Positions 1 to 64,000 of a stretch of DNA of 64,000 nt are shown here, piece after piece. The notes under the pieces were generated by a model, which was not told where the DNA came from, did not search any database, and was given only the letters and a program-made list of their open reading frames with translations. The stretch covers positions 4,216,001 through 4,280,000 of the forward strand of contig NZ_CP036262.1 of NCBI RefSeq assembly GCF_007741495.1, in the 5' to 3' direction. A program made the position numbers and the translations under genes. Source of the stretch: Roseimaritima multifibrata. GTDB taxonomy: Bacteria > Planctomycetota > Planctomycetia > Pirellulales > Pirellulaceae. Position 1 is the stretch's first letter. The number at the start of each line of letters is the position of its first letter.

Positions 1-2
1 GG

Positions 3-293
3 CATGGTCCCGAAATCAATCAACCGGGCTGGCACGATCCGTGTGGCCGGGCTCTCGCCCTAACGCTGGGAGGTTTTGATGCCGAAGACGACCTTCATAT
101 CATGCTGAACATGCACTGGGAAGAACTTGCCTTCGAACTGCCTTGCGTCGCCGGGCGGACTTGGCGCCAGGCCATCAATACCGCGTTGCCTTCGCCTGAG
201 GACATCTGCGAATACGGCAAAGAAGTCTCGATTGCAAACGAAAAAACATTCCATGTTTCCGGCAGAAGCATCGCCGTACTGGTTTCCAAATAG
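3..293 (+). CDS. glgX: Glycogen debranching enzyme GlgX, C-terminal end (partial)
   Basis: The frame is open from the window edge and ends at TAG 291-293, so only the last 96 residues are present. They read like the C-terminal beta-sandwich of GlgX/isoamylase-type debranching enzymes: an HGPEINQPGWHDP stretch, a short strand, then MLNMHWEELAFELP and a tail ending SGRSIAVLVSK, with the FELP and W-x-x-A-I-N-T pattern usual at the end of this family. GlgX hydrolyses alpha-1,6 branches of phosphorylase-limited glycogen in the cytoplasm. The catalytic GH13 barrel lies outside the window. The next gene, an AGE-type epimerase, starts 66 bases downstream on the same strand, so co-transcription is possible. 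The family call is from remembered motifs. Confidence 0.75.
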   Translation, partial: HGPEINQPGWHDPCGRALALTLGGFDAEDDLHIMLNMHWEELAFELPCVAGRTWRQAINTALPSPEDICEYGKEVSIANEKTFHVSGRSIAVLVSK

Positions 294-359
294 CCGTTCA
301 TTCTTCCTTATCCCATCGAAAACAAGCATTTACAAAACTCCTATCCAGAGCAATTTCAA

Positions 360-2513
360 ATGACCAAATCTACCTTCACTTTCTCGGACCTTATCGCCGG
401 TTACGTTACCAACGTCGGCAGCGACTCCAACAGTTTTGGACTTCGCACCAGCGATGGTCGTGAATTTCTTGTCAAGCTGACTCCAACGGTTTTTGCCGAG
501 TTCATTCGCAACCTTGGCGAAGGATACCGAGACGCCTCGGCAAGCCTGGAAAGTTTGTTGACAGAAGGTCAATTCCTGTTCATCTATGGCGTCTTCTACC
601 CGGAAGGCGAGGGGACTCCACAAATCGAAGCTAAACACATTGTGTTTGCAGGCGAATCGACCGAAGACTACCGATTTGAAGAGCAGGACTGGTGGATCAA
701 TCAGGTTCGCCAATTGGCCGACTACTACTTGGATCACGAATTTGGCGACGGGCCAATCGATTACGAAGAATATCGCACCAACCTGGACATCAGTGGCGAC
801 AAATCAAGCTCGGGCCGCCAGGAAACCGACACGATTTCACGCCTAGTATACGGGTTCGCTTCGGCCTATTTGATGACCGGCGAAGACCGCTATCTAGAAG
901 CCGCTGAAAAAGGGACGACTTACCTGCGTGAAAACCTTCGCTTCAAGGATCACGACAATGACGTCACCTACTGGTACCACGCCGTTGACGTCAAAGAAGA
1001 TGGAAGCAAACACAAAATCTTGGCCTCTGAGTTTGGTGACGATTACCACGCGGTCCCATGTTACGAACAGATCTATGCCCTCGCAGGCCCCGTCCAGACC
1101 TATCGGATCACCGGTGAAAAGCAGATTCTGGACGATGCCGAAGCAACCATCCGCACCTTCGATAAGTACTTTAAGGACTCCTCGGAAAAAGGCGGGTACT
1201 ACTCGCACATCGATCCCGTCAGCCTAAGTGCCCACGATGCGTCGCTGGGGAAAAATCAAGCGAAGAAGAATTGGAACTCCGTGGGCGACCACGCTCCGGC
1301 TTACTTGATCAACCTGTTCTTGGCCAGCGGCAAAAAGGAGTACGCCGACTTCCTTGAATACAACTTTGATTTGATCGCAGAACACTTCCAAGACTACGAC
1401 AACAGCCCCTTCGTCCAAGAACGTTTCTTTGACGACTGGTCGAAAGACCAAACCTGGGGATGGCAACAAAATCGCGCGGTGGTCGGGCACAACTTGAAAA
1501 TCGCCTGGAACCTAACTCGCATGAACAGCGAGCGATCCAAAGCCAGCTACGAAGGAATGGCAGAGAAGATCGCCAGCGTCATGCCAGCGGCAGGAAGTGA
1601 TCAGCAGCGTGGTGGTTGGTACGACGTTATGGAGCGAGAACTACAAGACGGCGAAGAAAACCACCGGTTTGTCTGGCACGATCGCAAAGCATGGTGGCAA
1701 CAAGAGCAGGCGATTCTTGCCTACCTGATCCTTGCGGGTGTGACCGGCAATCAAGAGCATCGTCGCTTGGCTCGGGAATCGGCTGCATTCTACAACGCCT
1801 TCTTCTTGGATCAAGATTCCGGCGGCGTCTACTTCAACGTCCTCGCCAACGGACAGCCGTACGCCCTGGGAACCGAGCGTGGCAAGGGCTCGCACTCCAT
1901 GGCCGGTTACCACTCGTTCGAATTGGCTTACCTGGCTGCGGTTTACACCAATCTATTGGTCACCAAACAACCGATGGACTTTTTCTTCAAACCGACCGTT
2001 GAAGATCTTGTCAATCAAGAACTTCGCGTCGCTCCCGACATGTTGCCCGCAGGCAGCGTGAAACTGGCGCAAGTTTGGGTCGATGGTCAGCCTCACGATG
2101 ACTTCGATGCCGAACAGATGATCGTCCGTTTGTCCGACTTCACCGGCAGCGTAAAGGTCCGAGTCAAACTGATGCCAGCAGACGCTTCGTTCGGAGCCGA
2201 CCTGTTGGAAGTGACCGGCAAAGAGGCGACGATTTCACTGTATGGCGATTTGCAAGAATCCAACACGCAACTGCTGATCACCGCTTTGGAACAGGTCCAC
2301 GCACAAGGCGTGACGATCGTCCGTCTGCAAGCTCGCGACCTGAACAGCATCAGCTCAAACGCAATCCGTGCGATCGGGATGGAACTGGAAAAATTTGGCT
2401 CGGAGTTCTCGCTCCGCCTTTGCGACGCAAATGAGAAGATCACTTCGGCGATGCAAGATAGTGGTCTGGCAGCCGAAATTCGCTTGGAAACCGAAGCATT
2501 GGCCACCTCGTAA
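360..2513 (+). CDS. AGE-family (N-acylglucosamine 2-epimerase-like) protein with N-terminal OB-like and C-terminal STAS-like domains
   Basis: This is a 717-residue soluble protein with no signal peptide. Residues about 110-530 form an alpha/alpha-barrel of the N-acylglucosamine 2-epimerase/cellobiose epimerase superfamily, recognised by repeated aromatic-rich helices such as YLMTGEDRYLEAA, GDHAPAYLINLFLASGKKEYADF, QDQTWGWQQNRAVVGHNLKIAW-like text and GKGSHSMAGYHSFELAYL. Family members are usually about 400 residues, so about 300 are extra. Residues 1-105 look like a small beta-rich (OB-like) domain. Residues about 618-717 (TISLYGDLQ, GVTIVRLQARDLNSISS, AIGMELEKFGSEFSLRLCDA) have the strand-helix rhythm of a STAS anti-sigma-antagonist domain, and S47-S49 are possible phospho-sites. 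The likely role is sugar isomerisation or binding under regulation by a partner-switch kinase, but this is inference. The substrate is unknown. Confidence 0.6.
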   Translation: MTKSTFTFSDLIAGYVTNVGSDSNSFGLRTSDGREFLVKLTPTVFAEFIRNLGEGYRDASASLESLLTEGQFLFIYGVFYPEGEGTPQIEAKHIVFAGESTEDYRFEEQDWWINQVRQLADYYLDHEFGDGPIDYEEYRTNLDISGDKSSSGRQETDTISRLVYGFASAYLMTGEDRYLEAAEKGTTYLRENLRFKDHDNDVTYWYHAVDVKEDGSKHKILASEFGDDYHAVPCYEQIYALAGPVQTYRITGEKQILDDAEATIRTFDKYFKDSSEKGGYYSHIDPVSLSAHDASLGKNQAKKNWNSVGDHAPAYLINLFLASGKKEYADFLEYNFDLIAEHFQDYDNSPFVQERFFDDWSKDQTWGWQQNRAVVGHNLKIAWNLTRMNSERSKASYEGMAEKIASVMPAAGSDQQRGGWYDVMERELQDGEENHRFVWHDRKAWWQQEQAILAYLILAGVTGNQEHRRLARESAAFYNAFFLDQDSGGVYFNVLANGQPYALGTERGKGSHSMAGYHSFELAYLAAVYTNLLVTKQPMDFFFKPTVEDLVNQELRVAPDMLPAGSVKLAQVWVDGQPHDDFDAEQMIVRLSDFTGSVKVRVKLMPADASFGADLLEVTGKEATISLYGDLQESNTQLLITALEQVHAQGVTIVRLQARDLNSISSNAIRAIGMELEKFGSEFSLRLCDANEKITSAMQDSGLAAEIRLETEALATS

Positions 2514-2526
2514 TCCGCTCACTGAT

Positions 2527-2556
2527 CTTGGGGCCGAACGGTCGTTCGGCCCCAAG
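2527..2556 (+). terminator. Strong hairpin after the epimerase gene
   Basis: A 14-base perfect inverted repeat (CTTGGGGCCGAACG, two-base spacer, mirror arm) begins 14 bases after the epimerase stop codon. There is no T-run behind it, so it could be a factor-assisted terminator or an mRNA-stabilising hairpin between the epimerase and the DJ-1 gene. Confidence 0.55.
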
Positions 2557-2609
2557 ACGATGTGATTCACCCAACCCGACCGTGTCCCCCACCACGCTAA
2601 GAATCATCC

Positions 2610-3227
2610 ATGATGCAACAACCCAAACCAAAGATCGGCGTGCTGATCGAAGAACACTTCGACCCTAGCGAATTCCGCCGATTCAACGAGTATTTTCCCA
2701 CGCAAGGTTTCGAAGTCGAATACCTAAGTCACCTGTGGGGTAATGACTCGCTCACCTTCACCAGTAACCCAACCGATGGCGTTATTGAAGAAAGCGTGAC
2801 GGTCCATACCGATGTCCAAGAAGTCTCTCCGCAGGATTACGTCGCCGTCATCTTGATTGGCGGCTATGCGATGGATCGCTTGCGGTACCAAGCAGAAATT
2901 GTCCCCGGTCAACCTAACCAGGCTCCTGCGGTTCAATTCCTGCGGAAGTGCGTGGCATCGAAAGATCTTAAAATCGGTACGATCTGCCACAGCCTATGGC
3001 TCTTCTGTGCAGACCAACGTCTGATTGCCGGACGCAAAGTAACCTGTGCCCACAACGTCGTTTGCGATGTCGCAAATGCGGGCGGATTGGTTCAGTACGA
3101 TGGGAACCAAACCCAGGAAATGGTAATCGACGGTAATCTGATTACCGGAAAGCACCCTGGCATGGTCGACCGATTTATGGAAACGATCATTCAAGAGATC
3201 GAACAAATGGTCGCGGTCAGTAGCTAA
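2610..3227 (+). CDS. DJ-1/PfpI family protein
   Basis: This 205-residue protein has the flavodoxin-like fold of the DJ-1/PfpI/ThiJ superfamily. The nucleophile elbow is GTICHSLWL with Cys126 followed by His127, and the usual partner glutamate is in VLIEEHFD (Glu14/15) near the start. VAVILIGGYAMDRLR matches the strand before the oxyanion glycine pair. Members act as proteases, glyoxalases or deglycases, or redox chaperones; the reaction here cannot be told from sequence alone. The insert around residues 40-70 and the MDRLR segment resemble long PfpI-type members. Two ATGs are adjacent (2610 and 2613) and either could be used. It follows the epimerase by 96 bases, with a hairpin between them, and is followed by a repeat-rich gap. 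Confidence 0.8.
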   Translation: MMQQPKPKIGVLIEEHFDPSEFRRFNEYFPTQGFEVEYLSHLWGNDSLTFTSNPTDGVIEESVTVHTDVQEVSPQDYVAVILIGGYAMDRLRYQAEIVPGQPNQAPAVQFLRKCVASKDLKIGTICHSLWLFCADQRLIAGRKVTCAHNVVCDVANAGGLVQYDGNQTQEMVIDGNLITGKHPGMVDRFMETIIQEIEQMVAVSS

Positions 3228-3239
3228 AAGCCCGGCGAT

Positions 3240-3440
3240 GCTGTTTCTTTCCGCGGGGCTCGTCCCAGTCGGTACAACAACTGGCAGCGACGCTGTTGGT
3301 GCGTCCCTGTTCATCTTTTCCACCGGCCCCCCAAATCGCCTAAACGATTCGGGGCTGGCGGAGAACTGCATTTCGATTGCATAGAAGAGCAGATGCCAGT
3401 TGTTAGTCCGCCAGGGCAAGGACGGAAACGAAACTCTTCC
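3240..3440 (-). repeat. Dispersed palindromic element, copy A
   Basis: Read on the minus strand this segment matches elements at 25056-25205, 51423-51615 and 56448-56548. It starts with a GAGTTTCGTTTCCG-like box, has one arm of an inverted pair (CAACTGGCATCT) and the mirrored arm (GCTGCCAGTTG) near 3277-3290, and contains half of the inner GGCGATTCGGGGCTGGCGGAG palindrome. No reading frame is needed to explain it. It fills most of the 468-base gap between the DJ-1 and DUF1501 genes. Confidence 0.7.
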
Positions 3441-3534
3441 GGAAGCCTCCGTGCTAGGAGCGTCGACGCAATGAATCTCCACCCGCTGCGCAAGCGGATA
3501 ATTGATTTAGTGATTGTCGCCTTTCGCTCGGGAG

Positions 3535-3630
3535 GTGAAATCGATTAGCGACGTATTGCCGGTCTGTCCACGCTCTGGCGGGCACTAGCTAGGTGACTGC
3601 CGTAGCTAACGTCGCCAGACGGTGGTGCCC
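3535..3630 (+). repeat. Dispersed repeat family F1 (GACGTATTGCCGGTCTGTCC type)
   Basis: The box GACGTATTGCCGGTCTGTCC followed by ACGCTCTGGCG also occurs near 24966-25010, 25410-25450 and, inverted, 10785-10825. The sequence after it (CGTAGCTAACGTCGCCAGAC) recurs at 24838-24858. The lead-in TTTCGCTCGGGA recurs at 51323-51334. Confidence 0.65.
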
Positions 3631-3695
3631 ACTCGAAAACCGCAACTTATAGACATCACGTCCCACAACGTTCACATCCCATCTCGGCCGATGCA

Positions 3696-5084
3696 TCAAG
3701 CGATCAGTTCTGGGATCACCTCGCCGCCGAACTGGGACAACTGTTTAAATCGCCCCCCATGTAAATAAGTCAGCTTGTTGTCGTCCAATCCCAGCAATCG
3801 CAGCAGGGTAACGTGTAAGTCGCGAATCGGATGGACACACTCGACGGCCGTCGAACCAAGTTCGTCCGTCCCACCAACCACGCCCGGCTTTATGCCGCCG
3901 CCGGCGAACAACATCGTCATCGCTTGACTGTTGTGCCCACGACCGAGTGAGTAGACCCCGCCACGCTTATTGTTGTCAGGCGTCCTTCCGAATTCCCCCG
4001 TCCAGATCACCAACGTATCTTCCAACATCCCGCGTTGTTTGAGGTCGCGAATCAAAGCAGCGATCGGTTTGTCGACGCTTTTAATCCGCGATGCGTGTCC
4101 TCGCTCTAGATAGTCATGGCTATCCCAGCCGCCGCTAAAGATCTGTACGAAGCGAACGCCACTTTCCACCAGACGTCTGGCCATCAGGCATTGGCGGCCG
4201 AACACTTGGGTTTCTGCATCGTCCAGTCCGTACATCTCCTGCGTCGCCTGTGATTCTTTTGATAAATCGACCACGTCGGGTACTTCGGTTTGCATGCGAA
4301 AGGCAAGTTCATAGTTCTCCATGCGAGCGAGTAATTTCTGGTCCTTTTCGCCGACGTTCTGCAAATGTTGCTCGTTCAGCCACGCCAATTCTTCGAGGGC
4401 CCGTTTTTGATGCTGCCGTGACTTAAACGCCTGCGGGGCAAGATCCAGGATCGGCGATCCTTGAGGACGCAACCGTGTCCCTTGGAAGTAGGGAGGCAAA
4501 AATCCATTGCTCCAGTTGGTCGGACCACCTTGAGGCAGTGCCAATTCGGTCATGACGACATAACCAGGAAGGTTTTGGTTCTCCGTCCCCAGTCCATAAT
4601 TCACCCACGATCCAACTGCGGGATCGCCGCCAAGACGGCTGCCGGTGTTCATATGAAAAAGCGCTTCCGGATGGTTCAGCGATTCGGCTTGGCAACCGCG
4701 ATAATTGCAAAGTTCATCAGCGACATACGGATCGGCCAAGTGATCCCACTGGTCGCACATTTCGATCCCGTTGTTCCCAGCTTTGCGGAACGTAAAGGGA
4801 CTTCCGACAAAGAATTTGAATCCTCCCTCCTGTCCAAAGGCGAGCTTCGATTCCTTTTTATGCAGACGCGTTAGCTCCGGCTTTGGATCAAACGTATCCA
4901 TGTGCCCGGGGCCACCTTCCATGAACAGCATGATGACATTCTTCGCCTTCGCCGGAAGCATCGGCTCCTTCGGTGCGAGCGGCGAATCGGACGACGCCTC
5001 CGCCCGCAACATCGATGAAAACGCAACCGAACCGAGCGAAGCCCCTAAACCATAGAGGAAGTCTCTGCGACCGAAATTCGACAT
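3696..5084 (-). CDS. DUF1501 domain-containing secreted protein
   Basis: This 462-residue protein begins with a twin-arginine-type signal (GRRDFLYGLGASLGS), so export in folded form is likely. The body is the DUF1501 (sulfatase-like alkaline phosphatase fold) family typical of Planctomycetes: NVIMLFMEGGPGHMDTFDPK near residue 50, IFSGGWDSHD near 320, WTGEFGRTPDNN near 365 and GRGHNSQAMTMLFAGGGIKPG near 385. The metal-binding pattern resembles the sulfatase superfamily, but no activity is established for the family. The start ATG at 5084 lies 25 bases behind the DUF1553 gene. Paired DUF1553/DUF1501 genes are very abundant in this phylum and are usually co-transcribed. It is the last gene of the operon starting at 10176. 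Confidence 0.92.
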   Translation of the reverse strand: MSNFGRRDFLYGLGASLGSVAFSSMLRAEASSDSPLAPKEPMLPAKAKNVIMLFMEGGPGHMDTFDPKPELTRLHKKESKLAFGQEGGFKFFVGSPFTFRKAGNNGIEMCDQWDHLADPYVADELCNYRGCQAESLNHPEALFHMNTGSRLGGDPAVGSWVNYGLGTENQNLPGYVVMTELALPQGGPTNWSNGFLPPYFQGTRLRPQGSPILDLAPQAFKSRQHQKRALEELAWLNEQHLQNVGEKDQKLLARMENYELAFRMQTEVPDVVDLSKESQATQEMYGLDDAETQVFGRQCLMARRLVESGVRFVQIFSGGWDSHDYLERGHASRIKSVDKPIAALIRDLKQRGMLEDTLVIWTGEFGRTPDNNKRGGVYSLGRGHNSQAMTMLFAGGGIKPGVVGGTDELGSTAVECVHPIRDLHVTLLRLLGLDDNKLTYLHGGRFKQLSQFGGEVIPELIA

Positions 5085-5109
5085 GATGACCTACTTTAGA
5101 TAAAGGGAA

Positions 5110-7989
5110 CTAATCGACGTAAATGAATTCGTTGGCATTGAAAAGCAGCAAACACATATCAGCTAACGCCCGTGTGTGTGCAGAGGCCTGATGCGGTTTG
5201 CGATCCGCTTGATAGTTTTCAAAGACCGGGAGAATTTCTTCGTATTCAAAAGTCGCTCCGCTGAACTCTTCGACCAGCGAACGTGTAATGGTTTTGGGGT
5301 ACGTAGGAGGCACCGGGTTCACGCCTTCGTGATAGGCGGCCATTTCTCTCACGTAATCGCCAAGCCGCTGAATTTCCTCAGCCGACGCATCGCGTTGAAA
5401 AATCAACTGGAAGGCCTGTTCGATCTGTGCGGGTAGGTCCTTGAATTCGGATTCCAAACGATCCGCCATCGCGATCGAGCGGTCGGTTATCAAATCGCTA
5501 TTCAGCAGCGTAAAAACCTGCGGCGTCACCGCAGCGGTCTCCCTCAGCTCACACGATTCGTTTGGATTCGGCTGATTGAACAGTTCGGTAAACGGATCGG
5601 ATTGACCGCGCACATGGTAGGCGTAAATCGTTCGCCGGTTGCGTAGCTCGGGCGTCGGCGAAGGCTGATAAGCGGGCGCCAATGAGAATTGAATCATCCG
5701 CGGCTGCAATGCGACCTCCATATTGATTTCCGGCATTACCGGCAGCCCCCCGTCACAGTGAACCAGTTCGCCGGTGGTGGCCAGGATCGAATCACGCAGT
5801 TCTTCCGCCGTCAGCCGGCGTCGCGGATAACGGGACAACAATGAATTATTGGGATCGACAACAGCAAGCCGCTCGGGATCCACCGCCGCGTTCCCTCGAC
5901 GATAGGCATCCGACATCATGATCAGGCGATGCATCCGCTTAATCGACCAGCCTCCCTCAACAAAATCAGAGGCCAGATAGTCCAGCAACGCCGGGTGCGA
6001 TGGCTTGGCACCTTTCGCTCCGAAATTATTAGTATTGGCAGCGATTCCCTTCCCGAAATGCGATTGCCAGATGCGGTTGACCATACTTCGGGAAGTCAAC
6101 GGATTCGCGGGGTCCGCAATCCATCTTGCCAATCCCAACCGTCGCCCATCAACGCTTGGCGTAAGCAGATAGGGATCATCGCTCTGAGAAGATACCGACA
6201 GTGAAAGGGCGCTTAGCACGCCTGGAAAAACTTGATCTCCGAGAGCCGTCAACGCGCCGCCAATCAGAATGTGATTCTCTGGTTCCGTCGCGGCATCTTT
6301 ACCGCGTCCGATACGCAATTTACGAGCTCCATTCCAAGCCATCTTGAACTTGCCCGCGTTGTAGACTCCCTGAGCCATCGGTTGATAACGCTCAAGCCTC
6401 CGTGTCCAGATCCAGACATCTTGCTCACGGACTTTTAACTGGCCTTGTTCGGCCGTATCAAGCCCCACATGGCGAGCTGGTTTCATTTCATCTGGATCGC
6501 CTTTGCGTTCCGCTTCAGGCTTATATGGCAAGTCATGTTCTTTGTACCAAGCGCGTGCGGCGGTTTCTCGCTTATCCACAATCCGATCTTTTTCCGAAGT
6601 CGCGAAATCGAGCATCTTTTGGACGTGCATTTTTCCTTCCTGGAAGTGATTCAGATCTTCCTGCGGAAGGAAAGGCACTGCCCGTTCCGCCATTTGCGTT
6701 GTCGAAAATGCCGAATAAATCCGGTAGTAATCCCGAGTCGGAAGCGGATCAAATTTGTGGTCATGGCATTTGCAACATCGAAGCGTCTGGGCCAGAAAAG
6801 TTTGACCGGTGATATTCACCAGATCGTCCAGATAGATTTGTCGCGCCTCATCATTCTCGATCATGGCATTATCCCATGGACCAATCCTCAAGAATCCGGT
6901 CGCCACAATCCACTCCGCTTCTTGTTCGCTGTAGGACCCTTTCAGCTGAGCAGCCAAAACTTCTTTTTCAGATCCTCCGGTACGTCGACGAACCGATTCG
7001 TCCGCCAATTCGTCGCCGGCAATCTGTTCAACGATGAAATCGTTGTAAGGTTTGTCTGAATTGAAAGCCCGAATCACGTAGTCGCGATATCGCCACATGT
7101 TTGAACGTTCGTAGTCGTTGGACATTCCACCGGTGTCGGCGTAACGTGTCACGTCCATCCAGTGTCGAGCCGCCTGCTCCCCGTAGCGTGGACTATCCAG
7201 CAAACGATCGATTAGCGTTTCCCAAGCCTGATCAGGATTCTGAGCATACGCTCCAACAAATTGTTCCACTTGTTCAGGACTGGGTGGCAACCCCGTCAGA
7301 TCGAAAATTGCACGGCGTATCAAAACCCTGGCATCAGCCTGCGGAGCCGCCTGAAGGTCAGCCTCTTCTAGTTTCGCCTGGACGAAATGATCAATCGCAT
7401 CATCCCGAGAGATTTCAGGGGGCAAGACGTCGGACGTCGGTTTCACCGGTAGAAAGGCCCATAGGTCTTCTGGCTTATAGCGCCGGTTCGACCACTCGGG
7501 CGAAGTCCCGCCACTGGTTTTGAGGATCCAGCCATCATCGGTCACAAGTTGACCAGCTTCTTCATCGCGATACCTCTGCTGCTTGGTTTCATCCGGCCAC
7601 GGCGCCCCCTGTCGGATCCATTCACGAAAAAATTCGATTTGTGAATCGCTCAATCGGTCGTTTTCCTTGGGCGGCATTTCGTAACCTTCCCAGGTGATGG
7701 CCGCGACCAGGGTCCCCTCTTCGGGTTTACCAGGCACAATGGAAGGTTCTTCAGATTCCCCACCATGCAACAGTGCGTCGCGATCGAGGACGCTGAAATC
7801 CCCTTTCACGTCCGCTTCGTCACCGCCGTGGCAGCCAAGACATTTATCCTTTAGCAGCGGCAGTACCTTTAGCGTGAACAACCGCTCCGCCGATTCGTCC
7901 GCGGAAACATTTAGGGCCCCCGCGGCAACGATCGCGACCGCAGCGATTGCAACTCCAATCGAATGGAGACCAATTGATTTATTGTTCAT
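5110..7989 (-). CDS. PSCyt1/DUF1549/DUF1553 planctomycete cytochrome-type protein
   Basis: The chosen start (ATG at 7989) gives 959 residues beginning MNNKSIGLHS with a signal segment (residues about 9-30); the frame runs 28 codons further upstream but only overlaps the previous gene. A haem-type CLGCHGGDE motif (Cys50, Cys53, His54) marks the PSCyt1 domain, followed by DUF1549 (WAFLPVKP, HFVQAKLEEADL, RRAIFDLTGLPPSPEQ, DRLLDSPRYGEQAARHWMD) and a C-terminal DUF1553 domain (NPLTSRSMVNRIWQSHFGKGI, RRRLTAEELRDSILATTGEL). The protein is probably periplasmic. The function is not established; the haem motif suggests electron transfer or a structural haem. Its start overlaps the end of the FecR gene by 11 bases, which points to translational coupling. 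Confidence 0.92.
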   Translation of the reverse strand: MNNKSIGLHSIGVAIAAVAIVAAGALNVSADESAERLFTLKVLPLLKDKCLGCHGGDEADVKGDFSVLDRDALLHGGESEEPSIVPGKPEEGTLVAAITWEGYEMPPKENDRLSDSQIEFFREWIRQGAPWPDETKQQRYRDEEAGQLVTDDGWILKTSGGTSPEWSNRRYKPEDLWAFLPVKPTSDVLPPEISRDDAIDHFVQAKLEEADLQAAPQADARVLIRRAIFDLTGLPPSPEQVEQFVGAYAQNPDQAWETLIDRLLDSPRYGEQAARHWMDVTRYADTGGMSNDYERSNMWRYRDYVIRAFNSDKPYNDFIVEQIAGDELADESVRRRTGGSEKEVLAAQLKGSYSEQEAEWIVATGFLRIGPWDNAMIENDEARQIYLDDLVNITGQTFLAQTLRCCKCHDHKFDPLPTRDYYRIYSAFSTTQMAERAVPFLPQEDLNHFQEGKMHVQKMLDFATSEKDRIVDKRETAARAWYKEHDLPYKPEAERKGDPDEMKPARHVGLDTAEQGQLKVREQDVWIWTRRLERYQPMAQGVYNAGKFKMAWNGARKLRIGRGKDAATEPENHILIGGALTALGDQVFPGVLSALSLSVSSQSDDPYLLTPSVDGRRLGLARWIADPANPLTSRSMVNRIWQSHFGKGIAANTNNFGAKGAKPSHPALLDYLASDFVEGGWSIKRMHRLIMMSDAYRRGNAAVDPERLAVVDPNNSLLSRYPRRRLTAEELRDSILATTGELVHCDGGLPVMPEINMEVALQPRMIQFSLAPAYQPSPTPELRNRRTIYAYHVRGQSDPFTELFNQPNPNESCELRETAAVTPQVFTLLNSDLITDRSIAMADRLESEFKDLPAQIEQAFQLIFQRDASAEEIQRLGDYVREMAAYHEGVNPVPPTYPKTITRSLVEEFSGATFEYEEILPVFENYQADRKPHQASAHTRALADMCLLLFNANEFIYVD

Positions 7990-9619
7990 TAGGATTTCCG
8001 ATACGATACAGTTGCAAAATTTCGTCAGCGGACAGGGCACCCGAATACAACGCGAATTCATCCATACTTCCATTCAAATTTCGAAGCACGAACTGAGGAT
8101 CCGTGCGGTACATCGGCTCGCTCCAATTGCAGATCGAAGCGGCGCCAATTTGAATCGATTCCACAAGGTCTTTGTCTGCAATGGGAGCACTGCTGATCGG
8201 TTCACCGTTCAGGAAGTGCATGACCCGAGCGTTTTCGACGTCATAGGTCACCGCAAGCATGATCCACCGTCCGCTTAGCGAAGCGTTCCAAATCTTTGGT
8301 GAGTAGTAGACCGGTTGAACGGTCTCCGACGGATCGCGTCCAGCTTGGTCCGTTTCTGGAACTTTGACCGAAAAGAAAACTCTTCCGTCCTCCATCCACT
8401 GCCAGTGCGGTTCCCGTTCATCATGCCCATCTGTCAAGAACAGGGAATTGTACAAACGGTCCAAGCTATTGATTTTCACCCAGCAGAACATCGTGATCCC
8501 CCGGTGTTCTCCTGGCACATTTAACCGCACTCGGCTTCCAATGCGGCTGAAATCAAGCGCCCCTTCACTCCGCCCCCAGCGGTCTGTCGCCTGGGATGCG
8601 GCGACAATCGTTCCGTCCGATGCGAGCAAGGGCGAACCATCGGCAAAGTTTTTAAGCTGGCGTGCGCCCGTTCGTCCCGAGTGAAACGGATAGTATGCGA
8701 CCGTTCGTTTATCGGATTGAATTTGGTTTCGAGACTGCGTCCAAACGGAAAGCCGTAGATGCTGTTTCTTCTGCAGTTGATTTTGGAATTCTGTTGGGCT
8801 GACCGTATCGGGCATGGATGTCAACGTTTCCACAGCGTTACCAGAGGTCATCAAGCGCCGGGATACCCCCGCCTGAATCTGAAGCGTTTCGCTGCCATGC
8901 GGATGGAGCTGGACTTCCCCATCGACCACATGCACATCGGCCCCTTGGTCATCCACGTCAACACTGAATTCGGTCCCCAGGTCAACCACGTCCCCCGATG
9001 ATGTTTTAATCCGAAATCCCTCGGCCGGTTCGGGAACACTCGCATGCGCGATTCCCCGCAGCATTGTGACCTGCATCGGAGAATCGATCGAAAAGGAACT
9101 GTCCCCCTGAAGCACGATTTGGACGCCACTAAACAATTCGATTTGGACGCGTCCTGATAGTAGATGCAGTTCACCGGAAGGAAGTAAGTCACCATCGTTG
9201 ATGGGTTTTCCGCCCCAGACGGCGTCATCCTGCCCGCTCAGAATCGCAAAACCACTCGCGGTGCGTTCGGGCGATGCAGCTAGAGGGACATTCGATTCGC
9301 CAGAACCTGGATCCGATGGATTTGCATAAAACAAAACCAGCAGTACCGCAGCGATCGCGGCCAACGTTCCAGCGATCATCATCATCCGCCGACTCCGACG
9401 GCGAGGATGTTTGCCGACGACCGGACGATCGCGGCCTCCTTCTTCGGCCGCCTGTCGTTCCAACAGCATCGTCAACTGCAAACGCCGATAATAGGTTTGC
9501 CGAACCTTGGGATCGACGGTCATTTCCGCCTCAATCCGTAGCAGGTCGGCATCGCTAATCGTGCCATCCAGCAACGAATCGATCAGCAGCAGACGTTCCT
9601 CTTGTTTCATTCCGCTCAT
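7979..9619 (-). CDS. FecR-type transmembrane regulator with C-terminal LamG-like domain
   Basis: The start at 9619 (MSGMKQEERLL) is fixed by an ATGA overlap with the stop codon of the upstream sigma factor; the product is 546 residues. Residues 1-65 form a short helical cytosolic part (an anti-sigma-like region, LIDSLLDGTISDADLLRIEAEM). A single membrane helix follows a basic run at about 75-98 (RRMMMIAGTLAAIAAVLLVLF). Residues about 110-230 are a FecR domain (GDLLPSGELHLLSGRVQIELFSG, TSSGDVVDLGTEFSVDV), and residues about 340-535 are a LamG/concanavalin-like domain (GITMFCWVKINS, FLNGEPISS, LNGSMDEFALYSGALSADEI). The architecture suggests that extracellular ligand binding controls the cognate sigma factor. 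This sigma-FecR-DUF1553-DUF1501 order recurs in planctomycetes. Confidence 0.88.
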   Translation of the reverse strand: MSGMKQEERLLLIDSLLDGTISDADLLRIEAEMTVDPKVRQTYYRRLQLTMLLERQAAEEGGRDRPVVGKHPRRRSRRMMMIAGTLAAIAAVLLVLFYANPSDPGSGESNVPLAASPERTASGFAILSGQDDAVWGGKPINDGDLLPSGELHLLSGRVQIELFSGVQIVLQGDSSFSIDSPMQVTMLRGIAHASVPEPAEGFRIKTSSGDVVDLGTEFSVDVDDQGADVHVVDGEVQLHPHGSETLQIQAGVSRRLMTSGNAVETLTSMPDTVSPTEFQNQLQKKQHLRLSVWTQSRNQIQSDKRTVAYYPFHSGRTGARQLKNFADGSPLLASDGTIVAASQATDRWGRSEGALDFSRIGSRVRLNVPGEHRGITMFCWVKINSLDRLYNSLFLTDGHDEREPHWQWMEDGRVFFSVKVPETDQAGRDPSETVQPVYYSPKIWNASLSGRWIMLAVTYDVENARVMHFLNGEPISSAPIADKDLVESIQIGAASICNWSEPMYRTDPQFVLRNLNGSMDEFALYSGALSADEILQLYRIGNPNEQ

Positions 9620-10176
9620 TCGACGCTCTCCCCGGTGCTTAGCCGTCGCTCGATACACTGCGACAAACCGGTTCGCAGCCGACTGAGAGAGACTTTAATT
9701 CCCCCCACCGACCGTCCGATACGGGAGGCCAGATCGGCGATGGTTTCCTCACCGTTGTACCGAGAAAGCAATAAATCACGACTTTCCGGTTTCAATTGTT
9801 TGAGGCATTCCTGCAACGCGGCATGCCGATCGTAAAGATCGTCTTCCAATTCGCCAACTTCACAGGCGATTTGATGTTCCAAGTCATCCGAAAATCGCAA
9901 TCGTGCATCTCTGGCTTGCTGTTTTCGATAGTTCAATACTTCAAAGCGAGCGACCGCTGCGGCCCAGGCCCGGAAATTTGTCCCCGGCTGAAAATCATCC
10001 CGTTTCTGCCAGAGCTTAGCATTGGTTTGCTGCACGACCTCTTCCATCCCGCGGTCGCCAAGCATGAGTGCTCGAACCGTTAGCGTGATCGCATTTTGGC
10101 CGCTGGTGAGCAACGCAACAAAATCAGCTTCATGGATGGAGCGGGTTTCGCCGTCGGTTGGATTTTTCGGTTCCAT
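9616..10176 (-). CDS. ECF sigma factor (planctomycete FecR-associated type)
   Basis: The 186-residue product has sigma-70 region 2 (FVALLTSGQNAITLTVRAL, MEEVVQQTNAKLWQKRDDFQPGTNFRAWAAAVARFEVLNYRKQQ) and region 4 (CLKQLKPESRDLLLSRYNGEETIADLASRIGRSVGGIKVSLSRLRTGLSQCI). The start is taken at ATG 10176; a GTG two codons earlier (10182) is possible. The stop codon overlaps the start of the FecR/LamG gene (ATGA), so the regulator and its sigma factor are made in a coupled way. It is the first gene of the minus-strand operon running down to 3696 and probably directs its transcription. A long repeat-bearing intergenic region lies upstream. Confidence 0.92.
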   Translation of the reverse strand: MEPKNPTDGETRSIHEADFVALLTSGQNAITLTVRALMLGDRGMEEVVQQTNAKLWQKRDDFQPGTNFRAWAAAVARFEVLNYRKQQARDARLRFSDDLEHQIACEVGELEDDLYDRHAALQECLKQLKPESRDLLLSRYNGEETIADLASRIGRSVGGIKVSLSRLRTGLSQCIERRLSTGESVE

Positions 10177-10526
10177 ACCCACTTAATTCCCAAATGCGAT
10201 GAAGGGTTAACAAGAAAATGGATGCAGCCGCAAATTCTTGCCCTCAGAAAAAGACCGGTACTCTCCTAAACACTATAAAGAAAGGAACTTACGAAAATCG
10301 GAGAGTTCTTTAGAAAAGCCTGTTTCACTGGCATCGTCTGCAGGAGCTACTATCTTCACAGCCCCATTCCGGAGGCTTCACTCCCTGCAGTGATTGTGCC
10401 GACCGGACAGACGGCGAAATTTATCTTTGCGGCTTGAAGAGCGTCTCCACCCGCGCGGGTAGCATTGGAAAATCCCGTAGGTCCGCCTCTCCGAGGCGGA
10501 CAACTTTCACCGTCTCGAAGAGGCGG

Positions 10527-10615
10527 CGAAATCTATAAATGAAGGGTTTGCAGCAGTTGACGAGTCGACCTGGAGGCGAGTGAACACGTAGCCCGGAGGG
10601 GGGCAGATACTTGCC
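10527..10615 (+). repeat. Dispersed repeat family F2 (about 90 bp)
   Basis: The segment from ATCTATAAATGAAGGGTT through GCAGCAGTTGA to GTAGCCCGGAGG and CAGATACTTGCCG is present in inverted orientation at about 37691-37785. Its end continues into the hairpin AAAGCCCAGCGGGCGACAGA near 10653, which is also found in both copies of the 37-kb duplication. Confidence 0.7.
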
Positions 10616-10652
10616 GTCGTCGCAAGTCGTCGGAGTAGAGATCGCGAACAGG

Positions 10653-10830
10653 AAAGCCCAGCGGGCGACAGACCCAGCCTTGTCTGCCGTCCGCTGGGCT
10701 AAAAGCACTGCACTCAGACTCGGACGGGCAGGGCTGAAATCGTCACCTATAAGTTTTACGTCCCACAGAGACGGCAGCTACGCTCGCCAGAGCGTGGACG
10801 GGCCGGCAATACGTCACCATGCGATTTCAC
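10653..10830. repeat. Repeat mosaic: AAAGCCCAGCGGGCGACAGA hairpin and inverted F1 copy
   Basis: The 800-base gap upstream of the esterase holds no convincing gene. Besides F2 it contains one copy of the AAAGCCCAGCGGGCGACAGA hairpin element with a degenerate right arm (CCGTCCGCTGGGCT), and an inverted F1 element around 10780-10825 (CGCTCGCCAGAGCGTGGAC, GGCCGGCAATACGTCACC). The block 10440-10530 also has CCGCCTCTCCGAGGCGG-type hairpins like those of the 43-kb array. Confidence 0.6.
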
Positions 10831-10976
10831 ATCCTCGCCATCCCCGCAACCAGTCTGATGGCGTTGTATAATGGGCTCTCGCACCCGTTCCCCCTGTTTT
10901 TTAGCCCCACCTCCTGTTCCGAAACCGTTGCGATCGGTTTTGGTTCTTTGCCCCAGGCACATTTAAGAGATTCCGC

Positions 10977-12314
10977 ATGCGATTACTTCCCACCTGTTCC
11001 TTTGGTTCCATCCTTTTTCTGCTCTCCCTGCCAGCCGTTTTTCCTCAATCACAGACGGCGGCGGCCGCTGACGTTGCGGTCAAAATCGTGACCGATCGTG
11101 AAAACGCGATCTACGATGTTGGGGAGAAAGCAACGTTTCAAATCTCCGTTGAAGGGGACGACGTTGACGGTACTCTCGATTACCGCGTCGACGACTATCT
11201 TGTCGGAGGAACCGACGCGGGGATGCCCGAGGGGAAAGCCGAACTTAGCGATGGTAAAGCAGAGGTGACGATCAGTGGTCAAAAACCAGGATTCCTGCGA
11301 TGCCAAGTGACTTTCACCCCCGCCGACGGAAAACCGATCAAGGCGGTCGCCGGCGCAGCCTTCTCGCCGACTGAAATCGAACTGAGCATGCCAGTTCCTG
11401 ATGATTTTGATTCGTTCTGGGATGAACAAAAACGACTTCTTGCGGAAGTACCGCTTGCCGCCGAATTGACTCCCGTAGAGTTCCGAGACAAAACGATTGA
11501 GTGTTTTGATGCCCAGATCCAATGCCTCGGTGGTGCCCCGGTTTCCGGTTACTTTGGCAAACCGAAAGATGCAGAAGCCAAAAGCTGTCCAGCGATTCTA
11601 TGGGTCCATGGTGCGGGCGTTCGCAGTTCCAGCCTTTCCAATGCAGTGAAAGGGGCGACCGCAGGAATGTTGTCGATGGACATCAACGCACACGGACTTC
11701 CGAACGGAAAACCTGCTAGTTTTTATGCTGAACAAAGTGGCGGCCCGTTGAAAAATTATCGCCACGCAGGACGGGACAACCGCGAAACGATCTATTTCCG
11801 CGGGATGTACCTGCGACTGGTCCGAGCGATCGATTTCTTAACCGCTCAACCAGAATGGGATGGCAAACATGTTGTTGTCGTCGGGCATAGCCAAGGTGGT
11901 GGCCAATCCCTGGCCGCAGGTGGTTTGGACAACCGCGTTACGATGATCGCCCCTGGAGTTCCTGCGATCTGCGATCATTCGGGTGTCGTTGCTGGCCGCG
12001 TCAACGGTTGGCCCAAACTGGTTCCCAACGGTGAAGATGGTAAACCCGAACCAAAAATCCTCACTGCGGCAAGGTATGTCGATGCAGCAAACTTTGCCTC
12101 ACGTTGCAATGCGGAAGCGATCATGAGTGTCGGCTTTGTCGACTCCGTTTGCCCGCCCTCTAGCTGCTATGCGGCCTACAACGTGTTGAAGGGGAAGAAG
12201 AAAGTGATCAATGAACCTCTGATGGCTCACGCCGCACCGGCTCACATCCAGACAGCATTCTTCAACCAGATCCTAGAACACGTTCAACGACAACCAGCGG
12301 AAACCGCTCGTTAG
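10977..12314 (+). CDS. Secreted CE7-like (acetylxylan esterase family) alpha/beta hydrolase
   Basis: The 445-residue product starts with a signal peptide (residues about 1-31, ending QTAAAA). Residues about 32-130 form an Ig-like beta domain (NAIYDVGEKATFQISVEG). The rest is an alpha/beta hydrolase of the acetylxylan esterase/cephalosporin-C deacetylase (AXE1) type: SFWDEQKRLLAEVP, ILWVHGAGVRS, the nucleophile elbow GHSQGG (Ser305), Asp389 in GFVDSVCPP and His418 or His423 as the third triad member. GFVDSVCPPS is characteristic of CE7 enzymes. The likely role is removal of acetyl groups from polysaccharides outside the cytoplasm. It is followed by a hairpin with a T-run and converges on the metallophosphoesterase gene. 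Confidence 0.82.
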   Translation: MRLLPTCSFGSILFLLSLPAVFPQSQTAAAADVAVKIVTDRENAIYDVGEKATFQISVEGDDVDGTLDYRVDDYLVGGTDAGMPEGKAELSDGKAEVTISGQKPGFLRCQVTFTPADGKPIKAVAGAAFSPTEIELSMPVPDDFDSFWDEQKRLLAEVPLAAELTPVEFRDKTIECFDAQIQCLGGAPVSGYFGKPKDAEAKSCPAILWVHGAGVRSSSLSNAVKGATAGMLSMDINAHGLPNGKPASFYAEQSGGPLKNYRHAGRDNRETIYFRGMYLRLVRAIDFLTAQPEWDGKHVVVVGHSQGGGQSLAAGGLDNRVTMIAPGVPAICDHSGVVAGRVNGWPKLVPNGEDGKPEPKILTAARYVDAANFASRCNAEAIMSVGFVDSVCPPSSCYAAYNVLKGKKKVINEPLMAHAAPAHIQTAFFNQILEHVQRQPAETAR

Positions 12315-12328
12315 AAAAAGGACTTTCT

Positions 12329-12364
12329 CGGGACAGCGTCGCAGTGGCGTTGTCCCGTTTTCTT
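12329..12364 (+). terminator. Rho-independent terminator of the esterase gene
   Basis: A stem CGGGACAGCG / CGTTGTCCCG (one G-T pair) with a nine-base loop is followed directly by TTTTCTT, 14 bases behind the esterase stop codon and just before the end of the convergent phosphoesterase gene. Confidence 0.75.
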
Positions 12365-12371
12365 GGATCCA

Positions 12372-13646
12372 TTACGACCAATCGTGACGATGCAAAACGT
12401 TCTGATTCAGGTCCATGATTCGGATGCTCATCGTCTCTGTCGGTTTGCGTTTCGCATCAATCACGGTCACCGTTGCTTGCTCCGGCTTAGGCCCACCTCC
12501 AACGAATTGCAAAATCGGCATTTCAGGAGTCGCATTGTCAAGCCGTGCTTTGTGCATGTGGCCTGACAGAATCGCTTGAAATTGGGATTCACGTAACTGC
12601 GGCAACCAAGCTTGTGCCCCAAATCCACTGAATCCCGCGTACCCTTCAAGCGTCGTACCATCGTTCTGCCCCGGCAGGCCTCGCAAGGGAATGTGGCAGA
12701 TGGCAATTTTAAACGCGGCGTTCGTCAGACGCGGATCGTCAGCGACTTGCCGGAGCCATTTCGCCTGCCGTCCACGATACGGTTCGTACGCTGCGGTCCC
12801 CGCAAAGACCGGATGAGCGTCCGGTTTGTCTTCCCCCGTGTCCAGAGTCACGACGGCGATGTTGCCCACTCGCAAGACTTGGTTGTACGGCAATTCGATC
12901 GATTCTGGGCACCCAGCGACGCTCTTGATCGCTTCCCTCGCTCGTTGTCCTCGAACGTCATGATTCCCGTTCGAGAAAAGAAGCGGCCGCGAACTAGCCC
13001 ATGAGGCTCCCAAATCCTTCGCCGGATTTAACAGGATTTGTGCTGGTGCATCCTTGTCATCAAAGTCATTGCAGGTATCACCATTCCAGATCAGCACATC
13101 AGGGTTTAGCTCCGCGATTCGCTGATGCAGCAGCCGGATCGTTTCTAGATTCTCATGGGTGTCGTTGATACTGACAATACGAACGGAGTCTTGGTCGACG
13201 GTTGGCAACTTCAACGCATAGACTTCGGTTGCAAATTCGTCACCGCGTTGCAGGGAATAGGCATTCTTGTAAGCCAGAGACTGTGCAACAACGCGATAGT
13301 AGATCGGCTGCCCCTTCGGAAACGGTTGATCATGGTGGACCCGAACATGCAACGCCGTGTCATCAGCAGCGATCAAGCCATGATGACTGGCTGTCGCGGT
13401 AAAGGTCAAATCATCGCGTGAAAAACCATACTCCACCCACGCGGTCGCAAGACCACTGACCGCGATACTGACACCGAAACTGTCCTCCCGAGGATTCTGA
13501 ACAACGGGTGGACTGACGATCAACGCACCATTCCCCTCTCTTGATTTCTCAACCTCAGCAGTAAGACCGTCCTGTACGAAACCCACTGTGGAGATACCGA
13601 CTGCACTGAGTGGAATGGTTCCAAGGAATCGACGTCTGCTGCACAT
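12372..13646 (-). CDS. Exported calcineurin-like metallophosphoesterase with N-terminal FnIII-like domain
   Basis: The 424-residue protein has a Tat-like signal (SRRRFLGTIPLSAVGIS). Residues about 40-145 look like the fibronectin-III-like domain found before purple-acid-phosphatase-type enzymes. The metallophosphoesterase domain carries the usual metal ligands: NDTHEN (161-166), NGD (188-190), GNHD (227-230), His318 in ICHIPL and GHMH (362-365). It should hydrolyse a phosphomonoester or phosphodiester in the periplasm with a bimetal centre; the first motif reads N-D-T-H rather than the common D-x-H. It is convergent with the esterase gene and separated from the GH36-like gene by 203 bases containing a fragment of repeat F1 (about 13757-13795). 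Confidence 0.85.
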   Translation of the reverse strand: MCSRRRFLGTIPLSAVGISTVGFVQDGLTAEVEKSREGNGALIVSPPVVQNPREDSFGVSIAVSGLATAWVEYGFSRDDLTFTATASHHGLIAADDTALHVRVHHDQPFPKGQPIYYRVVAQSLAYKNAYSLQRGDEFATEVYALKLPTVDQDSVRIVSINDTHENLETIRLLHQRIAELNPDVLIWNGDTCNDFDDKDAPAQILLNPAKDLGASWASSRPLLFSNGNHDVRGQRAREAIKSVAGCPESIELPYNQVLRVGNIAVVTLDTGEDKPDAHPVFAGTAAYEPYRGRQAKWLRQVADDPRLTNAAFKIAICHIPLRGLPGQNDGTTLEGYAGFSGFGAQAWLPQLRESQFQAILSGHMHKARLDNATPEMPILQFVGGGPKPEQATVTVIDAKRKPTETMSIRIMDLNQNVLHRHDWS

Positions 13647-13849
13647 AGGGTCTGCCTTGAGAAATCAGGGGAAAGGTGGGGAAGGGGACGCATCCGAAGA
13701 GCCATATTGCCTACCGCACAGCAAGCTAGCCAGCCGTTTGTCCAGTGTAAACAAAGTAACGATGCTCGCCAGAGCGTGGACAATGCAGCTATCCCATCCT
13801 CTGGTGACGGTGACTACGAGGACTTGTGGACAATACTGTTCCCTTTTCT

Positions 13850-16807
13850 TTACTCAATCACGAACCACGACATTCCTTCGGCTGGAACGTTGACTGGAAT
13901 TTCTACCATGTAATTTCGATTCAGATTGTATTCGACGGTCTTCTCTTCGTTGCTGGTCACCATCGCGGTATCGGTCAGACCTGTGTAGTACAAATTCACT
14001 TTCAGCATCTTAGTGACCGGTTTCTTTAATGGGTTAAAGACGACAAGCATTCCTTTCTGCGGCAATTGCGGGTTCACATGCAGAACCCAATCCAGGTCCC
14101 GCCCATCGGCTCGACGTCCGTGAATCAGATCGGATTCCAGGATATCACGATAGCGTTTGAACCACTCAACCGCTCCCTTAACCATGTCACGCGTCGCTTC
14201 GGTGTCGTACAACCTTGGTCCACGGTAATGAGCCTGAACTCCCATCCCAAAATTGGAATACATCATTCGCTGATAGTGGTCGAGGTGTTGATGTAACGGT
14301 TCGATGGTCGCGGCAGCTCCTCCGCCATGGTACTGAGACAACGGCACGAACATCCATCCCATGCTAGGTGTCTTTGTCCAAGTCCCATCGTAAATATTTT
14401 GCCGACTATGGATGACTTGGTGCGCTCGCGGCAGCGACCAGTTCACCTCGCGGTATCCCATCCCACATTTATTGGCTCCGCTAAGGTAGTAATAATCGGG
14501 GACATTCATATAGACGCCCTCGCCTCGCAGATTGCGATAGAGCCCGGACATCAGTCGCCACTGCGTCCACCGCGAGTCTTGAATTCCGATCTGCAAAGGA
14601 GGTCGAGGCGTCACATCGATGTCACCTGGGTAGGACCCGTCGTTTTCAAACTGCGAGAACCCTGTAACCGCATAAAAATCCTGGATCGTTTGAATCCACT
14701 CCAGTCCCCATGGAGAAGTCACCGCCGGGCACTGCCCATGAGTCGGACGCATTCCTTCGGGGCTGACGATCATATTCGGAGACGCAACGCCACGTGACGA
14801 GAAGAGGGAGTAGCATCCCAGTTCAATCTTTTTCGCCGCTGCATATTGGGCAACCGCTTTCCATTGTGCGAGAAATTTTGGATCACGGTTTTCCATATTG
14901 AAACCACTCCCAAAGGAAAGAATGATCCCTTCGAAACCGACTTCCGCAGCCTGATCGATCGCGGCATGAACGCGTGCAGAATCGTTCGCCAACAGATGAT
15001 GGGTAAGAGGGTTCTCGGTAACCCATGGAGCAATCGTTCGATACATCCGTCGCAGCGCCAATCCACGCCGTTCGCGATTTGCATCGTCATAGACCAATTC
15101 AAAGACGCGAAAGCCTTCAAAAGATTTCCCGGCCGGAACGCGCTGAGCCGGGCCGTAGGTCGGTTCACAAACCAGCAAGCAAGGAGTCTGCCGCAAGTAA
15201 TTGACCTGAGTCGTATAGAGTGGATCGGTCCGCCAATGAACGGCATGCCGGTTTGCGTTTTCGTGATTGAAACCACCGAAGGCAAAATCGGTCTCTACAT
15301 GCAAATAATCGGGGTGAGGTATAGCGGCCCCCTCGCGTGTCTCGACCCAATTCGATTGCTCAACAAGTGCCAGCTCTTCACCTGTGAAGCGATCAACCGT
15401 GAGAATTTTTTCACTTTGATTGTGAACCGTTAGCCACTTGCTCATGACAGGAATGCCGTCGTACAGTTCGTAATGCACACTGATTCGAACCGGTTGTTCC
15501 TGTTGCTGATCGTTTAGTTTGCCGCGGCGTTCGATTTTCCAGCGTGCCACTTCATCTTGATCCGCCGCCCCAAGAACTCTGACCGACTGAATACGGCAAC
15601 GTGTTAGAGGCTCCGCATCCCCGGAATTGTCGGTCGCATTCCCCGAACGATCCATCTTGCCGACGCGCAGCGCGCGCGGTTTTCCTGGCGAATTTTCAAG
15701 TTCCACTTCAAACAGACGAACAAACTTAGGAGCTCGTTCACTTGCGACCGCTCCTTCACAGATCAACTTCAACCCGTCGATCTGCATTCGCAATTGGTAC
15801 GCATGCTCCGTATTCAATCCTCCATCTTTCCCGGCGAAGGAGGGCACCGACGCCAAGCGTTCGCGTCCATCGATTCTCAATTCGAATTGGCCATGTTCGC
15901 CTCGATCACCAGGGCGGAGATTCAGTTTAACAATCGAATTCTCGAAAACCCACGCCATCCCCGGTCCCCAGCTCGTCCCCACATCCGTGCCGGGATCAAT
16001 CAAACAACCAACCACCTCAGTCGACTCAGGCAACGCGCGTTCCGCAAAACAATATCCGTTTTGTAGTCCATAGATTTCCCCAGCCTTCCCTTCGTTCTCA
16101 AAGCTGGTGCGGGCATGCGCCTTAGACGAAACGACTTTCCAGTCGGCAGGAAGGCTTGCAAAATCCTCTTCCCAAAGGACGTCCCGACCGACTTCACTTC
16201 CCATCACCAAGTCCTCTCCCTGCTTGGGTAGGGCATAGTCCATCCGTAGCGAAACGCCTTGAGGCGGCCAAACGGAACCGGGAGCCGCACGCCTTCCCCG
16301 CCCCCAAGCAAATCGCTCCTCTGGAAGACCGATTTCAAAATCAATCAACTGAAAAGCGTTCGGATCGGTGCTCATCGCATCAAGCCATTCAGGCGTCAGA
16401 AATGCATGGTTTGGCTGCCCAACCAATCCACCGACGTCGTACGCAACTCCATCGATCGTCACACGTGCCTCAGGACGGACCGAGCGAAGCATCGATTGCC
16501 CCGTCATCAAGTTATCAAATGCAACGCACGCTCCATTGGGTTCGATACGCCAGACCCGCCGAATCAAGCCGTTGTCCAAGATCAAATCGCGGCCGTCCGT
16601 ACTGCGAAATGCCGAAGCCTTTAGAGAAGGCGTTTGAACCAGATAATCGTCGGGCAAAATACGCTCAACGAGCACGGGCAACTCCGCGTACCCGTCAAAC
16701 TCCTCCGCAACTGATTCGAAGGCACTTCCCGCAAGCACGCATAGCATGATCGCAAGTACGTACCGAAGCGGGCATGGTGGAGTCCTTCGCAACTTATCTT
16801 CAACCAT
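13850..16807 (-). CDS. Large secreted GH36-like (alpha-galactosidase-type) protein
   Basis: This 985-residue protein has an N-terminal signal segment (about residues 14-35, VLAIMLCVLAGSAFESVAE). The order of parts resembles clan-D glycosidases such as GH36: an N-terminal beta-sandwich (LDNGLIRRVWRIEPNGACVAFDNLMTGQSMLR), an inserted concanavalin-like block (about 205-395), a YDGIPVMSKWLTVHNQS strand pair, then a TIM-barrel section from about residue 600 (GFEGIILSFGSGFNME, GCYSLFSSRGV, FSQFENDGSYPGD) and a C-terminal beta domain. Asp in FENDGSYPGD is the best candidate for the nucleophile, but the usual GH36 W-D-x-K-W-D motif was not found, so catalysis is unproven. Start is ATG 16807; a GTG lies one codon earlier. 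It could instead be a non-catalytic relative. Confidence 0.55.
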   Translation of the reverse strand: MVEDKLRRTPPCPLRYVLAIMLCVLAGSAFESVAEEFDGYAELPVLVERILPDDYLVQTPSLKASAFRSTDGRDLILDNGLIRRVWRIEPNGACVAFDNLMTGQSMLRSVRPEARVTIDGVAYDVGGLVGQPNHAFLTPEWLDAMSTDPNAFQLIDFEIGLPEERFAWGRGRRAAPGSVWPPQGVSLRMDYALPKQGEDLVMGSEVGRDVLWEEDFASLPADWKVVSSKAHARTSFENEGKAGEIYGLQNGYCFAERALPESTEVVGCLIDPGTDVGTSWGPGMAWVFENSIVKLNLRPGDRGEHGQFELRIDGRERLASVPSFAGKDGGLNTEHAYQLRMQIDGLKLICEGAVASERAPKFVRLFEVELENSPGKPRALRVGKMDRSGNATDNSGDAEPLTRCRIQSVRVLGAADQDEVARWKIERRGKLNDQQQEQPVRISVHYELYDGIPVMSKWLTVHNQSEKILTVDRFTGEELALVEQSNWVETREGAAIPHPDYLHVETDFAFGGFNHENANRHAVHWRTDPLYTTQVNYLRQTPCLLVCEPTYGPAQRVPAGKSFEGFRVFELVYDDANRERRGLALRRMYRTIAPWVTENPLTHHLLANDSARVHAAIDQAAEVGFEGIILSFGSGFNMENRDPKFLAQWKAVAQYAAAKKIELGCYSLFSSRGVASPNMIVSPEGMRPTHGQCPAVTSPWGLEWIQTIQDFYAVTGFSQFENDGSYPGDIDVTPRPPLQIGIQDSRWTQWRLMSGLYRNLRGEGVYMNVPDYYYLSGANKCGMGYREVNWSLPRAHQVIHSRQNIYDGTWTKTPSMGWMFVPLSQYHGGGAAATIEPLHQHLDHYQRMMYSNFGMGVQAHYRGPRLYDTEATRDMVKGAVEWFKRYRDILESDLIHGRRADGRDLDWVLHVNPQLPQKGMLVVFNPLKKPVTKMLKVNLYYTGLTDTAMVTSNEEKTVEYNLNRNYMVEIPVNVPAEGMSWFVIE

Positions 16808-16904
16808 CACTGGGATTGCTCGACTTGCCAGAGTCCAAACGATTAAACACCAAAAACCTCAGGAAGAGTATGATCGCAATTTACCTCCCCGTTAAGGGAT
16901 TGTC

Positions 16905-16950
16905 GCCAATCGCTAGGGACGCGAAATAGATTGGTGACCTATTTACGGGT
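16905..16950 (+). repeat. Fragment of repeat F1 between divergent genes
   Basis: GGGACGCGAAATAGATTGG followed by TGACCTATT resembles the lead-in of F1 copies at 24955-24985 (GGGACGCGAAATCGATAGG). The rest of the 298-base divergent region between the GH36-like and SASA-type genes shows no other feature I can name. Confidence 0.5.
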
Positions 16951-17105
16951 CTCCAAGCAAGTTCGAGGGAGCGGAGAATAAAGGCAGCAGAATTTTCCCA
17001 CCAACCAACCGACCTGCTTTCCTCTAAAATCAAATATCCTGTCCCGCTCCCCCCTATGATCATCCAATACGTGAAGTCTCCTCCATTGGTCGATTGGCTA
17101 AGAAC

Positions 17106-18353
17106 ATGCAAATTCAAAAACATATTGTGACTCTTGAATGGTTCACCGCCCTCGTTGCGTTGCTTTTACCTATGACGGTTTGCGAAGCGAATGAGCCGCT
17201 TACCCCTGCAAAAAGGCCGCTAAAGGTATTCATCCTAACGGGGCAATCGAACATGCAAGGGCATGCTCAGGTTCGCACCATCGATGCGATACAGCTAAAC
17301 CCGCAAGCAGCTCCTCTGCTAAAGCTGATGAAAAATGAGGACGGCACGCTTCGGACATGCGAGCGAACCTGGATCTCGTCGATTGGCTCCGCTCAAGAAG
17401 AACAAACCGGACGCCTAACCGCTGGTTTCGGTGCTGCCGCAAACGGGCCCAAAATCGGTCCCGAGTTCACGTTTGGACTCGAGATGGAAGCGACGCACGA
17501 AGACCCCATCCTGATCATCAAAACCGCCTGGGGCGGAAAGAGCCTAAACACAGATTTCCGTCCTCCCAGTGCCGGCCCATACGAATTCAATGCCCAACAA
17601 CTGGAAAATTTCAAGAAACAAAACAAGGACATCGACAAAATCCTGGCGGATAAAACCGACGCGACAGGTCGGTACTACCACCTGATGATCGATCACGTGA
17701 AATCCGTACTGGCAGATATCTCTCGTGTCTATCCAGAATACGATAAAGCGCAAGGTTACGAGCTGGCAGGGATTGTCTGGTTCCAGGGCTGGAATGACAT
17801 GGTCGACGGTGGCAGTTACCCCAACCGGAATCAGTCGGGTGGATACGACCAATACAGCACACTTCTGACTCACTTCATCCGCGATGTACGGAAAGATCTG
17901 GACTCACCCAATCTGCCATTTGTGATCGGTGTTATGGGCGTCGGCGGGCCGACGAATCTGTACGGCCCGGATCAACAACGCTATCTGACGGTTCATCAGG
18001 GTTTCCGTGACGCGATGGCGGCTCCCGCTTCCATGCCAGAATTCAAAGGGAACGTCGCCGTTGTGCTCACCGAAAACTACTGGGATACCGAATTTGTTAC
18101 CCTGCGAAATCAAGAGCGATCCTTCAAGCCTCAGGTCGATAAAATCAAGGCCGAGATGAAAGAAGGCAGTCTAAGTCGCGATCAAGGAATGGCCGCGATC
18201 GACAAAATCTACAATGCCAATTTTGACCAGAGGCAAATGCGGATCCTAAAAGAGAGCGTCTCAAACCAAGACTATCACTATCTGGGATCCGCAGGAATCA
18301 TCGGCCAGATTGGGCAAGGTTTTTCCCAAGCAATGAATACGATGATTGAGTGA
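17106..18353 (+). CDS. SASA/CE6-type acetylesterase (sialate O-acetylesterase-like)
   Basis: The start is ATG 17106; an in-frame TTG four codons upstream is less likely. The 415-residue product has a signal peptide (residues 1-29) and a SGNH-type hydrolase domain of the DUF303/sialate O-acetylesterase family: the nucleophile Ser48 in VFILTGQSNMQGHA, IGPEFTFGLEM (oxyanion region), IIKTAWGGKSL, and AGIVWFQGWNDM, which is typical of the family. The catalytic His was not placed with certainty. The likely activity is removal of O-acetyl groups from a polysaccharide or sialic acid-like sugar in the periplasm. It is divergent from the GH36-like gene and convergent with the propeller-like gene 28 bases away, and fits with the nearby CE7-type esterase. 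Confidence 0.8.
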   Translation: MQIQKHIVTLEWFTALVALLLPMTVCEANEPLTPAKRPLKVFILTGQSNMQGHAQVRTIDAIQLNPQAAPLLKLMKNEDGTLRTCERTWISSIGSAQEEQTGRLTAGFGAAANGPKIGPEFTFGLEMEATHEDPILIIKTAWGGKSLNTDFRPPSAGPYEFNAQQLENFKKQNKDIDKILADKTDATGRYYHLMIDHVKSVLADISRVYPEYDKAQGYELAGIVWFQGWNDMVDGGSYPNRNQSGGYDQYSTLLTHFIRDVRKDLDSPNLPFVIGVMGVGGPTNLYGPDQQRYLTVHQGFRDAMAAPASMPEFKGNVAVVLTENYWDTEFVTLRNQERSFKPQVDKIKAEMKEGSLSRDQGMAAIDKIYNANFDQRQMRILKESVSNQDYHYLGSAGIIGQIGQGFSQAMNTMIE

Positions 18354-18381
18354 TCGCCGCCCAATGTTGTTGCTACCCAGC

Positions 18382-19320
18382 TCACGGACGGGCTGCTTCT
18401 TCGTCCCAGCGAACCTTGTAGATTCGCTGTTCGGGCAGGGTCACCGGCGGTGCCTCGATGAATCGAATGGTATGGCTCCACCACTCTTGCGGTGACGCTT
18501 GATGGAACACAATCCGTTTCGACCCCGAATGCACGTCAACCGATTTGATTTTCACCGGATCGCCGAACCCTTCGGCGACACGAAACGTTCCAGCATTCTG
18601 ATCAAAGTGTAAAACCTGGGTATTGGTGGTCACAAAAAGCTGTCTGCCATCGTGGGCAGGCGACAGGTCATGGCCGCCTGTTGTTGGAAGCGGGTGCCGA
18701 GCGACGACGCTCCATCCATCCGACGAAGCGTTTGACTTGATTTCCAATATCTCATCGGTTCCCATCGCCCATAAACGCTCGCGAACGCCATCCCAAACCG
18801 TGCCATGAGCTCCCTTTAGCGGAATTCGATGAAACGCGGATGCGGGTTTCTCTGAATCCTCTTGCGAGAAAAACTGAACTTCGTCACCCGACGTGCTTGA
18901 TGCCACGGCGATCTGTTTACCAGGCAGCAGACACGCACTATGCGCATTACGAACCTGAGCGAAAAAGAGGCAGCGTTTGCTCTCGCGTTCAATCAACGCC
19001 ACGCCTTGCGACGAAGACGTTATCAACAACCAGCCACCTTCATACGGCTTACAATCATCCGTCGTCTGGAACCTCGATCGATATTCCTTAGGGATCTCGG
19101 GGGAATCACTAGCTTCCCACGTCCATAAGGTTTCCGTGGGGGAGTCAGGATCGATCACGACCACCTTCTCGGCTCCGCAGAAGATTAATCGTTCCGTTTC
19201 GACTTCATCCGCTGACACAGGACCAATCATCAAGATCAGAGTCCCGATCAGAGCACCAACCCGAGCAGTCGCCAGCCTGGAAAAAGCATAGGGTTCCGTA
19301 ACGCAAACAGGATAAGGCAT
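18382..19320 (-). CDS. Exported beta-propeller-like protein (DUF6528-like)
   Basis: The start is placed at ATG 19320; the frame runs 23 codons further to a TTG at 19389, which would spoil the signal peptide. The 312-residue product has a signal segment (VGALIGTLILMIGPVSA, residues about 20-37) and repeated strands with W/G-D patterns: LIFCGAEKVVVIDPD, GGWLLITSSSQGVALIE, AHSACLLPGKQIAVASS, AHGTVWDGVRERLWAMG, GGHDLSPAHDGRQLFVTT. This looks like a six- or seven-bladed propeller. I recall similar proteins labelled DUF6528, but the match is from memory. Binding or scaffolding is more likely than catalysis. It ends 28 bases from the SASA-type esterase on the other strand. Confidence 0.6.
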   Translation of the reverse strand: MPYPVCVTEPYAFSRLATARVGALIGTLILMIGPVSADEVETERLIFCGAEKVVVIDPDSPTETLWTWEASDSPEIPKEYRSRFQTTDDCKPYEGGWLLITSSSQGVALIERESKRCLFFAQVRNAHSACLLPGKQIAVASSTSGDEVQFFSQEDSEKPASAFHRIPLKGAHGTVWDGVRERLWAMGTDEILEIKSNASSDGWSVVARHPLPTTGGHDLSPAHDGRQLFVTTNTQVLHFDQNAGTFRVAEGFGDPVKIKSVDVHSGSKRIVFHQASPQEWWSHTIRFIEAPPVTLPEQRIYKVRWDEEAARP

Positions 19321-19630
19321 CGCAGATATTAGCCGTGGAAGGTCGGAAGAAGAATGTGACGCCCCCAGTTTAGTCGTTTTAAATACCAATAGAAACTATC
19401 ACCAATCAAGCAATTCGCGTATCACTTCCTGTCTCACTAAGATGCGGGTGACACACGCATTGAATTCCAGCGACGGCAGCGGTGTTTATCGTTTGGGATC
19501 GTACCGTGGAAGCCGCGTCAATTCTCTTTCGATGCGGCACCAGTTTTGCGTCTGGTTCCGATCGGTTCCGTACACCGCCGGGTGAATTCCCACGACAGCA
19601 TCCATTGAACCGATTTACTCAAGTAAAAAA
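19321..19630. other. Intergenic region, no feature recognised
   Basis: This 310-base region lies between divergent genes and should hold the promoters of both. I see no repeat family member, RNA gene or small reading frame with a ribosome binding site that I would support. Confidence 0.4.
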
Positions 19631-20362
19631 ATGAGCGTCCCAATCGCCCCACTTCACGAGACGTTGGACCGGCCTAACACGTTGGTTCTCTCCTATGTCG
19701 GCATTCGCCGTGCAATCGGTGTTAGTGGCCTGCTGTTACCGATCCTCCTTGGACCGGCTGGATGGTTGTTTGGAATCGACATTCAAGACAACATGAGCAG
19801 CTACTACCACACTCCTCTCCGGGATATCTTTGTGGGGACGCTTTGTGCGATTGGCATCTTTTTGTTCTGCTACCGCGGTTACGACTGGGTAGAGAACTGG
19901 ACTGCAAACCTGGGATGTGCGTCCGCTTTAGGCGTCGCACTCTTTCCGCTGGACTTTAATAGCGATCCATTGATGCAGAAGTCGTTGACCGGTTACCTCC
20001 ACACGGTCAGTGGCGGCATTTTTTTCCTTACCCTGGCGTTCTACTCGTTCCACCATTTTCCTCGCGATTCAAAGCGGGAACAGGAAACCCATCTGTTTGA
20101 ACGCTCGCTTATCTATCGCTCCAGTGGCCTAGTCATCCTAACATCCATGCTGGCAATGGGCGTCTATCTGTTTTTGCTTCCCACGGGATGGAAACAATCA
20201 CTCAACGACTACAATTTTCTATTCTGGATGGAATGGATTGCGATCTGGTCCTTTGCTGCGGCATGGCTGGCAAAAGGACGAACTATTTTTGCCGACATCG
20301 CCGTGGACGTTTTGGCCTATTCCAGTGCATTAGTCCTCAAGCGTGATGACAGCGAATCATAG
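19631..20362 (+). CDS. Integral membrane protein, DUF998-like
   Basis: This 243-residue protein has about six to seven hydrophobic helices: residues about 25-48 (AIGVSGLLLPILLGPAGWLFG), 65-83, 95-112, 122-143, 168-188 and 200-220. A conserved-looking SSYYHTPLRDIFVG loop follows the first helix, and WTANLGCASALGVALFP and GYLHTVSGGIFFLTLAFYSFHHF carry polar or aromatic residues inside membrane helices. It resembles DUF998-type proteins, which have no known function. No signal peptide or soluble domain is present. The gene is monocistronic by eye, with the convergent AI-2E permease ending 122 bases away. Confidence 0.6.
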   Translation: MSVPIAPLHETLDRPNTLVLSYVGIRRAIGVSGLLLPILLGPAGWLFGIDIQDNMSSYYHTPLRDIFVGTLCAIGIFLFCYRGYDWVENWTANLGCASALGVALFPLDFNSDPLMQKSLTGYLHTVSGGIFFLTLAFYSFHHFPRDSKREQETHLFERSLIYRSSGLVILTSMLAMGVYLFLLPTGWKQSLNDYNFLFWMEWIAIWSFAAAWLAKGRTIFADIAVDVLAYSSALVLKRDDSES

Positions 20363-20484
20363 TTATTTACTCGCTTGCGTTCGCTACCGGTTTTCGGGCC
20401 GGAGGGGTCGCGCCCTTCCGCTGAGAATTTGAGGGCTAGGATCTCGGCTGCCTACAATCTTACTCGCACCCTATTTGTTGCAAG

Positions 20485-21645
20485 TCACTGAGTGACAGAC
20501 GCGCCAACCGATCGGGTACTGGTTGATTCCTGTGAAGATTCGGTTTGATTAGGACGGCTTCCCAAAATGGCAGCAAGAGGTGCAAGTCCGTCGTATTGTT
20601 CGCAGGCCATTCTCGCGGCGATAAGGATGGGGACTGAGAGAAAGACTCCCATCATTCCCCACATCCAGCCCCATACGACGACCGACAAGAAAACCAACAC
20701 GGGACTCATCTCTAATGTCCGCCCCAAAATGGCGGGAGTGATGAACTGTCCTTCGATCGTCGTTAGCGTGATGTAGGTACCTGCCACAATGAACGCGTAA
20801 TACGCCGCTTCAAAATCGACCAATGCAACAAGGAAAATCACGCACGCGCCAAAAAGCGCACCAACGATGGGGATAAAATTGAGCGTCGTCGCCATCACTC
20901 CCCAAAGCACGGGAGTCGGCATCCCCAGTCCCCACATCGATATGCCGACCGCGAACCCGAGTCCAATATTGATCGTGCTGACCTGAGCAAGGTAGCTGCC
21001 CAGCCCCTCTTGGACGTGTTCAACGACTCCGATCAACTGTTTCCGCGCCGTCAACGTTGGGAGTGCACGCATAATATTGCGAAGTAAATCATCCCCTGTC
21101 GCTAAGAGGAAACAGAGCAAGACGCCGGATACGACCAGGAAGGAAACGAGATTTCCCGTTCCGTTCAGGATCGTCAAATTAGTGCTCCATGCAGCCGGCT
21201 TCACCTCAACCGGCACCGGCTCTTCCTCCGCGGCCACCTCCACAGCATCCCCTGTAGTCATATCGTCTGTCGCTCGATTGAAGTACTCAACCTTCTCCAG
21301 CACAAACGAAAGGCGGTCCTTTGCGGTCGCAACATGGGCGGGCGCGTTTTGGACAATTTCCTGAGCCGGATCGATGACAAGGTAGGTCCCCAACGCCAAT
21401 ACACCACCCAGCAGTACCATCACCCCCGCGGCACTAAACCCGGCGGGAATCCCCCACCTACCCGCTTGCCGGACGATTGGGCGAAGCGTTAAGTAGGCGA
21501 ATACCGCAGTGATCACCGGGATAAACAAAGACCGAGCAAAATACAATGCGTACAAAACCAACATGACGGCGCAGACATTGACAGCAACGGAACGTACCGA
21601 CATCTGGGCGTTTGAATCTTCGTTGGAATCGATTTCTACGTCCAT
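20485..21645 (-). CDS. AI-2E family transporter (permease 1)
   Basis: This 386-residue protein has the AI-2E/YdiK/PerM arrangement: a cytosolic N-terminus, two helices close together (LYALYFARSLFIPVITAVFAYLTLRPIV), one more (GVMVLLGGVLALGTYLVI), a long soluble insert (about residues 95-160), and a C-terminal block of five helices with the family signatures LPTLTARKQLIGVVEHVQEGLGSYL and PTPVLWGVMATTLNFIPIVGALFG, LVIMPPW-like ending VFLSVPILIAARMACEQ. Members export small molecules or ions (AI-2, Na+/H+ antiport, or indole-like compounds have been proposed); the substrate here is unknown. A second, diverged member lies at 22675-23718. A 600-base gap with no clear gene precedes it. Confidence 0.85.
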   Translation of the reverse strand: MDVEIDSNEDSNAQMSVRSVAVNVCAVMLVLYALYFARSLFIPVITAVFAYLTLRPIVRQAGRWGIPAGFSAAGVMVLLGGVLALGTYLVIDPAQEIVQNAPAHVATAKDRLSFVLEKVEYFNRATDDMTTGDAVEVAAEEEPVPVEVKPAAWSTNLTILNGTGNLVSFLVVSGVLLCFLLATGDDLLRNIMRALPTLTARKQLIGVVEHVQEGLGSYLAQVSTINIGLGFAVGISMWGLGMPTPVLWGVMATTLNFIPIVGALFGACVIFLVALVDFEAAYYAFIVAGTYITLTTIEGQFITPAILGRTLEMSPVLVFLSVVVWGWMWGMMGVFLSVPILIAARMACEQYDGLAPLAAILGSRPNQTESSQESTSTRSVGASVTQ

Positions 21646-22245
21646 AAAACGGCTCGTAAGAATAGGGTTTGTCCCTGCATGTCGATCAGCACAAGAACGT
21701 CGGTACGTCCATCAATCACCTCGTCACAGCGGCACTTTTCATGCCAAGCCTGTTCATGCCTGGACCCAATCCATTGATCCACGGCCGGATTCAGGTTTGC
21801 GGATGGTTTACACATTGACAGCAGATCGATTCGGCTCACGGCGATCCAGTCACGCTCTTTTGGAGGCCTCGCGCGCCGGCGATGCGGTTTCCTGCCAGAT
21901 GTTTGATTGCCATTGCTCGCGAAATGACCACATTGGCTAAGGAATGAGCTAAAATCGTTATAAACGTCACGGTTCTGAACCGTTTGCGGTCACCGGCACA
22001 GGGTTTGCGTACTATTGGCCCCAACCAAATAAATCGCTGGCGATTGCGAACTACAGTGAACCGTCCGGGGACGACTTGTCCGCAAGATGTTCAATCCTTC
22101 TGTTCAAAAAACGCCTGTTCGCTGGCTACCACCATCATTTGAGAAAATGCGATAGTGATCGACGGCCAGCTTACTTGGTGCACCACGATTTCCAGCCATC
22201 TTCCTAACCGACCACCTACCTAGACTGACTCAAAGGAACAGCAAC
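21646..22245. other. Intergenic region of about 600 bases, no gene supported
   Basis: The region between the two divergent genes contains only reading frames with implausible composition. I see no member of the dispersed repeat families and no clear hairpin terminator. It presumably holds promoters for the AI-2E permease and for the 82-residue protein. Confidence 0.4.
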
Positions 22246-22494
22246 ATGTCTGAACCAATTACTCCAGATCAAAATGATCACATGGCGTCCGTTAAAGACG
22301 CCGCTCGCCGGACCGCAACCCGCGCCGCACAGTCCGCTGTAGAAACCTCGCAAGACTATGCCGAACATTATGTTGCCGAACCAGCAAAAGACCTCTTCTC
22401 TCTTGCCAAGGAATACGCAAAAGAGAAGCCCGATGTCGCGGCAATGTGGGCGTTCGGTCTGGGTATCATCGTCGGCTGGAAACTGAAGCCCTAA
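22246..22494 (+). CDS. Small protein with C-terminal membrane helix (DUF883/YqjD-like layout)
   Basis: The 82-residue product has an amphipathic, Ala/Lys/Glu-rich N-terminal helix (MASVKDAARRTATRAAQSAVETSQDYAEHY, residues 12-41) and one C-terminal hydrophobic segment (VAAMWAFGLGIIVGWKLKP, residues 64-82). This is the layout of YqjD/ElaB/DUF883 proteins, which sit in the inner membrane and bind ribosomes or take part in stress responses in enterobacteria. Sequence identity to that family is not clear to me. A good ribosome binding site (AAAGGAACAG) lies before ATG 22246. The AI-2E permease 2 starts 180 bases later on the same strand. Confidence 0.65.
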   Translation: MSEPITPDQNDHMASVKDAARRTATRAAQSAVETSQDYAEHYVAEPAKDLFSLAKEYAKEKPDVAAMWAFGLGIIVGWKLKP

Positions 22495-22674
22495 CCCTTG
22501 CGGTCTTCGGTCGCTGCAGCAATGCTGCAGCCTCCGCTGAAACGACTGGCCGCCGCCACTATCGATTTCCGATCGCTGGAGGATCCTCCCCAAATATCCC
22601 ACAAGAAAACCTGTTGCGATGATAGCGCGATTGCAGGCGAAGGGGTGCCAACCTTAAAGCCACATAGATTAACC

Positions 22675-23718
22675 ATGCCTGAACCGTCCCATCGTCGCGA
22701 GCGTCTGATCTCCGACACGATGACCATCATCGCTTTGATTGTCGTGACCCTTGCAGCGATTGGCATTCTGTTCGTTGCCAGGCACTTCTTGATGCTGGTG
22801 TTTGGTGCGGTCTTAATCGGCGTTGTTGTCAATCGGGTCGCTGGAATAGTGAATCGGTGGCTGCCATGGGACTGGAAACGAATCTATCGCGTTGGATTTG
22901 TCTTGCTGGCGGCGGTCCTATTTTTTATCGGAGGAAGTTTCGGGTTCGCGAGTTCCATCGGCGATCAAATTGTCAAATTCTCTGAAAGGGTCGACACTTC
23001 GGCAACGCGAGTCATCGAAGCCGCCGAGGACCAACCAATCGTCAAACGGTTTCGTGAAGAAGTCAGTTTAGGAAAGATGTTGCCGTCGTCTGGCAAGTCG
23101 CTCGGGTTGGCGAAGACGCTTTTTGCTTCCACCTTCGGAGCGCTCACCGATGTCTTGATTCTTGTGATCCTAGGGGCGTACTTTTCGGTCTCTCCCAAGA
23201 CCTACCAGACCGGAGCGCTACGTGTGCTGCCGGTCGCATGGCGTGAACCAGCCAAAACATTATTCTCCGATTCAGCCGCAACACTTTGGCGATGGATGCT
23301 TGGTCGCCTATTAGCGACGACGATCGTCGGAGTTTGTTTTGGAATCGGCTTGGCTCTACTGGGTGTTCCGTTGCCGTTGGAACTTGGGGTCTTCGCCGGG
23401 CTGGTGACGTTTGTTCCAAACTTAGGAGGCATCGCGGCGGTCCTTCCAGCCCTGCTGCTCGCTTCGGGCGAAGGGTCGTCCTCGGTAATTGGCGTGCTGG
23501 TCCTCTACCTAGTGATTCAGTTCGGCGAAAGTTACCTGATCACTCCACTGGTCCAGCAAAAGCAAGTCGAACTGCCACCCGCGATGGTGATTCTGGCTCA
23601 AGTTGTCGCCGGCTTGCTATTTGGAGTCTGGGGAATCATGTTCGCCACCCCACTGGTTGCATTGGCCTTGCTATGGGTCCGTCGTGTCTATGTCGAAAAT
23701 TACTTGGAATCCGCGTAG
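22675..23718 (+). CDS. AI-2E family transporter (permease 2)
   Basis: The start is placed at ATG 22675 (MPEPSHRRERLISDTM); the frame is open for 59 codons upstream to a TTG, but that part reads like noncoding DNA (SSVAAAMLQPPL) and begins just behind the 82-residue gene. The 347-residue product has the AI-2E arrangement: helices at about 20-60 (IIALIVVTLAAIGILFVARHFLMLVFGAVLIGVVV), 75-97, a soluble middle (DQIVKFSERVDTSATRVIEAAED), and a C-terminal bundle including PLPLELGVFAGLVTFVPNLGGIAAVLPALLLA and LVQQKQVELPPAMVILAQVVAGLLFGVWGIMFATPLVALALLWV, the family signature. It differs strongly from permease 1 at 20485 and is therefore not a recent duplicate. Confidence 0.85.
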   Translation: MPEPSHRRERLISDTMTIIALIVVTLAAIGILFVARHFLMLVFGAVLIGVVVNRVAGIVNRWLPWDWKRIYRVGFVLLAAVLFFIGGSFGFASSIGDQIVKFSERVDTSATRVIEAAEDQPIVKRFREEVSLGKMLPSSGKSLGLAKTLFASTFGALTDVLILVILGAYFSVSPKTYQTGALRVLPVAWREPAKTLFSDSAATLWRWMLGRLLATTIVGVCFGIGLALLGVPLPLELGVFAGLVTFVPNLGGIAAVLPALLLASGEGSSSVIGVLVLYLVIQFGESYLITPLVQQKQVELPPAMVILAQVVAGLLFGVWGIMFATPLVALALLWVRRVYVENYLESA

Positions 23719-24120
23719 GTTCTTTATTTCGCTTCGGTCCCCGCGACGGCATCGCCCGTTCTCATTTTGACACAGGCCATTGCCCCCATTCGCACGGGCA
23801 CTCGCTGACTGGGGACAAAGGAACAGCAAGGATTCACAAAAGCTCAGTGAGCTTCGCCTGCACGTGACGCCAAAACCTTCGCAGCCTACCAATCCTCACA
23901 CGGCCTGGCCGCTAGGCGAGATACTTGACGATTCGCCAGGCAATTTCGATTTCGGCACACCGATTGCTTTATCATCAACTGCCTAAGACTGAGGTCCTGC
24001 ACTACAATTACGTGCTATCGACAGCTACCGCCTCAAGATGGCCCGCTGATCGCACGAGGGTACTTCGGCGATTAAATCGGGTCCCATGAACTCCCCCCAT
24101 TAAACATTGGTTTAACAAGC
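23719..24120. other. Intergenic region, no feature recognised
   Basis: These 402 bases hold no supported gene. The stretch from about 24080 has an AT-rich CCATTAAACATTGGTTTAAC segment (TTAAAC/GTTTAA inverted pair around CATTG) just upstream of the small lipoprotein gene, which could be part of its promoter or an operator. Confidence 0.35.
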
Positions 24121-24300
24121 ATGTTTCAAAGCAAGAAAAAATTCCGCGTAATCCCATTGCTATTCGCTCTTTCGATCGGTTTTGTGGCTTTCGGCTGCGA
24201 ACAAAAAGAGAAGATTGTCGACATCGAAACCCCAGGGGCGAACGTGCAAATCGATCGCTCCAACGATACAGGCGAAGTGGATGTCAAAGTAACCCATTGA
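24121..24300 (+). CDS. Small lipoprotein (59 residues)
   Basis: This gene codes 59 residues. A basic start (MFQSKKKFR) is followed by a hydrophobic run and a lipobox VAFGC (Cys at residue 25), so the mature part would be a lipid-anchored peptide of 35 residues (CEQKEKIVDIETPGANVQID...). The acidic, beta-like tail (VDIETPGANVQIDRSNDTGEVDVKVTH) resembles the C-terminal tail of the next small protein (IQIDTEKVKEDTS). Function is unknown. It lies 101 bases before the 73-residue protein and may be co-transcribed. Confidence 0.6.
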   Translation: MFQSKKKFRVIPLLFALSIGFVAFGCEQKEKIVDIETPGANVQIDRSNDTGEVDVKVTH

Positions 24301-24401
24301 TGCTTTGACGAATTCGTCGATTGTTTTTGCCTAACACCTCGCAATAAGAAGCAAGCGAACGGCGTATTCACCGTTCGACCACCTAACCTGGATTCAAGAA
24401 C

Positions 24402-24623
24402 ATGCGTGCCATCATCGTTGTAGCCATTGTCGTTTTAGTGTTGGCCCTAGTTGGCTGGATTCAGTTCAGCTCGCCAGACGGCAATCCAACGATCCAGATC
24501 GACACCGAAAAGGTAAAAGAGGATACATCAACGCTAGTGGAAAAAGCCAAAGGGGCGGCCGAAGAGGTCGACCGCCGGGTCGACGTCGATGTTGATACCA
24601 GCCCCAAGCCCGCATCCGAATAG
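24402..24623 (+). CDS. Small membrane-anchored protein (73 residues)
   Basis: The product has one N-terminal hydrophobic helix (residues 3-21, AIIVVAIVVLVLALVGWIQ), then a charged, helical periplasmic or cytosolic tail (TEKVKEDTSTLVEKAKGAAEEVDRRVDVDVD). The composition recalls short bacterial YtxH- or CsbD-like stress proteins, but no family is claimed. Its TAG stop lies in the first unit of the heptamer repeat (24619-24660), so slippage there would not change the protein unless it removed the stop codon itself. It follows the small lipoprotein by 101 bases. Confidence 0.6.
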   Translation: MRAIIVVAIVVLVLALVGWIQFSSPDGNPTIQIDTEKVKEDTSTLVEKAKGAAEEVDRRVDVDVDTSPKPASE

Positions 24624-24660
24624 GCAATAGGCAATAGGCAATAGGCAATAGGCAATAGGC
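24619..24660. repeat. Heptamer tandem repeat, six copies of AATAGGC
   Basis: Six perfect copies of AATAGGC (42 bases) begin inside the last codons of the 73-residue gene: the first unit supplies the A of the final GAA codon and the TAG stop. Repeats of this type (7-base short tandem repeats) are best known from cyanobacteria; here the copy number should be prone to slippage. Confidence 0.9.
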
Positions 24661-24829
24661 AATTTTGCCCGTGTGAATTGTGCGTGGCGCATTCATACTT
24701 GGCTGTCCAGCGCGGCGGCACTTAGACAGTCTACGGACGGTCTGCTCGCATCCGTTGGCGACAAAGACGATGTGTTGGCCCCCACTATCTCTCTCAAAAA
24801 ACCGGGGGGCTAACAATGTCCCGGCGACG

Positions 24830-25020
24830 TCACTGCCATAGCTAACGTCGCCAGACGGTGGTTGCTGATGCATTGTTACCACGACGGCACCACTCACGTC
24901 GCTGACCTGCAAACCCGCGAAAGCAGATTCAAGAGAGCGTTCATTCGCGGGGGACGCGAAATCGATAGGCGACTTATTGCCGGTCTGTCCACGCTCTGGC
25001 GAGCGTAGCGACGAGAGTCA
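24830..25020 (+). repeat. Dispersed repeat F1 with downstream box
   Basis: Contains CATAGCTAACGTCGCCAGAC (24837-24856; also at 3605-3624 with one change) and a full F1 element around 24950-25015 (GGGACGCGAAATCGATAGG, TTATTGCCGGTCTGTCC, ACGCTCTGGCGAGCGTAGC). This makes up most of the 955-base gap 24624-25578 together with copy B of the palindromic family and a second F1 copy near 25385-25460. Confidence 0.65.
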
Positions 25021-25055
25021 TCGCGTTGACGCTCCAAGCCCGCCGGCTGCACAAA

Positions 25056-25205
25056 GAGTTCCGTTTTCGGGTTTGCCGTGGGGGCTCAAAACTGGCAGCT
25101 ACCAACTTGCTCGATCGAAAACGGGCGGAGAAGAACGAAGTGAAGGGGCAAGCTTTAGGTGGCTTGCCAGTTGTATTACCAACTGGGACAAGCCCGACGG
25201 AAACT
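25056..25205 (+). repeat. Dispersed palindromic element, copy B
   Basis: Reads GAGTTCCGTTTTCGGG..., AAACTGGCAGCTACC, CGATCGAAA, and ends GCCAGTTGTATTACCAACTGG followed by GACAAGCCCGACGGAAAC. It is the same element as the copies near 3240, 51423 and 56448. The outer arms can pair; the central palindrome seen in copy C is not preserved here. Confidence 0.65.
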
Positions 25206-25219
25206 TACAGGGCTCACAA

Positions 25220-25292
25220 TCCCAACCCGCCGCGTCAGCGAGGGACAGCAATCACCTGGACGCGTTCCCTCGCTGACGCAGCGGGTTTGGAT
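25220..25292. repeat. Near-perfect 27-bp inverted repeat
   Basis: The arm at 25220-25246 (ATCCCAACCCGCCGCGTCAG followed by CGAGGGA) and the arm at 25266-25292 pair over 27 bases with two mismatches and a 19-base loop. The same left arm is found at 56272-56298, with a shortened right arm (56318-56332). Confidence 0.8.
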
Positions 25293-25384
25293 CTTCTCAT
25301 GCCTTACCGCACAGCAGCAACCTGCTTGGAATTCGTCAGGTTTAATATTCGCGTCGCCGTTGAAAGAACGCTCCGTTAACGCTG

Positions 25385-25460
25385 CTTTCGCGGAAAACGT
25401 GAAATCTATTGGCAACGTATTGATGGAATTTCCACGCTCTGGCGAGCGTCGCTACGTGCC
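25385..25460 (+). repeat. Dispersed repeat F1, additional copy
   Basis: Contains GGAAAACGTGAAATCTATTG and CCACGCTCTGGCGAGCGTCG, the F1 pattern. It lies upstream of the RND adaptor gene. No gene is supported in this stretch. Confidence 0.55.
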
Positions 25461-25578
25461 AGCAGGTGAAAAGATGTCCACCTTCTCTGTTTTCCTTAAT
25501 TACAATCAACTAATTTGGCCCCGCCCTGGTGTCGATTTCGCATTGCCCTGTAAATCCTCCCTCTCCTTTGTAGATCCC

Positions 25579-26913
25579 ATGCTGCATAAAGTCCCCCCTC
25601 CAAACCAAACTCGACAAAAATTCATTGTGACCATGCTATCGGTTTCAATGACCATGTTCCTGCTTGGTGGAGCCCTCGGGTATTGGGCGATCAGCAAATT
25701 TCGTCCGGCCGCGGCGGCCAGCGCTGCGGGTGGGGGTCCGGGCGACGGAACCAAGAAAAAGCCGGGCGGCCGCCAAGCTCAACTGGTCCGTGTTGGCACC
25801 ATTGAGCGGAAAAAGATCGTCCCGGTCAAAACGCTTGTTGGCGACCTAATTGCGGTTCGTCGAGCGACTGTCGCGACCGAAATCGCTGGAAAAGTCATTG
25901 AACTGCCTGTCGATGAGGGGTCCCACGTGGTTGCTGGCGAGACGTTGCTCGCACGGATGGATGATACTTGGCTCAAGCTAGAGGAAGCCAAGATCAACGC
26001 ATTGATTACCGAAAAAGAGGCGACGCTCGCCTTCGAGAAAACCGACTTGGTTCGCTTTGAGGATCTATTCAAGCGAAATGCATTGTCGGCAAGTGAAGTC
26101 GAACAGAAACGTTCACTTTTCGCAGAACTGGAAGCTTCTCTAGCGAACCTGAAAGTTGCGTTGAACGAGGCAACTACCCGCAACGAGCGGCTAGACATCT
26201 TCGCACCGTTTGATGGAAGCGTTGTTGCCAAGAATGCCGAAATTGGTGAATACCTGCCCGTCGGAAGTCCCGTCGTTGAAATCGTTTCGTCGGGACGAAT
26301 CGATGCACGCATCATGGTCCCCGAAGCCTCTTTGCCACTCATCGCGGTCGGCGACACCCTTGACATGGTGATCGATAGCCTTGGTCTTGAACTGCAAGGG
26401 ACCGTCTTTTCCATCAATGCACAAGGATCCGTCGGCAGCCGGACTTTTCCGGTTCGAATCGAATTAGAAGACCAAAAGGGAAAGCTGCGTCCGGGAATGG
26501 GAGTCAGCGCGTTCGTCCCGGTCACGCAAGAGTCGACTGAACTACTCGTGCCGCGAGACGCTGTCTTAATGGCCCCCGACGAATCGATCATCTGGGTTCT
26601 GGTCGAAGCCGACTCGCCCGCTTCGGAAACCAAACCTGCGGAAACACCAAAAAGCGAAACAGGTAAACCAAACGGAGCTCCTCAGTTGGTCGCGCAACCG
26701 ATCCCGGTCCGCGTCCTGTCTCATACTCGAGACGCTTACGCGATCGCCTGCATGCGGAGCGTCGATGAGGAACACGTCCAACCGGGCGTCCAGGTCGTCA
26801 CCGAAGGACTGGAACGGCTAACTCCAGGAACCCTTGTCCGTATCGACGCAGATCGATCGCTGCTGCAACCGGTGCCTGGAACCTACCGTACCGGACAACA
26901 AATCGCAGACTAA
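25579..26913 (+). CDS. RND efflux periplasmic adaptor (HlyD/AcrA-type membrane fusion protein)
   Basis: The start is placed at ATG 25579 (MLHKVPPPNQ); the frame is open far upstream, but that region is repeat DNA. The 444-residue product has an N-terminal membrane anchor (about residues 15-38, IVTMLSVSMTMFLLGGALGYW), a Gly/Lys-rich linker, and the RND adaptor layout: lipoyl half (GKVIELPVDEGSHVVAGETLLARMD), coiled-coil hairpin (TEKEATLAFEKTDLVRFEDLFKRNALSASEVEQKRSLFAELEASLANL), second lipoyl half (IFAPFDGSVVAKNAEIGEYLPVGSPVVEIV) and beta-barrel (RSFTFPVRIELEDQKGKLRPGMGVSAFVPV-like). A Pro/Ala/Glu linker at about 355-375 is unusual. It is followed by the RND permease 74 bases downstream. No outer-membrane partner is in the window. 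Confidence 0.9.
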   Translation: MLHKVPPPNQTRQKFIVTMLSVSMTMFLLGGALGYWAISKFRPAAAASAAGGGPGDGTKKKPGGRQAQLVRVGTIERKKIVPVKTLVGDLIAVRRATVATEIAGKVIELPVDEGSHVVAGETLLARMDDTWLKLEEAKINALITEKEATLAFEKTDLVRFEDLFKRNALSASEVEQKRSLFAELEASLANLKVALNEATTRNERLDIFAPFDGSVVAKNAEIGEYLPVGSPVVEIVSSGRIDARIMVPEASLPLIAVGDTLDMVIDSLGLELQGTVFSINAQGSVGSRTFPVRIELEDQKGKLRPGMGVSAFVPVTQESTELLVPRDAVLMAPDESIIWVLVEADSPASETKPAETPKSETGKPNGAPQLVAQPIPVRVLSHTRDAYAIACMRSVDEEHVQPGVQVVTEGLERLTPGTLVRIDADRSLLQPVPGTYRTGQQIAD

Positions 26914-26987
26914 ACCAGGACTCCCGTTCACTGCAGATCCGCTCAAATTGTGCTGAGTTCAATCGATCGACTCCTAAGAAAAACATC

Positions 26988-29900
26988 ATGGACATTATCA
27001 AATTTTCGATTGAAAATCCCGTCAAGACGTCGGTCGGCGTGATCCTGGTATTGCTGTTTGGCGTGATTGCACTTGCCAGAATCCCCGTTCAACTTGTTCC
27101 CGACGTCGATCGTCCGGTCGTTACGGTGCGAACCAACTGGAGTGGCCGTAGCCCAGAAGAGATCGAAAAATCGATCATCATCGAACAGGAGCAAAAACTT
27201 AAATCGGTCCAAGGTTTGTGGAAGATGACGTCGCTGGCCAGTTTGGGCAGTGCACGAATTACGCTCGAATTCAATGTTGGTGCATCGCCGGAACGCATTC
27301 TGCAAGAGGTCTCCAACAAAATCGATGAAGTCCCCGAGTACCCCGAAGACGTCGACCGCCCAATCATCGACGTGGCCGACACCGCCGGCGATAACGCAAT
27401 CGCCTATCTGTTGCTCCAGGCCGATGACCCCGATTTTGAAGTAGCCACGTTCTACGATTACGCCGACCGCTTCCTCAAGCCAAGCCTTGAACGGATCGAA
27501 GGGGTTGCCGAAATCGATATCAAAGGAGGCCGCCAGCATCAGATCCAAGTCCGATTCGATCCGAAGGCTTTGGCCCGCCGGGGAATCACGATCGCGGAAA
27601 TGAATTCGGCACTCCGCCTGGACAACGTAAATGCTTCGGCAGGCGACATGGCGAACAACCGCCAAGACGTACGCTTTCGCGTTGTCGGTCAATACGATTC
27701 GTTAGAGCCACTTCGCGACACGATCATCAAATATGACGAAGAAGGGAGCCCTATCCGAGTCGCGGATGTGGCAAAGGTCGAACTGGCTTTGGAAAAAACG
27801 GTCCACTTCGACCAATGCAAAGGCAAAACATCGATGACGATTTTTGTCAAAAGAAAGACCGGTAGCAACGTCCTGGACATCATCGACCGAGTCAACGTGG
27901 TCGTCGACCAAATGAACGCGGAAGGAGGCGTCCTACGGAGTTTTAAGAATGACCGCCATGGGCTTCGCTTGCGAATGGCGTTTGACGACTCCTACTACAT
28001 CTATAGTGCCGTGGGCCTGGTGCGTAACAACCTATGGCTGGGCGGCGGGCTAGCCGTGTTAGTGCTGTTGCTGTTTCTACGAAGCGTACGATCAACACTC
28101 ATTATCGCAGTGGCCATCCCGATCTCCGTCGTCGGCACATTTGTTGTCATGTGGTTTGCGGACCGTAACCTCAACGTGATCTCTCTGGCAGGGTTAAGTT
28201 TTGCCGTTGGCATGGTAGTCGACAACGCGATCGTCGTCCTTGAAAACATTGACCGACATCTAAAGATGGGGTCCCCGCCAGCCCGTGCCGCCTACGAGGG
28301 AACTCGCGAGGTTTGGGGTGCCATTCTTGCATCGACGTTAACCACCATTGCCGTTTTTGCTCCGGTACTAACGATCCAGGACGAAGCAGGGCAATTATTC
28401 TACGACCTGATTCTGGCTGTTTGTGCTGCCGTCGCATTGTCGTTTGTGGTCTCCATCACCGTGATCCCCACCGCCGCTTCGTTGTTGCTGCGTTCCTCGG
28501 CGGAGAACATTCCCTCTCCCAGCGGCGTGGTTTCCGAAGAACCGAAATCACGTTTCAGATTATCAAACCTATTTGGGTTATCGGGAATATTTGGTTGGCT
28601 GAACGACGCCTGGGCCAACCTGATTTACTTGCTTACCTTCCGCAGCGTATCTAGCGCGTGGCTGCGGATCATGCTGATCGGCCTCACCATGTTCGTGTCG
28701 ATCGGGCTCAGTTTGCTGCTGATGCCGCCGGCAAGCTACTTACCGAACGGCAACAAAAACTTCACGTTCTGCCGGATGTCGACACCCGCTGGCTACTCGG
28801 TGATGGAAAACTACTATGTCGGACAACGCATCGAACAAGAACTAAAACCATTCTGGAGCGCAAAAAACTCAGCAGAAGCATCTCAGCATGGTCCGGTCGT
28901 CGATCAACGCACCGGAGAAGAATACACAGAAATCCCTGCGTTAAAGGAGTACTTCTTCGTCGTTGCCCGTGGCAGCGTTTTCATGGTCGGGATCAGCCAG
29001 GACCCCGACAATGTGAAACCTTTGGCGGCGGTTTTCAACAAATCGTTTGGGGTCATCCCCGCCAGTAAAGGCGTAACGTCCCAAGCCTCGATTTTCGGTC
29101 GCGGTGCCGGCAGTTCCAATGCGGTCGATATCGAAATCAGCGGGAATGATCTAGTACGTTTGAAAATCGCGTGCACCTATCTAGAAAAAGAACTACAAAA
29201 CGCGTTTTCAAAATTCTCCGTTCGATCGTCGCCCGACAACTTCAATGAATCCGGGCCCGAACGACGGTTGCAAATCAAACAAGAAGTCGCCAAACGCCTG
29301 AACATCAGCGTTAGCGAATTGGCGAACTCCGCTCGAGCCATGATCGACGGGACGTTTGTTGGTGATTTCGATTTCGAAGGGGATAACATTGACCTGATCC
29401 TGTTGCGGGATCCAGCAGCGGAAATCTCTCCTGACGAAATCGAAGAACTACCGATCGCGGTGCGTGAAGCAAACGGCAAAGTCGTTATGGTTCCGCTTGG
29501 ACAGATCGCCGATTTTGTCCCGTCGGAAGCCTCGCAAGAAATCCGCCGTGTCGAACAGCAACGCGCGATCGCATTGACTGTCACTCCACCGAATGACATC
29601 GCACTGGAGCAGGCTCAACAAACGATCATGGACGTCGTCGCACAGGCTCGCACCGAAGGCTATTTGGGAAGCGACATTTTTGTTTCCCTATCCGGCAACG
29701 CTGACCGTTTGTCAGAAGTCCGATCGTCTTTGATGGGTAATTGGGACGGCTGGAACTGGGCGTCCGTCGGCAGCGTCGCACTCAGCCGTTTTTTCCTGGC
29801 CCTTGTCATCACCTACCTTTTGATGACCGCTCTGTTTGAGAACTTTCTCTACCCGCTGGTCATCATGTTCACCGTCCCGCTGGCAACCGTTGGAGGTTTC

Positions 29901-30374
29901 ATCGGATTGTGGTTTGTACGTCAAAGTGATCCGAGCCAACAGTTAGACGTTCTGACAATGTTAGGGTTCGTCATTCTGGTTGGCGTGGTGGTCAACAACG
30001 CGATTTTGATTGTCCACCAAGCACTCAACAATATGCGTGGGGAACATGGTGCGGCAGAAGCCAATTCGGATCCCATGCCGCCCCGTGAAGCCATCCGCGA
30101 ATCGGTAAGAACCCGCATGCGGCCAATCTTCATGACCACCTGTACCAGCGTCTTCGGGATGCTGCCACTTGTTCTGACCCCCGGTAGCGGAAGTGAACTC
30201 TATCGTGGACTAGGTTCTATCGTCGTTGGCGGCCTGATCTTTTCCACCGTTTTCACATTGTTGGTCATCCCCCTACTGTTCAGCCTGGTCCTGGACGCGG
30301 TCGCCTGGTTCAGTCGTCCTAAGCTTGGTTCACCAATCGCTCCCGCACCGTCGACAAGCATCGCCGAGTCATGA
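26988..30374 (+). CDS. RND efflux permease (HAE1/AcrB type)
   Basis: This 1128-residue protein has the AcrB-type layout: membrane helix 1 at residues 12-30 (SVGVILVLLFGVIALARIPVQLVPDVDRPVVTV, with the family PxxLxPDVDxP element), a first large periplasmic loop, helices 2-6 (about 350-510; LAVLVLLLFLRSVRSTLIIAVAIPISVVGTF, LAGLSFAVGMVVDNAIVVLENIDRH with the conserved Asp pair), helix 7 about 570-590, a second periplasmic loop, then helices 8-12 (about 925-1105; TYLLMTALFENFLYPLVIMFTVPLATVGGF, GFVILVGVVVNNAILIVHQ, and a terminal LRGLGSIVVGGLIFSTVFTLLVIPLLFSL-like helix). It probably exports toxic compounds by proton antiport with the adaptor upstream. The sigma factor gene starts 79 bases later; direct co-regulation is not shown. 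Confidence 0.92.
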   Translation: MDIIKFSIENPVKTSVGVILVLLFGVIALARIPVQLVPDVDRPVVTVRTNWSGRSPEEIEKSIIIEQEQKLKSVQGLWKMTSLASLGSARITLEFNVGASPERILQEVSNKIDEVPEYPEDVDRPIIDVADTAGDNAIAYLLLQADDPDFEVATFYDYADRFLKPSLERIEGVAEIDIKGGRQHQIQVRFDPKALARRGITIAEMNSALRLDNVNASAGDMANNRQDVRFRVVGQYDSLEPLRDTIIKYDEEGSPIRVADVAKVELALEKTVHFDQCKGKTSMTIFVKRKTGSNVLDIIDRVNVVVDQMNAEGGVLRSFKNDRHGLRLRMAFDDSYYIYSAVGLVRNNLWLGGGLAVLVLLLFLRSVRSTLIIAVAIPISVVGTFVVMWFADRNLNVISLAGLSFAVGMVVDNAIVVLENIDRHLKMGSPPARAAYEGTREVWGAILASTLTTIAVFAPVLTIQDEAGQLFYDLILAVCAAVALSFVVSITVIPTAASLLLRSSAENIPSPSGVVSEEPKSRFRLSNLFGLSGIFGWLNDAWANLIYLLTFRSVSSAWLRIMLIGLTMFVSIGLSLLLMPPASYLPNGNKNFTFCRMSTPAGYSVMENYYVGQRIEQELKPFWSAKNSAEASQHGPVVDQRTGEEYTEIPALKEYFFVVARGSVFMVGISQDPDNVKPLAAVFNKSFGVIPASKGVTSQASIFGRGAGSSNAVDIEISGNDLVRLKIACTYLEKELQNAFSKFSVRSSPDNFNESGPERRLQIKQEVAKRLNISVSELANSARAMIDGTFVGDFDFEGDNIDLILLRDPAAEISPDEIEELPIAVREANGKVVMVPLGQIADFVPSEASQEIRRVEQQRAIALTVTPPNDIALEQAQQTIMDVVAQARTEGYLGSDIFVSLSGNADRLSEVRSSLMGNWDGWNWASVGSVALSRFFLALVITYLLMTALFENFLYPLVIMFTVPLATVGGFIGLWFVRQSDPSQQLDVLTMLGFVILVGVVVNNAILIVHQALNNMRGEHGAAEANSDPMPPREAIRESVRTRMRPIFMTTCTSVFGMLPLVLTPGSGSELYRGLGSIVVGGLIFSTVFTLLVIPLLFSLVLDAVAWFSRPKLGSPIAPAPSTSIAES

Positions 30375-30453
30375 TTTACGTCCATTGCGAACAGCGGGTA
30401 TGCTTGATTAAATCCAAGCAGGCGAAGCCACCCCCAATTCCTGGAGCGACCAA

Positions 30454-31023
30454 TTGACCGAAGTCACGCAAATCCTCAACCAGATTGAGCAGGGGGACGT
30501 CGCAGCAGCCAGCGAATTGTTACCTCTCGTCTATGCGGAATTGCGCAGATTGGCGACTCACCGAATGCGACGGGAATCGGCCGAGCAGACTTTGCAGCCG
30601 ACCGCACTGGTGCACGAAGCCTACATGCGGCTGATCGGTAACGGAGACAACGATACGATTGAATGGCAAAGCCGCGGACACTTTTTTGGCGCGGCAGCCG
30701 AAGCGATGCGGCGAATCCTTGTCGAAAGCGCTCGGCGACGGAAAAGCTTGAAACGAGGAGGCGAATTTGCCAAATATCAAGTCAGCGAAGAGGACGCGAT
30801 CATCCATGCGGGAGATCCCGACGAGCTTCTAGATTTGGATGCCGCGTTGACGAAACTAGCTGCCGAAGAACCCGAACTGGCAAAGCTGGTTGAACTGCGT
30901 TATTTCACCGGATTGAGCGTTGGTGAAACCGCCGAAGCCCTCGGCGTATCGCCACGGACCGTCAAACGCAATTGGGCGTTCGCGCGAGCATGGTTGGGAC
31001 GTCAAATGCTATTGGATTCATAG
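30454..31023 (+). CDS. ECF-type sigma factor (TIGR02999-like), paired with a Ser/Thr kinase
   Basis: The start is TTG 30454, supported by GGAG eight bases upstream (CTGGAGCGACCAATTG) and by the absence of any earlier ATG; the first internal ATG would cut into region 2. The 189-residue product has region 2 (TQILNQIEQGDVAAASELLPLVYAELRRLATHRM, LQPTALVHEAYMRLIG) and region 4 (ELRYFTGLSVGETAEALGVSPRTVKRNWAFARAWLGRQ). Helix AEAMRRILVESARRRK between them is typical of TIGR02999 planctomycete sigma factors. Genes of this class usually sit directly before a kinase, as here, where the kinase starts 16 bases after the stop. A phosphorylation-dependent activation is inferred from that pairing. Confidence 0.9.
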   Translation: MTEVTQILNQIEQGDVAAASELLPLVYAELRRLATHRMRRESAEQTLQPTALVHEAYMRLIGNGDNDTIEWQSRGHFFGAAAEAMRRILVESARRRKSLKRGGEFAKYQVSEEDAIIHAGDPDELLDLDAALTKLAAEEPELAKLVELRYFTGLSVGETAEALGVSPRTVKRNWAFARAWLGRQMLLDS

Positions 31024-31039
31024 GACCGGAATCAAAACT

Positions 31040-33280
31040 ATGTCGATCGGACACGAACGAGACATTTTTGCCGACGCAATCGAAATCGTCTCGCCAGAAG
31101 AACGCGCTAAATTCGTGAAACAAGCATGCGGCGACAACGAACCGTTGCTGGCAAGCGTGAGCGATCTTCTTCGACAGCACGACCGCTGCGACAGTCCGGT
31201 CGATAAACCGATCCTCGCGGACCTGTCCCCAACCATCACCCGTTTCCAGCCCAACATGCCGCTGTCGCGTCACAAGATTGGCGCGATGGTTGGTCCCTAC
31301 AAACTGATGGAGCAAATCGGGGAAGGGGGGTTTGGATTGGTTTTCGTAGCGGAGCAACAGAAACCGGTTCGCCGCCGAGTCGCATTGAAGATTATCAAAC
31401 CGGGCATGGAAACCCACGAAGTCATCGCTCGTTTCGAAGCGGAACGACAAGCGATCGCGATGATGGATCACGAAAACATCGCCCGTATTTTTGATGCCGG
31501 AGTCACCAACGATGGGCAACCCTATTTCGTAATGGAATTGGTCCGTGGTGTCCCCCTGATCGAATTCTGCGACAACCGTCGCCTGGAGACTCAGGATCGC
31601 CTGAAACTCTTCCGGTCAATCTGCTTGGCCGTGCAGCATGCGCATCAAAAGGGCATCATCCATCGTGACCTGAAACCTTCCAATGTTTTGGTTACCTTGC
31701 AGGACGGTAAACCGATCGCCAAAGTCATCGATTTTGGAATCGTCAAAGCGATCGGCGACCAGAACCTGACCGATAAAACGCTCTACACGCGACTGGCGTC
31801 GATGATCGGAACCCCGGCTTACATGAGCCCCGAACAGGCGGAGATGAGTAACGTCGATGTCGATACCCGCAGCGACATCTATTCGCTTGGAGTCATGTTG
31901 TATGAGCTGTTAACCGGGTCGACGCCATTCACTCGCGAGCGACTGAACAGTGTTGGTTTCGATGAACTTCGGCGTATTATTCGCGAAGAAGAACCGCCCT
32001 GTCCAAGTGCTCGGTTTAGTACTCTAGCTGGCAAGGTGGCGACCACCATTTCTTCCAATCGACAGCTGGAACCGAGTAAGCTGTCGACGCTGATGAAGGG
32101 GGACCTGGATTGGATCGTGATGCGGGCGCTTGATAAGGACCGAGCTCGCCGTTATCCAAGCGCGATCGCAATGGCTGAAGACATCCAGCGATTTTTGATG
32201 GAGCAACCCGTCGAAGCACGCCCTCCTTCGGCCGCCTATCGTTTCTCGAAATTCGCAAAACGACACAAGGCCATTCTATTTACCATCGGCGCAATCGCCG
32301 CGGCCCTGCTAGTCGGAACCGGAGTGAGTATCTGGCAAGCCAAGGTTGCGATTTCCGCTTTGCAAAAAGCCAAAATTGCCGAGAACCAAGCGACGCAGTC
32401 ACACGACGAATTGGAATTGTTTACCGATCGACTGAAACGAGCAAATCAACTGATGATCTCTGGCCGTGCCTACGCCGAAAGCGGGGATTGGGCGAATGCT
32501 CACAAAGCGTGTATGACTGCCACCGAAACGCAACCTCGCTATTTCCACGTCTGGATGGAGCGTGGTTCGCTATACGCCAAGCTAGGGTTGTGGGAAGCGG
32601 CCGCAGCCGATTACGCCAAGGCTCTTGAACTTGGAGCTCCCGTTCACGGAGCGGAATTCATGGGCGTCCCCCAACTGTTCCTGATGGCTAACAATCCAGC
32701 AGCGCAAGCCCAACTATCCAACGCTTTGGCACATTCAGGTGGTGGCGGTTCATGGGGAACGATCTTGAGAGGTCGCATGATTGGCGAACTTTCACAACAA
32801 GACGCGAGCGATTTGGCTGAATTAGCTGAAAGCTTACTGGACGATAGCCCTCAGGAACCAGGCATCCCCAAACGCCCACGGTCCCATATACCACTCGGGG
32901 TCAAACTCTACTTGGCCGGCTGGGCACATCTGGAAGCAGGCGATTTCCAAACAGCCATTGCCCGCCTGGAACAGGGACTTGCCGACGAACCCAACTGGGG
33001 TGGCCACGGAATTGAAAAACCGGTTCTGGCAATGGCGTATCACAAACTGGGCGATACCGAAAAATCGAAAATCGCTTTGGACGAATCAAAGGCAAACCTT
33101 GACAGTTGGCTGGAACAGTCGGTCAGCAAACGCCAAGGTGTCCCACCAATGCCATGGTTTGACTGGATCGAATTTCTAATCAACCACCAACGGGCAACGG
33201 AAATGATCACGGGAAAGCCCCCCGAATCCGACCCGCGTTTTGAAGAACAAAAACGACTGGCTCAGGCAGCGATCCAGTAA
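31040..33280 (+). CDS. Serine/threonine protein kinase with membrane helix and TPR-like repeats
   Basis: The start is placed at ATG 31040; the frame is open upstream into the sigma factor gene, but an ATG 16 bases after its stop fits better. In the 746-residue product, residues about 85-370 are a Hanks-type kinase: G-loop GEGGFG (94-99), catalytic Lys117 in VALKIIK, HRDLKPSN (208-215), DFG (231-233) and GTPAYMSPEQA (257-267). A membrane helix lies near residues 425-450 (ILFTIGAIAAALLVGTGVSIW). The C-terminal part contains TPR-like repeats (AYAESGDWANAHKACMTATE, GSLYAKLGLWEAAAADYAKALELG, AWNRDLP-type pairs) and is probably extracytoplasmic. Such kinases are thought to phosphorylate the neighbouring sigma factor; here that is inferred from gene order only. 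Confidence 0.92.
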   Translation: MSIGHERDIFADAIEIVSPEERAKFVKQACGDNEPLLASVSDLLRQHDRCDSPVDKPILADLSPTITRFQPNMPLSRHKIGAMVGPYKLMEQIGEGGFGLVFVAEQQKPVRRRVALKIIKPGMETHEVIARFEAERQAIAMMDHENIARIFDAGVTNDGQPYFVMELVRGVPLIEFCDNRRLETQDRLKLFRSICLAVQHAHQKGIIHRDLKPSNVLVTLQDGKPIAKVIDFGIVKAIGDQNLTDKTLYTRLASMIGTPAYMSPEQAEMSNVDVDTRSDIYSLGVMLYELLTGSTPFTRERLNSVGFDELRRIIREEEPPCPSARFSTLAGKVATTISSNRQLEPSKLSTLMKGDLDWIVMRALDKDRARRYPSAIAMAEDIQRFLMEQPVEARPPSAAYRFSKFAKRHKAILFTIGAIAAALLVGTGVSIWQAKVAISALQKAKIAENQATQSHDELELFTDRLKRANQLMISGRAYAESGDWANAHKACMTATETQPRYFHVWMERGSLYAKLGLWEAAAADYAKALELGAPVHGAEFMGVPQLFLMANNPAAQAQLSNALAHSGGGGSWGTILRGRMIGELSQQDASDLAELAESLLDDSPQEPGIPKRPRSHIPLGVKLYLAGWAHLEAGDFQTAIARLEQGLADEPNWGGHGIEKPVLAMAYHKLGDTEKSKIALDESKANLDSWLEQSVSKRQGVPPMPWFDWIEFLINHQRATEMITGKPPESDPRFEEQKRLAQAAIQ

Positions 33281-33385
33281 CGAACTAGACAGCCGCACAA
33301 AGCTTCTTATGCAGTATTAGAAACGAGAACATTTCTTGACATGGAAACAGGGCAAACTCTTTTCACACCCCGCAACAGGACGCGG

Positions 33386-34501
33386 TTAACTTGAACGCAA
33401 ATCATTCGTTCCAAGATTCAACGTCACTGGCACCAAGGCTCGGGGTTCGCCTCCTTCTGGAGTTGGCATGACCTCCGGAGAAGCGGTCGCAATCGGATGA
33501 GCGATTGATTTCGATTCGGTCTGCAGAGCCGTTGAAGTGCTGTCACCACTGACAGCACGGTGCAGTGCGGGCAAAGCAAACGCCAGCCCAGCACTGACAA
33601 CCAAGCCCGCGACCGCTTTCCCAGCGTCCCGAGCAATAATCCCTGACGTCTGTTTTATCGGTCGCACTTTTAGTAACACTCCGATCGCCGTTTCCCGACC
33701 AGCCAGCAAACCTAGGAAAACCCATGTTGTGCTCATCGGCATGTTGCTGTGCTCCTTGAACACAATCAAAATGATCGCATAGATAAAATCGATCACGGTT
33801 GCTGATCGGATATCCGAGGTGTTTGTTTTACTGTTGACAATCGCTTGAATAGGCCCGCCGCGGCGAGCAAAGATGATCGCGTGCAGGGCCAACATCACCA
33901 CCGCTGCAAACACGAAGTACAGCACGCTTAGCTTACGCGGCAGATAGACAAAAATATTTGCCAGATCATGGACAAGCCACTGGCTCCACAAAAAGCCGGT
34001 TGAAATCCACTGCAAAGCAACCCAATACGGTTTAGGAGGGGATAAAGCGGTGGCGATCATCCTCTTTTCAAAGGTCTTCGTGATCACCAAATAGACTAAG
34101 ATCCCCACGATAAAGGCAACCAAATAACCGATCATCGACTTGGTCAACATCGATCCCAGATTTCCTGGTGCAAAGACCGCTAACACCAAAAAAGTTGTGC
34201 TGACGGGAATACCAAATCGTGTCAAGAAAAGAATGACCAAAGGCGGAATCAGGTGCAGCCAGGTAATCCCACCAACCGGCACAGGGAATTTTGAAAGCCG
34301 TCCAAATGCGACGTCCCCATCGTGCGTCAACCAGCCGTAGATAAACACCATCATCAAGACGGTGGAAGCGAAAGCCCATAACACCCACCAGGGACGCTTT
34401 GCGTTGGAACTAAGAAAAGTTCCCAGGGTTTGAATCGCATCGTTCGCGACAATCGAATATGCGGCGAACAAGAAGCCTAGCAGTGCGATATAAGTTGCCA
34501 T
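33386..34501 (-). CDS. PiT-like (inorganic phosphate transporter superfamily) permease
   Basis: The start is ATG 34501 (MATYIALLG); a TTG seven codons upstream is unlikely. The 371-residue product has about nine to ten membrane helices. Two sequence elements recall the duplicated PiT signature G-A-N-D and P-V-S-T-T: SIVANDAIQTLGTFLSS near residue 23 with FGIPVSTTFLVLAVFAPGNLGSML near 105, and MPMSTTWVFLGLLAGRE near 270. The overall similarity is weak, so the substrate may not be phosphate. The last 55 residues (GDSTSTALQTESKSIAHP...) form an extra polar tail. The gene is convergent with the kinase gene (105 bases between). Confidence 0.65.
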   Translation of the reverse strand: MATYIALLGFLFAAYSIVANDAIQTLGTFLSSNAKRPWWVLWAFASTVLMMVFIYGWLTHDGDVAFGRLSKFPVPVGGITWLHLIPPLVILFLTRFGIPVSTTFLVLAVFAPGNLGSMLTKSMIGYLVAFIVGILVYLVITKTFEKRMIATALSPPKPYWVALQWISTGFLWSQWLVHDLANIFVYLPRKLSVLYFVFAAVVMLALHAIIFARRGGPIQAIVNSKTNTSDIRSATVIDFIYAIILIVFKEHSNMPMSTTWVFLGLLAGRETAIGVLLKVRPIKQTSGIIARDAGKAVAGLVVSAGLAFALPALHRAVSGDSTSTALQTESKSIAHPIATASPEVMPTPEGGEPRALVPVTLNLGTNDLRSS

Positions 34502-34858
34502 GCGACCATTTCGGTGAAGCAAAGGGAGAAAAGAGAGAAAAGGTCGGCCCCCAATTCAACTGTCCGACATTTCACGGGCGTCGTATCAGCCCCCCAGCCC
34601 CAAAATGTGAAGATTTGATGAACGGCCGGTTCAGCTTCCGTGAATTTCGCCGCCGATCGATTTCATAAATTTCCTCGAATCGACTCTTACACGCTGCAGA
34701 TCTGAAGGCTGCAAGACAGACAAACCAATCGCCTATATTCAGGGTGGCTTTCCCGAAAGAACGGATTGCAAATACCGAAGACCTCTCGGCCAAGACAGCA
34801 GAAAATCCCGCTCTTAGTCGCGGACATCGCCAAACGCCCTTACACGTAGGAAATCAGG
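34502..34858. other. Divergent intergenic region, no gene supported
   Basis: This 357-base region between divergent genes carries the promoters of both. A strong ribosome binding site (AGGAAATCAGG) lies directly before ATG 34859. No dispersed repeat copy was recognised. Confidence 0.45.
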
Positions 34859-35596
34859 ATGGACAACCCTCAAACGGATGACCTTTCACTCAAATCAACA
34901 ACGAAAGAAATCCGCGAACGTTTCGACAATGATGTTGAACGGTTCTCGCAATTAGAAACCGGTCAATCGGCAACGATTGACGCTCCCTTGGCGATGGAGC
35001 TGATTACCCATGCTGCCGTTGCGTCGACGCCCAAGATCGCTCGAGTCCTGGACATCGGCTGTGGAGCAGGAAATAACACGCTGAAACTGAGGCAAGCATA
35101 TGGTCAAGACTTTGCTTGTGACTTAAACGATCTGAGCCAACCGATGATCGACCGAGCAAAGTCGCGGTTACAAGAAATTTGCACAGGCAACATCCTTACG
35201 TGGCACGGTGACTTTCGTGAATGCGAGCTACCGGAAGCGTCCTACGACGTGATTCTTGCCGCCGCCGTGTTGCATCATCTACGCGATGACGACGACTGGC
35301 AGACGGCGTTCGCGAAAATTCACAGTCTGTTGCGTCCGGGAGGAAGTTTCTGGGTGACCGACTTAATCTCCCACGAGACCGCCGGAGTCCAACAGTTAAT
35401 GTGGCATCGATATGGAGAATACCTGCGGGACTTGAACGGGGAGGACTACCGGGACGCGGTGTTCCAATATATCGCCAAGGAAGATTCGCCTCGTCCGGTA
35501 ACGTACCAACTAGATCTGCTACGCAATGTCGGCTTCCGCCATGTGGAACTGCTCCACAAGAACTCTTGTTTCGCCGCTTTTGGCGCCATCAAATAG
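34859..35596 (+). CDS. Class I SAM-dependent methyltransferase
   Basis: The 245-residue product is a cytosolic Rossmann-fold methyltransferase: motif I VLDIGCGAGNNTLKL (residues 63-77), an acidic loop at about 90-97, motif II near SYDVILAAAVLHHLRDD (residues 127-143) and the post-motif LRPGGSFWVTD (158-168). The opening TTKEIRERFDNDVERFSQLETGQSATID resembles CmoA/UbiE-like enzymes that start with RFD..VE..S..E. The substrate cannot be told from the sequence. The ATG is preceded by a strong ribosome binding site. Its neighbours are unrelated in function, so it is probably transcribed alone. Confidence 0.85.
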   Translation: MDNPQTDDLSLKSTTKEIRERFDNDVERFSQLETGQSATIDAPLAMELITHAAVASTPKIARVLDIGCGAGNNTLKLRQAYGQDFACDLNDLSQPMIDRAKSRLQEICTGNILTWHGDFRECELPEASYDVILAAAVLHHLRDDDDWQTAFAKIHSLLRPGGSFWVTDLISHETAGVQQLMWHRYGEYLRDLNGEDYRDAVFQYIAKEDSPRPVTYQLDLLRNVGFRHVELLHKNSCFAAFGAIK

Positions 35597-35872
35597 TACG
35601 CAACCTTCACACGACACGGACTGCTTCTCAATCCTCGGAACTTTTAGCGAGAATGGCAAGACATGCCTACAAAGGATCTAGAGGACCATGTCATTCCCCA
35701 CGATACACGTTCACTACCATCCTATTTTCTGTGGCGCAAGCCGAATATCTTGCCTCCCCCCATTGCCACAACGGGATTCGTTAGACTATTGCGACTAGCG
35801 GTACGGCCGAAGGCCCCCCTTTAACCGGCCGTCTTTCGATCTTGCCCCCTTTCTAACAGCGAGTCGTACACC

Positions 35873-36907
35873 ATGAAATGTCTTCGTGCCATCCTTTTGT
35901 TCATCCTGCTAAGCAGTCTTTCTCCCATGGCGCGAGCGAACGAGAACGCGGCCGAACCCGACCCGGGCAAAAGTCCCGATTATCCGCGCGTGAACATGAC
36001 CCCCTGGTATGAAGTCGATCCGAACTGGCCCAACAAGCCGGAAACGTTCCAGTGGGAAGCCGTGCCCGGAGTCGCGGTCGACGCAGAGGATAATGTTTAT
36101 GTGTTCACGCGTTCGACGCCGCCGATCCAGGTCTACACCCCCGGCGGCGAAGTGGTCCGTTCATGGGGTGAGGACACGATCGCAACGGCGCATCATCTGA
36201 AAATCGATGATGACGGAAATATTTGGGTGGCTGATATCGGTTTGCACGTGGTTCGCAAGTTCAGCCCCGAGGGCAAGGTACTGCAAACCATCGGGACTCC
36301 CGGCGTCCCCGGCAATGACGAAACGCACTTCGATAAACCGACCGACATGGCGATCGCCGCCAATGGAGACATTTTCATCACCGACGGCTACGGCAACAAT
36401 CGCGTCGTCCATTGCGACAAGGACGGCAACTTCGTGAAGGCGTGGGGCAGTCTGGGGACCGGTCCGCTGCAGTTCTCACTTCCGCACGCCATCGCCATCG
36501 ATTCAGCCGGGCAGCTCTATATCGCCGACCGCAACAACGCTCGAGTCATGATTTACAACCAAGGCGGCAAACTGGTCGACAGCTGGGACAACATCATCAT
36601 TCCATGGGGTTTTTGGGTCACGCCGGAAGATCAGATCTGGGTTTGCGGTGCATCACCGATGCCCTGGTTACAAGACCCCGACTATCCCAACGCGCCGCTC
36701 AGTTGTCCTCCCAAGGACCAGGTACTAATGAAGTTCAATACGAAGGGAAAATTGCTCCAGCTGTGGACAATCCCCAAAGGAGCCGACAACAAGGAGCAGC
36801 CAGGGGACGTGAACTGGCTGCACGCCCTCGCCCTCGATTCCAAGGGCAATATTTACGTGGGAGACATCATCGGCAAACGTGCCCAGAAGTTCCTCCGCCG
36901 TGACTAG
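35873..36907 (+). CDS. Exported NHL-repeat (six-bladed propeller) protein
   Basis: The 344-residue product has an N-terminal signal peptide (residues 1-22, ending MARA) and NHL-type repeats: AVDAEDNVYVFTRSTPPIQVY, KIDDDGNIWVADIGLHVVRKFSPEGKVLQTIG, AIAANGDIFITDGYGNNRVVHCDKDGNFVKAWG, AIDSAGQLYIADRNNARVMIYNQGG, ALDSKGNIYVGDIIGKRAQKF. This resembles the propeller part of peptidyl-alpha-hydroxyglycine alpha-amidating lyase and the NHL peptidylglycine family, so a lyase activity is possible but not established. A W-x-x-x-P-x-x-x-P motif follows the fourth blade (TPEDQIWVCGASPMPWLQDPDYP). The gene is followed by the repeat island at 36908. Confidence 0.75.
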   Translation: MKCLRAILLFILLSSLSPMARANENAAEPDPGKSPDYPRVNMTPWYEVDPNWPNKPETFQWEAVPGVAVDAEDNVYVFTRSTPPIQVYTPGGEVVRSWGEDTIATAHHLKIDDDGNIWVADIGLHVVRKFSPEGKVLQTIGTPGVPGNDETHFDKPTDMAIAANGDIFITDGYGNNRVVHCDKDGNFVKAWGSLGTGPLQFSLPHAIAIDSAGQLYIADRNNARVMIYNQGGKLVDSWDNIIIPWGFWVTPEDQIWVCGASPMPWLQDPDYPNAPLSCPPKDQVLMKFNTKGKLLQLWTIPKGADNKEQPGDVNWLHALALDSKGNIYVGDIIGKRAQKFLRRD

Positions 36908-36941
36908 CCGAAAAACGGTCAAACGGCAGCGATCTCAACCT

Positions 36942-37163
36942 GAAGAAAAGGGGTCAGGAGCCGTTTAGGGTCACACCGCAAAAAAACGTCCTTAGTGCAG
37001 TGCTTTCAGCCCGGAGGGCGGCAGATACTTGCCGTTGGTGTAAGCCAACGGAAACCTAGTGTGCGTGCGCAATAAAGCCCAGCGGGCGACAGACACGTGG
37101 TTCTCTCGTTCTGTCGCCCGCTGGGCTTTTCTTTTCGCGATCCCCACTCCGGCGGCTCACGCC
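36942..37163 (+). repeat. Direct repeat R1, copy 1 (222 bp)
   Basis: Starts GAAGAAAAGGGGTCAGGAGC, continues with CACCGCAAAAAAACGTCC and CAGCCCGGAGGGCGGCAGAT, includes the CCGTTGGTGTAAGCCAACGG hairpin and the perfect hairpin AAAGCCCAGCGGGCGACAGA (37074-37093) with its mirror arm at 37110-37129. It matches 37470-37693 almost base for base. Confidence 0.85.
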
Positions 37164-37183
37164 CAATGCCACTTACTTTAAGT

Positions 37184-37472
37184 CTATTCGGGGGGTGGAG
37201 GTTGTTCGGTTTTTGTTTTTTTCTTCTTGCGCAATGACTTTTGGAACTTGGTGGTTTTGGGGCGGCGCGGGTGGGCGATCCGTGGGTAGTTGCGTGGCTC
37301 CTTGCGAACTGGAAGCTTGCGTTTGGAGGCGCTGATTAACGCGCTCGTGAATGCTAGTTGCCACTCCTCAAATGTATCGCAGGACTTGCGCAGCAAGTGA
37401 TCTTGGAAGCTCAGCCATACGCCGCTGAAGCTCAGCCGTCGGGGCGTAACCTTGGCAAGTTTCGCCGGCGAA
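37184..37472 (-). pseudogene. IS4-like transposase, C-terminal remnant
   Basis: On the minus strand an open frame of about 95 residues runs from the second direct repeat to TAG at the other side, without a start codon of its own kind. It reads LAKVTPRRLSFSGVWLSFQDHLLRKSCDTFEEWQLAFTSALISASKRKLPVRKEPRNYPRIAHPRRPKTTKFQKSLRKK in pieces; the R-x-Y-P-R-x-x-H-P-R-R-P-K-x-x-K-F-Q-K-S end resembles C-termini of IS4-type transposases I remember from planctomycetes. The catalytic domain is missing. It lies exactly between the two 222-224 bp direct repeats. Confidence 0.55.
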
Positions 37473-37693
37473 GAAAAGGGGTCAGGAGCCGTTTAGGTTT
37501 ACACCGCGAAAAAACGTCCTTAGTGCAGTGCTTTCAGCCCGGAGGGCGGCAGATCCTTGCCGTTGGTGTAAGCCAACGGAAACCTAGTGTGCGTGCGCAA
37601 TAAAGCCCAGCGGGCGACAGACAAGAGCCGTTCTCTCGTTCTGTCGCCCGCTGGGCTTTTCTTTTCGCGGTCCCCACTCCGGCGGCTCACGCC
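37470..37693 (+). repeat. Direct repeat R1, copy 2 (224 bp)
   Basis: Copy 2 of the repeat at 36942-37163, with a handful of substitutions and a two-base difference in the hairpin loop. It is followed by the inverted F2 repeat at about 37691-37785. Confidence 0.85.
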
Positions 37694-37785
37694 GCCGGCA
37701 AGTATCTGCCGCCCTCCGGGCTACGTGTTCACTCGGCCCAAAGTAGACTCCTCAACTGCTGCGAACCCTTCATTTATAGATTGCA
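37691..37785 (-). repeat. Dispersed repeat F2, inverted copy
   Basis: Read on the minus strand it matches 10527-10615 (ATCTATAAATGAAGGGTT, GCAGCAGTTGA, GTAGCCCGGAGG, CAGATACTTGCCG). The stretch after it, to 37998, contains no further gene. Confidence 0.7.
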
Positions 37786-37998
37786 CGTTCCCCGCGAAAA
37801 AACGTCCTTTTGGAGCTATGCTTGCAGAGCGAAAGGGGACACTGAACCTGCGAAGTCGATTAAACCGACAGCTAGCGATGGAATGTTGTGCCCGGCGGCA
37901 GCGGAGAAGGCACCCTTGTTATCCGCCCCTTCACATCCGTCGCCTAATAACAAACGAAACGCTGGCAGCGTCGACAAGAGGACGCGTTTGCGGTTCCC

Positions 37999-38262
37999 CT
38001 AGAGGTCACGAGATTCGAGCGACTTTTTGATCCGTTGTTTGGCTTCGACGGTCAGTCCCGATTCGGGATGCGTCTTACGCGGTTCATCTACGATTTCGCT
38101 TGCGGAATGAATCGATTCACGCATGGTACGCTGATCACGAGCAAAGGCGGCACACAACCGGCACATGTGCAAATGCATCCAAACGACGATCCGCTTGCGA
38201 CGCGGCAGAGGCGCGTCGAGCGACTGAGATACCAGCTTGGAAATTTCTTTGCATGAAAACAT
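37999..38262 (-). CDS. Short zinc-finger anti-sigma factor (zf-HC2-like)
   Basis: The start is put at ATG 38262; a GTG four codons upstream (38274) is also possible, which is why the exact N-terminus is uncertain. The 87-residue product carries the zinc-binding pattern His-x3-Cys-x2-Cys in MHLHMCRLCAAF (near residue 30 to 40), which is the core of zf-HC2 anti-sigma domains, followed by a helical tail ending EAKQRIKKSLESRDL. It has no membrane helix. It starts 15 bases after the sigma factor stop, so the two are probably co-transcribed, and the product should hold that sigma factor inactive. Confidence 0.75.
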   Translation of the reverse strand: MFSCKEISKLVSQSLDAPLPRRKRIVVWMHLHMCRLCAAFARDQRTMRESIHSASEIVDEPRKTHPESGLTVEAKQRIKKSLESRDL

Positions 38263-38277
38263 GGAGATCAGCACTCG

Positions 38278-38847
38278 TTATTCTTTTTCCTGCAGCCACC
38301 GCAACTTGATGCAACGAGCCAGCCGAATACGGGCACGGTGCAGAAGGACCCACAGGTTAGACGGAGTAATGTTCAACTCCTTACAGATTTCTGTGGAATT
38401 TAATTCTTCCATTTCCCGCAGTGCAAAAACGCCCGATTGCTTCTCTGGCAGGGCGGCCAAGCATTTTTGAAAAATCGGCCAAAATTCGGCTCGGTCGATC
38501 GAATCAAGCGGCTGCAGAAGCGTCTCACGCATGCTCTTCTTCCACCGCCCCCTCTCATCGAAGTACAGGTTTAGCGAATCGGAGGGGTCGACCGACTCAG
38601 ACGATGTCATACGTCTCTGATCGCGAATGAAATCGATAATTTTCCGTTTAAGGATCCCCATCAGCCAACCTTGATGAGTCCCCCTACCTGCGAACTGACT
38701 TTGATGCTCAAGCCCGGCAACAAAGGTCTGCTGCACGACCTCTTCCGCAGCGGTTGCATCACGCAATCGAGAGACGGCGTAGCGATAAAGCGCATCGCCG
38801 TATTCCTCAACCCAATCCTCGGGCTCAGATGTCGAAGCACTGGTCAT
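38278..38847 (-). CDS. ECF sigma factor paired with zf-HC2 anti-sigma
   Basis: The 189-residue product has region 2 (EYGDALYRYAVSRLRDATAAEEVVQQTFVAGLEHQSQFAGRGTHQGWLMGILKRKIIDFIRDQRR) and region 4 (CLAALPEKQSGVFALREMEELNSTEICKELNITPSNLWVLLHRARIRLARCI). It is followed by the short zinc-finger protein at 38262, a typical sigma/anti-sigma order. The ATG at 38847 has no strong ribosome binding site. This is the third ECF sigma factor in the window, and it differs from both the FecR-linked one at 10176 and the kinase-linked one at 30454. Confidence 0.9.
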   Translation of the reverse strand: MTSASTSEPEDWVEEYGDALYRYAVSRLRDATAAEEVVQQTFVAGLEHQSQFAGRGTHQGWLMGILKRKIIDFIRDQRRMTSSESVDPSDSLNLYFDERGRWKKSMRETLLQPLDSIDRAEFWPIFQKCLAALPEKQSGVFALREMEELNSTEICKELNITPSNLWVLLHRARIRLARCIKLRWLQEKE

Positions 38848-39128
38848 ATCAGTGGAATATCCCCAAAACTCGCTTTTTCAATGAGCCGTGCAGTTTAGAA
38901 CGATCCGCTTCCGCTGGGTAGGTTATGACGTGAGTCTTTCCCACGACAGAAAGTGCAGACTGGAACCGTCTGAAGAAGAATCCAGGTTATTCGCGAACAG
39001 GAACAGGTTCACACCGTCCGAGAAAAAGAGGGGATAGTCGCGTTACTTTCAAGGACAGCCTGTGATTCGAAGTCGTCCGGCTTGGCCAATGTCTCCTTTC
39101 GCTGCGCGAAAGAACGTTCCATCATACG

Positions 39129-39566
39129 TTACTTTCGCGGAGTCAAAGGCGACACTGATTCAGCGATAGCGGAGGGCGTTTGGCACGAATCGGAATCGCA
39201 GCGGCCAGTCAACTTTAGACGGTGCTTTGCAAAATGATGGTAGCCGAATTCAAGACCATGAGAGATTACGGGTAACCGAGTCAACCAAGCGATCGGGCCC
39301 AAACCAACGGCGGCGTATAGCCGCCGAAAAACTTCGACGCCAACAATCCACTCGCCACTTGGCAGACGGCCTTGGATCTCGTCCATGAATTCCGTCATCG
39401 TCTTATTAAAATCATCCGGATTGAAATCCTGCGCTGCGATATCGGTAAACCGAATCCGATGCTTTCGGTCCATCCACCGCAATAACTTGATTTCACGTAA
39501 ACAGAGCGGGCAAGCGCCGTCATAAAAGACTTCGACATGCCACTCGTTGTTGTCACCCTGGCTCAT
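39129..39566 (-). CDS. DCC-family thiol-disulfide oxidoreductase-like protein (DUF393)
   Basis: The 145-residue product has the DCC motif: YDGACPLCLREIKLLRWMDRKHRIRFTDIAA, with Cys19 and Cys22 as the redox pair, and a later RLPSGEWIVGVEVFRRLYAAVGLGPIAWLTRLP segment typical of DUF393. Members are small thioredoxin-like proteins of uncertain partner. Its ATG overlaps the stop of the SOUL gene (ATGA at 39563-39566), so the two are translated together. Given the neighbour, a role in redox handling of a haem or haem-protein is a reasonable guess. It ends 281 bases before the sigma factor gene. Confidence 0.85.
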   Translation of the reverse strand: MSQGDNNEWHVEVFYDGACPLCLREIKLLRWMDRKHRIRFTDIAAQDFNPDDFNKTMTEFMDEIQGRLPSGEWIVGVEVFRRLYAAVGLGPIAWLTRLPVISHGLEFGYHHFAKHRLKLTGRCDSDSCQTPSAIAESVSPLTPRK

Positions 39567-40186
39567 TGTCCCGGCGCCTCGACGGATTCAGGCTGCTGCA
39601 CACGAATCAGCACTTCGTTCCGACGCAGCGGCCCCGGAGTGAATGGGGCGTCGTATCCTGCGGTCTCGGCCTTCGCTTCACCAGCGAGCGACTTGGACTC
39701 CATCCACGTTCGCAGCTTTGCTTCATTTTCCTTTGCCAACTCTTTTGACATTCGTCCAGGGAAGCGGATCACTGCGAAACGGCCTCCCTCACGTTTCCGA
39801 ATCGCGACCGATGAAGATTTTGGTTCCGGGGTTCCTGAATCAACAACATTCTTTGGAACAACAAACCCCATCTTCCCTTCCGATTCGGCTTGGCCCGCTT
39901 CCATAAAGACCGGAGTCGTCATCGCGATTTTCTGCTCCCCCTCATTCGCTCCGCTGATGTAACCGAACAGCCGCATAAAACTGCCATCACGACCTCGAGC
40001 ATCTGGATCGGTATTTGTTGAGGCCAGCATCAAATCGGGATATTCACGAATCTCAATGTTGCCATCCTTTTCCACAACCTTGTACTCGGCCGATTCGTAG
40101 CCGTCTTCCGCTATCCCAGAAGAGGCAAGACCTACCAGGACGCCCAAACCAAGCAATTTGACCATGAAGGGGATTCGAATACTCAT
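39563..40186 (-). CDS. Exported SOUL haem-binding family protein
   Basis: The 207-residue product has a signal peptide (residues 1-26, MSIRIPFMVKLLGLGVLVGLASSG, ending with IAED) and the SOUL fold: EYKVVEKDGNIEIREYPDLMLASTN (residues 33-58) and the conserved IAMTTPVFME block (residue about 85), followed by FVVPKNV and GGRFAVIRFPGRMSKELAKENEAKLRTWMES. SOUL/p22HBP proteins bind haem or porphyrins. Its stop overlaps the start of the DCC gene, which suggests a two-gene unit of a haem-binding protein and a thiol oxidoreductase outside the cytoplasm. The DCC protein lacks a signal peptide, so the two may not meet directly. Confidence 0.85.
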   Translation of the reverse strand: MSIRIPFMVKLLGLGVLVGLASSGIAEDGYESAEYKVVEKDGNIEIREYPDLMLASTNTDPDARGRDGSFMRLFGYISGANEGEQKIAMTTPVFMEAGQAESEGKMGFVVPKNVVDSGTPEPKSSSVAIRKREGGRFAVIRFPGRMSKELAKENEAKLRTWMESKSLAGEAKAETAGYDAPFTPGPLRRNEVLIRVQQPESVEAPGQ

Positions 40187-40574
40187 TGGACCGTTACTCC
40201 GGATCTCAAAATTTCAGGTATGGATGTTCAACCACGAATTCGTTGTGACTTTAGAAAGCCGACTAGTGCAACTTCGAGACCAAACCAAACGCAGTCTTTC
40301 TTATCGCCACCTAAATCAGCCGATCGATTAAGGTGCCAGCGGTACTAAAGTCGCTTGTTTTGCGGGAAATAAACCCGTTCTAAGCAGGAAGTACCGCAAA
40401 GAGACAACAGATACATCGCGGCATTTTGCGGGTCAGCGCAGCGGAAAAAATTGGCCTGCATCCATCCAGACGAACTTATTTGTATCATACGTCCGATCAC
40501 GGCCCTCTCTTGAAGCTTCGCCGCCTGAGCTAGACAAGCCAAGATGGCTGTCGCTTCGATTTGTCTCCGCTTCC
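40187..40574. other. Divergent intergenic region, no gene supported
   Basis: This 388-base region between divergent genes has no supported gene and no member of the dispersed repeat families that I can see. Confidence 0.4.
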
Positions 40575-41078
40575 ATGTTTACTCTTGCCATGACCACTCC
40601 GCAGACCGCTGTCCGCCCGTTCCTGCCGTCCGATGCAACCGCATGCTTAGAGCTGTTTCGCGACACGGTCCATCGAGTCAATTCCCGAGACTATTCCTCC
40701 GCTCAAATTCACGCGTGGGCCCCGCTGGACGTGAAGGTTCCGGGCTGGATGGAACGTTTTGAGAACCGGATTGCCTACGTTGCCGTCGCAGGATCTTCCC
40801 TCGCAGGCTTCGCCGACATGACGGTTGAAGGACACCTCGATCGACTCTTCGTATCGGCAGACCACCAAAGGCAAGGTATTGCAGGTCGCCTATTGACGCA
40901 CCTGCTGAACGACGACCGGCGCACCTCTGATTCCGGTATCACCACCGAAGCGAGTATTACCGCTAAGCCATTCTTCGAATCTATCGGTTTCACGGTGGTC
41001 AAGAAACAGACCGTGTTATGCCGAGGCGTGGAACTGACAAATTTTAAGATGCTACTGGGACGAGGCACCGCTGATTGA
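40575..41078 (+). CDS. GNAT-family N-acetyltransferase
   Basis: The 167-residue product starts MFTLAMTTPQTAVRPFLPSDATACLELF, with a second ATG five codons on. The acetyl-CoA binding region is motif A, LDRLFVSADHQRQGIAGRLLTHLLND (residues 93-118), with the usual Q-x-x-G-x-x-G/A pattern, followed by TEASITAKPFFESIGFTVVKKQTVLCRGVELTNFKM. The acceptor is unknown. It shows no strong ribosome binding site. Its neighbours are unrelated. Confidence 0.85.
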   Translation: MFTLAMTTPQTAVRPFLPSDATACLELFRDTVHRVNSRDYSSAQIHAWAPLDVKVPGWMERFENRIAYVAVAGSSLAGFADMTVEGHLDRLFVSADHQRQGIAGRLLTHLLNDDRRTSDSGITTEASITAKPFFESIGFTVVKKQTVLCRGVELTNFKMLLGRGTAD

Positions 41079-41333
41079 ACCCACTTCGTCGAACGACCAA
41101 ACGAACCGTGGGGGTCAATAAACCAGATACAATGCTCTCATTCCATTTGAAGTCGGTTCCCCTGATAACCGACCGCCAAAGCAACTCCAATGCATTACTG
41201 CCCGAGCGAGAAAGAGAAGCGATGTTCCTAGAACGCTGGGACTTCTTTTCAGCATCACGCTCCATTCTGGCCGAGCCGCGGATCCTCCTGACGCGGGCTA
41301 GTGGGAACCGAATCGATTAGCGAACGCGTGGCC

Positions 41334-41714
41334 TTAAACGTTTTCCGTTTCGTTGCGGGCACGTTCCTCCAGCAATTTAACGGCGTGGCCTTCCCCCCAC
41401 TTCTTTAACTCTTTCAAAATGCCACGAAGCGATTCCCCTTCGGCGTTAAGTTCGTATTCGACTCGCGGTGGCACTTCGGCATAAACAATCCGGTTTACCA
41501 AACCGCTTGCTTCAAGATCGCGAAGTTGTTTTGTTAGCATTCGCTGAGTCACACAGCCAACGCATCGCTTTAACTCGCTGAATCGAAGTCGACCGTCAAG
41601 CAGATGAAAGAGAATAATCCCTTTCCACTTCCCTCCAATCAACTCCAGCGTCGCCTCCACCGGGCAAGCCGGAGGATCGTAACTAAGATGCCGCGATTTG
41701 CCATTAGTATCCAT
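41334..41714 (-). CDS. HxlR-family winged-helix regulator
   Basis: The start is placed at ATG 41714 ([22 protein letters not shown]); an earlier ATG at 41750 would add 12 residues. AGGTA lies just before the chosen start. The 126-residue product has the HxlR pattern [77 protein letters not shown]. Cys15 (in ACPVE) is the residue that senses electrophiles in characterised relatives (HypR, YodB, CatR), and Cys is also present at the turn GCVTQ. It is divergent from the oxidoreductase at 41881 across about 166 bases, so it probably controls that gene. No clear operator palindrome was found between them. Confidence 0.88.
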
Positions 41715-41880
41715 TCTGTACCTACATGCCCGAAATGTGCGTTCTTGCATTTACAACCACTACTCCTATTATCAACTCAGCTCAAACAAACAGCAACCCA
41801 AATGAATGTTTTGGAGCGATCGAATTCAAGGTCGCTTCTTCACCCGCTCGCAGGTGTCCCCTTCGAATAAGGCCAGAGTC

Positions 41881-42897
41881 ATGAAAGCCGTTGCACTCAC
41901 CCACTATTTGCCGATTACCGATCCAAACTCGTTGATGGATGTCGAACTGGATAAACCGGTTCCTACCGGACGTGACTTACTGATTGCCACCAAAGCGATC
42001 GCCGTCAATCCGGTCGACTACAAAGTTCGAGCCCCCAAAGAGACCGTCGAACCGACGCCCAAAGTGCTCGGCTGGGATGCCGCAGGAATCGTCGAAGCGG
42101 TCGGCCCGGACGTAACGTTGTTCCAGCCGGGCGACGAGGTCTACTACGCGGGAGACATCACCCGCCAAGGTGCGAATTCAGAATTTCATTTGATCGACGA
42201 ACGTATCGTCGGGAGCAAACCGAAATCGCTGGACTTCGCTCACGCAGCTGCGTTCCCGTTGACGTCGATCACGGCCTACGAAGCGTTTTTTGAGCGTCTT
42301 AACATCGACGTCGATGGTGCGAACAAAGGCGAATCGATATTGATCATCGGAGGTGCAGGAGGGGTGGGATCGATCGCGATTCAACTTGCAAAGATCGCAG
42401 GCCTCAACGTGATCACCACTGCATCGCGTCCAGAGTCTTCCGCGTGGGTCAAGAAATTGGGCGCCGATCATGTGATCAATCACCGAGAACCATTACGGCC
42501 GCAAATTGAATCGATCGGATTGAAGTACGTCGACTACATCGCACTGTTCAACGACACCGACGGGCACTGGAATGCGGCAGTCGATTTGATTCGGCCGCAA
42601 GGTCACATCGTAACCATCGTGGAAAACAGCAAGCCACTCGAGCAAAACGAAATGAAGATGAAGGCTGCGACCTTCTCGTGGGAATTCATGTTCACGCGTT
42701 CCATGTTTCAGACCCCCGACATGATCGAACAGCATCATCTGCTGAACCGGATTGCGCATTGGATCGATGATGGTCGAATCCAGGGGACCGCAGGGGACGT
42801 CATGTCACCGATCAACGCAAAGAACCTGCGTGCCGCTCATGCGACATTAGAAGAGGGCCGAGCCATCGGCAAGATCGTGCTCAAGGGCTGGGAATAA
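41881..42897 (+). CDS. Zinc-type quinone/alcohol oxidoreductase (MDR superfamily)
   Basis: The start is ATG 41881; the frame is open upstream but that segment overlaps the HxlR promoter region. The 338-residue product has the N-terminal GroES-like domain (MKAVALTHYLPITDPNSLMDVELDKPVPTGRDLLIATKAIAVNPVDYKVR) and the nucleotide site GGAGGVGSIAIQLAKIAGL (residues about 158-176) followed by ITTASRPESSAWVKKLGADHVINHREP. The catalytic zinc cysteines of classical alcohol dehydrogenases are absent, so it is more like quinone oxidoreductases or the 'zinc-binding alcohol dehydrogenase' family. It is divergent from the HxlR regulator and probably helps detoxify electrophiles. Confidence 0.88.
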   Translation: MKAVALTHYLPITDPNSLMDVELDKPVPTGRDLLIATKAIAVNPVDYKVRAPKETVEPTPKVLGWDAAGIVEAVGPDVTLFQPGDEVYYAGDITRQGANSEFHLIDERIVGSKPKSLDFAHAAAFPLTSITAYEAFFERLNIDVDGANKGESILIIGGAGGVGSIAIQLAKIAGLNVITTASRPESSAWVKKLGADHVINHREPLRPQIESIGLKYVDYIALFNDTDGHWNAAVDLIRPQGHIVTIVENSKPLEQNEMKMKAATFSWEFMFTRSMFQTPDMIEQHHLLNRIAHWIDDGRIQGTAGDVMSPINAKNLRAAHATLEEGRAIGKIVLKGWE

Positions 42898-42977
42898 GCA
42901 GACCGGTGTTGGGTGCCACCACTTAACCAGCTGTCGATTTAGTCCGGAGGCGAAGAATGATTGCTGTGTGTCGTCTT

Positions 42978-43035
42978 TCGAGAGGAACGTAAAGTTCATA
43001 GGTGACGTATTGCCGGGCTGTATACGCTCTGGAGA
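42978..43035 (+). repeat. Diverged F1 copy ahead of the 100-bp array
   Basis: Has TCTTTCGAGAGGAACGTAAA, ATAGGTGACGTATTGCCGGG and ACGCTCTGGAG, the F1 pattern with changes. It precedes the tandem array beginning at 43080. Confidence 0.55.
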
Positions 43036-43079
43036 GGCGTAGGCAGGAGGCTAAGCATCGCCATCCGAGTCGGTATTGG

Positions 43080-43547
43080 CACGTAGCAGAGTCTCTCCGA
43101 GACTCGTGCTGACTGAGCTCTCCGCCTCGGAGAGGCGGAGCTACGAGGCGACGCATCGCCATCCGAGTAGGTGCATTGGCACGTAGCAGAGTCTCTCCGA
43201 GACTCGTGCTGGACAAGTTCTCCGCCTCGGAGAGGCGGAGCTACGAGGCGATGCATCACCATCCGGGTCGGTGCAATAGCACGTAGCAGAGTCTCTCCGA
43301 GACTCGTGCTGGACAAGTTCTCCGCCTCGGAGAGGCAGAGCTACGAGGCGATGCATCACCATCCGAGTCGGTAATAGCGCGTAGCAGAGTCTCTCCGAGA
43401 CTCGTGCTGACCGAGCTCTCCGCCTCGGAGAGGCGGAGCTACGAGGCGATGCATCGCCATCCGAGTAGGTGCATTGGCACGTAGCAGAGTCTCTCCGAGA
43501 CTCGTGCTGACTGAGCTCTCCGCCTCGGAGAGGCGGAGCTACGAGGC
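43080..43547. repeat. Tandem array of five about 100-bp units with paired hairpins
   Basis: Units start at 43080, 43180, 43280, 43378 and 43478 (100, 100, 98, 100 bases apart). Each begins CACGTAGCAGAGTCTCTCCG (one copy CGCGTAGC), contains a GAGTCTC-TCC-GAGACTC hairpin and a CTCCGCCTC-GGA-GAGGCGGAG hairpin, and closes with GAGCTACGAGG. The outer CGTAGC and GCTACG also pair, so one unit can fold into a cruciform-like structure. The array fills most of the 675-base gap between the oxidoreductase and the PhnA-like gene. No reading frame is convincing. Confidence 0.9.
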
Positions 43548-43572
43548 CAACCGTCTGAACAGTTCAACCAGG

Positions 43573-43905
43573 TCAAGCTTTCTTGACGAACTCGGATTTT
43601 AGCGACATGGCTCCGATACCATCGATCTTGCAATCGATGTCATGATCGCCGTCCACGATTCGGATGTTCTTGACCTTCGTTCCCCCTTTGACGACGCCGC
43701 CTCGGAACTTTAGGTCTTTGATGACGACGACCGTGTCGCCCGATTCTAGAAGGTTGCCGTTGGCGTCTCGCGTGGCATCGTCGTCGGCGTTATCCGCTGA
43801 TTCAGCAGGCGACCACTCATGGGCACAGGTTGGACAGACAAGCAACGGTCCGTCTTCGTAGGTAAATTCGCCGTCGCACTGGGGGCAGTTCGGTAGTTCG
43901 CTCAT
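43573..43905 (-). CDS. PhnA/YjdM-type zinc-ribbon protein
   Basis: The 110-residue product has a zinc ribbon at the start ([25 protein letters not shown], Cys8/11 and Cys24/27) and a C-terminal PhnA domain ([63 protein letters not shown]). This is the YjdM/PhnA layout; the role in phosphonate metabolism has been disputed. It lies directly downstream of the tandem array on the opposite side of its stop codon, and 206 bases from the DUF1905-CsaA gene. Confidence 0.88.
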
Positions 43906-44111
43906 TGTTTGGTCGCTAAGGAATTGTGGGGCTCTTTAACAATTCACAATTGTTGCAGATGTTGGCGACATGAACAGATGAGACAAAAAGTCGCTTTTGT
44001 CGAAAGCGTTTCTCATAAAAAACCGGCGTTGCCGCGGCTCCCGAATGCAGACCGGCAAAAAAGTTCAGTCTGCGATCTACCAAATAGATAACGTCCAAGT
44101 TAAATCGCTGC

Positions 44112-44903
44112 CTAAACCAATTTGGCTCCGTTGGGAATCGGTTCGTCGGGTCCCGCCAAAATGACCGAACCATCTTCGCGGTAAAAACCCAAGATAAGGA
44201 ATTGCGACATGAAGGTTGCGATTTGCTTGGGTGGAAAATTGATGACGCCAATGATCTGGCGTCCCACCAGTTCGTCTTTGGTGTAGTTCAGCGTAATCTG
44301 AGCGCTCGTTCGCTTAGTCCCCAGCTCTTCCCCAAAATCGACGGTCACCTTGTAGGCTGGCTTACGCGCTTCGGGAAAATCGTCGACCGCGATGATCGTG
44401 CCCGCCCGCATGTCAACGCGTTCAAACGCCTGCCATGTGGTGATTCCGCTTTGCAAACCCGATTCGGCAAGGAGCAACGCGATCACTTCCTCGACACGTC
44501 GTTCACGCGTCGCCGGCAATTTTGCTGACGCCACAGGAAGCGATTGAGCTCGACGCTTTCCCGCGGTCCAGGTTTGCCATACCTCCATCGCGGCTTCGTT
44601 TGCCTCCAAGGCAAACTGCAATTCAGGCGGCACAACGACAGTCTCGGAATCGGTGACTGCAAAAGAAACGCTCGCAGTGTCGCCGGGTGAAATGCCACAC
44701 AACTTTTGCAGTTTCTTAGACACCATGAAGCACCACCTGCCCTTATCTGGCATCAAACCGCATTCAAACCGGACGCCATTGATTTCACCATCGATACGCA
44801 AACGCTTCGATGTCCCAAAATCCAATTGCGAAACAATGTGCGCCGGTAGGTACACGAGCGTCGCGGAGATCTCGACTTCAAAGTTAAACGGGTAGTCACT
44901 CAT
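44112..44903 (-). CDS. DUF1905-like domain fused to CsaA-type tRNA-binding domain
   Basis: In the 263-residue product, residues about 5-160 form a DUF1905/YdeI-like part ([77 protein letters not shown], then [28 protein letters not shown]). Residues about 150-263 form a CsaA-like OB-fold ([87 protein letters not shown]). CsaA is a small chaperone with tRNA- and peptide-binding ability. The fusion is unusual: both parts normally occur as separate proteins. A role in RNA or protein quality control is only a guess. Confidence 0.8.
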
Positions 44904-44983
44904 GGTGCATCGAAACCGGGGGCAATTATCGAAAAAGAAGCGTCAGACTTATCAAGGCTAGCGTACTGGCGAAAAAGCCTATG

Positions 44984-45871
44984 TCATACAGGTCGAGGCC
45001 GTTTCGAAAGAATGAACAGGCCAGAAACGGCGATCAGCCCACATCCTATTAGCATGGGAGCGGTGAGCGGTTCGTCAAACAGTAACATCCCAAATCCAAT
45101 TCCGAAGATCAACCGCGAATAACGGAAGGGAGTGACCGCAGAGACCTGCCCGATCCGCATCGCTTTCATCAACCCAGCGTACGCGACAACGCCGAAAGTC
45201 ACCGCCCCCAACAGTCCAAGGGCGACTTGCATGGTCGGCCAAACATACGGTTTCGCATCCCAGATCGAATACAGCCCCCCCGCCACAACAATCGCAACAA
45301 ATCCATAAAACCCTAGCACCGACGTACTCAGACTTAATGGGGCGGCACGGCTGGCAAGATCGCGACCGGCAAAGCCCAGCATTCCCAAAACGGCCAACAC
45401 AGACAGCATCGAAAAACTATCCGTCCCCGGACGGACAATAATCAACACCCCCGCCAGCCCAACAAACACGGCCACCCATCTTCGCCAGCCGACTTTTTCA
45501 CCGAAAACGATTGCCGCCCCGGCAATCACGACGATGGGCGTTGCCTGCAGAATGACCGTCGCGGCGGACAATGGCGTCAGTGCAATCGCGAGCACATAAA
45601 ACAGGCGGGCGAAGACCTCGAAGACAGCGCGAAGCCGCATCGTGGGAGAAAAAACGTCCGAGGTGAACAGCGGTTGTTGATTCCTGATCGCCAGAAAGGC
45701 AAACAGACTGGCCCCACCTAGTCCAAACAAAATCAGAACCTGCCCAATCGGAAGCGACTTTGAAGCCGCTTTGACAAAAACGTCTTCAACCGCGAACGCG
45801 GCCATTGCCGCAACCATCCAAAAACTACCAACCAAATTCGCTCGACGACTGGTTTCGATCCCGCGAGACAC
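44984..45871 (-). CDS. EamA/DMT-family transporter
   Basis: The start is GTG 45871, supported by AGGAG with five bases of spacing; the frame begins eight codons earlier at a TTG but with no such site. The 295-residue product has the EamA duplication, about ten helices, from WMVAAMAAFAVEDVFVKAASKSLPIGQVLILFGLGGASLFAFLAI in the first half to FGVVAYAGLMKAMRIGQVSAVTPFRYSRLIFGIGFGMLLFDEPLTAPMLIGCGLIAVSGLFIL in the second. FARLFYVLAIALTPLSAATVILQATPIVVIAGAAIVFGEKVGWRRW is a typical middle EamA block. The substrate cannot be inferred. It is separated by 80 bases from the DUF1905-CsaA gene on the same strand. Confidence 0.88.
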   Translation of the reverse strand: MSRGIETSRRANLVGSFWMVAAMAAFAVEDVFVKAASKSLPIGQVLILFGLGGASLFAFLAIRNQQPLFTSDVFSPTMRLRAVFEVFARLFYVLAIALTPLSAATVILQATPIVVIAGAAIVFGEKVGWRRWVAVFVGLAGVLIIVRPGTDSFSMLSVLAVLGMLGFAGRDLASRAAPLSLSTSVLGFYGFVAIVVAGGLYSIWDAKPYVWPTMQVALGLLGAVTFGVVAYAGLMKAMRIGQVSAVTPFRYSRLIFGIGFGMLLFDEPLTAPMLIGCGLIAVSGLFILSKRPRPV

Positions 45872-46458
45872 AGCGGCTCCTACAATAATTTTCAAGTATC
45901 AAAATAAAGTGCCTGATCTGGCGCACTATTCATATCGCAGAAATAGCGAAGTGCAACTCCCTTCAAATCACAAAGACGACTTGCGCGACAACGATCAGGT
46001 TTTACCAAATCGTGTGAGCCGAAACCTCGAAAACAAATCGGCTAGCACCCGGCAAGAGAGGCAGGATACATTTTTCCGCACTGAAAGAACCAAGCTGCCA
46101 TTGATTCGAAACCACGAAGAAATACCTCGGCAATTGCTCTAGAGAGAGCAGCACCTGTACCTATAAGTGGCCGGACGTCACCATCTTGGTGAATTGCCTA
46201 GCTATCGGGAGGTTCCAGGCTAACTTGCCATTACGGCTCCCCTCCAAACCAGATATCGCGGTTCGAGCCTAGCCGAGGCATTAACGAAAGCGACTGCGGG
46301 TAAATACAGGCAAAGCGTTAGGCGGGGTCACCGAGACTCCCCACACCCGAAACCACTGTTTGGGACGATCACTAGCTACACTGTGCACGGACTAGAACAG
46401 TCGCCAAACCAACACCAATTTTCGAATACTTCTCTCAGCCCACTAGCCGACAATTTGG
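45872..46458. other. Intergenic region of about 590 bases, no gene supported
   Basis: The region shows no supported gene, no repeat of the families described here and no strong terminator. Short open frames in it have no ribosome binding site. Confidence 0.4.
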
Positions 46459-47499
46459 TTATTGATTGAATGTATTAATCCGCTTAAGCGTAAGAGGATC
46501 AACATTTGGATGTTGAACGATTACCGGTTTTTCCCGTCGAATGCCCCGCCCATCAATGATGCAGTGAGACCCACGGGGGACGTCAAGCAATTCAATCGAG
46601 TAATCGGCCTCTCGGAAATCCTGGTTCACACTGTGCCACTCAAATGCTAGATCGAAGCTGAACGTGGAAGTACTCACATCGGGGATTCCTACCGTTAGAT
46701 CCGTGTGGGTAGACAACGGAACCCAGGTTCCGTTCAACGGTTTCCACGACGTTGATACCGTGATCGTCGGAACTCTCCAGCTTTCCTCCTTGTCAGGTGA
46801 ATCACCTTTTCGCAGCGATTGAGTTTCCAACCTTACCACCGTGTAGCCATTGCCTGTGTCGATCCAACATCGAGTTCGGCGGTTGGACGCCTTAAGTTGG
46901 TCAAGAGGGTCCCCATGAATGACTGTCAGAACGACAAGGCCATCCTGGTCAAGTCGTTCTAGCTCAATTTTCTCTTCTTTATGGGAGCGACGAATCATCT
47001 TCTCGTAGGCCGCGAGATTCATGGAGTTCATAAGATCGACATAAATGCTTAATCCAACAGCTCGCAAATCCAATGCACGCATGGGAGTGTTAACGTCTGA
47101 CACACTGATTGTTGAAGCTTCAACACTCTTCACGTAGCCCTCTGACGCAGCCAAAATGGTGATCCTATGCAGCGGATTGACGGTAGGCTTATCAGACAGG
47201 TTATGCAATTCTTCCTCGTGAAACAGATGATTCTGAGAGTAATCAAAACGAAATCTCTCCACGATGTCTCTCGTGTTCCGCGTCATTTCCTGGTTTGCAA
47301 AATTAGCTACCTGCTTCAGTCCTCGCACACTGACATCTCCCGCGTAAAGTTTTTTGCGTTCAAGAAAAACGCGCTCGATCACCTCGTCAATGTCAAGATC
47401 ATCACTTTTCGCCACGCTGGCATGAATGGTTAACATCGCTGTCACAACGACCATTGCAAACACAAAATGCGAGTATTTTCGATTCAAAAAATTTGCCAT
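46459..47499 (-). CDS. Exported hypothetical protein with signal peptide
   Basis: The start is ATG 47499 (MANFLNRKYSHFVFAM); a TTG 15 codons upstream is unlikely. The 346-residue product has a signal peptide (residues about 9-29, HFVFAMVVVTAMLTIHASVAKS) and a soluble body with beta-rich segments: FRFDYSQNHLFHEEELHNL, ALDLRAVGLSIYVDLMN, LVVLTVIHGDPLDQLK, RCWIDTGNGYTVVRLETQS, TITVSTSWKPLNGTWVPLS. This order resembles planctomycete proteins annotated as hypothetical that have a lipid-binding-like fold, but I do not recognise a named family. No neighbour suggests a role. The protein should be located outside the cytoplasm. Confidence 0.6.
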   Translation of the reverse strand: MANFLNRKYSHFVFAMVVVTAMLTIHASVAKSDDLDIDEVIERVFLERKKLYAGDVSVRGLKQVANFANQEMTRNTRDIVERFRFDYSQNHLFHEEELHNLSDKPTVNPLHRITILAASEGYVKSVEASTISVSDVNTPMRALDLRAVGLSIYVDLMNSMNLAAYEKMIRRSHKEEKIELERLDQDGLVVLTVIHGDPLDQLKASNRRTRCWIDTGNGYTVVRLETQSLRKGDSPDKEESWRVPTITVSTSWKPLNGTWVPLSTHTDLTVGIPDVSTSTFSFDLAFEWHSVNQDFREADYSIELLDVPRGSHCIIDGRGIRREKPVIVQHPNVDPLTLKRINTFNQ

Positions 47500-48017
47500 A
47501 ATCGGTTCCCAATCCTTCGCAATCGCGCTAAGTTTGTGGAGCAAGACACAGCAGAGCAGAGCAAATGGTTTTCGGTAATTTTTTCACGCTACCCGGCGGT
47601 GATAAAATTCGCCAGCAAACGTTTCTAAGGCCTACGACGCCTCATAGCAAGCGTCTTCAGCCACATAGATCTTTCCCAAAAATTGCGAGCACGGTCCCGT
47701 GGCACCACTTTCAGGATCGAACAAAACGAAGAAATTTCAAGAAAACACACAAACACTTGCATCCGAAACCAGACCTCCTTGGCTTGACACAAATCCAGAC
47801 TCCAAATTGAACTGCGCAGGGCCATATCCATTTGCCTTGCTTTAGGTCGATTATCCCCCTGCGGCCCGACGCAGAACCTTCGACGACACGACGTTCCTAT
47901 CGAGAAGAGGCGAAGTGAACGGAAAACGAACCGATTAGTTCCGTATTAACAGATCGACACTGAAATCGAAGAGCGGGACAACGATTTAGGCGGATTGGTA
48001 CGCAACCCCCATCCGCA
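47500..48017. other. Intergenic region of about 520 bases, no gene supported
   Basis: I see no gene, repeat or RNA that I can support. The small plus-strand frame in this region has no ribosome binding site and a composition unlike coding sequence here. Confidence 0.4.
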
Positions 48018-48824
48018 TCATTTGACTTCCTGTAGAATCGCCACTAACTCTGCAAGGTCTTTCACGACATAGTCAGGCCGATCGACGTTCGGGTAAAGTG
48101 CTTTGCCTGGTCGAGCGACGAAGGCTGTTTGCAGCCCGACGCTTTTGGCTCCCGCCAAATCCCATGCATGAGCAGCAACCATCAGGACATCCTGCGGATC
48201 GACATTCAGATCTTTCAAGACACTGTGGTAGGGGGCTGGGTGAGGTTTAAATTTGCGAACGGCATCGACGCTGTATCGCTTTTCAAAAAATTCGGTAAGC
48301 CCCGCATTCTTGAACTGCGTTTCCACACCAATCGCCGACGAATTGGTCAAACTGACGATTTTAAACCCAGCCTTGTCCAGTGCCTTCAGTCCCGCAACCA
48401 CATCTGCGTGTGGCGGCAGCGAACGAAGCGGCGTCACAATCGCCTTTTTAGCTTCTTCGTAACTAAGCTCCACGCCTTGTGTTTCCGCAACCATCATCAA
48501 TGCGGCGGTTCCAATTTCACCAAAGCTGTGGTAGTTATCGCTCAACGTTTCGACCAACGAATAATGCAACATCGTGGAAAACCAGAGTGGCAAAAGGTCT
48601 TCGCGGCCGCCTAACGCTTGCCCAACCGATGTCTTCAACGGAGCCATGTCAAGCAACGTTTCGTTGACATCAAAGATGATAACGGTTGGTCTTCTCATAA
48701 CCTTCTCCGGATGATGTACAGCGGACTCCTCATGCAGACCTGACGGCTCTTGGGCGAACGTCTTGTATCCACTCCCACTCAGTACCATTCCAGCAAGCAC
48801 AATTGCGACAATATTTTTTGACAT
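48018..48824 (-). CDS. Haloacid dehalogenase type II with an apparent signal peptide
   Basis: The start is ATG 48824, preceded by AGAAAGAAG; the frame is open for 53 codons further upstream, overlapping the SDR gene's end, with no sign of protein coding there. Residues 1-25 are a signal peptide (IVAIVLAGMVLSGSGYKTFA). The HAD domain starts at about residue 45: nucleophile Asp52 in IIFDVNETLLD, the substrate cap HYSLVETLSDNYHSFGE, SLTNSSAIG (motif II), RKFKPHPAPYHSVLKDL (motif III Lys) and MVAAHAWDLAGAKSVGLQTAFV (motif IV), as in L-2-haloacid dehalogenases. Export of this class is unusual. It ends an apparent minus-strand group including the SDR gene (66 bases upstream). Confidence 0.82.
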   Translation of the reverse strand: MSKNIVAIVLAGMVLSGSGYKTFAQEPSGLHEESAVHHPEKVMRRPTVIIFDVNETLLDMAPLKTSVGQALGGREDLLPLWFSTMLHYSLVETLSDNYHSFGEIGTAALMMVAETQGVELSYEEAKKAIVTPLRSLPPHADVVAGLKALDKAGFKIVSLTNSSAIGVETQFKNAGLTEFFEKRYSVDAVRKFKPHPAPYHSVLKDLNVDPQDVLMVAAHAWDLAGAKSVGLQTAFVARPGKALYPNVDRPDYVVKDLAELVAILQEVK

Positions 48825-48889
48825 ACTAAGACTTCTTTCTTGAATGACAGCGGTAACATTTTTTTTACAACAGACCAAATGCGTCGAAA

Positions 48890-49639
48890 CTACCCAAGAC
48901 TTTCCTGCATGTCTGCTTCGACCACGTTCTCTGCGAAACTTTGGTAAGCAGCCCCTACCTGCTGAGCCATCGGATCGGTCCAAACATGAAATCGATCGTT
49001 GGCGATGGCATCAAAAATTGCCGTGGCAACCAATTCAGGCGATGCTGCGATATCTCCGAATCCTGCGGCCGATCCCATGTCGGTCTGAATGGGCCCCGGG
49101 TGTACGCTGACGACAAGGGTCCCTTGGTCGCCCAGTGAACTTCGCAGCCCCTGCGTGATGGCATAGCTTGCAGCCTTGGACGCGCAATAGGTCGCGAAAT
49201 CAGGGAAGGTTTTAACCGACGCGACACTGTTCAGCTGAGCAAAGGCACCGCCACCGTTGGCTTTTAGTACGGGGCCGAACGCTTGGGCGACACGCATCAG
49301 ACCATAAACGTTCGCGTTCATTTCAAACTGCAAAGCATCGATCGCGTCATCGCTCATGGCCGAAGCCGTTTTCATTACCCCGGCGTTATTGATAACAACA
49401 TCCACGTCGGCTGCAGTGGTTGCCGCTGCGGCGATCGATGAAGGGTCGTCCAAATCAACACGGACCGGCACCACTCGGTCACCATGTTCGGCGACGAGGG
49501 AGTTGGCGGAATCAAGCTTTCGGACAGCCGCGTAGACCTTGGTCGCGCCACGCTGCAGCGCTTCTTCAAGAGTCACTTTTCCGATCCCACGATTTGCTCC
49601 GGTCACCAATACGACCTTGTCTTTAACGTCAAATGCCAT
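48890..49639 (-). CDS. Short-chain dehydrogenase/reductase
   Basis: The start is ATG 49639 (MAFDVKDKVVLVTGANRG); an in-frame start four codons earlier is less likely. The 249-residue product has the Rossmann signature TGANRGIG (13-20), NNAG (84-87), catalytic Ser138, and Tyr151-x3-Lys155 (YCASK). The cofactor pocket has KVYAAVRKLDS with arginine near residue 40, more like NADP(H) use. The substrate is unknown. It sits between the carboxymuconolactone-decarboxylase-like gene (150 bases upstream) and the haloacid dehalogenase (66 bases downstream), all on the minus strand, so it is likely under the TetR-type control described at 50375. Confidence 0.9.
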   Translation of the reverse strand: MAFDVKDKVVLVTGANRGIGKVTLEEALQRGATKVYAAVRKLDSANSLVAEHGDRVVPVRVDLDDPSSIAAAATTAADVDVVINNAGVMKTASAMSDDAIDALQFEMNANVYGLMRVAQAFGPVLKANGGGAFAQLNSVASVKTFPDFATYCASKAASYAITQGLRSSLGDQGTLVVSVHPGPIQTDMGSAAGFGDIAASPELVATAIFDAIANDRFHVWTDPMAQQVGAAYQSFAENVVEADMQESLG

Positions 49640-49789
49640 TTTCTCTCTCACTGAATAGGAAACATCGAATCTGTAAACTGGAAATTTGGGCGGATGCCAC
49701 CGTCGATTTGGATCGCCTCATTTTACGGCCAGCGATCCCGATAAGCTTCTGCGTTTTTTGAAAAGCGTCGTCTATCTGAGCCGGGTGCC

Positions 49790-50359
49790 TCAGGACTCCA
49801 CAAGCGTGTCCGCACTCCAGGCGTTCTTCGCAAACCCCTTATCGAGTGGCGTTTCAGCAATATGGTTTGTGAAGTTCGAGAGGACTTTGTAGGCGGTTCC
49901 TAGAATCACATCGCAAACCGTTTGCTTGGTGTAGCCTGCGGCCAGCAGTGCATCGATGTCAGCATCCTCCAACCATCCTCGCTTCTGATTTACTTTTTCA
50001 GCAAACAGACGCAGCGCCTCCAGCTTCGGGTCAGCGATCTCGGTGCCATCACGTAACGCGGTAATGACATCCTGTGGGACTTTCGCAGCCTGCATAATCG
50101 ATGTGTGAGCGGCCATGCAGTACTCGCACCCGTTCAGCCGATTGTTGGTCATCGCAATGATTTGCTGCTCGGTGGCGCTAAGGTTTGTCTTCTCAGCGAA
50201 GATCGCTGAAACGGCCTCGTACGCCTCCAGAAGCGCTGGCGATTCCGCCATGACCGCCAGCAAATTTGGAACATAGCCGTACGCATTCTGGCTCGCTTCC
50301 AGCACCGACTTGCTAGCGTCCGGTCCGTTCTCGATCGTGTGAAGGGTGAATTCAGGCAT
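49790..50359 (-). CDS. Carboxymuconolactone decarboxylase/AhpD-like protein with CxxC
   Basis: The 189-residue product has the AhpD/CMD helical fold and the redox motif Cys78-x2-Cys81-x3-His85 in NGCEYCMAAHTSIMQ, preceded by Glu64 (SATEQQIIAM), the arrangement of the alkylhydroperoxidase AhpD. The tail has GYTKQTVCDVILGTAYKVLSNFTNHIAETPLDK. It should reduce peroxides or serve as a redox partner rather than decarboxylate. The promoter region has a perfect 20-base palindrome at 50375-50394 that matches one at the TetR gene's promoter, so its expression is probably repressed by that regulator. Confidence 0.9.
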   Translation of the reverse strand: MPEFTLHTIENGPDASKSVLEASQNAYGYVPNLLAVMAESPALLEAYEAVSAIFAEKTNLSATEQQIIAMTNNRLNGCEYCMAAHTSIMQAAKVPQDVITALRDGTEIADPKLEALRLFAEKVNQKRGWLEDADIDALLAAGYTKQTVCDVILGTAYKVLSNFTNHIAETPLDKGFAKNAWSADTLVES

Positions 50360-50374
50360 GGTTTACTCTCCTTG

Positions 50375-50394
50375 TTTTGACCGATCGGTCAAAA
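50375..50394. promoter_or_regulatory. TetR operator before the AhpD-like gene
   Basis: The perfect palindrome TTTTGACCGATCGGTCAAAA lies 16 bases upstream of the AhpD-like start codon. Its 16-base core differs in only two positions from TTGACCAATCAGTCAA at 51213-51228. Confidence 0.85.
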
Positions 50395-50580
50395 CTGAGC
50401 GTTAAAAAAAGGCGAGAGCACGGAAGCTTGTCCCGTTAGCTTCCTGATCGGTCCGCGACCAGTTTAGCGCCTTCAAAAGCAAACAAGAGTACAAGCAAGT
50501 TCTGTACCGCTTGTTGAAAGCTCTCTGTTCCAAGCTCTCTGTTCAATGGATGGCTGCCGAGCGATTCAAACCGCCACGGT

Positions 50581-51162
50581 TTAGGAAATCAGCCGTTTTG
50601 CTTGTTCGGCAATCTGCCGCAATGCTGTTTTACCGTACAGCCCACGGCCCAGGACTCGAATACCGATGAGTAACGAGAGCAAAGTTCGTGCCGTCGACCG
50701 GGCCGAGAGGGTGCTGGGAATATCACCACGCTGCTGCCCACGTTTGATCTGTTTTTCAAAGAACCTTGTTAGCTCCTGAAACGCATCCGCAACCACTTTC
50801 TGCACGTCTTCATCGGCGAGCGAATAATCGAGGGAGGTATTGACCAACAAGCATCCCTTCTTATCCAGATCGCTTAGGCTGTCATCGACAATCCCATCAA
50901 AAAGCGAAGCAATCGCCTCGCGGGGATCATCGATTGCGTCCACTTGGTCAAGCAGAATCTTGCGGTGTTCTTGGTCGTACTTCATCAGCGACCGCAAGAA
51001 GAGGTCCTCTTTTCCGTTAAACGCGTTGTAAAGACTCCCCCGTTTGATCCCGGTCGCAGCCGTGATATCGGAGATCGACGTCGCGTTATATCCCTTCTGC
51101 CAGAAAACCCGCATCGCCTGTTCGACCACATCCGATTCTTCAAACGATTTTTCCCAGGGCAT
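50581..51162 (-). CDS. TetR-family transcriptional repressor
   Basis: The start is ATG 51162 (MPWEKSFEESDVVEQAMRVF); the frame is open another 46 codons upstream through the operator, but the chosen ATG matches the normal start of the DNA-binding domain. The 193-residue product has the TetR helix-turn-helix (ATSISDITAATGIKRGSLYNAFNGKEDLFLRSLMKYD) and a TetR_C-type ligand domain with KKGCLLVNTSLDYSLADEDVQKVV and RSTARTLLSLLIGIRVLGRGLYGKTALRQI. It is most similar in pattern to AcrR-type regulators controlling nitrile- or electrophile-responsive operons. Its own promoter carries a near-match to the operator in front of the AhpD-like gene. Confidence 0.92.
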   Translation of the reverse strand: MPWEKSFEESDVVEQAMRVFWQKGYNATSISDITAATGIKRGSLYNAFNGKEDLFLRSLMKYDQEHRKILLDQVDAIDDPREAIASLFDGIVDDSLSDLDKKGCLLVNTSLDYSLADEDVQKVVADAFQELTRFFEKQIKRGQQRGDIPSTLSARSTARTLLSLLIGIRVLGRGLYGKTALRQIAEQAKRLIS

Positions 51163-51212
51163 CGATCCATTCCCATTGAACGCGGTTGACAGCTGCTCGA
51201 ATAATACAAGTC

Positions 51213-51228
51213 TTGACCAATCAGTCAA
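51213..51228. promoter_or_regulatory. TetR operator at its own promoter
   Basis: TTGACCAATCAGTCAA lies 51 bases upstream of the TetR start codon and matches 14 of 16 core positions of the operator at 50375-50394 (both differences are G to A). It indicates autoregulation. Confidence 0.75.
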
Positions 51229-51317
51229 CACTTCGGTTCGGCCAGCGGCGGGAAGTCTCCGATCCCTCGCTGACGGGGCTGTCGATTTCGTCGAAAGCAA
51301 CGAGAGATTGTTGGTTG

Positions 51318-51680
51318 TAGTCTTTCGCTCGGGACGTGCGATAAATAAGTTGCGAGTGTGGCAGGGAGAAAAAGCCCCATGCCAGCTTGCCTAGCAGGAA
51401 GCCAAGATTTGAAATTTGCTTAATAGAGTTCCGTTTCCGGGCTTGCCCCGGCGGGCTCACAACTGGCAGCTACTCTCTTGTACGATCGAAATGTGGTTCT
51501 CCGCCAGCCCCGAATCGCCTAGGCGATTCGGGGCTGGCGGAGAAGGAGCGAGGGGGGGGAGGCATTCAGGTAGCTGCCAGTTGTTGTACCGACCGGGACG
51601 CGCCCGGCGGAAACAAACGAGAGCAGCCTGAGCGGAAATCGTCAACTTATTTATCGCACGTCCCGCGCGAAAGTAGCTCC
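51318..51680. repeat. Nested palindromic element, copy C (MITE-like)
   Basis: The outer terminal inverted repeats are a perfect 23-base pair at 51330-51352 and 51643-51665, extended imperfectly by about 15 bases (TTTCGCTCGGG / reverse). Inside are middle arms CAACTGGCAGCTAC (about 51459-51472) and GTAGCTGCCAGTTG (about 51570-51583), and a perfect 48-base palindrome at 51497-51544. The core 51423-51615 is the same element as the copies near 3240, 25056 and 56448. No gene lies in it. The gap 51163-51877 is otherwise empty. Confidence 0.88.
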
Positions 51681-51877
51681 CAAAGGACGTTCTTTCACTT
51701 AGCGAAAGGCGGCAATCAATAACTCAGCTCCCTCCGTCCGACCGGAATTCATTGCGGCGGGCGTCCATTTGGTAAAAATGAGACTCGGTGTGACTTTCTC
51801 CCATATCCAAATTGGCCTGAGCAGTTCTATATTGCGCACTTAAATTCTTACGGGTACATTTTCACTTCGGAACGTGA

Positions 51878-52654
51878 ATGAAACAAACCCTTCAGCTCCA
51901 AATTCAGACTCAGCCAAACGATAGCAGTTGCGGGCCAACTTGCTTGGCGGCGGTGTATCAATTTTGGAACGATCCAGTCGATTTGGATCAGCTGATTGGC
52001 TACTTTGGCGAATTGAGCGGCGGCGGGACCTTGGCGGTGCAGCTTGCCTGCCACGCTTTGCATCGCAACTATGACGCGAAGATCATTACGCACAACCTGC
52101 AAATCTTTGATCCAAGTTGGTTTTATGACCCACAGGGCCCTAGTCCCGAATGGTTGTCGGAAAAACTTCGACAGCAGTACGAACTAAAGAAAGAACGAGC
52201 CGACATCGATCGCGACCGATTGCGGGTCGCAACCGCGTCCTACTTGAAATTCCTTTCACTGGGAGGCCGGATCGCGATGCAGCCTGTCAGCGAAAGCTTG
52301 ATCATGGCCATCTTGAAGCAGGGGACACCGATCCTCTGTGGCCTAAGCGCGACTTACCTCTATCAAGAAAGACGGGAACGATCCCAGGCGTCGAACGAAC
52401 TCGGTGTTACCTCCGTTCCCGATGATATCGGTGGTGATCCAACCGGACACTTCGTCGTTCTGTACGGATACGATCCCGAAACCGAAAACGTACAGATCGC
52501 CGATCCCCTGCACCCCAATCCCATTGCACCGACCAACCATTACGTGGCGGCTCGATCGCGGGTGACAGCGGCAATCTTGCTGGGAATCCTGACTTACGAT
52601 GCTAACCTCCTTACCATCACACCGCGCGATAGCGCGAAGAGAGTTCCTGAATGA
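51878..52654 (+). CDS. Peptidase C39-like cysteine protease
   Basis: The 258-residue product has the papain-like C39 pattern with catalytic Cys18 in NDSSCGPTCLAAVYQF, His191 in GDPTGHFVVLYGYD and Asp209 in VQIADPLHPN. GGTLAVQLACHALHRNYDAKII follows the active-site helix as in bacteriocin-maturing C39 domains, but there is no ABC transporter part and no signal peptide, so it is a free cytosolic enzyme. Its stop overlaps the start of the RLAN-RimK gene (ATGA). In the operon with ATP-grasp and GCS2 ligases it may cleave or trim the conjugate they form. It is the first gene of the operon; the start could also be GTG five codons before. Confidence 0.8.
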   Translation: MKQTLQLQIQTQPNDSSCGPTCLAAVYQFWNDPVDLDQLIGYFGELSGGGTLAVQLACHALHRNYDAKIITHNLQIFDPSWFYDPQGPSPEWLSEKLRQQYELKKERADIDRDRLRVATASYLKFLSLGGRIAMQPVSESLIMAILKQGTPILCGLSATYLYQERRERSQASNELGVTSVPDDIGGDPTGHFVVLYGYDPETENVQIADPLHPNPIAPTNHYVAARSRVTAAILLGILTYDANLLTITPRDSAKRVPE

Positions 52655-54129
52655 GTGTCGTTCTCGTAGCCGAATCCAGAGACGACTGGTTAGGCGGTTT
52701 TGAGGGCGTTCAGACGATCGATCCAAGTGAGTACCTTTCACACTCCGATGGGGATCTTCGCCGTGGAACAAAAATTTACAACCTCTGCCGCTCCTATTCC
52801 TATCAGAGCATGGGGTATTACGTATCGTTGCTTGCCGAGGCTCGCGGCCAACGACCGATCCCCGACGTGATGACGATGCAGGACCTACGCGGAGTCGCCG
52901 CGGTGCGCCTGATCCCGCAGTCCCTTGAGGATGTGATCCAAAAATCATTACAGTCGCTGACCGCTGACGACTTCACGCTAAGCGTCTACTTCGGTGAAAA
53001 CCTTGCCAAGAAGTACGACCGCCTAGCGAGAGAGTTGTACGGCCTATTTCAAGCACCACTACTCCGCTTTCGATTTTCGCGAAGGAGCAAATGGAGACTA
53101 CGCCGGGCCTCCGCGATCGCGTTAAATGACATCCCGGTCAGCCATCGTGACTTTGTTGCATCCGCCGCCACACGGCACTTTGCCCGAGGCAATTCGCGCC
53201 GAGCCAAACGAGTCACCTCACGTTACGATTTGGCAATCCTTCATAATCCGGACGAAGGCCAATTGGCTCCGTCCGATCCCGTTGCACTCAAACGGATGCT
53301 TAAGGCGGCTGCACGTCTGGGGATCGCTGCAGAGTTGATCACACGAGAAGACGCGGGACGGTTGCTTGAATTTGACGCGTTGTTCATACGCGAAACCACG
53401 GCGATCAGCCACCACACGTATCAACTCGCCAGACGAGCTGAAGCGGCGGGGTTGGTTGTCATCGACGACCCGCTGTCGATCCTGCGTTGCACGAATAAGG
53501 TCTACCTCGCCGAACTGCTAAACCGGGCAAAAATACTAACACCGAAAACGATGGTCGTGCATCCTCGCAACATGGATCAAGTCGCCGAACAGCTGAAGTT
53601 CCCCTGTGTACTGAAACGCCCCGACAGTGCATTCAGCAAAGGGGTCGTCAAAGCAAACGATCCCGCCGAGTTAAGTGCTCGACTAGCTGAATTCTTTTGC
53701 GATTCGGAACTTGTCATCGCGCAGGAATACATGCGAACCGATTTCGACTGGCGAATCGGGATCCTAGACCAACGGCCTCTGTTCGCGTGCAAATACCACA
53801 TGGCCCGTGGTCACTGGCAAATCGCGAAACATGCAGGAGACGAACAGACCAAGTTCGGTTCGGTCGAAACATTGCCTGTCGAATTGGCGCCACGAAAAGC
53901 GGTTGCAGTGGCTCTTAAAGCCGCAAATTTGATTGGAGACGGTTTTTATGGAGTCGACGTTAAAGAAGCCGAGGGTAAGTTTTTTGTCATTGAGGTAAAC
54001 GACAATCCGAACCTCGATGCCGGCGTTGAAGATACGGTGCTGCGCGACGACCTTTACCGCCGCATCATGGAATCGTTTATTCGCCGGATCGAACAACGAA
54101 AACAGCCCAGCCTCCAGCGAATCCCCTAA
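52651..54129 (+). CDS. RimK-family ATP-grasp ligase with N-terminal RLAN domain
   Basis: The 492-residue product has an N-terminal RLAN part (about residues 1-170: VLVAESRDDWL, GTKIYNLCRSYSYQSMGYYVSLLAEARGQRPIP, VYFGENLAKKYDRLARELYGLFQAPLLRFRF) and a C-terminal ATP-grasp ligase: ALFIRETTAISHHTYQLARRAEAAGLVVIDDPLSILRCTNKVYLAELL, FPCVLKRPDSAFSKGVVKANDP, FYGVDVKEAEGKFFVIEVNDNPNLDAGVEDTVLRDDLYRRIMES. VIEVNDNPNLD is the metal-binding site. RimK-like enzymes form amide bonds, as in glutamate addition to proteins or peptides. The gene overlaps the C39-like gene by four bases and is 98 bases from the GCS2 gene. Confidence 0.9.
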   Translation: MSVVLVAESRDDWLGGFEGVQTIDPSEYLSHSDGDLRRGTKIYNLCRSYSYQSMGYYVSLLAEARGQRPIPDVMTMQDLRGVAAVRLIPQSLEDVIQKSLQSLTADDFTLSVYFGENLAKKYDRLARELYGLFQAPLLRFRFSRRSKWRLRRASAIALNDIPVSHRDFVASAATRHFARGNSRRAKRVTSRYDLAILHNPDEGQLAPSDPVALKRMLKAAARLGIAAELITREDAGRLLEFDALFIRETTAISHHTYQLARRAEAAGLVVIDDPLSILRCTNKVYLAELLNRAKILTPKTMVVHPRNMDQVAEQLKFPCVLKRPDSAFSKGVVKANDPAELSARLAEFFCDSELVIAQEYMRTDFDWRIGILDQRPLFACKYHMARGHWQIAKHAGDEQTKFGSVETLPVELAPRKAVAVALKAANLIGDGFYGVDVKEAEGKFFVIEVNDNPNLDAGVEDTVLRDDLYRRIMESFIRRIEQRKQPSLQRIP

Positions 54130-54227
54130 AACATGTTTCAGAGGCTCCCCTCCGCATAACAGCCCACAACGCGTTTCGTTTCAGTCCAAGTTGTCCCAGC
54201 CCTTATTTCGCTTCTTAAGGCTTATAG

Positions 54228-55487
54228 ATGTCGGTCCGCTCTTTTGGATTGTTTGAAGTTTTTGGCATTGAACTGGAATACATGCTGGTCGACCACCAGA
54301 CACTTTCAGTAAAACCGATTGCCGACCAGGTCCTGGCTGCAATGGCAGGGTTCTCGTCAGGCGACGTCGAACGGGGCGCGATCACATGGTCCAACGAATT
54401 GGCGCTTCATGTGATCGAACTTAAAACCACGCACCCGGTCAAATCACTGGCAAGTTTGGCTGGCATCCTTCAAGAAGCAATCGACGACATTCGACCGATC
54501 TTGGACCGATTCGGCGCTCGCTTGCTGCCTTCGGCTGTTCATCCCTGGATGAATGCAAGCCAGGAAACTCGTCTGTGGCCTCATGACTACCACCAGGTCT
54601 ACCAAGCCTATCACCGGATTTTTGACTGCCACGCCCATGGTTGGTCGAACGTCCAAAGCGTGCATTTGAATCTGCCCTTTCACACAGCGGAAGAGTTCGC
54701 TCAGTTGCATGCCGCCATCCGCCTGGTGTTACCGTTGCTGCCCGCGCTGGCGGCCAGTTCTCCCGTCCTGGAGGGAAGACTAACCGGACAACTAGATACT
54801 CGAATTTCGTTGTACGAAAATCACTGCCGGCAAGTCCCTTCATTGACGGGGCAGGTCATTCCCGAGGCAATATTTGACGAAGCGACCTACCGCAGCCAAA
54901 TTTTGAATCGGCTTAAAGAGGACATCGCCCCGCACGACCCTGACGGCGATTTGCATGTCGATTTTTTGAATGCCCGTGGTGCGATCGCTCGTTTCGATCG
55001 CGGGTCCATCGAAATTCGTTTGATGGATGTTCAGGAATTCCCGCAAGCCGACATTGCGATCTGCGCAGCAGTCGTCGCCGTCGTTCGAGCATTATGTAAA
55101 GAGCGTTGGCTGCCTACGGCTGAACAAATGCTGGTCAACACGACACTCCTAAAAACAATCTTAGACCAGACGAGTAAAACGGCTGAAAACACTGTGATTG
55201 ATGACGCCCTATTCCTCCGCCATTTCGGAATTCAGTCCAATTCGGTAACGGCAGGCCAATTATGGCGAGAGGTAATGAATTCGCTTCGCACCGACGATCC
55301 CCAGCTGAAGGCTCTCTTTCCGGAAATCGACGCATTGCTTTCCAAAGGCCCCCTAGCAAGCCGCATCGTGGCAGGGATTGGAGGTAACTTGACCAAGCCT
55401 CACCTACGGAGGGTCTACCAGGAGCTTGCAAATTGCCTGACCGAGGGGCGACCCTATTCACCTGCTCCAGCGAGTCAAAACCAATGA
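54228..55487 (+). CDS. GCS2-type carboxylate-amine ligase (glutamate-cysteine ligase family 2)
   Basis: The 419-residue product belongs to the YbdK/GCS2 superfamily of glutamine-synthetase-fold ligases: FEVFGIELEYMLVDHQTLSVKPIADQVL (metal-binding Glu pair in IELEYML near residue 13), AITWSNELALHVIELKTTHPVKSLASLAG, VQSVHLNLPFHTAEEFAQLHAAIRLVLPLLPALAASSPV (the family's S-x-H-x-N strand), and FDRGSIEIRLMDVQEFPQADIAI. Members ligate glutamate to an amine, and the natural substrate is often unknown. Its stop overlaps the start of the FGase (ATGA). With the RimK-type ligase it may build a glutamyl- or aminoacyl-conjugate. Confidence 0.9.
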   Translation: MSVRSFGLFEVFGIELEYMLVDHQTLSVKPIADQVLAAMAGFSSGDVERGAITWSNELALHVIELKTTHPVKSLASLAGILQEAIDDIRPILDRFGARLLPSAVHPWMNASQETRLWPHDYHQVYQAYHRIFDCHAHGWSNVQSVHLNLPFHTAEEFAQLHAAIRLVLPLLPALAASSPVLEGRLTGQLDTRISLYENHCRQVPSLTGQVIPEAIFDEATYRSQILNRLKEDIAPHDPDGDLHVDFLNARGAIARFDRGSIEIRLMDVQEFPQADIAICAAVVAVVRALCKERWLPTAEQMLVNTTLLKTILDQTSKTAENTVIDDALFLRHFGIQSNSVTAGQLWREVMNSLRTDDPQLKALFPEIDALLSKGPLASRIVAGIGGNLTKPHLRRVYQELANCLTEGRPYSPAPASQNQ

Positions 55488-56206
55488 CGACGCAGTCGAT
55501 CTCCGTGATCGTCACCTGTGAACATGGAGGCAATCGAATCCCATCTCCGTACGGCACGCTCTTTCGGTCGGCCATCGCACAACAGGAATTGCAAAGCCAC
55601 CGCGGGTACGACCCTGGAGCTCTCGCGATTGCGAAGATTCTTGCCAAAACATTTGCTGCCAACATTTTTCACAGCACGGTTTCGAGGTTGCTGGTCGACC
55701 TAAATCGATGCCTCGATTCCCCACAGTTGTTCTCGGAATTCGTTCCGGAGAGTGTCGAACAACGAAGTGAAATCCTTCGCCAGCACTACACTCCGTATCG
55801 ACGACAGGTTACCGATGAAGTTGCCGCAAAGATTAGCGAAGAGGGCAGGGTGGTCCACCTATCGATCCACACTTTCACCGGTCAGTTTCGCGGAGAAGAA
55901 CGAGACTTCGACATCGGAGTTTTATACGATCCCAAAAGGTGTTCAGAACGCAGGTTCGCGGAGAGAACGCTTGAATCGTTAAGGCTCCGAAGGTTCGCCG
56001 CGTTTGCCAACCGCCCCTACCTTGGGACCGATGATGGGCTGACAACCACGCTTAGGCAAACGTTTGCCGCCGATCAGTACATCGGCATAGAAATCGAAAT
56101 CAATAACCGAATCGCAAGTCTTAGCGAAGCGACTCAGACCGATTGGGCGAAGCGTATCGGATCCGCCTGCATGGACAGTTTGCTGGACGCTGCATCCGAA
56201 AGATAA
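55484..56206 (+). CDS. N-formylglutamate amidohydrolase-family protein (FGase 1)
   Basis: The start at ATG 55484 overlaps the GCS2 stop; 17 codons further upstream are open but belong to the GCS2 gene. The 240-residue product has the family blocks ISVIVTCEHGGNRIPSPYGTLF (zinc-binding Glu/His region), HRGYDPGALAIAKILA, HSTVSRLLVDLNRCLDSPQLFSEF and VVHLSIHTFTG. N-formylglutamate amidohydrolases hydrolyse the amide in N-formyl-L-glutamate, and related members act on other N-acyl amino acids. In this operon it may remove a blocking group or hydrolyse the amide formed by the ligases. A second, quite different member lies at 60386. Confidence 0.88.
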   Translation: MTTQSISVIVTCEHGGNRIPSPYGTLFRSAIAQQELQSHRGYDPGALAIAKILAKTFAANIFHSTVSRLLVDLNRCLDSPQLFSEFVPESVEQRSEILRQHYTPYRRQVTDEVAAKISEEGRVVHLSIHTFTGQFRGEERDFDIGVLYDPKRCSERRFAERTLESLRLRRFAAFANRPYLGTDDGLTTTLRQTFAADQYIGIEIEINNRIASLSEATQTDWAKRIGSACMDSLLDAASER

Positions 56207-56588
56207 AACGCAACTGCAGCCATTGGCGGATTTCAATTGGGATGCTGTGATGCAAGGCATTGGACCACAAAATCCCAACCCGCTGCGTCAGCGAGAGACA
56301 GCAATCACGGAAAGCGATCCCTCGCTTACGCATTTTGAAGTTGCGTTTTAGAGGTGATTGCTGTGGTCAATCGTCCTGCTTTCCGAACTCTTGCGGAGGC
56401 CTCAAATCATTCGGCTATTCCAGCACCTTTTTAGCTCCAAGTATCGAGAGTTCCGTTTCCGGGCTCGCCCTGGCGGACTCGCAATTGGCAGCTACCTTAT
56501 TGGGCGCTCAATAGGCTGTTCTCCGCTATCACCAAAATCGCAACGATAAACTTCCTGTTCCACACGGATTCGCGGTCGCCCAGTGAGA
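56207..56588. other. Convergent intergenic region with repeats
   Basis: This 382-base region separates the two convergent operons. It contains a copy of the 25220-type inverted repeat (56272-56332) and copy D of the palindromic element (56448-56548). No simple T-run terminator was seen. Confidence 0.6.
56448..56548 (+). repeat. Dispersed palindromic element, copy D (truncated)
   Basis: It starts GAGTTCCGTTTCCGGGCTCG, has AATTGGCAGCTACC and ends near GTTCTCCGC, without the right arm found in copies B and C. Confidence 0.6.
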
Positions 56589-57635
56589 CTACAGAGTCGC
56601 CAAATTTCGATTCAGCATATTGGCACCGTAATACCGTCGATACTTTGCCTTGCGTTCCAAGTCGTGAATGACGGTTTCTGTAAAATCGACGCCGGTGAGC
56701 GCTTTGCAGCTTCCCAAGCCTCCAGGGCTGAACACGTTGATCTCCATCAGCTTATCTTCCACGATATCCAAACCGACCAGGAACATTCCATCCTGCACCA
56801 GTTTCGGGCGAACCATTTCAACCAATTCCAACATTTTGTCCGTGACTTCTGCTTCGACTCCTTTACCGCCCGAGTGCATGTTGCTGCGAGCGTCGCCCGT
56901 GTCGTTTCGGCGGCGGAAAGCCGCGTATTTCCCGTCTTGTTGTAGCGGGCGACCATTCAGCACGAACATCCTGACATCTCCGTTGATGGCAGCGGGCAGG
57001 TACTCCTGGGCAATGCAGTAACCATCACGGATCACCGCTTCGATCATCTGATTCAAATTAGCTTTCTCATCTTCGCCGATCAAGAAGACGCTCTGCCCAC
57101 CCGACCCCTGCAACGGCTTAATGACAACCTTGTCGTGCTGCTCGGCGATGAACGCCTTAATGTCGTTGGCATCGCGACTAATGCAGGTCCGAGGCCGCAC
57201 CTGTTCTGGAAAATGTTGAAAGTAGGTCTTGTTTAGGGCGTTTGCCAAGCTGAATGGATCATTCAGCACGATCACCCCACGAGACGCGGCAAGCTGCCCA
57301 AAAAGAATCCCTGTGGTTTGAGCCCACGGTCGATCGGTCGCATCGTCGGAGGGATCGTTTCGAAGCAACAATACATCAAGATCATCTAGGCTGATCCGTT
57401 GGCTCGGCTCGTCCGGATCTTGAATCTTTCCAAGATACTCTTTGAGCGAATCATACTTGCCACCGTTAGCGGATCGAACATGTGCCTGTATCGATCCATC
57501 AGGTGCATAAATAAAGTCGCCGACCCCCAACAAAAAGCTCTCGTGCCCCATGTTCACGGCGGACATCGCCAATCGCGTAGTGGTGAAGCCCGATTGTTCA
57601 GTCATGACGTCATTGACAACAAATCCAATTTTCAT
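56589..57635 (-). CDS. Glutathione-synthetase-like ATP-grasp ligase
   Basis: The start is ATG 57635, overlapping the DUF1704 stop by one base (TGATG). The 348-residue product resembles GshB/RimK-type ligases: MKIGFVVNDVMTEQSGFTTTRLAMSAVNMGHE (N-terminal domain), NDPFSLANALNKTYFQHFPEQVRPRTCISRD, the ATP-grasp loop VVIKPLQGSGGQSVFLI, CIAQEYLPAAINGDVRMFVLNGRPL, and FLVGLDIVEDKLMEINVFSPGGLGSCKALTGVDFTETVIHDLERK (metal-binding INVFSP). The chemistry is carboxylate-amine ligation with ATP; the substrates are not known. It is the last gene of the minus-strand operon. Confidence 0.9.
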   Translation of the reverse strand: MKIGFVVNDVMTEQSGFTTTRLAMSAVNMGHESFLLGVGDFIYAPDGSIQAHVRSANGGKYDSLKEYLGKIQDPDEPSQRISLDDLDVLLLRNDPSDDATDRPWAQTTGILFGQLAASRGVIVLNDPFSLANALNKTYFQHFPEQVRPRTCISRDANDIKAFIAEQHDKVVIKPLQGSGGQSVFLIGEDEKANLNQMIEAVIRDGYCIAQEYLPAAINGDVRMFVLNGRPLQQDGKYAAFRRRNDTGDARSNMHSGGKGVEAEVTDKMLELVEMVRPKLVQDGMFLVGLDIVEDKLMEINVFSPGGLGSCKALTGVDFTETVIHDLERKAKYRRYYGANMLNRNLATL

Positions 57636-59584
57636 CAATCGGTATCCGTAAGGTTGAGGACCGACTTGCCACGAACAGCTTCAAGCCGTTCGCGACATTT
57701 AGGGTCGTCCCAGAAACGAGGCAATAATTTTGGCGGCGTGATAATGCCACGGCGCCGCAGTTCCTGAATGTAGGGAATGTGTTGCAAGCCGATCTTTCCG
57801 ACGTACAAGGGTTCAATGTCGTGCCCTGCTGCCAAGTATTCCAACAGATTTCGCAAGCCGCGAAGGTAGATCACATCTTTGGTTAATCCACCACCACGAA
57901 AGACCCTCAGCGTCGTGTTAAATGCCGACCGGTTCTTGAAACCGTAACGTTCGTTCAGTGTATCAACGACTTTTGCAAACGGTGTGCCGGAGACCAACAG
58001 GTCGGTCGCGATAACTCTTGCCGCCAAAGTACGCAGGCGACTGACCGTCAACCCGCCAACCAAATACTCTGCAAGAACCGCTAGCCCCTCTTGAAGTTCG
58101 TCGTAGCCAGCCAGCCCTGCGCTTAATTGCCTAAAGGGTTGGCAGCGACCATTAAAATAGGTCAGCAGATGCGTTCCAATTTCGTGATGCAGCAGTGGTC
58201 CAACGCGAGCGGCAGAAATATTGATCGAATCCGAGATGAGCAGTCGATCCTTCGACACCATAATCCCGGACGCAATCGTCTTGGAAATTTCAACACTTGG
58301 GCTGAATTCGCACATCTGTTTCTGGTAATAGCGGATCTCCTCGCGAGCAGCGGCTGCAAGCTGTGTCGCATTGACACACTCGGTCGCTGTCACGTCCTCT
58401 TTGCCGCACAGTCCAGTAGAGGCTCTAGCGCCTTTCTTTGACCGTTCGAGTATTGCCGTAGCAAGTTCCACAAGCGGATCCTCGGGGCCCCCGTAAAGCT
58501 GCAAACTGCTAGAGAGAAAATTGGAATACTGTGGATGATCGCCGATCGTCGTTTCCGGCAGATGTAAATCACGGAGCGACGTTAATTGCCGATCAATCTC
58601 GTCCTGTTTCTCCCAGAAAAGAAAAGCAAGGGTGGGGTCTTCGACTCGCTCGATTTCGATCGAAAACAACCTGCGTTTCAATAGGTTCGGATGATAAGGC
58701 AAGTGGCGGTATTGAAGGGGTAGCAGTTCGTTATCTGCGTCTTTGCAATAGTGATCACGAATCCTATCCGCATTGGTGGGAGTCACCTGGAGCAGGTAAT
58801 CGAAAGAATCCGATACATCACACAACTGTTTGTCGACCACTCGCGCCGCCTTGACCAATGCCGAAGGCCCAAACGTCTGATGGTGTGTATCGCTGGGCTT
58901 TTCATCCCCGCTAGTGAATTCGGCAACGGCTCTGCGATACGCCCGGGCGAGTTGTTGGCGCAGACGCTGCAGGACGAGAGGAAAGACCTTGCCGGAATCT
59001 CCATCAAGATAGAAAGGTCTAACTCTCAAGCAGATGGAACAATGGGTCGTTCCACTGGAATCCGACGATAGACCACGGCTGAGGATTGTCTCGCATTTTG
59101 TACTCCGATCGACGCGGGCCGGTCGATCGCCGACCTGAATCGCCGACAGTTCTTTCTCCATAACATCTAGCGTCGATGGCAAAAAGGACTCATCCACCGA
59201 AGAGATCTGAAAGTCGAACGCAAGCGTATCGTCAACCGTCACTTCAATCAGCAAGAAGAGACCGAAGTGCTCCTGCATCGCACCGCGAATCTGGTCTACA
59301 AGGTACGTAAGACCTTCGTCATGCGACGGTTCCCCAGACGCGAACAGATACGCAGCTTCGGTTGTAACCAACTGGTGATTAAGGTCGGTGCCGGCTGCGG
59401 CCGAATCCGCCCCTGACCGAAAAACACAAAGAAATGGCAATTGGCGATCCATACGCAATCGCCCGCCATTGGGCACATTCCTGCGGACTCGCTGATTCTT
59501 AGCCAAACGTTCACAGGATGCATCCGCAGTCGATTTGTAAGCCGATGTGATTTCAACCATATCGTTATTGCTGTCGCGTTTCAC
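57635..59584 (-). CDS. DUF1704 (QEGLA-motif) metallocarboxypeptidase-like protein
   Basis: The start is GTG 59584, with AAGGAG about 13 bases upstream; an ATG eight codons later (59560) is an alternative. The 649-residue product has the active site HHEIGTH (466-472) and the QEGLA motif (498-502) of TIGR02421/DUF1704 proteins, in the order RLLISDSINISAARVGPLLHHEIGTHLLTYFNG...DELQEGLAVLAEYLVGGL. The eukaryotic member MATCAP is a metallocarboxypeptidase that removes the C-terminal tyrosine of tubulin. The bacterial name 'flavohemoglobin expression-modulating' is historical. Here it lies between a FGase and an ATP-grasp ligase, where it may reverse the ligation by removing a terminal residue. Confidence 0.9.
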   Translation of the reverse strand: MKRDSNNDMVEITSAYKSTADASCERLAKNQRVRRNVPNGGRLRMDRQLPFLCVFRSGADSAAAGTDLNHQLVTTEAAYLFASGEPSHDEGLTYLVDQIRGAMQEHFGLFLLIEVTVDDTLAFDFQISSVDESFLPSTLDVMEKELSAIQVGDRPARVDRSTKCETILSRGLSSDSSGTTHCSICLRVRPFYLDGDSGKVFPLVLQRLRQQLARAYRRAVAEFTSGDEKPSDTHHQTFGPSALVKAARVVDKQLCDVSDSFDYLLQVTPTNADRIRDHYCKDADNELLPLQYRHLPYHPNLLKRRLFSIEIERVEDPTLAFLFWEKQDEIDRQLTSLRDLHLPETTIGDHPQYSNFLSSSLQLYGGPEDPLVELATAILERSKKGARASTGLCGKEDVTATECVNATQLAAAAREEIRYYQKQMCEFSPSVEISKTIASGIMVSKDRLLISDSINISAARVGPLLHHEIGTHLLTYFNGRCQPFRQLSAGLAGYDELQEGLAVLAEYLVGGLTVSRLRTLAARVIATDLLVSGTPFAKVVDTLNERYGFKNRSAFNTTLRVFRGGGLTKDVIYLRGLRNLLEYLAAGHDIEPLYVGKIGLQHIPYIQELRRRGIITPPKLLPRFWDDPKCRERLEAVRGKSVLNLTDTD

Positions 59585-59591
59585 TTGAATA

Positions 59592-60386
59592 CTATTGCTC
59601 CTTCATTGCCGTGAGCGCGTCACGCACTCCTGGCAAAGTCGATCTCAGTGCATTGTAAATAGCTTCGACCTCGCTTGGGTCGGCTTCTCCTTCCCATTCA
59701 TCCATGAAGAATTTTTTGAATTCAATCGAGATCGCGCAAACTTGCTTGGGAAAGGTTTGGTGAATCCATTCAGCGAAATGCCCTCCTAGAAATTTTACGT
59801 TCTCACGAACATCAAGATTGCGTCCACGGAAATCATAAGCCCGCAGGTCCGAGATAAACCGATCCACGACGGGCCCCCAGTATTCGCGATCCATCGTGCC
59901 AGTCCCGATATTCACCTCTGGGTTTTTCCTAGCATCCGCAGGAGGCCCATCCGCCCCATCGCGGCGGTGGTTGTACGTGTGCAAATCATAGACGACCACC
60001 TTGCCATATTCTTCAACCATTTCGCGAAGAAGCTCTTCGACATCTTCGTAGAATTGGTCGTATTCGGCCAACGATGCATCAATCATTTGCTGCTTAGGGG
60101 GGGTATCCCAAACCTTCATTCCCCAGGCATCGGCTGGCGTTTCATAGACCGCCTTATCTCGGGGACGATTTAGATCGACTTCAAATCGAGACCGCAGACC
60201 AACGATTTGCGTTTTCGCAATTTGAGTCCATTCGCCAGTGACCGGATCTTCTTCCCGGAGCTGCTGTTCCTCATCGATCGCCAAGTGGCGCTCGATGTTC
60301 TTACGCGTGTCGTGGCCGTTGTGGATCGCCGCCGCGACGACGGGCCCCGTGCCGCGCTGAAAAATGCAATGGGGTGAAAGTGACAC
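59592..60386 (-). CDS. N-formylglutamate amidohydrolase-family protein (FGase 2)
   Basis: The start is GTG 60386 with AGGA eight bases upstream. The 264-residue product has the family blocks VVAAAIHNGHDTRKNIERHLA, RFEVDLNRPRDKAVYETP, VVVYDLHTYNHRRDGADGPP, and VCAISIEFKKFFMDEWEG, the zinc-site pattern of FGase-like amidohydrolases. It differs much from FGase 1 at 55484 and is the first gene of the minus-strand operon, seven bases from the DUF1704 gene. Its 5' leader has a stable hairpin (about 60440-60508). Such members act on N-acyl amino acids; the real substrate here is unknown. Confidence 0.88.
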   Translation of the reverse strand: MSLSPHCIFQRGTGPVVAAAIHNGHDTRKNIERHLAIDEEQQLREEDPVTGEWTQIAKTQIVGLRSRFEVDLNRPRDKAVYETPADAWGMKVWDTPPKQQMIDASLAEYDQFYEDVEELLREMVEEYGKVVVYDLHTYNHRRDGADGPPADARKNPEVNIGTGTMDREYWGPVVDRFISDLRAYDFRGRNLDVRENVKFLGGHFAEWIHQTFPKQVCAISIEFKKFFMDEWEGEADPSEVEAIYNALRSTLPGVRDALTAMKEQ

Positions 60387-60439
60387 GAGACGGTTCCTAA
60401 ATGAAGGAAGTGAGACTTCTGTTTGTCAACAAACCTATC

Positions 60440-60508
60440 AAAGCGATCAGGTTGGATCTCGCGGGAGGGTAGCGAATCCCGTACCGATCCAACCGAACCG
60501 GTCGCTTT
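60440..60508 (-). promoter_or_regulatory. Leader hairpin before the FGase 2 operon
   Basis: The stretch AAAGCGATCAGGTTGGATC at 60440-60458 can pair with GATCCAACC (60486-60494) and GGTCGCTTT (60500-60508) as an interrupted stem. It lies 54-122 bases upstream of the GTG, so it may be an attenuator or a stabilising leader; evidence is structural only. The rest of the 315-base gap to 60701 shows nothing else. Confidence 0.45.
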
Positions 60509-60701
60509 AAGCGCTGGGTCCACAACTGCCAATCCGATCGATTCCCGCTCAACTTAGGGCCGTTGGGCTACGCAAACCGGGCTAAATGACCATCGGCACA
60601 TACTTTGCTTATCCATTTCAGCATTCCCCGCTGCCGTCGGAAGATGTCACGGGTGCCGATAATTTTTCATGACTAATTCCAAAGCTAACAGGATAACGAA
60701 A

Positions 60702-61172
60702 ATGTCTTACGAAACGAAAACCGATTTGAACGACACGACCATCGAAAAACTGCAAAAATTGATTCAGGCAAACATCGACGCTTGTAACGGATTCCGTGAA
60801 TCAGCCGAAGAATTAGACGATCCAGCTTTGTCAGCTCTTTTTCGTGAACTGGGCGATCAACGCTCGGAGTTGGCTACGGAATTACAGGAGTATGTTGTCT
60901 TCAACGGAGAGGTACCCGAAGACGACGGCAGTGTTGCCGCGAAGACCCATCGCATTTGGATCAACATCCGAGCCAAATTGAATGGCGGAGATCCCTATGT
61001 CATTTTGATCGAAGCCGAACGAGGCGAAGACCACGCAAAAGCAGCCTACGAAGATGTATTGAAGGAGACCGCCGGCAGCGCGATGAATGACGTCCTCACA
61101 CGACAATATCGGGTCGTCAAAGCGGGGCACGATAAAGTCCGAGATCTGCGAGATTCATTCGCCAAGAAATAG
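60702..61172 (+). CDS. DUF2383/PA2169-family four-helix-bundle protein
   Basis: The start at ATG 60702 (MSYETKTDLNDTTIEKL) is preceded by AGGATAACG; an upstream ATG at 60669 has no such site. The 156-residue product is helical with the ferritin-like DUF2383 pattern: KLQKLIQANIDACNGFRESAEELDDPALSALFRELGDQRSELATELQEYVV, then a second pair of helices ending NDVLTRQYRVVKAGHDKVRDLRDSF. Members have conserved carboxylates and histidine in ferritin-like positions; Glu57 and Glu65 here are candidates, but metal binding is unproven. It is transcribed alone as far as can be seen. Confidence 0.8.
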   Translation: MSYETKTDLNDTTIEKLQKLIQANIDACNGFRESAEELDDPALSALFRELGDQRSELATELQEYVVFNGEVPEDDGSVAAKTHRIWINIRAKLNGGDPYVILIEAERGEDHAKAAYEDVLKETAGSAMNDVLTRQYRVVKAGHDKVRDLRDSFAKK

Positions 61173-61673
61173 GCAGCCTTTTTAGTGAGCCGCTGGAGAC
61201 GTTAAAGGTTTGGGCGACGGTTGAGAGCTCCCCCCTCTCGTCGCCCCTGAACGCTTGCGGAAAAATGGTTTGGTTTCCAGTGCTTGCCGTCGGAATTTCT
61301 TTAGCCTAGCGGCGGCAGATGCTTCTCAGCGACGCGTGCCCTGTACCATCTGCGTTGGCATCTGCGGGCGCCCTCCCTAGCGGATCGGCATAAGGCGACC
61401 GGCAAATGCATCATGCTTTCAACACGATTGCCGGGCGGCTCGCACCGTTCCGCCAAAAAAGTTGGAAACATTGGGTTCGAACCGCCGGTAGAAAAAGAAA
61501 AAAGCAAAAGGGCCCACGACGAGGTCGTTTGCCTGCGATATCCGGACAAACCACAAAATCGCAAGTACAGCTTTCGAAGATTCAATCGGTGTTGCCGGTT
61601 GCTTCGTGGCACCCCAAATTTGGGGAGTAGGTTTCAGCGCCCGACCACTCCTCTTGCGAGCAAAGACTTTCCC
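61173..61673. other. Intergenic region, no gene supported
   Basis: About 500 bases precede the thioredoxin-like gene. The frame of that gene is open upstream through this region but without protein-like composition. No clear repeat family member was identified. Confidence 0.4.
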
Positions 61674-62396
61674 ATGGCGCGCCCGATGAACCCCATCCTT
61701 CGATTAGTGATTGCCGTTTCGATTGCAATCCCCATCACGATCGCTGCTCTTCTGATGCTTGTGGAGTCGCCGATGGCCATTGTCGACAACGTCGTCAGCA
61801 AACTGCCTGTCGAAACCGTCTCATGGACTGGACGCCAGCCAGCAGAGCCTGCGGTGGTCGGGACTTGGCCGCCCTTGAAAGGCGAACGTTATCCCGAATT
61901 GCTCCTCAACGATCAAAACGGAGACGCCGTCCGATTGAGCGATTTTGCGGGCAAGGTGATCTTTCTAGAGCTTGCCGCGATACCGTGCAAAGGCTGCCAA
62001 GCGTTCGCAGGTGGTCAGCAATTCGGCGGCTTTGGCGGGGTCCCAGTGCAACCCGACCTGCAATCGATCCATCACTACGCCAAGCGTTATGCCGGAGTCG
62101 ACCTAGATGCGGACGACGTCGTGTTCGTGCAGTTGCTGTTGTATGGAAGTTCGATGAGCAGCCCAACGCCTGAAGAGGTCGCAGGCTGGGCAGATCATTT
62201 TCAAATGGAACGAACCGACAACAGAATCGTTCTTCGTGGCGACCCATCGATGCTAGGCGTCGAAACCTACGAAAAGATCCCAGGCTTCCACTTGATCGAT
62301 GAGGACTTCGTACTCAAATTCGACTCCAGCGGCCATCATCCCGAAGATGATCTCTACCGCGATCTACTCCCCGCCTTGGGGCGCATGACCAACTAG
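61674..62396 (+). CDS. Membrane-anchored thioredoxin-like protein
   Basis: The start is placed at ATG 61674 (MARPMNPILRLVIAVSIAIP); another ATG four codons later is possible, and the upstream open frame reads like noncoding DNA. The 240-residue product has an N-terminal membrane helix (residues 9-30) and a thioredoxin-like fold: RYPELLLNDQNGDAVRLSDFAGKVIFLELAAIPCKGCQAFAGG with the redox pair Cys105/Cys108 in PCKGC. This is the SCO1/TlpA/AhpC-TSA arrangement (P-x-C-x-x-C), and FHLIDEDFVLKFDSSGHHPEDDLYRDLLPALGR ends the domain. It probably acts in the periplasm on disulfides or metal delivery; no partner is adjacent. Confidence 0.75.
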   Translation: MARPMNPILRLVIAVSIAIPITIAALLMLVESPMAIVDNVVSKLPVETVSWTGRQPAEPAVVGTWPPLKGERYPELLLNDQNGDAVRLSDFAGKVIFLELAAIPCKGCQAFAGGQQFGGFGGVPVQPDLQSIHHYAKRYAGVDLDADDVVFVQLLLYGSSMSSPTPEEVAGWADHFQMERTDNRIVLRGDPSMLGVETYEKIPGFHLIDEDFVLKFDSSGHHPEDDLYRDLLPALGRMTN

Positions 62397-62488
62397 ATTC
62401 GTCCCCAAAGAGTCTTGCGGATTCCGCGTCCAGTTATCGAGCGACGAACGCCCGACAACTGGAAACGCTGAACCTGCTGTCAAATATC

Positions 62489-63382
62489 TTATCCTGCCCG
62501 CCCAACAGACAGGCGTTTTCGGTTTCTCTTAAACGCGATCAAACCTATCGACAAAGCGAGTATGGCGAAGCTGCCCGGTTCAGGGACGGACGCCACATTC
62601 AGCACGCCAACCCCCAAACCAGGTCCGAGTCGAAAATCGAAGCCTCCGGAACCACTTGTCACCCAGTTGTCTCGAATTGGATTGCCTAGGCTGTCCGTAA
62701 AAGCACCATTCCCAGGGATGTCGAACATCCGCACAAACTGAATGTTGTTTAGATCCAATAAACCTGCGGCGACCAACGGGTCAGTGCTGAGGTCATCCAA
62801 GTCGAACGGAGTCCCGTAACCGGCAGCATGTTTTCCAGCCAGGTTATACACATTGGTAACATCGAACCCGACAAATGATGTCCCAAAACCGCCGGCCAAC
62901 GGTCCGCCGTTTAAATAGATGCTGGGAAACCTGGCAAAGTCTGTCCCATTACTAGAAACATCGACATAAGCGAACTCCGCAAACAGACCAGACACGCCGT
63001 CGCCATTGGTGCCGAACCGAAATCCATTTTCGAAAACTGCAAAATCAGCGCCACTACCGTTCCGTATTCCAGTTGGAAAACTAACGGTCAAATAGCCAGG
63101 CGAGACCCCCGCAGCGATCTGAGTCGCATCAAGATCGCCCAAGCTGTTAAAACCACCCGATTGATTGATCACCGTTGCACCACGCGGAGCAAAAGCGGTT
63201 CGATCCGGATCGATTGCATCGGCCCATTCAACAAACCGAACATCCCCCGAGGCTATCGCTCCATCGATCAAGTTGAAGGTGTCGGTAGGTCCTGAGTAGA
63301 TTCCCGCCAGGGCTGTGGAGGGAAAGAGCAAACAGACAGCCGTCAAGGCTGTCAGAAAAGGAAACGGAAACGAGTAAAGCAT
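62489..63382 (-). CDS. PEP-CTERM surface protein
   Basis: The 297-residue product has a signal peptide (residues 1-26) and a C-terminal PEP-CTERM sorting signal (VPEPGSFAILALSIGLIAFKRNRKR, residues 266 onwards), so it is exported and processed by an exosortase. The body has VSPGYLTVSFPTGIRNGSGADFAVFENGF, FAEFAYVDVSSNGTDFARFPSIYLNGG and AGYGTPFDLDDL, a pattern I recall from cell-surface proteins near B12-uptake genes in Bacteroidetes and Verrucomicrobia. It would thus be a candidate cobalamin-related surface protein, consistent with the riboswitch-like segment upstream. No other B12 gene is in the window. Confidence 0.85.
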   Translation of the reverse strand: MLYSFPFPFLTALTAVCLLFPSTALAGIYSGPTDTFNLIDGAIASGDVRFVEWADAIDPDRTAFAPRGATVINQSGGFNSLGDLDATQIAAGVSPGYLTVSFPTGIRNGSGADFAVFENGFRFGTNGDGVSGLFAEFAYVDVSSNGTDFARFPSIYLNGGPLAGGFGTSFVGFDVTNVYNLAGKHAAGYGTPFDLDDLSTDPLVAAGLLDLNNIQFVRMFDIPGNGAFTDSLGNPIRDNWVTSGSGGFDFRLGPGLGVGVLNVASVPEPGSFAILALSIGLIAFKRNRKRLSVGRAG

Positions 63383-63639
63383 GGAGTCATTCCTTCGCCA
63401 TCGGAACCCAGGTCAGCGATACCTTCGACAGGCGCGCAACTTCATCTCAACCGAACATTGACTCAAAACTTCAAGAGGTCAATGCACGGATCAAAAGTGC
63501 ACGCGGACGAGGAATCACAACACAGGAACGTGAGTATCAAGCAAATCCAACGAGCCGCGAACTACCGATGTAACCGCTAGGTTTCCATCCCAAAGGTCCC
63601 GCAAAGCTCATTGCAACGATCGCCCCAATCCAAGAGGGC

Positions 63640-63720
63640 ACGTAACCGTCTGTTCCGTGGTAGGTCTTCTGACTCACTGCCTATCAATTTCCCTAGCTTT
63701 CTCACCCGGTTCCCCAAGCA
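63640..63720 (-). promoter_or_regulatory. Partial cobalamin-riboswitch-like element
   Basis: Read on the minus strand, GGGGAACCGGGTGAGAAA (63698-63715) resembles the GGGAA-x-GGTGAGAA box, and GAGTCAGAAGACCTACC (63659-63675) matches the conserved 3' box GAGTCAGAAGACCTGCC. Only about 20 bases lie between them instead of the usual 100 or so, so the central core with GCCACTG is missing. The element lies about 280 bases upstream of the PEP-CTERM gene and points towards it. It may be truncated or a chance match. The rest of 63383-64000 holds no supported gene. Confidence 0.35.
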
Positions 63721-64000
63721 ATAGCTCTTCAATCAAGAAGGAAAGTTGACTTTAAAGCGTCGAAAAAAACGCCTAACGGCAGTTCACAGCGGCTGGACCG
63801 TCCCGGACTCACCTTCGCAAAAAGGCTCACCGGAGTTCCCTGTTCGCGAACCTTGAAAGAAACAAGATTCGCCACCACGAACGGGCGTGATTCTAACCAG
63901 CCGAACAGCCCAGTCAAGCACCGCCACCCACCAAGAAAACCACGTCGTCCTCTCCACGCAAAAGTAAAACAAGAAAAGAGTTTCAACCGCGAAAAACGCA

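Follow-up and report, generated by a model that had tools for sequence, protein, structure and literature searches.

TTL is the ATP-grasp enzyme of the tubulin tyrosination cycle, and PuuA glutamylates putrescine. Growth at high salt is served by the osmolyte NAGGN, a short acylated peptide whose synthesis uses an asparagine-synthase-like enzyme and involves genes for a ligase, an acetyltransferase and a peptidase. Named members of the FGase and AstE/AspA families have small N-acyl amino acids as substrates. Iyer et al., in 2009, reportedly described neighbourhoods of ATP-grasp/GCS2 amidoligases, with RLAN-RimK, GCS2 and peptidases linked by gene neighbourhood. In Pseudomonas, a cytosolic ATP-grasp ligase and a protease that reverses its action (RimK/RimB) are encoded in one operon; in P. 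aeruginosa a ligase and a protease are likewise combined in the rlo operon, which encodes RloB, the protease RloA and the ATP-grasp RloC and has a reported osmotic-stress phenotype (PMC12239564).

The window (the whole stretch of DNA analysed, 64,000 nucleotides of Roseimaritima multifibrata) carries two convergent operons, here called cassettes I and II, and a divergent neighbour:

51878..52654, plus strand: free C39-like cysteine peptidase, cassette I, 258 aa
52651..54129, plus strand: RLAN domain and RimK-type ATP-grasp ligase, cassette I, 492 aa
54228..55487, plus strand: GCS2 carboxylate-amine ligase, cassette I, 419 aa
55484..56206, plus strand: FGase1, cassette I, 240 aa
56589..57635, minus strand: GshB-like ATP-grasp ligase, cassette II, 348 aa with the TGATG ATG as start (349 aa with a TTG at 57638)
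57635..59584, minus strand: two-domain protein (degenerate FGase fold and MATCAP), cassette II, 649 aa
59592..60386, minus strand: FGase2, cassette II, 264 aa
60669..61172, plus strand: divergent DUF2383/TIGR02284 four-helix-bundle gene

The coordinates of the seven cassette genes given in the initial annotation were confirmed, and each family scored above its Pfam cut-off: C39_2 39.3 bits, RLAN 156 (PF14401, cut-off 25), RimK 41 (PF08443, cut-off 21), GCS2 99 and FGase1 92 on the plus strand; GSH-S_ATP 170, MATCAP 278 (PF08014, cut-off 27) and FGase2 71 on the minus strand. MATCAP is the present Pfam name of the former DUF1704. The junctions were also as described, with ATGA at C39/RLAN and at GCS2/FGase1 and 98 bases between RLAN-RimK and GCS2 in cassette I, and 7 bases between FGase2 and MATCAP and TGATG at MATCAP/GshB in cassette II. 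The count of four hydrolases was fair, with the correction that the MATCAP protein has an extra degenerate FGase domain. No terminators or sigma-70 promoters were found between the convergent operons, where 0.5-1 would be expected by chance.

The locus resembles RimK/RimB in its ligase-protease operons; however, RimK/RimB comprises an ATP-grasp glutamate ligase and a retropepsin-like protease, whereas the peptidases of the window have C39 and MATCAP zincin folds, and FGase, the RLAN domain and GCS2 are additional. The RLAN-RimK operon contains no retropepsin-like partner, its partners being of the C39, GCS2 and FGase families. Cassette II shares with the tubulin tyrosination cycle an ATP-grasp ligase and a zinc carboxypeptidase of the MATCAP fold (MATCAP/TMCP), but has an FGase, a degenerate FGase domain and a ligase of the GshB rather than the TTL type. 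The linkage of RLAN-RimK, GCS2 and a peptidase in cassette I recalls the neighbourhoods attributed to Iyer et al. As in NAGGN synthesis, acetyltransferase (GNAT) genes adjoin some RLAN loci, although an asparagine-synthase-like enzyme was not seen here. The rlo operon has only the RimK-like ATP-grasp in common with the seven families; its protease is a secreted aspartic enzyme, and it also encodes a transglutaminase-like membrane protein (PMC12239564). None of the titles and abstract openings listed in literature searches described the FGase-MATCAP-GshB trio.

The proposal that the seven genes form one system was not borne out: the locus consists of two independent cassettes, I (C39 - RLAN/RimK - GCS2 - FGase1) and II (FGase2 - MATCAP - GshB-like ligase). 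The linkage of families within each operon, also claimed initially, stands, as the gene order of each cassette is kept across several phyla and fusions occur in both, RLAN-RimK with GCS2 in cassette I (G182, G207, G235) and FGase with MATCAP in cassette II. Since both orders recur in distant genomes, they are not due to chance, and the fusions support a probable joint action inside each cassette. Between the operons no shared neighbourhood recurs, as in the case that the initial annotation had named as refuting its idea; within each operon one does. Among the genomes compared, the two cassettes are adjacent only in that of the window; in G001 and G002 of the same genus, as well as in G016 and G022, cassette I is separated from long MATCAP by more than 1 Mb or is found on another contig. 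The cassette-II set comprised the best 80 of at least 551 relatives and leans towards close relatives; none of the ORFs at these 80 loci was matched best by a cassette-I model (10 kb per side was requested, many contigs being shorter).

One joint seven-enzyme pathway, with the operons as its halves, is therefore very unlikely and was rejected on neighbourhood and co-occurrence. RLAN and long MATCAP occur together at the level of chance (5 of 294 phylum genomes, 4.1 expected, p 0.39), and RLAN is absent from 33 of 47 cassette-II records, two of the 33 being single plasmids and the genomes possibly incomplete. On the other side, RLAN and any MATCAP co-occur in 21 of the 294 genomes against 12 expected (p 0.0014, kinship uncorrected), 5 of the 7 relatives that have long MATCAP also have RLAN, compared with 16 among all 60 (p 0.012, one-sided, kinship again uncorrected), and RLAN is present in the other 14 of the 47 records; this last count started from two plasmid loci and 46 named loci chosen out of the 80 for their longer contigs. 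GCS2 and FGase1 were not seen at two added plasmid RLAN loci (L239, L245). The RLAN set itself held 35 loci: those of the 15 other RLAN-bearing relatives, and 20 chosen, partly for long ORFs, out of the 75 phylum genomes that have RLAN.

In cassette I, the C39-like peptidase conserves C18, H191 and D209, which we take to be its catalytic triad. The first ~235 residues of the RLAN-RimK protein are covered by no solved structure in a profile search. In FGase1, H14, H125, H129, E203 and E205 are conserved at 90% or more across 17 sequences; the protein is not a HutG equivalog (15.3 bits against the TIGR02017 cut-off of 278.75); neither is FGase2 (24.5 bits against the same cut-off). In FGase2, H22, E45-E46-D47, H136 and E222 are invariant in 26 sequences; H22, E45-D47, H136 and E222 presumably serve as metal ligands.

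The predicted structure of the MATCAP protein comprises a degenerate FGase fold (~38-226) and a MATCAP-type zinc peptidase (~264-649). The latter has the fold of human MATCAP (7z5g), its nearest solved structure; H467-E468-xxx-H472 (HExxxH) and the third-ligand residue E499 do not vary in alignments of 25 and of 39 sequences, and its predicted catalytic residues are retained. The N-terminal domain has the FGase fold and matched FGase2 with an hhalign E of 1.1e-5, with L147 and L154 left out of the profiles, as the fusion L154 would otherwise be in both. E45-D47 and H136 are missing in all five degenerate domains aligned, H22 in the three whose N-terminus was included (L228 and L211 were aligned without their first ~20 residues), and E222 is replaced in three (window, L159, L174) and is glutamate in L228 and L211. 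The FGase-MATCAP fusions L147 and L241 retain all four motifs, and the fused protein of Vibrio sp. HDW18 has lost FGase H136 and D47; no GshB-like gene was found in 21 kb of sequence there, and this Vibrio case speaks against the make-and-remove reading given below.

The presence of GCS2 and a GshB-like enzyme would suggest glutathione biosynthesis, with the former as gamma-glutamylcysteine ligase and the latter as glutathione synthetase. The GCS2 gene is the sole GCS2 match of the genome and lies close to its one strong GSH-S_ATP gene (three weaker GSH-S_ATP matches lie elsewhere), and the nearest solved structure to the GshB-like ligase by sequence is E. coli GshB. However, the equivalog cut-offs are missed, GCS2 reaching 40.8 bits against 249 for gshA_cyano (TIGR02048) and the GshB-like enzyme 182 and 204 bits against 299 (TIGR01380) and 272 (PRK05246), and this identity, disfavoured on that account, is highly improbable: the two genes belong to different cassettes, which lie side by side in no other genome compared, and some cassette-II loci have two or three full GshB genes. 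The GshB-like ligase does exceed the cut-off of the broader NCBIfam subfamily PRK12458 (456 bits against 408).

The initial idea of a conjugate both made and removed fits each cassette, as each encodes one or more ligases together with putative amide hydrolases that conserve their family residues. As our best explanation, held tentatively, each cassette may build and remove an amide-linked conjugate of acidic amino acids, cassette II doing so in a low-salt response. In cassette I, both ligases (RLAN-RimK and GCS2) would share a pathway and probably extend the same amide-linked product, which the cysteine peptidase and FGase would dismantle. In cassette II, the ATP-grasp enzyme would couple an amine or amino acid to a carboxylate on an amino-acid unit that is acidic, N-acylated or gamma-linked. 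The MATCAP domain would take off the carboxy-terminal residue, and FGase2, or an AstE/AspA-type stand-in, would strip the acyl group or hydrolyse the remaining amide. For the degenerate FGase domain, substrate binding or pairing with FGase2 is the probable role. We infer the product, the reaction order and the action of both halves on one small molecule.

Such a stand-in is suggested by the neighbours of cassette II. Among the 15 roomy loci without FGase2, an AstE/AspA-type gene adjoins the cassette in ten, nine of them from related Bacteroidota; among the roomy loci, five have neither FGase2 nor AstE, and two are without GshB. These gaps, and the kinship of the nine, weigh against our best explanation. 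The AstE, MscS and CorA models were built from members of the cassette-II loci themselves. MscS was found in 3 of 24 phylum-panel cassette-II loci, its controls being planctomycete only and the loci broader; a match at 13873 in L186 was made by the home-built model alone, the Pfam-scanned gene there being an AAA protein. CorA occurs in 5 of 80 loci, three of which are in the CorA model; it is not independent evidence because the model comes from the same loci.

Editing of protein tails is a possible though rather unlikely alternative, in which the ATP-grasp enzyme would add C-terminal residues and MATCAP or C39 remove them, in the manner of RimK/RimB acting on ribosomal protein S6 and of TTL/MATCAP acting on tubulin. 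It is countered by the FGase-type enzyme fused to or beside MATCAP and by the AstE/AspA genes where FGase is missing, given the small substrates of both families. Clustering of proteins of at least 80-100 residues revealed no conserved candidate substrate protein beside cassette II over phyla, several neighbour clusters being opposite-strand shadows of core genes. In its favour are the MATCAP domain with its nearest structure in human MATCAP, the established RimK/RimB ligase-peptidase pairs (PMC12239564), and the substrates of characterised MATCAP enzymes, which are protein tails (PMC10499314) and favour tail editing over our best explanation.

The assignment of cassette II to low salt comes from Photobacterium damselae, where genes annotated GshB and QEGLA were up 38- and 28-fold at low salt, along with gamma-glutamylputrescine oxidase and agmatinase in the same table (PMC10308900). 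By annotation and a congener, the two genes (RS17020/RS17025, putatively the pair of L241) are most likely cassette II. A role for cassette II in responding to low external salt is the most likely one, and we infer osmotic control in the organism of the window. This counts against the amide-linked conjugate as a classical osmolyte, for which the ligase should rise at high, not low, salt. The co-induction of ligase and hydrolase genes with the oxidase and agmatinase also speaks for amine or peptide catabolism by activation, the ligase capping the amine and the hydrolases freeing the cap after processing, as begun by PuuA for putrescine; but across phyla neither cassette had a recognisable oxidase next to it, a gene that looks SDR-like by eye recurring at 6 of 80 cassette-II loci, and we regard this route as quite unlikely.

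Cassette II occurs in many bacterial phyla, where the current names 'glutathione synthase', 'flavohemoglobin expression-modulating QEGLA motif protein' and 'N-formylglutamate amidohydrolase' are probably misleading. In Sinorhizobium meliloti the trio lies on pSymB of strain ml28, and strain 2011 has a MATCAP match on its pSymB-type record NC_020560. If the conjugate reading is true, bacteria would build and trim an unrecognised conjugate as salt drops, the MATCAP peptidase fold would have a bacterial setting, and the 38-fold 'GshB' induction in Photobacterium would probably not be about glutathione. More speculative, and unlikely as it stands, is that cassette II runs a make-and-trim cycle with the enzyme kinds of tubulin tails (ATP-grasp, MATCAP) on a short acidic peptide or protein tail in a pan-bacterial low-salinity response, eukaryotic MATCAP being derived from such a cassette.

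The DUF2383 gene adjoins cassette II in the window, G001, G002, G016 and Rhodopirellula maiorica, the last being 1 of the 80 named loci; in G009, a genome without MATCAP, it is found ~2.7 kb away from cassette I. A role as conserved partner or substrate of cassette II was rejected on these two grounds, and the gene is probably not a core cassette part. Known anti-phage defence was likewise rejected, all seven proteins matching no PADLOC family at E 0.001, as was an origin from phages or mobile elements: a set of 50,697 phage records held no match to RLAN and a single weak one to MATCAP, covering 24% of the query. In scans of viral contigs, the MATCAP two-domain protein found no relative and the RLAN domain alone none, while the RLAN-RimK alignment matched nine loci, one (L256) spanning nearly the whole query and the rest the ATP-grasp part.

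All seven genes were read in the window where the initial annotation had placed them, each matched its named family above Pfam cut-offs, and direct reading of the sequence agreed with it on the junctions; one detail is added, namely that the ATG within TGATG (57635) is the most likely start of the GshB-like gene. The family named there as DUF1704 is now called MATCAP, after the human tubulin carboxypeptidase. The proposal that the seven genes form one system did not hold, as the neighbourhoods in relatives and phylum genomes resolve into two units, and the locus is two cassettes, not one:

51878-56206, plus strand: cassette I (C39 peptidase, RLAN/RimK ligase, GCS2 ligase, FGase1)
52651-53350, plus strand: RLAN part of the ligase in cassette I (first ~235 residues)
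56589-60386, minus strand: cassette II (FGase2, long MATCAP protein, GshB-like ligase)

Among relatives and phylum genomes, many of them fragmented assemblies, the cassettes adjoin only in the 7.2-Mb genome of the window, which spans contig positions 4216001-4280000. Elsewhere, the closest listed RLAN and MATCAP genes on one contig are ~104 kb (G075) and ~110 kb (G022) apart, both involving a short MATCAP, and the other cassette was absent from every fetched cassette locus, many source genomes being fragmented. RLAN and MATCAP were found in 16 and 13 of 60 relatives (the window's genome included), and in 75 and 47 of 294 phylum genomes, respectively. RLAN was present in 5/7 relatives with long MATCAP vs 16/60 overall (p 0.012); in the 294 phylum genomes the two occurred together in five, with 4.1 expected by chance (p 0.39). 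RLAN with any MATCAP was seen in 21 phylum genomes vs 12 expected (p 0.0014), an excess given little weight because families repeat in the sample.

Around 35 planctomycete RLAN loci, some at contig ends, GCS2 was found in 29, C39 in 28 and FGase1 in 16. RLAN also occurs in 14 of 47 cassette-II records; in all nine of these that were fetched the order is RLAN - GCS2 - FGase1, C39 preceding RLAN in eight. A single protein of ~1000 residues combines RLAN-RimK and GCS2 in three genomes (G182, G207 and G235, the last checked by Pfam). In Azospirillum the gene preceding RLAN encodes a GNAT fused to a C39-like peptidase. GNAT genes also adjoin RLAN in some planctomycetes, and one of these is a fusion with a carbon-nitrogen hydrolase. 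At one cassette-I locus an MgtE gene lies immediately upstream. A profile search found no solved structure covering the RLAN part of the window's ligase. A viral-catalogue contig of 83 kb (L256), which may be host sequence, encodes an RLAN-RimK relative of nearly full length with 44% identity.

A scan of 84,980 species, one genome per species, with the MATCAP alignment gave at least 551 relatives. Record titles of the best 80 of these name Planctomycetota, Bacteroidota, Pseudomonadota, Campylobacterota, Acidobacteriota, Gemmatimonadota and others. Within these best 80, GshB lies within 3.5 kb of MATCAP in 75 loci and FGase2 in 59; where there was room on both sides (67 loci), FGase2 is directly upstream and GshB directly downstream in 47, and GshB is absent in two. 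For no ORF in the 80 loci was the best-scoring model one from cassette I. Three of the 80 loci have two MATCAP genes and ten have two or three GshB-like ORFs, those in L175 and L203 being fragments of one gene and some in L168 and L169 partial. Loci L142, L151, L155 (one copy in pieces), L162, L166, L170, L179 and L182 each hold two or three paralogous GshB-like genes, and some also hold a second MATCAP gene, as though the product might grow step by step. Pfam shows fused FGase-MATCAP proteins in G095 (L147) and in Photobacterium sp. GJ3 (L241), and our own models show one in Vibrio sp. HDW18 (L242). The Vibrio protein lacks FGase H136 and D47 (FGase2 numbering), and the 21 kb covered there yielded no GshB-like gene; L154 is a degenerate version of the fusion. 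A MATCAP relative occurs in 127 plasmid records, the match in some spanning the peptidase domain alone. No cassette partners were found alongside the genes for short MATCAP proteins (~430 aa, without the FGase-like half) in L048-L053 and L243.

On pSymB of Sinorhizobium meliloti ml28 the cassette-II trio is annotated as N-formylglutamate amidohydrolase, QEGLA motif protein and glutathione synthase. A glutathione pathway is very improbable, because model cut-offs speak against it and the GCS2 and GshB-like genes travel separately.

FGase2 is absent from 15 of the 67 roomy loci among the best 80. Ten of these 15 have an AstE/AspA-type gene no more than 300 bases away, against 0/65 other loci; Pfam confirms three of the ten calls, the same three that served to build the model. 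Nine of the ten loci belong to Bacteroidota and one to Magnetococcales. The names FGase, AstE and AspA refer to N-acylated acidic amino acids, which suggests that the cassette-II substrate would contain such a unit. A role in amine catabolism appears unlikely and ranks below a small-molecule conjugate.

In Photobacterium damselae at 1% vs 3% NaCl, PMC10308900 gives a 38.4-fold increase for 'glutathione synthase GshB' (RS17020) and 27.5-fold for 'QEGLA' (RS17025). The tags are consecutive, and in a congener the GshB-like gene directly precedes an FGase-MATCAP fusion; by annotation, tag order and this congener, the pair is therefore most likely cassette II. A gene annotated 'RimK' (RS00405) rose 52-fold at low salt (PMC10308900, Table 2); it may be either an ordinary RimK or one of the RLAN type. 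MscS genes were found in 15/80 cassette-II loci vs 0/35 RLAN loci (p 0.005; control loci not phylum-matched); four are Pfam-confirmed, three of them within 50 bases of cassette II. The phylum panel gave MscS in 3/24 cassette-II and 0/8 short-MATCAP loci.

We tentatively favour the reading that the cassettes would build and then trim small-molecule conjugates, cassette II acting when salt is low. Editing of protein tails is a less probable alternative. Pairing of an ATP-grasp ligase with a peptidase is already known for RimK/RimB (PMC12239564) and for TTL/MATCAP (for MATCAP, PMC10499314).

Neighbourhoods of RLAN-RimK and GCS2 were reportedly treated by Iyer et al. in 2009. The present analysis contributes the separation into two cassettes, each spanning several phyla, as well as the degenerate FGase domain, the fused proteins, the exchange of FGase2 for AstE and the probable low-salt link.

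Divergent sigma-54 regulators precede cassette II in L162 and L217. In the window, a sigma-54-like site with one mismatch (60594-60609, plus strand) lies ~60 bases 5' of a DUF2383 gene; matches with at most two mismatches number 32 in the window vs 17.7 expected. CorA-type magnesium-transporter genes were seen near cassette II in L162, L163, L165 and L186, of which Pfam confirms the one in L163; L165 also has a gene of the amino-acid-permease type.
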